The notes under the pieces: model-generated
Seen by the model: the letters and a program-made list of their open reading frames with translations, nothing else
What the model was told of the DNA's origin: nothing
Database searches by the model: none
Assembly: GCA_903813345.2 (NCBI GenBank)
Contig: CAIIXF020000006.1
Coordinates: 31,662,024 to 31,726,023, forward strand
DNA length: 64,000 nucleotides
Origin: Owenia fusiformis
Taxonomy: Eukaryota > Annelida > Polychaeta > Sabellida > Oweniidae
Reading direction: 5' to 3'
Shown here: positions 1-64,000 of the stretch, in pieces
How positions within the stretch are numbered: the first letter of the stretch is position 1
Layout of the letters: every line of letters starts with the position of its first letter
Translations under genes and position numbers: made by a program

Positions 1-1770
1 TGAGATATTGTAGATGATTTTGAAAAAAAATTGTTCAATTTGTTTGAAGCAAGATTAAACAAGAACACAAATGTGTACAAAATGTCCCCACCTATGGGTG
101 ATCCCGTCAAATGGTTATCCTAAAAATGAGTAGACAAGACTTTACCGACACAATTTGAGGACGGAAAATCCAAAATGGCCACCTTAAAATTTACCGTCAC
201 ACAGTTAACCAGAAAACATGTAAACAATACTTTACAGACAAGATTTTAGGACGGAAAATCCAAAATGGCTGCCTTGAAATTTATCCAGAATGCCAAAAAA
301 CTACTCTGTTCTAGATTTTCATACTAAGAATCATCCCTGAAAATTTGAGATTGATCTACCAAACGATTCACCTGGAAATGAGTAGACAAGACTTTACAGA
401 CAAGATTTTAGGACAGAAAATCCAAAATGGCTGCCTTGACATTTACCCAGAATGCCCAAAAACTAATCAGATCTAGATTTTCATACTAAGAATCATCTCT
501 GAAAATTTGAATTTGATCTACCAAACGGTTCACCTGGAAAGCCTGGAAATGTGTAGACAAGACTTTACAGACAAGATTTTAGGACGGAAATCCAAAATGG
601 CTGCCTATTCATAATAGTTTTACATATTATACTATATATGTTATGGAAGGTTTAGGATTTATGAAATATCCTGAAGAAAATATAATATATCTACCTCGGG
701 GTCCCATAAATGAAAGAATGTAAATATCATTTGCTTTTCAAAGATGTTTCTTATATCCAAAACTGACCATGACATACAAAGTATTTATCCCATACTTAGA
801 TAAATGTCAGGGAGAAAGCACAGTACATAAGGCATTAACATGACAAAATGTCACCACCTAATTGCTCATAATATTATGAGTTCAATCTTAAGTCTGATTT
901 GAACTTGTAATGATTTTGGAAAAATAAATAAAGCCTTTTGACCCTGAGAAGGTCATTGAAGGTGAAATCTCAAATCTAAAGTCAGATTTGAACTTCTGAG
1001 ATATTGTAGATGATTTTGAAAAAAAATTGTTCAATTTGTTTGAAGCAAGATTAAACAAGAACACAAATGTGTACAAAATGTCCCCACCTATGGGTGATCC
1101 CGTCAAATGGTTATCCTAAAAATGAGTAGACAAGACTTTACCGACACAATTTGAGGACGGAAAATCCAAAATGGCCACCTTAAAATTTACCGTCACACAG
1201 TTAACCAGAAAACATGTAAACAATACTTTACAGACAAGATTTTAGGACGGAAAATCCAAAATGGCTGCCTTGAAATTTATCCAGAATGCCAAAAAACTAC
1301 TCTGTTCTAGATTTTCATACTAAGAATCATCCCTGAAAATTTGAAATTGATCTACCAAACGATTCACCTGGAAATGAGTAGACAATACTTTACAGACAAG
1401 ATTTTAGGACAGAAAATCCAAAATGGCTGCCTTGACATTTACCCAGAATGCCCAAAAACTAATCAGATCTAGATTTTCATACTAGATCATCCCTGAAAAT
1501 TTGAATTTGATCTACCAAACGGTTCACCTGGAAAGCCTGGAAATGTGTAGACAAGACTTTACAGACAAGATTTTAGGACGGAAATCCAAAATGGCTGCCT
1601 TGACATTTACACAGAATGCCCAAAAACTAATCAGATCTAGACTTGTATACTAAGAATCATCCCTGAAAATTTTAAATTGATCTATTAAACGGTTCACCTG
1701 AAAGACAAGACAATTTACAGACAAGATTTTAGGACGGAAAAATCCAAAATGGCCGACAATAAAAAAGTGA
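1..1770. repeat. Direct duplication built from ~165 bp tandem units
   Basis: The first ~600 bases recur almost exactly at about 997-1600 (offset 996). Inside each copy a degenerate unit of roughly 165 bp repeats, recognisable by the words GACAAGATTTTAGGACGG and CCAAAATGGCTGCC. No coding potential is seen. The second copy lies inside a hairpin-ended dispersed element starting near 831, so the first copy is probably the tail of another such element cut by the window edge. Confidence 0.8.
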
Positions 1771-2345
1771 TTATCGAGTTTTTGCTGATTTCTTTTTACC
1801 AAATTATCACATATAACTACTGTTAACAATAAGATAGGCTTTTACAACAAAGTACACCTGAATCCACATCTGTATGCACTCATAAGTTATCCCTGAAAAT
1901 TTGAAGGTGATATCTGTAGCGGTTTTGGAGAAAACTGCCGGACGTACGGACAGACAGACGGACAGACAGACAGACGGACCGACAGACGGACCAACAGACG
2001 GACGCGCCTAGGCCGACAATATGGGGATATAAAAATACCTTTTTGACCTTGAAAAGGTCAAATCTATTGAGAACTTGTAGATGATTTTGAAAATAAATTG
2101 GTCGATTTGAAGCAAGTTGAAAAATACCTTTTTGACCTTTTTTGAACTTGAAAAGGTCATTGAAGGTCAAATCTTATATATAAACTTCTGAAAACTTGTA
2201 GATGATTTAAAAAAAATTGAAGTCAGTCTAAACAGTATTTGTTACGTTATTGGAAGTTGTAAGAATTTGTTACAGACGCCAACTGCCAACCACCGTAAAA
2301 AAACGGAGACCATAACAATATGTCACCACTTTTTGGTGGTGACAT
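831..2345 (+). mobile_element. Hairpin-ended dispersed element, full-length copy
   Basis: The left end reads GGCATTAACATGACAAAATG followed by TCACCACC. The right end is the hairpin GTCACCAC...GTGGTGAC preceded by CATAACAATAT. The same two ends bound copies at 45.25-45.78 kb (inverted) and 55.95-56.79 kb; end fragments lie at 27.80, 59.3-59.75 and 63.2-63.35 kb. The body carries a repeated segment with AAGTCAGATTTGAACTTCTG and GTAGATGATTTTGAAAA, and a perfect DR4 site (AGGTCA TTGA AGGTCA) at 2154-2169. There is no transposase ORF, so it is non-autonomous; the superfamily is unknown. Confidence 0.7.
1934..2012. repeat. (GACA/GACG)n simple repeat
   Basis: A run of CGGACAGACAGACGGACAGA type words inside the hairpin-ended element, followed by GCGCCTAGGCCGACAATATG and GGGATATAAAA. 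Such tetranucleotide runs are common components of invertebrate repeats. Confidence 0.8.
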
Positions 2346-2522
2346 AACAAGCAAAAAAATAAAAAATAAACATATTAAGAAAAGTAATTATTTGGTTCTA
2401 GATGTACAAAGCCGGCAAAGTTCTCTCTTTTACAATTTTTAACTAAATTCTCATGAATTTATTTTTACAAATAGGTGCAGCATTTCAAAGCTGTTGATGG
2501 GTGTAGACATGCTTATAGGTAC

Positions 2523-4565
2523 CTTATATGTTATTTGCCAGACTGGTTGCGTCCCAGGGCTTTGTTTCTCCCACTGTTGTATGACTATTCCTCGTTCTTC
2601 CACCAGGCTGAGGCAAACATCTCGCATTAGGTTACTAACAAGGGCAAGGTTTCGTAGACTGAATGAATCCAAGTGCCTGAAACAAGTGCAAATAATTGAA
2701 ATCAGGTCTTAATGTTGATCAAAAGGTATCATCATTCAAGTATATTAATTCGCATTACAGTTATTTAAATGGTTAACCCTTAAACAGTTAGGGGGGCAGA
2801 TCCTAAGGATTTTTTCGATAACTTTTTTCGTAGTTTGTCTTTTGATCTGAAACTTTCTGGCCTTTCTTAAAATTGAATAAGGCATGTTTCAGCGAAAAAA
2901 TATGACTCTAACCGCCCATAGAATGAAAGTTAGAGCTGGTCAAAGTTACTGAAATACCTGAACTGTCAGTATTGACTTGAAACGATAAACCCCTATGTTC
3001 TTAGAATATAAATTTCTTCATCATTAATGGCTCAATATAATAAAACTAAGCTCAGAATACTGGCAATTGAATAAGCCTTCCAATGTTACCTAATACATCC
3101 TCCTATGATTGGTTGTTTCCTAGATCATAGGGGGCTGCCCCCCCCCCCCCTAACCATTGGTGTAATTCTCTATAACCTAACCGTTTAACCTCTTGACAAC
3201 CCAGAGTGACAAGATTTCTCGTCACCTCAGAAATGACCTTGAAACCCAGAGTGACGAGATAATCTGTCACAAAAATGTTCACTAAAATTGCTCTTATTTG
3301 AACAATTTTTATCCGATTTACACAAAAAAAAATTTTAAATGTCTAGAAATGATCTCCATCGTCTAATTTTTTTAGATTGAACATCACCTGTTGTGTATGT
3401 ATGTAGTTAAATGTCAAAAGCAGTCAAATATGAAAAATGATCTGGTTTCAACCTATTTTAAAACCTGGAATTCAAGAGGTTAAGGGTTAACACCCCTTGT
3501 TAATATGACACTACATGTATAACTGTGTGTACATCCTGCTTTCGATGTCAAGATATGAACTTTATCCAAAGAAGAATAACAGCCCCTCCCCCTGTTTATA
3601 TACTGTTTCATTAGCAGCAGGTGATTTTACTTCCAATTATAACTGTCATGTGAATTAACATACATTTAGTTAACATTCATATTAACCTATACAAACATAG
3701 GATAAAAACTTCTTTTATCAAATATAGTGAAAATTGTAATTTTGTTTTACCTTGCTATTGCTTGTATTATTTCAAAGGGAAGACTAGTGAGAATGTCCAG
3801 TCTTGGCCTACTTGGGGTCCCCTCCCTGCTAGACTCTGCACTAGATAAGCCACCATTCAAGTGTATTTCTGCATCATAACTTGTGCTTGTTAGCATTTCA
3901 GGTGTCTTTGTCTTCTTTGGTATCACATTAGGGCTCTCTGAAATCTCTTCCAAAGATCTATCAGATTCATCAAATGAGTGCTGGTATCTCTTGATTTTGT
4001 GCTCTTCAGGAATCTTGGGTTTGAGTCCAAAACTTTCAGTTGCACTGCTATGGACAACAGTTGATCCTTTTTCATTTGGGTAAAATCGTCTAATTGAATA
4101 AGTGCAGCCATAATGAGCAAGAGGGCATCGTTGTTCCAGCCATCCATTTAGACAGCTGTGAATATCATTGTGAACATTTCTAAAGTGCCATGGGTATTCA
4201 TCTCTGCGGAACTCCTGGGCACAGAGAAATGTATACATAGCCTTGGGTTTCACTTGATAACGTGTCACTGATTCAACATTCAGATCTAGAGCTAGCATCT
4301 GATGCAATGTTATTGGTGCGATTGGAGGAGTAGGTATAACTGAGTTGTCACCTGCTGATTTATTCATAATTGGTGTTGATGCAAGGTTTCTTTCATCAGT
4401 TTTATAACTGCAGTCATTCAATGAGGAGACTGAATCATTAGCATCTGCTGATTCAATGTTTGAAATATCACAGACATCACTTTCATTCATTGCACTAGTA
4501 TCACTGAGTATTGCACCTGGTTGCTCAATGCTGATAGACGAGTAGCAGCCGGCAATATTTGAAGA
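2523..4565 (-). CDS. FBXO30: FBXO30/FBXO40-like F-box protein, 3' part (F-box exons)
   Basis: C-terminal half of an SCF ubiquitin-ligase substrate receptor. Exon 3 runs from about 4565 (edge of the inserted 8 kb element) down to 3751. It holds the conserved FBXO30 block with FRRDEYPWHFRNVH, LNGWLEQRCPLA and YGCTY, then the start of the F-box, LTSLPFEIIQAIA. Its donor is phase 2 (AG|GTAAAA). Exon 4 runs 2676-2523 (acceptor TTTCAG) and continues the F-box with HLDSFSLRNLALVSNLMRDV and ends in WQITYK at a phase-0 donor AAG|GTACCT. Vertebrate FBXO30 continues here with a VWRFST-type block. No such exon lies in 1-2520, so the last exon is off the left edge; reading through would give a 22-residue unrelated tail. 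Family assignment is firm; whether it is the pre-duplication ancestor of FBXO30 and FBXO40 is inference. Confidence 0.88.
3189..3479. mobile_element. Small TTAA-flanked MITE, 291 bp
   Basis: TTAA stands directly outside both ends (3185-3188 and 3480-3483). The ends are inverted: CCTCTTGA left and TCAAGAGG right. The internal phrase CCCAGAGTGACGAGAT occurs twice with small variation. A TTAA target is typical of piggyBac-type elements. It lies in the intron between FBXO30 exons 3 and 4. Confidence 0.6.
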
Positions 4566-4578
4566 GATTAAACCTCCG

Positions 4579-6380
4579 AAAGGTTACTGGCTAATCTTGG
4601 TACCGTTGGAAAGCTTAACTTCTGCACTAACATGCTTGATGACTAAAAACATTCAGAACAGGTGGAAAAGTTCTTTAAAATGCTGGTTTCCATGGTAACT
4701 GCAAAGTTGTCACTATTAAGGCCCGTGAATATACTTTTGAACATATCTAGATGACGCTTTGACCATATGTCTTGATAAAAGTATCACTGTAAAGATAATT
4801 TGACACAGTTTTTGAAAAAATGTATTTTTTGGATTATTGGACTCATTGTGATGTCATAGAACTAGAAACGGCTGATTTTTCGGTGATTTTGACAGAATTT
4901 AAACATGTATCATATGCTTCTGTAAGCTACAATACTTAAAGTAAACTATGTTTTGTCTTTAAGTGATTTAACACAACACATACTATTAGTATATCGAACA
5001 AACAATATCACTATGATTGTGATGTCATAATACAAAGAGATAGAGGCCTACTTCAAATATCTAATATCGAGATTATTGACAAATCCAGATATATTTGAGG
5101 CATTTATACATTTTATACATTTTCAATGATAACTTAAAAAATCCTCAACAATATAATGTTATGTTTAATATATCGATGAAAAGGTTACTGGCAAATCATG
5201 GTACTGTTGGAAAGCTTAGCATCTGCACTAATATGTTTGACAACTAAAACAATTCAGAACAGGTGAGAAAATTCTTTAAAATGCTGGTTTCCATGGTAAC
5301 TGCAATGTTGTCACCATTAAGGCCCATGAATATACTTTTGAACATATCTAGAGAACACTTTGACCATATGTCTTGATAAAAGTATCACTGTAAAGGTAAT
5401 TTAACAAACTTTTTGAAAAAATGTATTTTTTGGATTATTGGGCTCATTGTGATGTCATAGAACTAGAAACGGCTGAATTTTCGGTGATTTTGATAGAATT
5501 TAAACATGTATCATATGCTTCTGTAAGCTACAATACTTAAAGTAAACTATGTTTTGTCTTTAAGTGACTTAACACAACACATACTATTAGTATATCGAAC
5601 AAACAATATCACTATGATTGTGATGTCATAATACAAAGAGATAGAGGCCTACTTCAAATATCTAATATCGAGATTTTTGACAAATCCAGATATATTTGAG
5701 GCATTTATACATTTTATACATTTTCAATGATTAAAAAATCCTCAACAATATAATGTCATGTTAAATATAATTATCGATGAAAAGGTTACTGGCTAATCAT
5801 GGTACCATTGGAAAGCTTAGCATCTGTGTTAACATGCCTAATCCCTAAAATAAATCAAAACAGGTGAGAACATTTTTAAAAATGATGGTTTCCATGGTAA
5901 CTGCAATGTTGTCACTATAAAAGTCCATAAATATACTTTTGAAGATATCTAGGGAACGCTTTGACCATATGTCATGTTTAAAGTTTCATTGTAAAGGTAA
6001 TTTAACAAACTTGTTGAAAATACATATTTTCCGGGGTTTTGGGCTCATTGTGATGTTATATAAATAGAAACGCTTGATTTTTGGTGATTTCGACATAATT
6101 CACACAAGTACATATCATGCGCTTTTGTAGCCGATAGTAGTTACAGAATAAACTATTTTGTGTAAATACATGATTTAGGACATGTTGTACAACACTTATA
6201 TGTATTAGTATATCAGACAAGTAATATCATTGTACTTGTGATGTCATAATTCAAAACTTTTAGATAAAGGTATATTTCAAATATATCGAGATTTTTGACA
6301 TATTCGGATAAATTTGGAGTAATCTTAAGATAATTTGAAAAGCTTCAACAATATGTCACGTTCGATACATCGTCGAAAAG
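4579..6380 (+). repeat. Three tandem ~601 bp units (left arm)
   Basis: The phrase AAAGGTTACTGG starts at 4579, 5180 and 5781, a period of 601. The first two units are nearly identical and the third is more diverged. Inverted versions form the right arm (about 11340-12610). Confidence 0.85.
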
Positions 6381-7099
6381 ATAATTCCACAACCCCATCA
6401 TAAACACATATCTAATTTTTTTTGTGATTTCTAGCAAATGTTATAATATGTGTCAAGTTTTTCTGGAGGCATATGGTACTTATATGTAAAATTATGATAA
6501 AAAGCTTCTAAAAACAACATGTATGTGTATCAGTATGTCAGGCAAGAAAAGTTTAGATATTTAATTGAGACTTTAGGGTGAGATTTACTTAAAGCGCTCG
6601 GTTCCATAGTAACCATTTAATGTTTTCTATATATTCAGAGATAACAGCATAGTGCAGAGTGGGCATATCTCAGTTGTTCTTGTCCAATTGAGTTAATATA
6701 TATATATAATAGGATTTATTAGTACTGATGCCCTTTTAGGGCCAAACATACAATTTACAACATACAATTTTCATTAACAGTAAAAATAGCAATAAAATAA
6801 AGAAAATAGGATTACATTCTTCAAATGACATATTTGAAGACTATTAGTTTATGGTTCATTATTCATGCTACAACGTTGTTGATTGAATTAATATTGGTAC
6901 CCTATGAAAGCAAAAAAATATTTCTGATGTTTTTATGAAAACAATATTCAAATAAGCTAATTTTCATATTAATAATGGCATCATGACCCGTACTTTTGAT
7001 ATAATAACACCACTATCAATTGATCACAGCCGTGGCCTGACTTTGTTTACATTTCCTAGGAACATATCATATTTCAGTAAAAATGGCGACCCTACCTTA

Positions 7100-8830
7100 C
7101 AGAAATAGCGATAATTAGTGCTTTAACAGTCAATATTGGCTCATTGATAGCGCTTAGTGATTCCCTCGTATAAACGGGTTGTGCTTAAATAGCCAAAATT
7201 GATTTCTTTATAGCCCTTAGCAATTTCCTTATATGCTCGGGTTGTGCTTAAATAGCCCCAATTAGTTTCTCAATAGCCCTTAGTGATTCCCTTGTATCCT
7301 CTAGATTGGTTCTTAATAGCCCCTAATGATTCCCTAGTATGCTCAGGTTGTGCTTAAAATGTTCAATTGATTTCTTAATAGCCCTTAATGATTCCCTAGT
7401 ATGCTCTGGTTGTGCTTAAATAGCCCCAATTAGTTTCTTAATAGCCCTTAGTGATTCCCTTGTATCCTCTAGATTGGTTCTTAATAGCCCCTAATGATTC
7501 CCTAGTATGCTCAGGTTGTGCTTAAAATGTTAAATTGATTTCTTAATAGCCCTTAATGATTCCCTAGTATGCTCTGGTTGTGCTTAAATAGCCCCAATTA
7601 GTTTCTTAATAGCCCTTAGTGATTCCCTTGTATCCTCTAGATTGGTTCTTAATAGCCCCTAATGATTCCCTAGTATGCTCAGGTTGTGCTTAAAATGTTC
7701 AATTGATTTCTTAATAGCCCTTAATGATTCCCTAGTATGCTCTGGTTGTGCTTAAATAGCCCCAATTAGTTTCTTAATAGCCCTTAGTGATTCCCTTGTA
7801 TCCTCTAGATTGGTTCTTAATAGCCCCTAATGATTCCCTAGTATGCTCTGGTTGTGCTTAAAATGTTCAATTGATTTCTTAATAGCCCTTAATGATTCCC
7901 TAGTATGCTCTGGTTGTGCTTAAATAGCCCCAATTAGTTTCTTAATAGCCCTTAGTGATCCCCGTATATGCTCGGGTTGTGCTTAAATAGCCCGAATTAG
8001 TTTCTTGATAGCCCTTAGTGATTCCCTAGTATGCTCGGGTTGTGCTTATAAGTTATATAGCCCCAATCAGTTTCTTAACAGCCCTTAGGGATTCCCTAGT
8101 ATGCTCGGGTTGTGCTTAAATAACCCGAATTAGTTTCTTGATAGCCCTTAGTGATTCCCATATATGCTCGGGTTGTGCTTAAATAGCCCCAATCGGTTTC
8201 TTAACAGCCCTTAGTGATTCCCTTATATGCTCGGGTTGTGCTTAAATAGCCCCAATTAGTTTCTTAATAGCCCTTAGTGATTCCCTAGTATGCTCGGGTT
8301 GTGCTTAAATAGCACCAATGGGTCTCTTAATACCCCCCAGTGATTCCCTTATATGCTCAGGTTGTGCTTAAATAGCCCCAATTAGTTTCTTAATATCCCT
8401 TAGAGATTCTCTAGTATACTCGAGTTGTGCTTAAATAGCCCCAATTAGTTTCTTAATAGCCCTTAGTGATTCCCTAGTATGGCCGGGTTGTGTGTAAATT
8501 GCCCCAATTAGTTTCTTAATAGCCCTTAGTGATTCCGTAGTATGCTCGGGTTGTGCTTAAATAGCCTCAATTAGTTTTTAAATAGCCCTTAGTGATTCCC
8601 CAGTATGCTCGGGTTGTGCTTAAATAGCCCCAATTAGTTTCTTAATATCCCTCAGTGATTCCCTAGTATGCTCGGGTTGTGCTTAAATAACCCCAATTAG
8701 TTTTTTAATATCCCTTAGTGATTCCCTAGTATGCTCAGGTTGTGCTTAAATAGCCCCAATTAGTTTCTTAATAGCCCTTAGTGATTCCATAGTGTGGCTT
8801 GGTGGTGTTTAAATAGTTTCTTTAGGTTCA
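7100..8830. repeat. Minisatellite of ~63 bp units with a 168 bp higher-order block
   Basis: The unit contains TTCTTAATAGCCCTTAGTGA, TTCCCTAGTATGCTCGGGTT and GTGCTTAAATAGCCCCAATT. From about 7297 to 7980 a 168 bp higher-order block recurs: TCCTCTAGATTGG starts at 7297, 7465, 7633 and 7801. The array is AT-rich, non-coding and central to the 8 kb foldback element. Confidence 0.9.
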
Positions 8831-9624
8831 ATAATAGTCATTAATAATTCCCTAGTATGCCTTGGTGGTGCTAAAGGCCCCTTCATGATTCACTAGTATT
8901 CTTATTCCCTCAATGCTTTCATAGTATGACTTGGTGGTGCTTTAATAGCCCTCATTGGTAGCCCTTAATGATTTCCTTGCATACCCTAGTGTTATCTAAA
9001 TCTTGTGGTGCTTTAGTAAATGTCCCAAATTAATCTAATTAAATAAAAAAAGCATTTGACCTCACATGAACAATGTATGTAAGGCTAAGTTGAGTTGTAT
9101 GATGAATTTGGCTAAGATAAAGCTTTAAAAGTTTTTTTTGTAAAAGAAATACCAATGCAAGGATTGGACAAAGGACACACTAGTTCAAGAATAAATATCA
9201 AATGTTATTTACGAGCCAATTTAAAAAAAACACGTGCGGATGATTGCTATGCATTGGTGTGAATGATCTCTTATTAAAAGATACTCGCAACCTCTGAAAG
9301 TTCAAAAAACACTTTTTGAAATTTAAAAAATAGGTTTCACATATCACACTTTGAACATTGGGTAAGACTACAATATAAGCCAAAGAAGTTTAAAGTTAAT
9401 ATGGGGCCTTTAAAAATGTCAATGTTAGCATTGTGTTTCAATGATGAAAATTATTTTGACAGTCAAATCTTAAATGAAACAAAAGGTTTAGAGTATAATG
9501 TTAATCCCCCCTTTAAAATAGGTTTCGTTTTAGGGGGTTAATCAACTTTATTTCCTCGAGTTATAATTTTCACCAATAAATACTTCTTTAAATACACAAA
9601 TTAATCTAACTCTGGTCAATTTAA

Positions 9625-10135
9625 AGGACAACTGAAATAGCTTTTCTCAAATTGCAGCTACAAAAATGCGGTTTTCTCCATTGTAAGCCCAACGTAAAGT
9701 TCTTGCGATAGCCATTATAAAATAAATGTTAGATAACTGCTAACGGTCATAGATAACGAAATAAAACTAACTGATCAATCAAATTGGCCCCCACGTGATT
9801 AGTAACGTCATATACAAAATATAGCTTTGGTTTATTGGTTTCTTAGTAATCACAACGTCACGACAACCATAGGATTGTTGTGTAAACAAATAACAAAACA
9901 TTCTGGCATTATGGCGTCATAGTCTAATGGACCAAAACGGGCCACGTGGGGACCAGTGAGAGATCACGTGGGGGCCAATAACGTCACAACCAATTCGAAT
10001 ATTGCTTATTCAGCAGCTATAACGATCGTTAGTGTGAAATAATTTTCACACTACTGATGAGAAAACATGTCCAAATACATCTATCAAAAAATTATATTGA
10101 TTCCTTTAGGTTAAAAATACCATTTCATATCTGCT
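9625..10135. mobile_element. TTAA-flanked MITE, copy 1
   Basis: TTAA flanks both ends (9621-9624, 10136-10139). The ends form imperfect inverted repeats: AGGACAACTGAAATAG left and AGCAGATATGAAATGG when the right end is reverse-complemented. Internal marks are CCCCCACGTGATTAG, GGGCCACGTGGGGACCAG and GATCACGTGGGGGCC, all carrying the CACGTG E-box. A second copy in opposite orientation lies at 38745-39218. Nested inside the 8 kb foldback element. PiggyBac-like by target site. Confidence 0.8.
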
Positions 10136-10504
10136 TTAAGCTACTATATAGTATTTGTGATGTTCTTATGTGTTAGAAATAAATATTAAACATTATTTTA
10201 AATATGAGGTCAAATTGTAGAGGGCGTCACCTTTAGGCCCAATTTCTCTTTTCAATTTCTTTTTCTAGGGCCAGGACCAACTTAGAGTGACCTAGGTCAC
10301 AAAATATTTCTCTAATTTTGGCCTTGGTGCTGACCTATTACACAGTCTGTAAGTCTTGATAAATCTTGCATCGGGCAAAACTATGCTATGGCATGAAATG
10401 CAATTTTAGTATTGGTGCAACATGTATAGTATTTAATTTTGATTTCAACAGTAAATAAATGTACCTAGATCTAACATATTCATCACTTCATAGTAAAAAT
10501 ATAT

Positions 10505-11182
10505 ATCTGGTGTCCCAAAAAATGAGACACTTTTTAACAAGTATTTTCTGGGCAACTGATGAACCAAATTCACTAAAAATTTGCACAAAGTAGCCTAAGA
10601 GTATCATTTGCAAGTTGTAAAAATCTAAAAAAGATCAACCAAATATTCTGTGATCAGTCAAAATAGCTTGTCTGTGTGGCATGACTAATTAATTTGTTTC
10701 ATTCTTCCAAAATATCCAAAATCCATTTATTCTCAAAATTCATTGGAGATGATATTGTTAGAATAAATACGGAAAGGTATTTTTGCTTGGAAATGGGTTA
10801 ATAAGTAACTTTTACATTGATATTGGATATTTTGACATACTGTGTTTAATTTACAAATACACACATAATATATGAGAGATTTCTTACATATTCATGGTGC
10901 TAGCAGAAGAAGAATTTGGTTCATCTATTCCTGAGAAATTACTCGTCAAATTTTTTCCCGTTTTTTGGTGCAAACGATATAAAGTTCTCAGTGCGTTGCT
11001 CCGGTATGGGATCTTTTGACATTCTACGTTGAATTAATTAGTACTCACATTTACTTGATCTTTTTCATAGTTTTATACGTTGCTAATGATACTCTTGGGC
11101 TACTTTGTACAAATTTTCAGTGAATGTGGTTGCCGAGAAAATACTTTGTCAAAAAGTGTCTCATTTTTGGGACACCCGATAT
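10505..11182. mobile_element. Mariner-like foldback MITE, ~680 bp
   Basis: Inverted ends about 100 bp long: the left reads GGTGTCCCAAAAAATGAGAC ACTTTTTAACAAG, and the right end reverse-complements to GGTGTCCCAAAAATGAGACA CTTTTTGACAAAG. Both arms continue through AATTTGCACAAAGTAGC / AATTTGTACAAAGTAGC. The flanks are TATATA on both sides, compatible with a TA target. No transposase. Nested in the 8 kb element. Confidence 0.75.
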
Positions 11183-12647
11183 ATATAACACCATGCTGTA
11201 TTACAATTATTTCATTGTAAATATGTAAACTTAACGTCAAAATTAATCATAATGAATAGTTTGCATATTTTTCTAGAAATACCAGAAATTATTTTTGCTT
11301 TCATATGGTACCAATGTCATTATGATCTCATAATGATTAATATAAACTGTTACTATGGAAACGAACGATTAAAATAATTTTTTGCTTAAAAATCTTAAAA
11401 AACACCAGTGCATCCGTAAAGCTCAATATGCAAGCTTTTGATCAGTATCAAAGCCCAAAAATACCTTCTACCTTTCTCATTCAATATCTGGATTTGTTAA
11501 AATTCTGGGTACTAGATACATGTGTTTGATTTAGGCCTCTATCTTTTTGCATAATGACATCATAATCACAATGATATTGTTTGCCTGATATATTAATACA
11601 TGTAAGTGTTGTGTTCAGTCACGTATAAACACAAAATAGTTTATCTCCAATACTATTAGGCTACAAAAGCACATGATATGTATTTGTATTTTGTAAAATC
11701 ACCAAAAATCGAGCGTTTCTATTTCTATGACATCACAATGAGCCCGAAACCTCAAGAAATGTGTATTGTTTACAGGTTTGTTAAATTAGCTTTACAATGA
11801 TAGTTTTAATATGATATATGGTCAAACCGTTCTCTAGATATCTTCAAAAGTATATTCCTGGACTTAATAGTGACATCATTGCAGTTACCATGGAAACCAT
11901 CATTTTTAGAAATGTTCTCACCTGTTTTGATTTATTTTAGTCATTAGGCATGTTAACACAGATGCTAAGCTTTCCAACAGTACCATGATTAGACAGTAAC
12001 CTTTTTATAGATATATTAAACATAACATTTAATGTTGAGGATTTTTAAGTTATCATTGAAAATGTATAAAATATAATATAAATGTCTCAAATGTATCTCG
12101 ATTTGTCAATAATCTCGATATTAGATATTTGAATTAGGCCTCTATCTCTTTGTATTATGACATCACAATCATAATGATATCGTTTGCCCGATAATATACA
12201 TATAAGTGTTGTGTTAAGTCACTTTTAAACTCAAAATAGTTTTATTAGATAATGTAGATTACATTAGCACACGACACGTGTCTAAATTCTGTCAAAATCA
12301 CCGAAAAATCGAGCGTTTTTAGTTCTATGACATCACAATAGGCCCGAAAATCCTAAAAATATGATTTTTCAAAAGGTTTTTAAATTACCTTTACAGTGGT
12401 ACTTTTATCATGATGTATGGTCAAAGCGTTCTATATATATGTTCAAAAGTATATAATTTGTCCTTAATACTGACAACATTGCAGTTACCATGGAAACCAG
12501 CATTTTTAAGAACTTTTCCACCTGTTCTGAATTTTTATAGTCTTCAAACATGTTAGTGCAGGTGTTTAGCTTTCCAACGGTACCAAGATTAGCCGGTAAC
12601 CTTTTGGAGGTTTAAACTTCTTTATTTGAAGACTTTATGAGATCTGG

Positions 12648-14010
12648 CTACTCATCTATGAAGCCTGAATCGTTGAACTCCTCTGTTTGCTTCTTTTGTT
12701 TGCTAGGGGTACTATTCACAGCCAGGTTAATTGCTTCACTGAGGGATTCTGTAGTTTGCTTTGCAGAGCGGTAAAGATCACTGCACAAGCTACGAGAAAG
12801 TGCAGGTGGTGTTCTCTCTATGACATCACTATCATCATCAGATATTGTATGAGACGTGTCATTTGACTTTGGATTATTACTTATACCATTAGAACTAGTT
12901 GATTGGTTGTGAAGAGGGACAGCAGGAAAATATTTTGTGAGTTTGTTGCGCATAGCTCTCCTAGTACTGCGGGGAGCTTTCAATGCTGAATTTAACATGC
13001 GTTGGTCACGCAAAGCTAATGCAACATCTAACTGACCATATTTGGCATGTAGATTGCCTTGAACGAATGGCACCCTGGATTTCCTCTCACTGCAATGGAT
13101 TGGCCAACGATTCCACTCCATGGTGCAATAAATAACACTTGCTGGACAAACATTCAAATGTTCGTTTATCTTGTGGCGTGAAAGCTCTACTGGACAACCA
13201 TTTGTATGGTTAGTACATTGAACTATAGCCTTGAGGCAAATTTCTTCATGGTCTGCTGCCTTACATTTATGAAATATCAATCCACATTCATTGGAGCATG
13301 ACATCCTTTCACAACATTGAGGAGACAGTTTTTCCATACACTTCATCAAGTAACATTTATTACAATGTTCATGAGCTGATTCTTCATCTTTAGCAATGCA
13401 GTCAAGGTAATGCTTGCGGACCTGAAATGAAAAAATTAAATTCTGGAATTTTAGGAGAACTGCAGAAATTAGTACAAGCATTATTAGTTATTCTTTATCT
13501 GTATTGAACATCTTAATCCTCAATTTAAAGATCTGTTTCATTGAAAATGTACATCAAAAAATGAATCTAGGATAGCTGATTCTAATATTATCCCTAACGT
13601 TATGACTGAGCCAGTCACTTTTAGATAATATACAGGAAATGTTGACACATGTGAGCATTTTTTAGAAATATTCAAATAGTGCAGTCTGTCAATGATTATT
13701 ATCAAGTGAAAATGATGCATTTAAATCAATTTACTGGTGTCCAATATTGTTTTATATTGACAATGAAATTGAGTGTTGAAATATTGAGACTGGCACATAT
13801 CAAGGAAATATTTTCTACTAATTCAATGTTGGCAATATAAATTCATGTAATGTAGAAGTCTATGATTTCACATACCTGACAAAGATGAAGTTTAACTCCA
13901 CATTTGTGTTTACATTCAACCAGTTGACAACTGACGCCAGGAACACCTGCAACCTCGCAATGCTCATTGCGGTATGTCCTACAGTGGTAATGGTCCATAT
14001 TGTTGCTCAT
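12648..14010 (-). CDS. FBXO30: FBXO30/FBXO40-like F-box protein, 5' part (TRAF-type zinc-finger exons)
   Basis: Exon 1 begins upstream at an acceptor (14049). The likely start ATG is 14010-14008 (MSNNMDHYHC), matching where FBXO30 proteins begin, and coding runs to 13876 (phase 0). Exon 2 runs 13421-12648. It encodes Cys/His clusters, then the diagnostic NVCPASVIYCTMEWNRWPIH followed by QLDVALALRDQRML, a hallmark of FBXO30. A Ser/Asn/Asp-rich linker follows. The frame meets TAG at 12650-12648, five codons before the target duplication of the 8 kb element; beyond the element the same frame resumes as exon 3. Two tandem zinc modules are visible (exon 1 and early exon 2) where human FBXO30 shows one. 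The protein would act as an SCF adaptor; the vertebrate relatives act in muscle and mitotic control. The allele may be broken or may splice out the element. Confidence 0.88.
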
Positions 14011-14049
14011 GGTATCTTCAGCACGATGCCTTATAACATACAAAGGAAC

Positions 14050-16453
14050 CTGAAATATCAACAAAAGGTCAGCATACAGTATAGCTGTAACTTTGTTTAT
14101 ATGGAGAATAACAGACAGAAGGTACAACTTTTCTTCTGTTCCAATCTAAATTGTCTTTTCATGAGTGCTTTAATATAGTCATGTATGATGATGGCTTAAA
14201 ATGGTTTAACCTAATAGGGAGTCACAAATGGGTGGCTATTGAATCAATTAATGGATGTCAAACTGTGAATGCATCAATACATCACATCAACATTAACTTT
14301 GAATATCTGTCAAAAGTTAGTGTTAGGTTTTCTATTTTAAGTAAAATAAAACAACATCTGCTATACAGTGCGTCTCAAAAAAATGCAACAAACAGAAACA
14401 TTGAAATACCACAAATCCAGTGATAATTACATCAAATTCATTTAATCTAAAATGAAGCCACATGTCTCCCCTTTCCAATGATATGTTATCTGTTCATATA
14501 CGATCATGGACCACTGAATAATCCTGTTGGCAGCCATTTTGAAATTTTTCTGAGGCACAAATCAGAAAAACGATACCATAATAATGATCTACCCAAAACT
14601 TCCTAAAATTATTGCGAAATCTGACGTAAGGCGGCCATTTTGAATTTTACAAGGCCCAAATTACAAAAACGATATAATTGTATTTATAATCTATAGTACA
14701 CATACTTTAAATTGCCTTTCATTTTTTGAGTATAATAAAGTTATACTTCAGAAAGATCTCAAATTTATGCAAATTGTTTTCCCGATCCCCCATACACAGC
14801 CCCTGGGGGTCATGGTGAAAATAGATGGCAGTGTTATATATCACTTCCTGATAGAAAACATGGAATTATTTTTAGCAAAGTTGGCCACATTTTAAGATTG
14901 CGAAATCTATGAAAATTGTGATGTTATGATGCATGGTTTTGTTGAGATGGATAATTCTGAAGCATAAGTAAAATTCGTAAGGAAACGGATATAACTTTCA
15001 ACAACAATAGGAAGTTGTCAATATAAGTGAATGATCTGGAAAATCAGGTAAGTATAGCTGAAAAAACTGAAAAATTTGGTAAAGAATGCGTGGATTTGTT
15101 TTTGGTTTTACTTCTTTTTTTTTAAAAAATAACACTATTATTTTGCCAGAACACAAGTTTCTCCATCTCATTGTATTTCTGTGCTTTTAATCTATCCAAT
15201 GAGGTGGTAAATTATGAATACTTTATATTTCCTTGCATTTTTTGGGCCTTGATCAAAATGTGGTTTACTTCCTGCGAAAGCTATGTAGATTTTGATACAA
15301 TAGCTTTCCCATGGCGCACTTGGACAGCTTAGTAATAGTGACCTTTAAAATATGAATAAAGATTTCAGCGGCTTACTTTTGGTCTCTAACTGTGTCTTAT
15401 ATCAGTATCATCAATCCGTGCAAGTATTGGACCGCTGAAATACTTATTTTTCGATCAAGACTTGTAAATTGTTCATCGAGTGAATGTTTTTTCGACCCAT
15501 TTCCAATATGGCGGTTTGCTAGGAGCGAGATATGCAGTGAACGAAATGAATTTTGAGAATGATTAGGTTCGGACAACCTCCGGAGAGTCACGGAAATGTC
15601 CGAGCAGAAAACGCCATATTGGAATTTGGCAGTAAAAACATTCATTCGACTAACAATTACAAGTCTTGATCGAAAAGGAAGTACTTCAGCGCTCCAATAC
15701 TTGCACGGAAGGATGATAATGATGTACAACATAGTTAGAGAACAAAATTAGGCAGCTGATCGACTAATTTGTATTTAAAAGGTCACTATTATTCAGCTGT
15801 CCATTTCCCTTTTTGAGAGCCATAAGTTTCAAAATCTAACGTGGCTCTTATGTATTCTGTGCTTATTGAGGCGAGGCTTGCTCTATTGACTTCTTTTTCC
15901 TTCTAGACGAATTCCTGTGAGGCTAGGTCTAATCTTGTTGGACTACTCAGTCTCAGAGACATAAAGTTTTCTGAGTTGACTCTTTACAAAGTACAGTTGG
16001 GGACAAAAATAAATGACAGGTAGTTTTAGATCGTGATAATTCTTTTCATGATTTCCATGTTTTACCAATAAAATCAGAATTATATCTTACCTATAAGATG
16101 TTTAGTATATTTTTCTTAAACTCAGTGCTTGATAACGTAATTTCTAAAGCATATTGTACAATTTAGGGTTAAAAAAAGAAGTTTTGTGAAACTTCCGAAA
16201 ATTTCAATTTTGTGAGCCTCGATTTGAATCTGCCAATTAACCTCGGACTGATCATTCTGTTTATATATTTGTTGCAATCTCTTTGTTCTGTGTGAAACCT
16301 ATCCAGACATAATTGTCATGACAATATTGATCATATATCATGTTTTATGTGTTAATATTTCATATCGACCTGAGAATATATTTATGTATTATATCAATAT
16401 TGAAGATATTAAACAGAATAACTTTATCACGTGACTGTCATGTGACAGGCAAA
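14050..16453. other. Divergent intergenic region between FBXO30 and HSD17B14
   Basis: Holds the unseen 5' exon and promoter of FBXO30 (minus) and the promoter of HSD17B14 (plus). No convincing core promoter was identified. It contains a foldback element at 15275-15850. The stretch from 14375 begins CAGTGCGTCTCAAAAAAATG, reminiscent of a Tc1/mariner end, but no matching right end was found. Confidence 0.5.
15275..15850. mobile_element. Foldback element, ~575 bp
   Basis: Two arms of ~250 bp face each other. The left carries GGACAGCTTAGTAATAGTGA, GCAAGTATTGGACCGCTGAA and CGATCAAGACTTGTAA. The right carries TTACAAGTCTTGATCG, GCGCTCCAATACTTGC and TCACTATTATTCAGCTGTCC. The loop near 15560 is short. 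The open frame at 15397-15732 is a by-product of the arms. Target duplication not resolved. Confidence 0.75.
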
Positions 16454-19400
16454 ATGTCAAAAGAAGTAAATACAATGGAAGGAGGTTCTCGTTATAAAGA
16501 TAAAGTTGCTATAATTACAGGAGGATCTAAAGGTATTGGAGAGGGATGCGTTCGAGTTTTTGGTAATTAGACCTTTATTTTACGTTTCAGTATTTTTATT
16601 TTTGGTTATGCACTGATTACTATTTATTAATCTCACGGGGTACCACTAGATCTACCATCGAATAGATCTAATTTTGGCAACGTACCGGAGAACGACATTT
16701 TACTAAGAAATGGCAATAATTTAGCACAATATATTTTTTAACTAGAGTTCTATTTTGATTTTGACAAAAGTAAATACTTCATGCAATAACTATTTCATTC
16801 ATGAGTTTGTAGGAATTCTGTTGGAACCCAGTTCTGATCAAGTACGAAGTTATTGAAATCGGCGCAGACGGACTTTACTCCGAAAGATGGTTTTTCGATT
16901 ATAACTTTTCACAACATTTAAGTATAGACTTTTGAAAAAAGTACAGAATAGTCCTTATACTTTTGAATAATTCTGTTATTTCTGATTCACACGACTCTGA
17001 TTTGTTTAACTAAAAAAAGTTTTAAAAATATTACTTACAGTGGGGATCATAAAGAATTGCAAAAGCTATGAAAATTACATGCTGTCGCACATGTAATAAA
17101 TTCTTACCTCAGTGTATTCAGTGCTCTATATTCTCCGTCTGAGTAAGTCCAAATATAGTGGAATTTGTGTCCCTAATGACAAATAAGAACTTCAAAAGTT
17201 GAAGTAGATATTCACATGTTATGCCGACTCTTCAAATGTTGAGGTGATTTTGTCGCCTGTTTGCGCCGGAACAAAGGATTGGCTCCCAGAATGCAACATG
17301 ACTCGTGCCAGCTTTCAAAATGCTGTTCCGCCATTTTGAAACCTGTCATGAGTAAATACGGTAACTGATGTTGCATTCTGGGAGTCAACCGTCCTTGGAT
17401 AACAAACATGGCGATTCATGAAAACATTCATTCGATTTGGTAGGGATTTATCCATTATTTGCAGGTATGAAGCTTTGGATTCATTTATTGTGCTACTTTA
17501 GTGAACAGGAATTATTTTTCTACCGCTTGGGAGAGTTTGAGACACGAAACTTGGAAATTAGCTCATTGTGACAACTTGTGAACGTTGAGTTTTATTTTTG
17601 TCCCCCACTTTAGGAACGTAACCGGAGCTGGGAACGTAACCGGAGCAGATCAGTTGAATTATTTAATCAAAAAAATTAAAATATATTATATAAAGCACAT
17701 ATACTAATTTAAAAACATACGGGATTGTTCGAATGCGTATTTATTAATATATATGCTTTAAAGTTTAAATCATATATTTTTTTTTTTAATTATATAATTC
17801 AACTGATCTGCTCCGGTTATGTTCCAAGCTCCGGTTACGTTCCTAAGTAATATTTTTAAAACTTTTTTTTTAATTAAACAAATCAGAGTCGTGTGAATCA
17901 GAAATAACAGAATTATTCAATAGTATAAGGACTATTCTGTACTTTTTTCAAAAGTCTATACTTAAATGTTGTAATCGAAAAACCATCTTTCGGAGTAAAG
18001 TCCGACTGCGCCGATTTCAATAAGTTCGTACTTGATCAGAACTGGGTTCCAACAGAATTCCTACAAACTCATGAATGAAATAGCCATTGCATGGAATACT
18101 TACTTTTGTCAAAATCAAAGTAGAACTCTAGTTAAAAAATATATTGTGCTAAATTATTGCCATTTCTTAGTAAAATGTCGTTCTCCGGTACGTTGCCAAA
18201 ATTATTCGATTGTTTCAGCTGAAAGCTTGCCTCGCCAAAATTTTGGTCCTAGTAACAGCCCTGGTACCTCCAAGGTTATCTCTGTATTCCGGCCTTGCAT
18301 CATAAGATATCAGCCTCTATTGTATTCATTAGGTCTCATTGATGCTTTTCTTGGTTGTTATTTATAATTATGATTCAAACATGATTGCTTTAATTGAGTT
18401 TCTCACCCACACACATACACCCCCATTGTAAATGAGAAATAGTTACTTTTTATAATCTAAATTTATATTGAAATGAGTACCAAAAAACAATGAGTACTAC
18501 TTTAGGAGATGGCAGTATACATGGTGATCCAAAAAGATGTTACTGACTTTAAAATGTAATAACTCATTCATTATGGACATGATTGGCCTCAAACTTTCTG
18601 AGATGACTATATGTAATGATTGAAGTAAGTTTTGTTCCACTAAAGTGGTTTTCATGTTTTTGGTTTTGGTGGCTGCCAATCAAATCACTTAGCCCATTTT
18701 GGTGTTCTATCAACATGCCACACAGACCAAGTATTGCTTGGACACGCATATTGAAGTTGGGTACACCCCAGTTGTCCGAAACCCAGTTGTCCGAAACCCA
18801 GTTGTCCGAAACCCATTACTCCGAAAAATAAAGTCATAATTTACCAGAGAAAGGAGGGGGGGGCATAGCTTACTTAAGCTTACGTCAGTTTCATGCCATG
18901 TATTTGGCCAAATTAATGGCATGGACGCATTCTGATTATTCATAGATCTCTCTCTCACTTTGAATTGCATCCATTGCATGGCGTTACCAGAATGGCAGGA
19001 ACGGGAGATTTATTTTACATTGATATATTACGGAACAGTTTATCTTATCTTCTTCAATCTCTTTTATATACATGTATAGGCAAAATAAAATGAAACATTT
19101 TGAAACAGATAAAATAAGTTATCCTACACTTAGTGTACTAAATGTATAATAACATGAAAAAATAAATTTGATATTTATTGGCAAAATGAATATCCGGAGG
19201 ATATCGAAACGATATACTCCGGGCGGAGGATATCGTGACGATATACTCCGGAAAACCCAATATGCGGAGGATATTGTGACGATATACTCCGCTTGTTGAT
19301 TTCCCGCCAAATTGACTCTATTTGGCATGGAATTAATTTTACAATGATATTATACATTCAGTACACTCCTTGTAAGTGTAGGATAATAAGAACATCCTAT

Positions 19401-22400
19401 GATTTTTTTCAGAATATCATTTTAATCTACTCGGTGATATTGATATATGCACTCGTTCGCTTCGCTCTCTCGTGCAGATATCAATATCACCTCGTAGATA
19501 AAAATGATATTCCTCAAATCATAGGATATCCTATAATTATCACATAGAACTTTAAGAATAAAACAGTATACGTTGTCAAGACAAGATTCGTTTTAAGAAA
19601 TTGCATTTTCGATAAGATCCCCTAATTTTCGGAGAACTGGGTTTCGGAGAACTGGGTTTCGGACAACTGGGTTTCGGACAACTGGGTTTCGGACAACTGG
19701 GTTTCGGACAACTGGGTTTCGGACAACTGGGTTGACCCCATTGAAGTTAACAATAACCATGGTTGAAAGCCCATGCAATATTTTATTGAATCATATCTAT
19801 TGTTATTTGGTTGATCTCATGTGTAATGTTAGCCTTAAGCTCATCAGTCCTGCATGGGAAGCCTATCACCAGGAAATACTCCCATCCTGCTTGAAGATGG
19901 CACTTCTCATTCTCACCCATCTGTTCTATCTCTAGGCAAGTAGGAAACACTTGCAGATGATCATATTCTGGTACCTTTCGAAATTCACCGTTAAAAGGTT
20001 TCCTTGGGCATTGGAATCAAAATGGTATAGCACATCATATTGTTAGTTTCTCAGCATTAAGTGGTCTATCTTGTCTGTGTAGGGTTACTTGTCTATCTTG
20101 TGTCTGTGCAGCCCAGAATCTCATGTTCTGCTTGTTGACATGTCCAGATAGGTGAAAGAGAGCTTTGTCATACCATTGGCTTTCAATAGAATGCCCATGG
20201 TCATACATGTCATTCACTAAAATGGACATGATGATGGACTTGCATCAATTCTTAGTCAACTCAGAAAGTTTGAGGTCAATCATGCCAATAATGAGTGGGT
20301 TAAACTACATGTTAAAATCAGTAACACCTTTTTGAACCACTCTATATATCAAAGTTTGGAGTAATTTCTAGTGCAATATAATACATTTTGGATTAAAAAA
20401 AATTATTTTGACCTTTTTCTATTTTAAATGGTAAATAATTTGTTTTCTACAAGAGCAATTTTTGAACTTCTGTTGTTTATTGTGAAGTTACTTTATGATT
20501 TAAAAATATCTACCTTTATTTTGGATGACTATTTGTCCTAAATGGTCTCATGGACACACTTCAAAAACCTAACTGAAGCATTGAATAAACATCATTATAT
20601 CTATTATATCTATTCAGTTACAGCTTCTGGGTGAGTTTTAATTTCTGATTATTTTTTTCTAATATATATATTATCACCAGTTTGTTCAAGTTTTGGAAGC
20701 TTTTATGTCACATTCTGATTTCTTAATTCAGTTTTCTATACTTTCCAGTCAGAAATGGTGCTAAGGTTGTCTTCTGTGCAAGAGGAGGTAAGTTGAAGAA
20801 CCTTAAGTTTCTTTTTTGTTGCCACGGTGCCAGCTGGTACCAATCTAGGGTAAGGAAAGGATCGGAACACTTACATGATGGGTCAAATAAAAGCTCCTTT
20901 AGCACCAGAGAAAAGGCCTTTTAAGCCAAAAGAGAAACACTTTTTACCAAAGAAAACCCCATTTTGTGTCATAGAAAAGCCATTTTAGTGTCAAAGAAAA
21001 AACCTTTTTAGTATCAAGAAACCCTCTTAATGCCTAAAATCATTTTTAATGCCAATGTTAGTTATCAGAGGATAGACTGTATCTTCTAAGGTCATATATC
21101 CAAGCAATTAGCTTTGTCTTAAACCTTATCTAGACTACTTATTTGATTCTCTGTCAAAATAAGTGCCTATTGTTTGACACACAAACATATGCATATATTG
21201 TGGGAGAACAATAGTATAGTTTCCAAATAGCTTTTGAAATCTCGCTAAATCTCGTTTTTCATGAGATTTTAAGAGACTTGCATATTAGACCTCTAATGAC
21301 TTACATTACCTTCTTTTAAATGGTATATTTGAATTCAGTGGAATGTTTTCTTTTAAAATAGCTTTGATTTACACAGTTATGTAATTTGAATAATTTTCTA
21401 TGACAATTTAAAAAAAGTTGGGCCAAATGTCCATAGATGCAATGCTAAAATTCTTTAAAACCGTGGATTATTTGTATGTCAATCAACATTAGCATGTTTA
21501 ATCACAACATGTTCATAAACAGGGTCATCATGTGGTATATCATTCAAGTTTTATACAGATTCAACAAACACACTTTGATAAATCATGAAATTAAGCCACT
21601 TTTCCAAGATTTTAGCATGTAAGTGAATGGAGCTCTAGCCAGAGTTAAAAGCTGAATAAAAGATGGCAGCACGAGATTTCATTGATTTTTCTGCTATTTA
21701 GAAACTATCCTATTGTATTATCATACAGATAATTTACTGGTTCAAAGTTTTGTATTGAAACCTGATTAGGGTCTTAAATTATCCTTTATATAGTGAAATC
21801 AGATCATTACTTAATATTGCAAGCTTTTGTCGTTCATATTCAATATTGCCACTAAGGTGAGCAAATATGTTCTATCTGTATAGTATCATTTCTTTTATCA
21901 TGACAAAGATCAACCCATTCCTTTAATTTATAATAAGGCTGTAGCTACATCTTCTTGAATCTGTTTATTCCAGAGAAGGAAGGTAAAGCGCTAGAAGAAG
22001 AAGTTAACAAGACAGGTCCAGGAGAGTCACTGTTTCTTAAATGTGATGTTTCCAAGGAGGATGAGATTAAGGTGAGCATTCACTAGATTAGATTTTCTGC
22101 ACCTTCTCAAATATGTAGATAAATGAATTTTGGAGCAATGTCAATTCAACATTAGTTCATTGTTTATTTCAGAATGTTGTTGATATTACAGTGGAGAAGT
22201 TTGGTAGGATTGACTGCCTCATAAACAATGCTGGAACACGTAAGTATAATAGTTAATTATATGTAATCACATGTACACTAAATTCACCCTTGGTATATGC
22301 AGCTTATGAAAATTTGTATTGCAATAATGACCCACACTGGTGTATATGAATATCAAATACTGATTTATGTATCTATTTATGTATCTATCACAATGAAAAT

Positions 22401-25400
22401 CCATATTGATGTAAACATCAAATACATGTACAGGATGTATCTATTGCATTGATGATCCACACTTGTGTAAACATCAAATATGGATTTATGTATCTATTGC
22501 AATGATGATCCACACTGGTGTAAACATCAAATACTGGATTTATGTATCTATTGCAATGATTATATACACTGGTGTAAACATCAAATACTGGTTTATTAAT
22601 ATGTATTGATTGCAATGATGATCCACACTGGTGTAAACATCAAGTACTGGATTTATGTATCTACATGTATCGCAATGATGATCCACACTGGTGTAAAGAT
22701 TAGAAACTTTATTTATGCATATTACTATGATGATCCACACTGGTGTAAACATCAATTACTGATTTATTATGTATCTCTTGCAATAATAATGACCCACACT
22801 GGTGTAACATCTAATTATGTAACCATTGCAATGAAGATGCACAAATTGGGGTTAACATCAAACACTGTATTTATGTATCTATTGCAATGATGATCCACAT
22901 TGGTGTAAACATCAATTACTGATTCATTATGTATCTATTGCAATGATGACAACCCACACTGGTGTAAGTATCTAATTCTGGATTTATGTATCTGTTGCAA
23001 TGATGATCCACACTGCTGTAAACACCGCTTACTGATTCATCATTATTATGTATCTATTGCAATGATGATGACCCAAACTGGTGTGAATACTTGATTTATA
23101 TATTGATTGCAATGATGATCCACACTTATATAAACATCAAAAACTGGATATATGTATCTATTGCATTGATGATCCATACTTGTATAAACATCAATTACTG
23201 ATTTATTATATCTATTGCAATGATGACAACCCACACCGGTGTAAACATATGATGCTAGATTTATGTATCTAATGCAATAATGATTCATACTGGTGTGAAC
23301 ATCAAATCCTGGATTTATGTATCTTTTTAGATGATGATGCATACTGGTGTGAACATCAAATACTAGAATTATGCATCTATTGCAATAATGATCCATACTG
23401 GTGTAAACATCAAATACTGGATTTATGTATCTTTTACAATGATGATCCACACTGGTGTAAACATCAAATTCTGGATTTATGTACTCATATCATTTTAAAT
23501 GATGATCATGTAAACATTTAACGCTGGATTTATTTATAAATTCTTCATATGCATGCTGTAGATCCAAAAGGACACAGTAGATTTCCAAAATACAAGTTTA
23601 ACTCAAATTTCAATCAAAATATATTACTAAGTTCTTCGCCAGCTAAAATGTCACTCGACTTTTTGGCAATTAAAAGTCCCTGCCTGCATTTAGTAGTCAT
23701 ATATTGTCATGTGCATAATTTTGAAACCATATCCTAATTATTTCACAAACCCTTTGTTGATTCTGCCATAGTTTCCAATTTGTAAACAGCATTTAGCCTT
23801 TTTAATTGGGAACTTTTTTGAAATTTCCAAAATGGCTGCCATGTAATTCCAGAATTAATATGAGTGTGACGTGACATCACAGTTGCTCGTTCCTAGGTAA
23901 CAACAAGATCACAATTGCTTGTTTCTAGATAGCAACAAGCTTTTTGATAAAATGGCACAGAATTACCCTGATTAACACCCTTAAAATCCGATTTTCAAAG
24001 AATATATTGTAAGTGGAATAAATAAGAAGATGGTTTCAAGTTACCACAGAAGTCAATTTGAAACTCAAGAATGCTTTCTTTGACTCATAATCACAAAAAA
24101 GTCGAGTGACATTTTAGATGGAGAAATTCTTACATGTATTTTTATTTTTACATGTTCAAGATCCCAGCCACAAGCCAATAGATGATTTTAGTGGTGAAGA
24201 CTTTAGGAACCTTCTTAACATCAATGTCGTCAACTATTTTCTCTTCTCCAAGGTCAGTCTAAAAATTGTTGTTGTAAAGCATAATGAGAAAATGGTAAAT
24301 GGAACAATATTTCTATTGCCTCAGAAAATTCCAAATGGTTGCCTGAAGTGAGAATTCGCTATTATTAAGAGACTTGTCCAAAGTAGAGTAGACAGATACT
24401 GTAAGATCACAAATATCGTATTTGTCTCAAATGCTATATTGTCTTTATGATTTGTGCCTTTGAACATTCCAAAGTGGCCATCCAAATGCTTAAATTGGTG
24501 GAAATTCTGATATATCTCCACGCAAGTTTTACTAAATTTAATCAATGAAGCCCATTTTGTGCCATGGTAATTTTGCACCCCTGTCTATGTGGAAAGACAT
24601 GTTCTCACATGCTGTTTATGTTGTAGTTTGCTTTACCAGAGCTCAGGAAGGTGAAGGGCAATATTATAATGGACTCCAGTCTGGTGGCACAGATAGGTCA
24701 ACTAGGAGCAGTTACTTATGTGTCAACAAAGGTACTTTTCAATCATTGGTTTAGCACATCCACTCAGTGCAATAGGGCAATATACATGAATGTCAATAAT
24801 TAATTACCAAGTCTATTACAATACAGTTGCATCATGGGCTTTCAAGAGACCCATGGTTGCATCAACTCAACAGCTACAACAGCTACAGTTCATTGAAGAG
24901 AAACATTCATTTTTGTCATTTAAAATGTCCCCGAAATAAGTAATTTGATAAGTTTGTTTAAAGTTAACATGATGCGCAATAACATTGCCCTATTTAGTTT
25001 ATATAATCATTATTATTTCTTCCACCTTTCAGGGTGCAATAACCTCCATGTGCCGGGCATTAGCAATAGATGAGGCCAAATATGAAGTTCGAGTTAACTC
25101 GTGAGTAGATTAGGCAGTTCAAAGTTATTTATATGTTTAATGTCTTGAGAGGCTGGGTTTCATATTTCATATTAAAAATTCCATGAAAAATACCAAGAGT
25201 ATGAGAATTAAAAAGACCTTTATGGTCATGTTATTTTTTATGACGACAATAATAGTTCTCAATTCAGGAACTTCTTTCACTATAATATGCACAGTTTTTA
25301 AGTTTCAATTGTCATTTGGAATTGTACATATCTTAACATTTACAAAGGGTATTTTCTGACTTAGCCTTAATCTTAGGAGAGGGGGTATTTGGAATACATT

Positions 25401-26432
25401 TAACTTGGAATGGCCTTATTCTACATTCTAAATTTGATGCTAGTAAATACATTTATATATACATGCACATGAGCTAAAGATTTACTTGCTTCACAATATG
25501 AAATCTATGATGAATTATTACAAATTTCTTGCTTTCAAATATTGACTCAAAGGCTTTCACAAATGATATGAAAATATAACGCTTTTATAAAGCTGAACTT
25601 TCACATGATAACAAGAATTCATTTTCCAATTAGCAGTTCAAAAGTCCTGGAAATTGAAATTACTTACTGAAAAATTCTAAATGACATGTAATGCTCTATA
25701 TGACCTCTATCACAATGGATGCGCCGCTGAGTGCAAATCCAAACATGAAAAAATGGGTGATGGTGCTGAAACAATATTCGTTCATCACTTACAGAGTTAT
25801 TCCATGTTTGTCTCAGAATAATTTTAAGGACACCCTGTATATATATACAAACACCCTGTATATAAAACAGAACAGTATTATTTACGGCAGTATTTACACA
25901 TGTATAATGAAGTAATTCTTTTGGAAATTAGTTTATAGCGTAATTTTTGGCACATACTTCTGTACCTAGGTTCTCCCCTGGTAATATTTGGACCCCACTG
26001 TGGGCCGCAGGGGCAGCTTCCTCAAGCGATGAGAAGGCAACTATTGAAGGAGGGAAAAATGCACAGGTGAGAGATACTTGTATGAGGTTAATATAATGTT
26101 AAATATACATGTACATAGATGCTTATGCTATCTAGTTTGCCTGAAATAATTTGTAAGCTATTGAACACACAACTCTCTTTTCCTTATTTCTGCTAAAGGA
26201 ACTAGCTCCCGTGTGAAGTTTATCATGCATGATGATCCTGTATCTGAGATTTTTCTACTTTATGCAGTTATTGGGGAGATTTGGTACAATAGAGGAGGCT
26301 GGTCAACTTTGCCTGTTCCTAGCAGCAGAGGCAACCTTCTGCACAGGCTTGGATATCCCACTATCAGGGGGTGCTGAACTTAATTATGGGAACAAAAATA
26401 GACTTGGCACAGGTGGTAATATATATGGTTGA
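16454..26432 (+). CDS. HSD17B14: 17-beta-hydroxysteroid dehydrogenase 14-like short-chain dehydrogenase
   Basis: Nine exons with matching phases: 16454-16562, 20749-20787, 21974-22071, 22173-22239, 24161-24252, 24627-24731, 25033-25100, 25970-26066, 26268-26432. They give 279 residues; the human protein has 270. Classical SDR features: NAD(P)-binding TGGSKGIG at 22-29, NNAG at 100-103, catalytic Ser153, Tyr166 and Lys170 (YVSTK), then SPGNIWTPLW and a C-terminal AEATFCTGLDIPLSGGAEL, all in the positions seen in HSD17B14. No signal peptide, so cytosolic. The human enzyme oxidises 17-beta-hydroxysteroids and has been reported to use L-fucose; the substrate here is unknown. ATG 16454 is the first in-frame start; a second lies at 16475. 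Intron 1 is swollen by nested transposons and intron 4 by a minisatellite. The exon 5 acceptor (TTCAAG) is unusual. Confidence 0.94.
16658..18222. mobile_element. 1.56 kb element with ~365 bp inverted repeats in HSD17B14 intron 1
   Basis: The left arm, 16672-17036, opens TTTTGGCAACGTACCGGAGA and passes CAGAATTCCTACAAACTC in reverse complement. The right arm, 17847-18211, mirrors it through AAATCAGAGTCGTGTGAATC and ACGTTGCCAAAATTATTCGA. Arms are roughly 95 percent alike by eye. The open frame at 18032-18367 is an arm artefact. The centre holds a second inverted-repeat element (17613-17848). Confidence 0.85.
17613..17848. mobile_element. Nested MITE with GGAACGTAACCGGAGC repeats
   Basis: The left end has two copies of GGAACGTAACCGGAGC followed by AGATCAGTTGAATTAT. 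The right end is the inverted counterpart, ATAATTCAACTGATCTGCTC then two inverted copies of the 16-mer (one with a change). The element is bounded by TTA...TAA, compatible with a three-base target such as that of PIF/Harbinger elements. ~236 bp, AT-rich core, no ORF. Confidence 0.75.
19119..19388. mobile_element. MITE nested in copy A, with three internal palindromes
   Basis: Ends are inverted: TTATCCTACACTTAGTGTAC with AAATGTATAATA on the left, and TATTATACATTCAGTACACT then AAGTGTAGGATAA on the right. The core repeats a ~25 bp palindrome three times (GGAGGATATCG...CGATATACTCC) near 19197, 19226 and 19266. It is absent from copy B, so it inserted after copies A and B separated. Confidence 0.7.
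19390..19530. repeat. Hairpin near the right side of copy A
   Basis: ACATCCTATGATTTTTTTCA and GATATTGATATATGCACTCG are mirrored by GCAGATATCAATATCACCTC and CAAATCATAGGATATCC around a GCTTCGCTCTC loop. It can fold into one long stem. Not present in copy B. Confidence 0.65.
19930..20229 (-). pseudogene. Tc1/mariner (IS630) transposase relic
   Basis: Reading leftwards from 20229 the frame gives KALFHLSGHVNKQNMRFWAA, which matches the DEAHFHLSG-VNKQN-R-W region of mariner-type transposases. The catalytic aspartate context is changed (YDKALFH). After an in-frame stop near 20035 the frame continues with LLTVNFERYQNMI, the next conserved block (VTVNSERY). The N-terminal DNA-binding part is missing. 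Dead copy inside the 18516-20345 element. Confidence 0.72.
22285..23520. repeat. Minisatellite of ~54 bp units in HSD17B14 intron 4
   Basis: Roughly 20 diverged copies of a unit with GATTTATGTATCTATTGCAA, TGATGATCCACACTGGTGTA and AACATCAAATACTG. Frames on both strands stay open for 60-134 codons only because of the repeat. It lies between exons 4 and 5 and starts ~45 bp after the exon 4 donor. Confidence 0.92.
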
Positions 26433-28304
26433 TTAAACAGTTATGCAGTGGATTATCATGGATAAGCTTGGAGTAACTCCAGTCCCATATCTGAGGGAGG
26501 TTAGACTTAAAATTACCAAATTCTGAAGGGGTCCTGCATCTACATACATGGTTACATACATATTTGCATATGGACATGTACAGCATATTATTTTAAAATT
26601 TCAGGGAATGAGACTGTACAGTATAACAATTAATGAAGATATTTGGACTCAGTGCATTGTGTGCTGAACCATTCCACGAAGATGTCATTTTCCAAAGTTT
26701 AGGAAACAACATCTGAGTGGAATGAAGCAGCCACAATGCATTGAGTCCTGGTGGGCTTAAATTCTTTTCACACATTGCAAAATATTTTCTATAAAATCAC
26801 CTAAAAGATAGAAAAGCACTAAAAGAACATATTTTCATTGAAACCTTTTGCAAAGGTCAAGTATTGGAAAAATTTCAATCGCTTTGTAACTGTACACAAC
26901 AAATGCGTTATTGATATTTCACACACTGTTCATTATGTGAATACTCTGTTCAGATTGGCTGGAATCGGACACACCTTGCCTAGCTAGGTGTGTGATATCT
27001 ATTTAAGAGAGGATGGAGATTCGATGATCTATTGTATAATGTATTTTGGTATAATATATGACCTTAGATTTTATTCTGTTCATGGTTAAAAATGTAAAAG
27101 CAATTGAGGTGTTATATTTGCCATAAATCATAGAATCTAGCGAGGTGTTTGTGCCAATTCTAACATGATAACAGTATGCCATAGCAAGATACATTATATT
27201 CATTTGTCTATAATGAATGTTAATAGTCATGTATACACCATTATAGACCAGTAAATCAATTGTTCTTATTATTGTGACATAACCCATCAGGCAGGATTTG
27301 TATATTTTATTAGATTTATATTCAAATAGATAAGATAGAGGGAAAGGATGCAGTGGTTGATATTAAAATTTGCTCAAAATATATTAAATGTTGGTATTAT
27401 TTTTAATACAGTATGTCTTCACAAGGCCAATCTGTCTTTCCTCATATCCATCTGTCTGTCTATCAACAGCAATTTTTGCCAAATGAAAACTCATTTGTCT
27501 GAACTATATGCTCAATTCCCATTTTACGAGGATCTATGCTAGTAATTTACACCATTGTTCCCAACTCGAACCTTTTTGGTCATTTTTAATATATTGTCTT
27601 TTTATGTCTTTAAAATATTTTAAGGCATGAGAATCTATATTTAGTTTTTAGTGTTTAGTTTAGCTCAGAAGTGCAATATCTAATTTTATGTTCAAATTGC
27701 AATCACTATATATGTTTTCTAGTTGTTATGGTTTGGATGTATTAAATGAGAAGGTTTAAATATTGTAGTCAAACATCAAGCTCCTATGTAGCACTTTTTA
27801 TGTCACCACTTGTCAGTGATGACATATTGTTATGGTCTCCAACTTTTTTGTAACGGCGTCTTGGGGTCATCGTTTGGAGTTCAGCATTTCACGTTCTGCA
27901 TATATGACAGGTGGTGACATTTGGCAATGCCTTGTTCAAAACTACTGGGTAGTGAGATATAATGATGGACGCAAAATGTAATTTTTAGTAAATTGCCTTG
28001 TGCTAAATTATATGTATAGGCCTAAAATTTTGTCACTGCAATAGATAAATATTGAAGTTTATCAATAAAAATTGTTTACTTCATTTTTGGCAAACTTTGT
28101 GGCAGTGCTAGTCTTCAACATATTCCGAGGCATGGGAGTTAGCATGTGTTGTATGTATTTAGTGATTAAAGTGCCATTAGAATCTTTTCAGACAGATATT
28201 TTAAGGAGTGGTAAATATTTTTATAGAGAATTCCGAGCAATGTTTTTCAGATTTAATGTCGAGGGATCTTTTTGAAAACTACAGGTTTTGTTCAGATCAA
28301 CCTG
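26433..28304. other. HSD17B14 3' flank
   Basis: Presumed 3' UTR and intergenic DNA. No further exon was recognised. A fragment of the hairpin-ended dispersed family (inverted, near 27800-27860: TGTCACCACT ... TATTGTTATGGTCTCC) lies here. An AATAAA occurs at 28064 but is 1.6 kb past the stop, so its use for this gene is uncertain. Confidence 0.5.
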
Positions 28305-28781
28305 AGACTAACACCCCAGTCACATTTGTCGTACGGCGGCCGTGCGTCGACCGCAGGTGATCAATTAATTAAATCAGTGAATATCTGCGGAGCGTAGGAA
28401 AACTACGCTCGCCTTGCGGTGTCCGTACGGCATATCCAGTTCTTTACAGGCCGCAAGGTAGGCGTAGAAATTATAACTCGGAGTTTTAATATTTGTTCAT
28501 TTCTGCGGCCCCCTTGAAATCAACAAGCCGTTGCCAGACCGCAGAAAGGTCCAACGCTGGCCACACGTCGGGTTTGCCCTAGGTTTGCCGTTGACTCGCG
28601 TCTGCTGTAGTAGGGTTTGATGGATAATGTACCTTTGGAAACATTTTTTATGTTAGTTTTCGGCCATGTATTTGCTGTAAACACAACACAATACGTATAC
28701 TGTTTGATGTAAGGTAACTGATACCACAGCAATTAATTTGACTTGCACTTTTTATTTGATACTATGTACACTCCCCTCCAT

Positions 28782-29091
28782 AAGTTTGGCAACCTTAGCT
28801 CCCCTCTTTAACTTTGAATTTTTATTTACTTGACCTGCGATGAAAATACTTATACTAATGATGGAAACGTAATTTGACGATTTTCAAAAATTCATCAAAT
28901 TTATCATCAATTTTTGACCTATTGTAATTGAGGAAAAAAATGAGAAAATTTGGAGGAATTGGATATAAATTCAAGTTACGTTTCCATCAATATTATAAGT
29001 TATTTCATCGCACGTTAATTAGTAAATAAAAATTCAAACGTAAAGATACTTCAACACGTATTTCAATGGGTGAGCTAAGGTTGCCAAACTT
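28782..29091. mobile_element. TA-flanked MITE, ~310 bp
   Basis: Begins TA-AGTTTGGCAACCTTAGCTC and ends TGAGCTAAGGTTGCCAAACT-TA. Inner inverted blocks TTGAATTTTTATTTAC and GATGGAAACGTAA are mirrored. TA on both sides fits a Tc1/mariner target. It interrupts the left arm of the larger foldback: the corresponding right-arm position (about 33590) lacks it. Confidence 0.78.
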
Positions 29092-29905
29092 ATTAGACAG
29101 GTTCCGATTCAAATAATTCAAGTTTTCGAGGCATTTTTTAGAAAAAGCAACAGACCTATTTTTACTAGATCAGTTTTTCATGCTGATAAAGATATTAAAA
29201 GATGACAGCTCAACGGGGTGGTCACGACACTAAATTTCGGCATTTTTACCCCCCTAGGAAAATATTCTAGGGGGTACTATGAAACTAGTTCATAACTCAA
29301 AGGATATATGAGCTATTGTTCTGAGTTGTACACCATACATTGATAGTACAAATATGAATACTATCCTAAAGTTATGAGTTGATACCCTTTTTGGTCTCAG
29401 AAAAATACAAAAAACAGGAAAAAGATAAGCAATTTTTGTCTTGCCAATTTTATATTTTTAGCTTCAAGCATAATATGACAGCTTTAACAGCTCATAGTAG
29501 TATTCTAAATACATTTCCAAGCTATGTGTGGTATTGTAATACATCTATTTTAGTTATGAAGTACTATTTTGTAATTTTAATATGACTTTTTAGTGCCCTA
29601 CCCCTGGAAAATTGAAGAAAGTGGATGTGGTGAATTTTATCATTTTGCAGCATTAAGTTAGAAACATTTATTGATAGACACCAAATCAATAAATTCATAC
29701 CATCATCAAATGTTAGGTGACATTCTAATTCATTTATTACTAGAAAACAGGACTTAAGATATTTTGTATGTAAGTTTTCAATTTAGTACATGGATCATAA
29801 TGAAATCTAGTGTAATCACATACTAGAGAGGTTGGCATACAGTCTGGACATTGACATAAAGTCTAACATTATAATCATCAATTGATCTCATTTGAGCAAC
29901 TAGAC

Positions 29906-31125
29906 GGGTACACCCCAGTTCTCCGAAACCCAGTTGTCCGAAACCCAGTTCTCCGAAACCCAGTTGTCCGAAACCCAATTCCCCGAAACCCAGTTGTCCG
30001 AAACCCATTACTCCGAAAAATAAAGTCATAATTTACCAGAGAAAAAGGGGGGGGGCGTAGCTTACTTAAGCTTACGTCAGTTTCATGCCATGTATTTTGC
30101 CAAATTAATGACATGGACGCATTCTGATATTCATAGATCTCTCTCTCACTTTGAATTGCATCCATTGCATGGCGTTACCAGAATGGCAGGAACGGAAGAT
30201 TTATTTTACATTGTGATTCTAAAAAAGGTTATTAAAACACATATATATTACGGAACAGTTTATCTTATCTTCTTCAATCTCTTTTATATAGGCAAAATAA
30301 AATGAAACATTTTGAAACAGATAAAATAAGTTCGCATAGAACTTTAAGTCTAAGAATAAAACAGTATACAAAATATTTTGTCGCATTTAATTTCTTAGTC
30401 TCGGTCTCTTATCAAATCGTAAAAGAATAAAACATTCTAAACTTAATCACTTGGGATTTATGTTTTGGCATTCGTTTCAGGCATTTGTTTTTTATGTTCT
30501 TCTCCTGAAATGTATTTGTTTGACAATAATCAGAGAAAGTGCGTATACGTATAAATATGCCACGCAAACAAACGGGTGTGATTTCAATTTCTTGTCTGTC
30601 TGAGGACGTATTGGGAAAGAGGTAGAATTAAAGAATTCTTATGAATGAGTCATGCAAGATACTAGAACTAGTAAAGTAATGTATTGGATTAATTTCTGAT
30701 GGATCTGGATAAAATATATTTCAAAACTTTGTCAACACTAGATAACTTCATTAGTATCTTGATATATTTGGCTATCATGCGTTTAAAATACGTTCCTAAA
30801 TTAAACTATGAAGACGTTAGGTGAGAAATATTGCTTTTGTGTGTTCGAAAAGTATTTGGTTGTATTTTGTAGTTCTCAAGTTAACCATGAACTTTCGTGG
30901 GCTAATTAACGTCTTGACTTAGCATATTTAGCCTAATTTTGCAATGATGTCAACGTGATTCAAATGTTATGCTGTCGTGATTCGCAGAGGTTGCAACATG
31001 ATTCGTTTTAAGAAATTGTATTTTTTGATAAGATCCCCTAATTTTCGGAGAACTGGGTTTCGGACAACTGGGTTTCGGAGAATTGGGTTTCGGACAACTG
31101 GGTTTCGGACAACTGGGTTGACCCC
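29906..31125. mobile_element. Element with iterated 15-mer ends (copy B)
   Basis: Begins GGGTACACCCC with alternating CAGTTCTCCGAAACC and CAGTTGTCCGAAACC units, and ends with the inverted units and GGGTTGACCCC, as copy A does. It shares the next ~230 bp with copy A (TAAAGTCATAATTTACCAGA, CTTACGTCAGTTTCATGCCA, GGCGTTACCAGAATGGCAGG). It lacks copy A's nested MITE but has ~700 bp of its own. No clear target duplication. No ORF. Confidence 0.82.
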
Positions 31126-33897
31126 GAGGATTGAGGATTAAGAATGTCAGAAAACATTTTTGGCAGAATGAGGAGGATTTAGAATGCCAGAATGGCAGAA
31201 CGGAGAGTGTTCCACTTACACAGGTTCTACTGTATTTACATAATAATGTTATAAAGGAGCATGTAGGTTATCGCAAACAACTTCAGACAATTCTAACTTG
31301 AATTATGAATATTTTCTGACCATGAACATGGGTATATTTTTAGATCTATTCATTATCTTCAAGAGAAGCAAATATAATGATTAATCAGACCTTAGTGATA
31401 TTAAAGGGAATGGCCCAATCAACATACTTTTTACTAAAAATGTTGACCTAATTTTTTCCAAAGATGCAACCTTTAATTATATTGTTGAATGCATAATTAG
31501 AATATGCTTTGAGACATGTTCTATTTCCTAGGAGGAAAAGTGGATTGCTCCAGGGTGACCAAAATGAACTGAAACCAATGGATAGCATGAATTTTTTCAA
31601 AGGGGAAATAACATGGGGAACACTAATCTTAGGGGAATTCAGTTTTCTTTTCAAGAGCTATTTGATACATTAAAATAAAGAATAGTAATACATTAAACAT
31701 TGTTAAAATGATTGCATTTTTGGTGAAAATGAGGTCAACAACTTTGAAAAAATATATTGATGGGTTGATTGCTAGTGAAATATCTCCGAGTCCGATTGAC
31801 TTTATTATCCCTATATACCTGTCTTCATGGTCAGAAAATAGTCATAATCAAAGATATAACTGTCTGAAATTGTTTGTGATAACTTACCTGAACCTTTCCA
31901 GGTCAAATCAGGAGAGACAAAATTATTTCCACCAAATTTTTGACATGTCTTCAAATACGATAATATTTTCTTCATAAGATAGAGTGTCACTTGTGAAATT
32001 TATTGATTGACCTGAGATCGTACCATATCTTTATGACATAGAAGCGAAATACCCATATTGAACTTTAATGATGTTTGTTTAATTGTTGTTTGCCACTTTT
32101 CGACAATTATCAAAATTTGGGGGTTTAGGGGAGGCGTACAATTAGGTTAAAAATTCACCTGATTCAGACTATCCTTAAATGAGCACTGATTCACCCAAGA
32201 GCATAACTTTTTCAAAACATGTAAGTGTTATTTTTGGACCACTCACATTAATGTTTCGTCTAATTTTCCCTCAGAGTTTCATCATCATTGTCCAAATCTT
32301 AGGCCATATTTGTTGAGATTCTTTGCAGTTGGAAAAGATTCGGCATTAGGTGTTATAAGTCCCAGAGCACGATAAATAAAAAAATAACAACAAAATGACA
32401 TAGAACTGATTTTCTCCTGTGTGTGTCAGCCTTGGTCTACCAAATTGCTATTCAGTAGGAAGAAACTCATTTTTCAGTTTCCATTTTAGTTTCCTGACAA
32501 ATAGAGCGATCATCCCAGGATTTTTACTATGATCTATGTGTCGCCATAGCAACTTCTGTTTTAGGGAACAATAGAACAATAGAAAAGATAACTTTACCAT
32601 AATTTTAATCATCCCACATTGTAGACATATTTAGAATTAAAAATATGAAGAGAATGACAAAACCTCTTAAAACACATTTCTTAGGAAACAAATAGTGTCG
32701 TATTCTTGTTACTATGGCAACAGAGTTTTTTCTTTTTGTCATTTTTGTCATACAGATTACCTATCATACCAGGACCAAATCCTGAAAATTTGAATTCAGT
32801 ATCTTCATTAGTATCTTAGATATATAGGTTTCTTAGTGTCCCCTGCAGATTTTATCGGATAAAATAAGGAAAATGCTCTGAAGAGTGTTGCCCAAGGATG
32901 CCACGTAACAGTTCTGGTATTTTTGAGGTCCCAACCCTCTATTCATGGGAATAGTTAACCATTGTAAAGCTTCTCAGGGTTAACTGACAGAATTGATTGC
33001 ATCTTCAACTAAGAAGACAATAAAATGTTAAAACCAGAAGAAAACCACACCAACTTTCTTCTATTTACCAGGGGTGTAGGGCACTATAAAGTCATATTAA
33101 AATCACAAAATAGTACCTCATCACTATAATAGATGTATTACAATATCACACATAGCTTGGGAATGTTGTTAGAATACTACTTTGAGCTGTTTAAGTTATC
33201 ATATTTTGCTTGAAGCTACAAATATAAAATAAGCAAGAAAAAAATGACAAAAAATTGCATATTTTTTTCTAATTAATTGTATTTTTCCGAAACCAACAAA
33301 GATATCAACCTATAACTTAAGGGTAGTATTCATCTCTGTACTAACAATGTATGCTGTAGAACTCAGAACAATAGATATATATCCTTTGAGTTATGAACTA
33401 ATATTATAGTACCCTAAAATAATTTCCTAGGGGGGTAAAAACGCTAAAATTCGTGACCACCCCGTTGAGCTGTCATCTTTTAATATCTTTATCAGCATGA
33501 AAACCTGATCCAGAAAAAATAGGTCTGTAAAAAATGCCTCAAAAACCCTTTCCCTTGAGATATTCTGAAATTGGAACCTGTCTATATGGAGTGTACATCC
33601 TAACACTTCAAACAACATTTATAAATTGTACTGATATATATGAAATAAAAAGAATCAACGTTAATCACACCGCAGTCACATTTCCTCCGGCGATATTGCG
33701 GTCAGTAACATTTTTACGGTCGCCTTGGAACTTCTGCGGTCGGATACTTTTATTTGCAGTCACATTTCCTACGGCAGTCGCATGGCAACAGCCTGTTGAT
33801 TACTACGGGGACCGTAGAAATGAACAAATATTATAACTCCGAGTTATAATTTCTACGGCTAGGTTTAATACAGTGAACCCCCGGGGTGTTACTTATA

Positions 33898-34097
33898 TCC
33901 TGAATAGAGTGACTCCTAGCTCTATCTGAGTTTTCTATTTCACATCGTGGGTGGTATCTATAATTGTGTTGATTTATGGAGACTAGCCTCATCAATTATC
34001 TTTTCACATCTTAGGTTTATATACATGAAGTTAAACCAGTTTTCAAATGTTGATACATTTAGAGCTTGTTGGCCATAAGGAAGGCAGATCTAACGTA
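33898..34097. other. Short unassigned spacer
   Basis: Lies between the large foldback and the mariner-like element. No coding sequence, repeat or regulatory motif was recognised. Confidence 0.5.
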
Positions 34098-35161
34098 CAG
34101 GGTGGTCAAAAAATGGAAACCCTAATACCATTTTCCTCATAGCTTTGTCATTTTAAAAAATAACTCCCTGATATTTTACACTTTTGTACATCATTCAATT
34201 TGCTACCAGCCTACTTTATTTCATGACCATCAGATTGATAGTCAAATGTTTTAGTACTTTAAAGGGGCAACAAGGCCTGTAGGGAGAAAATAGGAAAATC
34301 AAAAAAAATTCTGAGCTATCAAGGCAACATTTGGCTTAACATCTTCTTTGACATACCTATTTTCTTAAAATGTATGGATAAACTATCAATTTCAGCCTTA
34401 AGAAGTGTAAATTCAGTTCAAAGCTTGAAAAAGGGGAAATCCACTTTTATATTTTTAAGATCCACCATGTTTCAAGAGGAATATCAGCTGAAATAATGTT
34501 TATCTAGGGGGTTTCTTTGTAGATAATAAAAATAGATGTTAGTCTTGATGAAATATCCAAACTTAAATATATTTTGGCACTGGTCCATGATCGTTGAATG
34601 GCCCCTCTGCACTAATTGGCACCTTTAAATAACATGTCCAGTGTTCACTATTGCGCTGTGGGGAAACCTGTATTCATCGTCTAAAATGTCCCTATTTGTG
34701 GGGATATGGCAGAGATAGAGTATATGAGAATGACCTCAGGACAATTGCAAACCTCAAAAGTGAGACCATTCGTGTCATTCAGGCCATCGCTGCTGAGGAA
34801 TGCATTCCCAGGTTCGGGTCATTGACAACTGTGCTGTTTTGCCTACAGCGCGATGATGGCCAAATCTGAATCATGTTATTCATAATGCTGTAAAATTGTG
34901 ACTATCAGTCTAATAGTCATGAAATGTGGTAGGGTGGTAGGAAATTGAATGATGTACAAATGTATGAAATATCAGGGAGTAATATTTTAAAGTGACAAAA
35001 ATATAAGGAAAATGCATAGATCCCGGCAAGATTATTTTGTAGTAGAATCAGTAGCTTAATTAATATATATATAATTATTCTTTGAGCCTATGATCCTACT
35101 ACAAAACAATCTGGCCAACATCTGTGGGAAAATGCAGGGTTTCCAGTTTTTGACCACCCTG
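34098..35161 (+). mobile_element. Mariner-like element, 1.06 kb, internally deleted
   Basis: Flanked by TA on both sides (34096-34097, 35162-35163). Terminal inverted repeats: CAGGGTGGTCAAAAAATGGA left, and the right end TCCAGTTTTTGACCACCCTG. Subterminal blocks are also inverted (ATCATTCAATTTGCTACCA against GGAAATTGAATGATGTAC). It encodes only a C-terminal transposase remnant. Confidence 0.85.
34651..34869 (+). pseudogene. Mariner-type transposase C-terminal remnant
   Basis: The open frame carries RVYENDLRTIANLKSETIRV and ends CLQRDDGQI. This is the layout of mariner transposase C-termini: a VY-N-PRT--DLK helix, then a closing C-----GGHL-type tail. The DDE catalytic core is absent. Sits inside the TA-flanked element. 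Confidence 0.6.
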
Positions 35162-35209
35162 TAGAAGGGCCAATACAGGGCAACAAGCAGATGAACGAAT
35201 CATGCGACC

Positions 35210-35345
35210 AGAGGAACCTGTCATGCGACTTTAAAATAGCCGCCACAAAATCCAACCAATCAAAGCTCGTGTTACGATAACCAGTGGCGAAACTATTGAC
35301 CAATGAAAGGAGAGCTTATAAAAATGTATGGCGTGAAATGAAATT
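35210..35345 (+). promoter_or_regulatory. Promoter-like cluster: CCAAT boxes and TATA box
   Basis: CCAATCAAA near 35256 and GACCAATGAAA near 35299 are followed by TATAAAAATG near 35317, with TATA-to-CCAAT spacing normal for an animal promoter. No gene was recognised immediately downstream. It could serve a non-coding transcript or belong to an old element. Confidence 0.3.
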
Positions 35346-35699
35346 GTGAAAAAATTGAAGTTGTGAAATTTATCGCAAAAACATAAATAACATTGTAAAT
35401 GCATGGAAATAAAAGGAACTGATGGACCAGAAGATACAGAGATATATCTAAATTAAATTGAAAGACGGTGCATGAGAAATATTGATCAAATAAGGTAAAT
35501 ATATTAAATGTTTGTTAAAAATTTATTGACAAAAGACATTTGTCGTATGATTTGAATTCGATTTGATTTACTCGAGTCTCTAGAATATAGAGAAGGCTTT
35601 GGACTAGGGGTGAAACGAATACTCGAGTATTCGGTTGCAAATAAGTCTGGGGTGATATTCGAATGGCATTTTGTGGTATTCTAATATTAAACGTAAAGG

Positions 35700-37162
35700 C
35701 TAGAGTACCGACAATTGTCGGTACTCTAGACTCTGATGTGGTGGCACGCTAGAGGACCGACAAATAAATTGTCGGTACGGGAGATATGCTGTGTTTACAC
35801 GCTAGAGGACCGACAAATATTGATTTTCGAATTTTCTGGCGCATGCGCAATGCGCGGGGGGATATTTCAGATATCATACGGATATTTTGGGAACAAGTGC
35901 AAAACCCGGGGAGGGCATTAGCCCCGGTTACCCGGGGATTACCAAACCCAGTCAAAAAATGGTAGCCCGGGAACAGGGAATGGTAGTAAACGTTGAAAAC
36001 CCAATAAAAAGGAAGGGGCGTTTGCTACCCATTAGATAGAAGAAAATAGCTAGAATGTTTTTTAGAGCTTATCGTATGGTATGAGGTTCCATATCCATCC
36101 GCCAAAAGGTATATAGTCCATTTAAAAACCTGTGGTATCGTTCTAAATAACCCATAGTTGGCTTCTAGGGTACCTAGTATGCCACTATTTAATTGGTATC
36201 AAAATAAAGAGGAGTTCAACTTTTATTTGAATTACGAAAATAGCGATGTAGGTCAAAATAGTTCCGAACGTGAGGATGTTTACTACGCGTTTGCCTGTCA
36301 TATCAGAATTGAGGAAGTGGTAGCAAACGCGAGTTACAATAAACGGACGCTGATATCTCAAAAAGTAACCTGACTCCCTATAATTTGATGTAGGTCAATC
36401 GAACCCCTATATGGACAGGTGCATTTTGATGTATAACACTATGGGGGGTAAGCGTTTCATAGTTGGTCACGAACGCCATATGTGCAAAGTATTGTTATGA
36501 ATTTTCGAATTTGGTGTTGGATTACGGTACTCATACCTTATAGCACAATTTTTGATGGAAGTTGCATTTGGCTCCCTTAGTTAATGGCTACGAGAGAGCT
36601 ACCAAACGCAAAGTAAACAGTGATATATTCCAAATGAGATATTTCTCCTGTGCCATGGCGTAGTAAGGGTAGAGGTCGACGGGGGCGAAAGCATCCCCTC
36701 CTAATTGTATATATCGACCCATTAGATAGAACAAGAAAAGAGCTTTAAAATGTTTTTTAATTGAAGCTTGTAGGACAATTTTGATGGAAGTTGAATCAAT
36801 TTTTGTCGAAATAAATTATGGCTCACTACAAGTTAATGCCTGTACGATTCCATACTGCAAAAGAAGCACTATCCCCCCTCAAAAGAAAAATAGGTCTTGC
36901 CGGGATTCGAACTCGGGACCGAGTGTGTTGGAATCGTGCTCGCTAACCACTAGACTACCAGTGATGAAGTTATTTGTCACATTAAAAGTAGTGAATTTAT
37001 TTATGAAATTGTCGGCTCTCTAGCAAAAACACGTAGCAGCCACTTGCGTACCGACAATTGTCGGTTCTCTATCTGACACTACTAGGTGACGATAGAGTGC
37101 CGACAATTGTCGGTACCCCAGCAAATACCCCTGGACAGTCTCCAGTACCGACAATTGTCGGT
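35700..37162. mobile_element. Interval bounded by clusters of the palindrome ACCGACAATTGTCGGT
   Basis: The left cluster has an exact copy at 35707-35722, set in a longer 30 bp perfect palindrome (35700-35729), plus two variant copies near 35756 and 35808. The right cluster has copies at 37050-37065, 37099-37114 (first base changed) and 37147-37162. Between them lies ~1.2 kb of non-coding sequence containing a partial internal duplication (ACCCATTAGATAGAA near 36027 and 36718) and a tRNA-like segment. Clustered palindromes at both ends look like binding sites of a transposase or another DNA-binding protein. No transposase is present. Confidence 0.5.
36893..36968 (-). pseudogene. tRNA-like segment (pseudogene or SINE head)
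   Basis: On the minus strand TAGTCTAGTGGTTAGCG is a good A box and GAGTTCGAATCCCGG a good B box. The acceptor stem does not pair (the CAAGACC side has no GGTCTTG partner) and the T stem has one mismatch, so this is not a working tRNA. Confidence 0.6.
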
Positions 37163-37439
37163 CCTGGAGCCACTCCGAATATTAAACGATTGACTGCTCA
37201 TGCGCGCCGATTTAGTCTACCGCCAAGACAAAACAAGGGCGTTACAATACCCGCAAATTTATCGGTTCGTGCAGTACTTGTTTGTGATAGCGCCCTCTGC
37301 AGGTTACTGTGCTTAATAGCCTACAGTAATACGGGGTAGGATATCGGGAATTTGGTGCAGTTTCTATCCGTCGATTACGCTATGAATTGAATACCCTGCG
37401 TGCAGAGTCTAGTTAAACTACACTCTGCCTAGTAGAGAC

Positions 37440-37790
37440 CATATTACAGTTTAGTAGCCCCGCCCCCACGACGAGTACCGGTGACAGTTTGAGTAATAAA
37501 TCACTTCTGACCTATGCGCTGACCTTTTTTCCACCATTCAGCGAGCTTGAAGAAACACACGCCAAATGCGTTCTAATTAAATATGCGCATGTCATTGGTC
37601 AATTCCGGGCTCAAAGATGACGTCAGAGGGAATGACCATATATAGAACGTCGGTCAAATTTGGCCGACGAACACTGATTGGCGCGGTGAGTTCACAGGTT
37701 TATTTTAGTTTGAAAGAGTGAAGACGAAGCTCTCTTTTAAGAAGTGAAGTCAAACGAATGCAAAGGGTATGAATTGAAGCAAGTGTGACC
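37440..37790 (+). promoter_or_regulatory. GC-richer promoter-like stretch
   Basis: Unlike the surroundings, this stretch is relatively GC-rich (CCCCGCCCCCACGACGAG). It has CATATATAGAAC near 37638, an inverted CCAAT box (GATTGGCGCGGTGAG) near 37676, and a possible first-exon donor AAAGG|GTATGA near 37767. TMEM209's first coding exon starts at a splice acceptor, so its 5' exon and promoter lie upstream; this is one candidate. Confidence 0.28.
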
Positions 37791-38290
37791 ACTTTATCCA
37801 CTTAAACAATTTGATAATTGATTAAATCTTTAAACAAAATCGATAAACACGTTACATACTTCCTTCCTATCTCCTTAGAAATTAGCATGTATTTATCGGA
37901 TTGTGTTTTCGAACGAAGCTCGACCCAGACCACTAGGGAATTCCTTGTGCTAATTAGTATGACGTCATATTTTCCTGGGGAATCCTAGATTTCAAAGCCT
38001 CAGGGGTCAGGGCAATCTGCGCGAGATTCGGTTTTTACTTGGTTCGGTTTTTCATTAAAGGAAGTACTTCATTCCCATGATTCAAAGTGCGTTTCTGCCA
38101 TCGGTTCGATTTAAGTTTGTACAACACACGTCTACAAATCTGGGGCAGGTTGATATTATGTCAATACATTTGTTTTGGGTGTATACTTTTTGTTTGACAC
38201 TAAACAAAAATATTCCCGCACTATATGGTGCATCATGGGTAGGGACTGCTGTGAAATAATGAACTTAAGTGACATCTATCTCAAATATCC

Positions 38291-38715
38291 CAGATGCGAG
38301 TAGAAATAATCTTGATTTACGTCATTATAAATTCACAATTCAGTCAAACTGATGTCATATTTGGAATCTACATGTAAAATTACATTTATAATGTAATTTT
38401 GAAAAGAGTTTATCAACTTTGAAAAAATAATTTTCTTTGAAAATGTGACTTCTAGGTCGGGGAAATTCCCCATAGACCATATGTTGTAAAACCACAAAAA
38501 GTGAAATATCTTTTCTTGTGTTGGGCAGATAATTTTTTCTTTTACTGGACATATTTTAATTTGTATAATTATCAGATACATAAGGGTAATATGAAAAGTG
38601 AATCACTAAAACTGATGCATATTCAAGTGTAAGGAAATTTTGTAATACCCTGCCATGTTAATTCCCCCAAATCAGCCACCTGGTGGCAAAACTGGTAACT
38701 ACCTACTCGCATCTG
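38291..38715. mobile_element. Element with CAGATGCGAGTAG ends, copy 1
   Basis: Perfect 13 bp terminal inverted repeat CAGATGCGAGTAG / CTACTCGCATCTG. A second copy, in opposite orientation, lies at 54305-54733. They share GAAATATCTTTTCTTGT (in one orientation), the GGAATCTACATG region and a CCACCTGGTGG-like segment near one end. ~425 bp, no ORF. Target duplication not evident. Confidence 0.8.
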
Positions 38716-38744
38716 AGTAATTAAATGTTCTTATAAGTTATTAA

Positions 38745-39218
38745 AGCAGATATGAAATGGTATTTTTAACCTAAAGGAATCAATATAATTTTTTGATAGA
38801 TGTATTTGGACATGTTTTCTCATCAGTAGTGTGAAAATTATTTCACTCTAACGATCGTTATTAGCTGCTTAATAAGCAATATTCGAATCGGTTGTGATGT
38901 TATTGGCCCCCACGTGATCTCCCACTGGGCCCCACGTGGCCCGTTTTGGTCCATTTGATCATGACGTCATAATGCCATAATGTTTTGTTATTTGTTTACA
39001 CAACAATCCCAACCGAAGCTATATTTTGTATATGACGTTACTAATCACGTGGGGGCCAATTTGATTGATCAGTTAGTTTTATTTCGTTATCTATGACCGT
39101 TAGCAGTTATCTAACATTTATTTTATAATGGCTATCGCAAGAACTCTACGTTCGGCTTACAATGGAGAAAACCGCATTTTTGTAGCTGCAAGTTGAGAAA
39201 AGCTATTTCAGTTGTCCT
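38745..39218. mobile_element. TTAA-flanked MITE, copy 2
   Basis: Inverted copy of the 9625-10135 element, again with TTAA outside both ends (38741-38744, 39219-39222), ends AGCAGATATGAAATGG and CTATTTCAGTTGTCCT. 474 bp. It retains the CACGTGGGGGCC E-box region. Confidence 0.82.
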
Positions 39219-39222
39219 TTAA

Positions 39223-41395
39223 TTGCGCATGTGTTATGATAATTTGAACCAATTAAATTGCTGGATTTGATGCGCATGCGCTAAAAACCGAACAAATTGC
39301 CTCTAGTGAGCCTCAGTCTTTTATTGTGTCAAATGTAAACGTTCTTTTGCAGACAGAAAATTGACAGATTACCTTTTAACTTTAACCTTTGATGTTTTAA
39401 TATTCTATATTTCTACCGGACTTCTTGCTGAATATCATATAATGTTATAACTTGATTTGGATTTTGGACGATTGCCTGATTGATCCATTCTGAAATTTTG
39501 ATTGTGATTCATGATTGATTGGCAAGAAAAATAATTCCTATTGTTTTCCACCGAAGTCTAAATGTTACAGCATAAATTATAATAAGTGGGAAGTAGAATA
39601 AAGGATGGACGGGGCCTGGGGATTGGTGCCCCTACCAGCCCCACCAATTCACAATCATACACATAAGAGACAAACACACCTAGGCTCCAGGCCGTGGATG
39701 GAAATATAAAACTATTTAGGGCACAAAATGGTATTTAATAGACCGATATGTAGTGAATCCGCCATGTATTGAAGGTAAAACAATCTGCATTATTGTTACT
39801 TCTATCAATACATGGATTGTGCAATGTAAAAGCAAAAGCAATCAAAAATGTGCATATCAATCGTGAATATCTCTCGGTTCAAAGCTTATTTCCAACAGAA
39901 TCGTGTCAAAATATGTGTCTGAGTTATACATTATAAGATCGCAAACTCTTACCAATTATCAGCCGAATGGCTGATTTTCAACGAAATGTCCGTAAGACAA
40001 CAGCCCTGGGTCGCACCTATGACGAAAATAAGCTTGAATATCCCTCCCCTAAATAATATTGATAATCACATTTATGCGTGCGTGCGCAGCTCATCCACTG
40101 AACAAAACGCCACTTCCCGCTGAAATCACCGGGTATTGATTTTTCCCTTGGACAAACCCAATTCTAAGGCAATCCTGATATAAATTACACAGTTACTCAC
40201 CTAAGAGTCATCTGCAGCTCTTACTTGTAACCTCTGAGCACTGCTGATTAATCCAGTGGCATCCATAAGAGTAGAATACTTCAATATAAAGTTAAGAACA
40301 TTCGTTTGTACGAGAGGCAATCAAAATTTATTTTATACATTTTATGAAAAAAATATTCTTTAAACTCTTCTAGGTATATAAGTGCACTCTTTGTGCAAAG
40401 GAGTGATTAATATTTGAAAAGTAACATGTGACTCTATTGAGGATTGCATCACAATTCTGAACATATAGACTGACATTAAGGAAAATATACTGTACATACA
40501 AAGTATACAAACTAGCTCAAACTAGCTCTAGTCCTGTTACTGATTGATCTTAATCTACCCAAGGATGGGTATCTCAAGAAAGACGCAGTGCTGAAGATGT
40601 CCTTGATCTACCCCAACAATTCAATTTCAAACTATCCAACAAATTCATAGCGAATGTAAACAAACCCTTACCATACCATACTGTTCATTTATTACGTTGG
40701 CACTTTGTCTGGTATTTACAAAATGGCAAGTTTGTACTTATGTACATGTATACATATGATTTATCTATTTCAAAGTCTGTGTCTGATCTGTAGGCCTATA
40801 GGGAAGCCTTTAATCGTGTGATATAGGTCACTTGGTAATCGTAAGGGCTGAAACTAAAAAACTGAATTCAGCAGCTTACTTTATATCTCTTTGTGTTCCT
40901 AACTTCAGTGGCCTTTGCTTGTGAACTATGGAAAGTTTCAGCTGCCTCTGTGCCTATCAAGACTTCTTTTTATCAGTCGAGGTGGACATTTTCTACAAGA
41001 AACTAAAATGGCAGTTTTAACGGAAAATAGCGAATCATCCGAAAATTTCTTAGCTGAATTCAGTATTTCTGTTTCAGTCGTTCAGTCCAGCCATTGAAAT
41101 AGGTGACATGTGGTTGTTTGAGGAATGATAACTTACAACCTCACCTGTAGTTCATGGAAATTTGTAAGCGCGAACAAAATTGCATGGGATGCTGCCATTT
41201 TGGATCTTTTGGTTGGTTGACATATCTTTATCTTCCCCTCCAAGATGATGACAAACTTAGATAAAAAAAAGTTTGAAATGCTTCCAGAAAAGCTCCCAGT
41301 TATTGTGAATACACTTTTCATAGTTCAGTCTTGATGCATTCATAATACCCCTGGATTATTATGTTATTCATTAATTTTATTTCTAATCTGTTTAG
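39223..41395. other. Upstream region of TMEM209
   Basis: No conserved coding sequence was recognised. The acceptor TCTAATCTGTTTAG at 41395 opens the first coding exon of TMEM209, so at least one non-coding 5' exon should lie here or further upstream. Short open frames (40915-41097, 41133-41321) show no recognisable motif. Confidence 0.5.
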
Positions 41396-41415
41396 ACCAA
41401 AGAAAAAGCATAAGC

Positions 41416-58436
<17,021 letters not shown>

Positions 58437-58492
58437 TAGGACTCTTCCAAAAAGGAATGATCATCCCCTCCCACTCCTAGCAGACTTCACTT

Positions 58493-58680
58493 GAGATTCT
58501 GAGACTTGAGAAATGATCATATCCAGAAAGACTTGAAAGATGATCACGTCCAGAAAGACTTGAAAGATGATCATATTCAGAAAGACTTGAAATGATCATA
58601 TCCAGAAAGATGATCATGTCCGGAGACTTGAAAGATGATCATATTCAGAAAGACTTGAAAGATGATCACCTCCAGAGACA
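58493..58680 (+). repeat. ~27 bp minisatellite in the TMEM209 3' UTR
   Basis: Seven or eight copies of GATGATCATATCCAGAAAGA plus CTTGAAA, each with the palindrome TGATCA or TGATCAC. It starts ~57 bp after the TMEM209 stop and ends ~48 bp before the polyadenylation signal, so it should be transcribed. Confidence 0.85.
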
Positions 58681-58727
58681 TGTTAGCTATGCCAAGATGG
58701 GTGGAACAAGAAATTATTGTATGCAAA

Positions 58728-58733
58728 AATAAA
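58728..58733 (+). terminator. Polyadenylation signal AATAAA of TMEM209
   Basis: AATAAA 292 bp after the stop codon, the first canonical signal downstream, followed by a T-rich stretch. Suggests a 3' UTR of ~310 nt. Confidence 0.6.
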
Positions 58734-59289
58734 TTGCTTCTTTAATTTCAAGAGCTGTACTGATAGTTTTTTCAAATACACTAAAGTGCACAAACATACT
58801 TGACTTGATTTCTGTTATATTACAGTATTATTCCATCGAACAAAGTTTGGGGGGATATAGAGAATGGCTCCATCTATATGCGATATAAACTAAAACAACA
58901 CAATAAGGTGTGTATTAAAGATTTACTTTCCTGTGATCTCAAAATCTGCTTGGAAATATACCATTGGATTACTTTGGGAAATTCCTCCAAGAGAATATTC
59001 TAGGGATTAAGGAATGGGTACAATTTACACAGTTTGAGAAATTATTGGCAAACAAAAAAACAGGATTTATATTATTCAAAAGCGAATAAGATCAATGATT
59101 CCCAGCCCTCTGAAGTTTGAAAAATGAAAATACCTGGGTGTTAATCCACACCCAATCCTTGAACATGAGAAATATTTTTGGGATTATATATTGCATCTCA
59201 TAGTCAATAAAATGTTACAAAGTGTATTGATGTTTTTTAGATTAAAATCAAGCGAAATGCATGAAAAACTCCCCCTATTCAATCTATAA

Positions 59290-59752
59290 ACAACTTCAAT
59301 CAACAAGTTCAATCTTAGTCATATTTGAATTTCCGAGAAGTTGTAGATGATTTTGAAAAATTAAATTAGTCAATTTGAAGCAAGTTGAAAAAACACCTTT
59401 TTTTGACCCTGAGAAGGTGAAATCTAAAGTCAGATTTGAACTTCTGAGAACTTGTAGATGGTTTTGAAAAAAGAATTTGTCAATTTGAAGCAAGATGAAA
59501 AAAGACCTTTTTGACCTTGAGAATGTCATTGAAGGTTAAATCTGTTTTAACCTTGAGAATGACATTGAACGTCGAATCTATAGTGAAATAAGTTGAAAAA
59601 ATAACTCTTTTGACCTTGAAAAGGTCATTGAAGGTCAAATCTTAAATATATAGTTAGATTTGAACTTCTGAAAACATGTAGATGATTTTGAAAAAAATTG
59701 AAGTCAGCTAAACAGAGACCATAACAATATATTACCACTTTTTGGTGGTGAC
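59290..59752 (+). mobile_element. Hairpin-ended dispersed element, 5'-truncated
   Basis: Starts within the body (CAAGTTCAATCTTAGTCATA) and ends ATAACAATATATTACCAC...GTGGTGACA. Perfect DR4 site at 59622-59637. Downstream of TMEM209. Confidence 0.75.
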
Positions 59753-59810
59753 AAAAAGTAGTGGAGGGGTTTTCCAAAAATGGCTGCTATGGCTGTTTGA
59801 TAGGATTTCC

Positions 59811-60135
59811 TTGGCATTACTGTTATCTAGTTTTGGAACCCCTTGGCATTACTGTTATCTAGTTTTGGAACCCCTTGGCATTACTGTTATCTAGTTTTGG
59901 AACCCCTTGGCATTACTGTTATCTAGTTTTGGAACCCCTTGGCATTACTGTTATCTAGTTTTGGAACCCCTTGGCATTACTGTTATCTAGTTTTGGAACC
60001 CCTTGGCATTACTGTTATCTAGTTTTGGAACCCCTTGGCATTACTGTTATCTAGTTTTGGAACCCCTTGGCATTACTGTTATCTAGTTTTGGAACCCCTT
60101 GGCATTACTGTTATCTAGTTTTGGAACCCCTTAGG
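59811..60135. repeat. 32 bp minisatellite, ~10 near-identical copies
   Basis: The unit is TTGGCATTACTGTTATCTAG plus TTTTGGAACCCC. Copies are almost identical, so the array is young. Confidence 0.95.
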
Positions 60136-60288
60136 CCTATGATCCCCTCACCTTCACACAACAGGTACTGAATATTTTGTTGGGTCAATAACTCACCACT
60201 ATAAACCTAAAAATAGCTCACATTATATAATCATACATCATGAGAAAACCAATTACTGTTGGTACACTAGTGAAATTGTTGAATGTAA
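60136..60288. other. Spacer between two arrays
   Basis: Begins AGGCCTATGATCCCCTCACC and passes into the first degenerate DUS4L-derived unit near 60240. No gene recognised. Confidence 0.5.
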
Positions 60289-62935
60289 GTCTTTCTGATT
60301 TAGGTATGATGTCTTCTAGCATGTAGAACAGCTCATATATCATACATCTGGTTAAGAAAGTCAATTACTGCTGGTACACTAGTAAGACTGTTGAATGTTA
60401 GTCTTTCTGATTTAGGTATGATGTCTTCTAGCATGTAGATCAGCTCATATATCATACATCTGGTTAAGAAAGTTAATTACTGCTGGTACACTACTAAGAC
60501 TGTTGAATGTAAGTCTTTCTGATTTAGGTATGACATCTTCTAGCATGTATATCAGCTCATATATCATACATCTGGTTAAGAAAGTTAATTACTGCTGGTA
60601 CACTACTAAGACTGTTGAATGTAAGTCTTTCTGATTTAGGTATGACATCTTCTAGCATGTATATCAGCTCATATATCATACATCTGGTTAAGAAAGTTAA
60701 TTACTGCTGGTACACAAGTAAGACTGTTGAATGTTAGTCTTTCTGATTTAGGTATGATATCTTCTAGCATGTAGATCAGCTCATATATCATACATCTGGT
60801 TGAGAAAGTTAATTACTGCTGGTACACTCGTAATGTAGATTGTAGATTGTAGCATGTAGATTAAGTGGTTGTGGAAACACTGGAATGATGTTCCATATGA
60901 CAACGATAGTTCAATCTGAATGGAAGTCTTTCTGATTTAGGTATGATGTCTTCTAGCATGTATATCAGCTCATATATCATACATCTGGTTAAGAAAGTAA
61001 ATTACTGCTGGTACACTAGCAAGACTGTTGAAAAGTCTTTCTGATTTAGGTATGATGTCTTCTAGCATGTATATCAGCTCATATATCATACATCTGGTTA
61101 AGAAAGTTAATTACTGCTGGTACACTAGTAAGACTGTTGAATGTTAGTCTTTCTGATTTAGGTATGATATCTTCTAGCATGTATATCAGCTCATATATCA
61201 TACATCTGGTTAAGAAAGTTATTTACTGCTGGTACACTAGCAAGACTGTTGAAAAGTCTTTCTGATTTAGGTATGATGTCTTCTAGCATGTATATCAGCT
61301 CATATATCATACATCTGGTTAAGAAAGTCAATTACTGCTGGTACACTAGTAAGACTGTTGAATGTTAGTCTTTCTGATTTAGGTATGATGTCTTCTAGCA
61401 TGTAGATCAGCTCATATATCATACATCTGGTTAAGAAAGTTAATTACTGCTGGTACACTACTAAGACTGTTGAATGTAAGTCTTTCTGATTTAGGTATGA
61501 CATCTTCTAGCATGTATATCAGCTCATATATCATACATCTGGTTAAGAAAGTTAATTACTGCTGGTACACTACTAAGACTGTTGAATGTAAGTCTTTCTG
61601 ATTTAGGTATGACATCTTCTAGCATGTATATCAGCTCATATATCATACATCTGGTTAAGAAAGTTAATTACTGCTGGTACACAAGTAAGACTGTTGAATG
61701 TTAGTCTTTCTGATTTAGGTATGATATCTTCTAGCATGTAGATCAGCTCATATATCATACATCTGGTTGAGAAAGTTAATTACTGCTGGTACACTCGTAA
61801 TGTAGATTGTAGATTGTAGCATGTAGATTAAGTGGTTGTGGAAACACTGGAATGATGTTCCATATGACAACGATAGTTCAATCTGAATGGAAGTCTTTCT
61901 GATTTAGGTATGATGTCTTCTAGCATGTATATCAGCTCATATATCATACATCTGGTTAAGAAAGTAAATTACTGCTGGTACACTAGCAAGACTGTTGAAA
62001 AGTCTTTCTGATTTAGGTATGATGTCTTCTAGCATGTATATCAGCTCATATATCATACATCTGGTTAAGAAAGTTAATTACTGCTGGTACACTAGTAAGA
62101 CTGTTGAATGTTAGTCTTTCTGATTTAGGTATGATATCTTCTAGCATGTATATCAGCTCATATATCATACATCTGGTTAAGAAAGTTATTTACTGCTGGT
62201 ACACTAGCAAGACTGTTGAAAAGTCTTTCTGATTTAGGTATGATGTCTTCTAGCATGTATATCAGCTCATATATCATACATCTGGTTAAGAAAGTTAATT
62301 ACTGCTGGTACACTAGCAAGACTGTTGAAAAGTCTTTCTGATTTAGGTATGATATCTTCTAGCATGTAGATCAGCTCATATATCAAACATCTGGTTAAGA
62401 AAGTTAATTACTGCTGGTACACTACTAAGACTGTTGAATGTAAGACTTTCTGATTTAGGTATGATGTCTTCTAGCATGTAGATCAGCTCATATATCATAC
62501 ATCTGGTTAAGAAAGTTAATTACTGCTGGTACACTAGTAAGACTGTTGAATGTAAGTCTTTCTGATTTAGGTATGATGTCTTCTAGCATGTAGATCAGCT
62601 CATATATCATACATCTGGTTAAGAAAGTCAATTACTGCTGGTACACTACTAAGACTGTTGAATGTTAGTCTTTCTGATTTAGGTATGATGTCTTCTAGCA
62701 TGTAGATCAGCTCATATATCATACATCTGGTTAAGAAAGTTAATTACTGCTGGTACACTACTAAGACTGTTGAATGTTAGTCTTTCTGATTTAGGTGTGA
62801 TGTCTTCTAGCATGTAGAACAGCTCATATATCATACATCTGGTTAAGAAAGCTAATTACTGCTGGTACACAAGTAAGACTGTTGAATGTTAGTCTTTCTG
62901 ATTTAGGTATGATATCTTCTAGCATGTAGAACAGC
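60289..62935 (-). repeat. Tandem array derived from the last coding exon of DUS4L (~24 copies)
   Basis: Unit of 112 bp (104 bp in a variant lacking eight bases). On the minus strand each copy reads LIYMLEDIIPKSERLTFNSL, then SSVPAVINFLNQMYDI and TGA, i.e. the final 36 codons and stop of DUS4L plus one base. Three higher-order blocks also carry the upstream part of the exon (IELSLSYGTSFQCFHNHL): near 60850-60925, 61817-61892 and the genuine exon at 63097. A ~967 bp higher-order repeat is nearly perfect. The array lies directly downstream of the real stop codon. Confidence 0.93.
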
Positions 62936-63708
62936 TCATATATCATACATCTGGTTAAGAAAGCTAATTACTGCTGGTACACTAGTAAGACTGTTGAACG
63001 TAAGTCTTTCTGATTTAGGTATGATATCTTCTAGCATGTAGATTAAGTGGTTGTGGAAACACTGGAATGATGTTCCATATGACAACGATAGTTCAATCTG
63101 AAAGTACAAAAGTTTTGTATTACTCATACAAGATGAGTGTAAAACAAATAATAAATTAATTAAAATTACATAAATTAAAACTGAAACAAAAAACTCCGAA
63201 GACAACAAGGCATTAGCTTGCAAAATGCCACCTGCCATTTGTTACAGACCCCAAATACCAACTGCCAAACATCCAACTCCAACTGCCGAACACTGTAGAT
63301 AAAAAAATTATAACAATATGTCGCCCATTTGGTGGTGACAGAATTATATGTGATACATGTACTAAAGACAATTCAATTGCCTATAATTTATCAACATTTT
63401 ATTACATAACATGACCTGGAAAGCTGAAACAATGATACTTCGCAGCATCAATTGAAATATATACAGGTGTATTATCTGATTTGGAAACAATGAAAGAGAC
63501 TCAATGATTATGTTTTTTATATTTTGTTAAAATTGTGATATTTTTGACAAAAAGTCAATTTCTCAGAAATGAGGCAAATGTCCATGTAGGAACCAGGATC
63601 AGATGTTAACACACAAACATACCCATTGTTTGATGCACTCTTTAGGTGTTGTATTGTATCCTGCAAACATGGCTGGGTTTTGAAGAATACCCCTGGCACA
63701 CATAACAC
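62936..63708 (-). CDS. DUS4L: DUS4L, tRNA-dihydrouridine synthase, C-terminal exons (partial)
   Basis: Two exons. The penultimate, 63708-63623 (28 codons after a split Gly), reads VMCARGILQNPAMFAGYNTT, the FMN-phosphate-binding GVMCARG-L-NPAMFAGY block of DUS4-type enzymes. The last, 63097-62936 (53 codons and stop), begins IELSLSYGTSFQCFHNHLIY and ends FLNQMYDI, aligned with the human DUS4L C terminus (ELGTPFMCFHQHL; YLTDHYGI). Both introns have GT/AG borders and phases fit (phase 0 after KQW). DUS4-type enzymes reduce uridine 20a/20b in the tRNA D loop using FMN and NAD(P)H. The catalytic Cys and N-terminal TIM barrel lie beyond the right edge. Its last exon has been amplified downstream. 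Confidence 0.92.
63205..63345 (+). mobile_element. Short remnant of the hairpin-ended family in a DUS4L intron
   Basis: AAGGCATTAGCTTGCAAAAT opens it and ATAACAATATGTCGCCCATT TGGTGGTGACA closes it; the repetitive body is almost entirely missing, leaving the two ends joined. Confidence 0.65.
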
Positions 63709-64000
63709 CTATTTAAAATATGCATTATAGTTTAGAATTTGAATTTTGCACATGTACCAATTTGAAAACATTTGGGTCAATGTTGACTAATTGGAATTTT
63801 TTATCAGCTTCAGATATCTTTTCGTGAATTTGTACACACATTTGAGAAAATGGGAGAGATAACAATGTTGTGTTTATCATTTTAATCATTCTTTTAACTG
63901 AAGTCACATCATAAAGACGAGACTTTATCATTGGTATATATGAATAATGACCCATTCAATCTTAGCAGAGGGCTCGACCATGTTATGTGTGGAGATGATA
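63709..64000. other. DUS4L intron sequence at the window edge
   Basis: No DUS4L exon (for example the IPVIANGDI block) was found here, so the preceding exon lies beyond the window. The open frame at 63725-63955 on the minus strand shows no recognisable motif. Confidence 0.5.

Follow-up and report, generated by a model that had tools for sequence, protein, structure and literature searches.

An 8,124-bp foldback element interrupts a single exon of FBXO30 in the annelid Owenia fusiformis, where it sits between two copies of TGA, and the deposited protein P0001 corresponds to the exon without it; we consider it probable that the insertion is polymorphic and that the gene model was built from element-free alleles. 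The evidence comes from the edges of the element, its 3-bp target duplication, its relatives elsewhere in the genome, the presence of a single FBXO30 locus, and the agreement of P0001 with the empty site. The intron shown in the annotation is most probably a transposon insertion, one not shared by other Owenia fusiformis individuals.

The window, by which we mean the whole 64,000-nucleotide stretch analyzed, carries FBXO30 on the minus strand. The gene had been named as FBXO30 in an earlier note made from the sequence, and this identity is supported by matches to zf-TRAF_2 (E 7.8e-30) and F-box_4 (E 1.8e-16), and to the structure 2yre, 'F-box only protein 30' (E 6.8e-18). Exon 1, whose translation is identical to the start of P0001, runs from the ATG to the donor CAG/GTATGT (13876..14010). 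The split exon comprises a 5' part encoding the TRAF-like zinc finger and a linker (12662..13421, assigned from domain matches, frame and P0001) and a 3' part encoding a C-terminal conserved domain and the start of the F-box (3751..4534, assigned from frame and P0001). The following exon carries the F-box (2523..2676; domain match, frame and genome-wide P0001 search), and the last exon falls outside the window, past its start. Apart from the donor proposed at 12651, the three FBXO30 donors in the window score 10.15, 6.3 and 6.06 bits. No disabling change was found in the 1,833 nt of coding sequence. Conservation of the junction in relatives could not be read, as the linker was not alignable (19 of 120 listed proteins aligned).

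Comparison with other genomic copies and with P0001 places the edges of this non-autonomous foldback DNA transposon at 4535 and 12658 (plus strand), which are positions 31666558 and 31674681 of the contig. Its ends are the 12-bp TAGAYGAGTAGC, with a left terminal repeat TAGACGAGTAGC (4535..4546, plus strand) and a right terminal repeat TAGATGAGTAGC (12647..12658, minus strand), and the ends of other copies together with a scan of possible cuts identify the flanking TGA trinucleotides (4532..4534 and 12659..12661) as the target site duplication. An 11/12 inverted match at a fixed cut has a chance of 6e-6, or 2.4e-5 over four registers. The earlier note had instead taken the 10-bp motif TATTTGAAGA for the target duplication. 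The motif is indeed present at 4556..4565 and 12623..12632 (plus strand), with further occurrences at 6831 and, reversed, at 31948. However, it lies at matching places in 11/11 right ends and 10/10 left ends read from other copies; being fixed inside those ends, it belongs to the element, whose true edges are 21 bp to the left and 26 bp to the right of the two motifs. We therefore rejected the 10-bp duplication on the ends of other copies. The FBXO30 frame does read the motif as TCT TCA AAT A on both sides, as had been observed, and this agreement is a one-in-three coincidence. A nested model, in which a 57-bp outer hairpin encloses a foldback whose own duplication is 6-10 bp long, was likewise rejected, since the ends of other copies unite the outer ends with the inner motif.

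The interior is that of a foldback, with long terminal inverted repeats and internal repetition, and the 8-kb foldback proposed between the TATTTGAAGA motifs is confirmed, its arms being 83-84% alike over ~1.1 kb. Repeat comparison resolved three tandem units of ~601 bp in the left arm (4565..6316, plus strand), two inverted units of ~600 bp in the right arm, which match the left arm at 83-84% (11484..12618, minus strand), and a 63-bp minisatellite mid-element (7118..8989). A nested repeat of ~510 bp (9625..10134), a member of a large family, occupies a TTTAA site at which all five other copies displayed lack it, and an inner inverted-repeat element with GGTGTCCC... ends (10499..11186) lies in a stretch common to other copies. 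Among the frames listed, the longest stop-to-stop frame spans 146 aa and is built of 21-residue repeats (nine complete copies). Searches of Pfam at E 0.01 with seven ORFs from the remainder of the window, and of Rfam at the gathering threshold, gave no match.

Several genomic copies share these ends at unrelated sites and are flanked by target duplications, as expected of a mobile family. There are 18 right ends in the genome, the window's included; all 18 candidates match, 16 of them at 97% or more. Eleven right and ten left ends of other copies carry the same terminal sequences, with one or a few changes in some, and one copy (C8) has a damaged left end. Perfect 3-bp duplications flank 8/8 of the other copies with both ends recognizable, the pair being ATA in copy C6c. 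Of 12 long loci examined, eight yielded a complete copy and four (L038, L046-L048) did not; the exact end pair was also absent from four long loci (L074-L077) and from L071 and L072, the right ends with the greatest divergence. When five copies are aligned, 32 substitutions are private to the window copy across 2,390 gap-free columns (1.3% uncorrected), corresponding to a tip branch of ~2%. Among the ten copies with flanks, out of 18 right ends, a long frame runs through the insertion site only in the window copy (537 codons, against 34-123 codons in the other nine; the background of 540 positions was taken from the same 18 flanks).

Removal of the element and one TGA leaves an empty-site reading of 1,833 nt, or 611 codons, that is free of stops and whose translation equals residues 1-611 of P0001, the single deposited isoform compared; the empty site is thus seen at the protein level. 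The claim that the two parts were one exon before insertion therefore stands, with the frame restored once element and duplicate are taken out. In a scan of 200 x 190 pairs of cuts, only four yielded P0001. These four are mutually equivalent, each drops 8,127 bp, which is the element plus one TGA, and their ends are not GT-AG. The junction in P0001 reads GF/SIEQ, not GFIDD/IEQ. When searched against the whole genome, P0001 gave six matches from seven scored candidates, all at one locus, with neither an FBXO30 paralogue nor a remaining empty copy of the site in the assembly; a paralogue or haplotig within the assembly was accordingly rejected as the source of P0001. The in-frame TAG that had been noted at 12650-12648 is real. 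It does not represent a later change in the gene, as had been offered as one reading, for it sits in the terminal repeat TAGATGAGTAGC, and the empty site with corrected edges is stop-free.

Loss of the element together with exactly one duplicate is how an allele that was never inserted would look, which makes insertion polymorphism the best explanation. The published Owenia genome derives from the sperm of one male and was scaffolded and de-haploidized, its RNA data covered developmental stages and adult tissues, and the annotation was lifted over (PMC9977687). P0001 presumably derives from that annotation. The sequenced male may have carried the insertion on the haplotype retained in the assembly, and the uninterrupted exon may have come from RNA of other haplotypes, or from a gene model lifted over from a haplotig that had been purged. 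The model would then have been forced to span 8,127 bp with a join unlike a usual splice site. Several of the tools in the published methods usually favor GT-AG junctions, and the non-GT-AG join thus counts against this explanation. The lack of an empty copy in the assembly also counts against polymorphism. So do the tip branch and the nested 510-bp repeat if both arose in place, as the insertion would then not be young; both could equally have been brought along by an older copy that moved by cut-and-paste. On the assumption that the private changes accumulated at this site next to an already dead gene, the coding part studied here should have gathered 5.5 disabling changes; none is seen (P 0.004), which favors polymorphism. 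Translation of an insertion-carrying allele is predicted to stop at the terminal-repeat TAG after F299-I-D-E (numbered from the exon coordinates); the product would have 302 residues and no F-box. Such an allele is likely to be loss-of-function. The suggestion that the gene is broken holds at most for the carrying allele.

Among the alternatives, we consider it unlikely that the gene works despite the insertion because the inverted arms set off removal of the element from FBXO30 mRNA independently of the spliceosome, in the manner of the SOS splicing of DNA transposons described in a review (PMC13247085). An inverted-repeat transposon within an exon is the kind of substrate concerned, the arms here are long, and a stem formed from the two outermost ends joined (92 nt, with the inner 8 kb omitted) is predicted at -25.6 kcal/mol (z -3.16). 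The coding sequence flanking this privately diverged element is intact, the P0001 join is non-GT-AG, and one of six candidates for a CAAP1-family match in the genome scored above the cut-off, at 35.8 bits. However, cutting at the element ends would leave two TGA copies in place, with the reading GFISIE, whereas P0001 has a single copy and reads GFSIE, and there is no simple reason for RNA cutting to yield the exact pre-insertion sequence. Were it true, an annelid would clear an 8-kb foldback from FBXO30 mRNA by a route that bypasses the spliceosome yet restores the original exon to the nucleotide, and a conserved gene would tolerate a large coding insertion while appearing in the annotation as an ordinary intron-bearing gene.

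An assembly error that joined the element into the exon is highly improbable: the assembly was scaffolded and de-haploidized (PMC9977687), but the perfect 3-bp duplication and intact ends are those of the 8/8 other copies with both ends recognizable. We give equally little credence to a new spliceosomal intron, as the earlier note had suggested, with the donor GA/GTAGCC in the right terminal repeat (12651) and the acceptor CTATCAG, before 4530, composed of the left end, duplication and exon. That join does preserve an open frame, as stated, and the acceptor is rich in pyrimidines. Against this, the donor TGA/GTAGCC scores -1.06 bits with a frequency matrix, a value that more than half of the GT sites on that strand equal or exceed (1755/3238), the deposited P0001 does not use the join, its junction being non-GT-AG in all four registers, and the family does not resemble introners, as only the window copy among ten with flanks lies in a long open frame. 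The GT-AG intron was thus rejected on the P0001-yielding cuts and the donor score. Least credible of all is a fixed broken gene with P0001 as an annotation artefact that has no RNA or DNA behind it, for although reading through the insertion meets the TAG immediately, an artefact is unlikely to land on the exact edge of the element plus one duplicate, 1,833 nt lack any disabling change, and RNA-seq supports 99.29% of the published transcripts, an annotation-wide figure (PMC9977687).

Under insertion polymorphism, a large coding insertion can hide as an intron in a deposited gene model; it can be recognized where the supposed intron lacks GT-AG ends and coincides with a transposon together with a single target duplicate. 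The FBXO30 site offers a clean natural test of RNA-level rescue of transposon-hit genes in an animal beyond nematodes and mammals; if there is only polymorphism, it is a candidate segregating FBXO30 knock-out in a model annelid. Owenia also yields a foldback family of ~18 copies with 3-bp duplications.

Foldbacks of the Mutator and P types (Tm1, Tetris, Galileo) have target duplications of 7-10 bp, a range that includes Galileo, and differ in this from the 3 bp found in the window and in eight other complete copies. Tetris of Drosophila virilis is likewise non-coding, with long terminal inverted repeats of internal tandem units and a variable middle, but is described with 8-10 bp duplications and ~220-bp units, against 3 bp and ~600-bp units here (PMC4079207). 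Tm1, a Mutator/foldback of root-knot nematodes, shares composite inverted repeats, a member with a nested insertion and, as a further likeness, an empty paralogous site; its duplications are mostly 8-10 bp and some members have a putative Mutator-like transposase, in contrast to the 3 bp and the lack of a transposase among the listed frames here (PMC3169594). Introners resemble the present case as transposon-like elements in exons whose removal preserves the frame, many families having terminal repeats or a short duplication (PMC9860276). Their families have median lengths of 30-654 nt, and the spliceosome removes them as introns whose donors are mostly GT, with some GC or GA (PMC9860276), whereas the Owenia element is 8 kb long, is exonic in 1/10 flanked copies and has no strong donor. 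SOS splicing of DNA transposons in animal mRNAs also concerns an exon that holds an inverted-repeat transposon and yields a product free of it (PMC13247085); in Owenia the product, known from a deposited protein and not from carriers, corresponds base for base to the exon as it stood before insertion.

FBXO30 lies on the minus strand of the window, with exons at 14010-13876, at 13421-12662 plus 4534-3751, and at 2676-2523, and with a last exon beyond the window. The two parts of the long exon are separated by a foldback DNA transposon (4535-12658), and we conclude that the insertion into this conserved gene is genuine and clean, and that the deposited Owenia fusiformis model, P0001, spans it as though it were an intron. 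Removal of the element together with one copy of the target duplication, TGA, turns both exon halves into a single open frame; in this empty-site form the coding sequence within the window is 1,833 nt, stop-free and identical to P0001 residues 1-611, bearing out the suggestion of an earlier note that there was one exon before insertion. The in-frame TAG regarded there as an obstacle does exist, but it occupies bases 9-11 of the element's terminal repeat and is not a mutation of the gene. Two candidate last exons, both of which have an acceptor and a stop of their own, are located past the window start at C6:31660483-31660728 and C6:31661322-31661528 (L030) of the same contig; P0001 takes the far one, the near one is a 39% match, and the pair are possibly duplicated alternative terminal exons. 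Beside the 3' part of the gene, two long, near-identical direct repeats with AAAATGGC motifs were seen by eye about 1 kb apart (window 1-2300).

At the junction P0001 reads ...NDSGF|SIEQPG..., and in a scan of 200 x 190 cut pairs this protein was yielded by only four, mutually equivalent, cuts. Each takes out 8,127 bp, and none of their end pairs (TCATAG..CTA, CATAGA..TAT, ATAGAT..ATC and TAGATG..TCA) is GT-AG. The cuts fall at inverted ends TAGAYGAGTAGC (4535-4546 and 12647-12658) with TGA on each side. Independent evidence for these edges is provided by other copies found in searches of the whole assembly (G000; 498,259,871 bp), where the window itself is C6:31662024-31726023. In these copies, 11 right and 10 left ends share the sequences TAGATGAGTAGCCAGATCTC... 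and TAGACGAGTAGCAGCC..., respectively, except that copy C8 has a damaged left end and others show one or a few changes. All 18 scored candidates matched the right end, 16 of them at 97% or more, the window copy counted. Perfect 3-bp duplications (TAA, TAT, TAG, AAA, TAT, TAA, CAA and ATA) flank each of the eight copies with both ends recognisable; no end pair was obtained from 4 of 12 long loci or from 6 further loci. The 10-bp repeat TATTTGAAGA is present on both sides in the frames originally described (in 30 x 30 positions, a 10-bp match would arise by chance with a probability of ~0.002); it is nonetheless not the target duplication, as it sits inside the ends of other genomic copies.

The element is 8,124 bp long, with three units of ~600 bp in its left arm, two inverted units in its right arm, a 63-bp minisatellite mid-element (7118-8989), an inner inverted-repeat element (10499-11186) and, at a TTTAA site (9625-10134), a nested repeat of 510 bp. 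This site is empty in all five other copies compared there. For the family of the nested repeat, a first look across the genome gave 648 candidates; the 40 that were scored reached 96% or more (best others 96-97%), and a second member, 88% alike, lies at window 38741-39246. Nine complete copies of the foldback family measure 471-8,661 bp, and the family looks non-autonomous because no frame in them exceeds 146 aa. A frame of that length in copy L040 consists of 21-residue repeats evidently derived from the minisatellite. The miniature copy L045 (G000:C6:22304126-22304596; 471 bp) has both ends and an ATA duplication, and its flank reads as tandem repeats. Elsewhere in the window, a tandem repeat array (47810-48474) has several frames open on both strands.

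P0001 gave six matches from seven scored candidates in the whole genome, all at a single locus (C6:31660483-31676033), so it is in this very sequence that its gene model spans the element. According to PMC9977687, the Owenia genome was obtained from the sperm of one male and the assembly was de-haploidized; the programs behind its gene models included STAR, Trinity/GMAP, Mikado, Augustus and PASA, and the models were transferred to the chromosome version by lift-over. We infer that P0001 is one of these models. P0001 lacks one TGA copy as well as the element, and this precise match to the state before insertion speaks for an allele in which the element never landed. The mechanism is thus probably an ordinary insertion polymorphism, in which the uninterrupted exon would have been supplied by RNA from other haplotypes or by a gene model built on a purged haplotig.

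Compared with four other copies, the window copy shows 2.7-3.4% difference over 2.5 kb, and its tip branch is ~2%: of the substitutions in 2,390 columns, 32 are private to it, against 9, 12, 32 and 42 in the four others. What speaks most strongly against a very recent insertion is the nested repeat together with these private changes. Had the changes accumulated at this site next to a gene already dead, the coding part within the window should have gained 5.5 disabling changes, and none was seen (P 0.004), which indicates either recent arrival of a copy with older changes aboard or a gene that still works.

The same signs of age keep excision at the RNA level, similar to the SOS splicing described in a review (PMC13247085), in consideration as an unlikely but not negligible explanation, and the genome has one CAAP1-family match. 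A cut at the element ends, however, would leave two TGA copies and hence GFISIE, unlike P0001, and SOS splicing is treated here as a lead. The new GT-AG intron proposed in the earlier note is very improbable, since its donor is below the strand median (1755 of 3238 GT sites equal or better, using a frequency-based matrix) and it is unused in P0001. An introner reading, with the comparison taken from PMC9860276, was rejected: among 10 copies with flanks, the surrounding frame is long for the window copy only (537 codons, against 34-123 for the rest; maximum 397 codons at 540 background positions from the same flanks).

Among relatives, 19 of the 120 listed proteins were aligned. Five from genomic contigs (P0007, P0009 and P0011-P0013) keep a single frame from the zinc finger through to the F-box and diverge from the other proteins where Owenia exon 4 ends; judged by these ends, they would be unspliced single-exon frames. 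The linker was not alignable across phyla in this set, and the exact Owenia junction is therefore tested by no relative.

Target duplications are reported as 8-10 bp in the Tetris foldback family (PMC4079207) and as mostly 8-10 bp in Tm1 (PMC3169594). Satellite seeding has been described in Tetris, and by analogy the 63-bp minisatellite of the Owenia element may be a comparable seed of satellite DNA.
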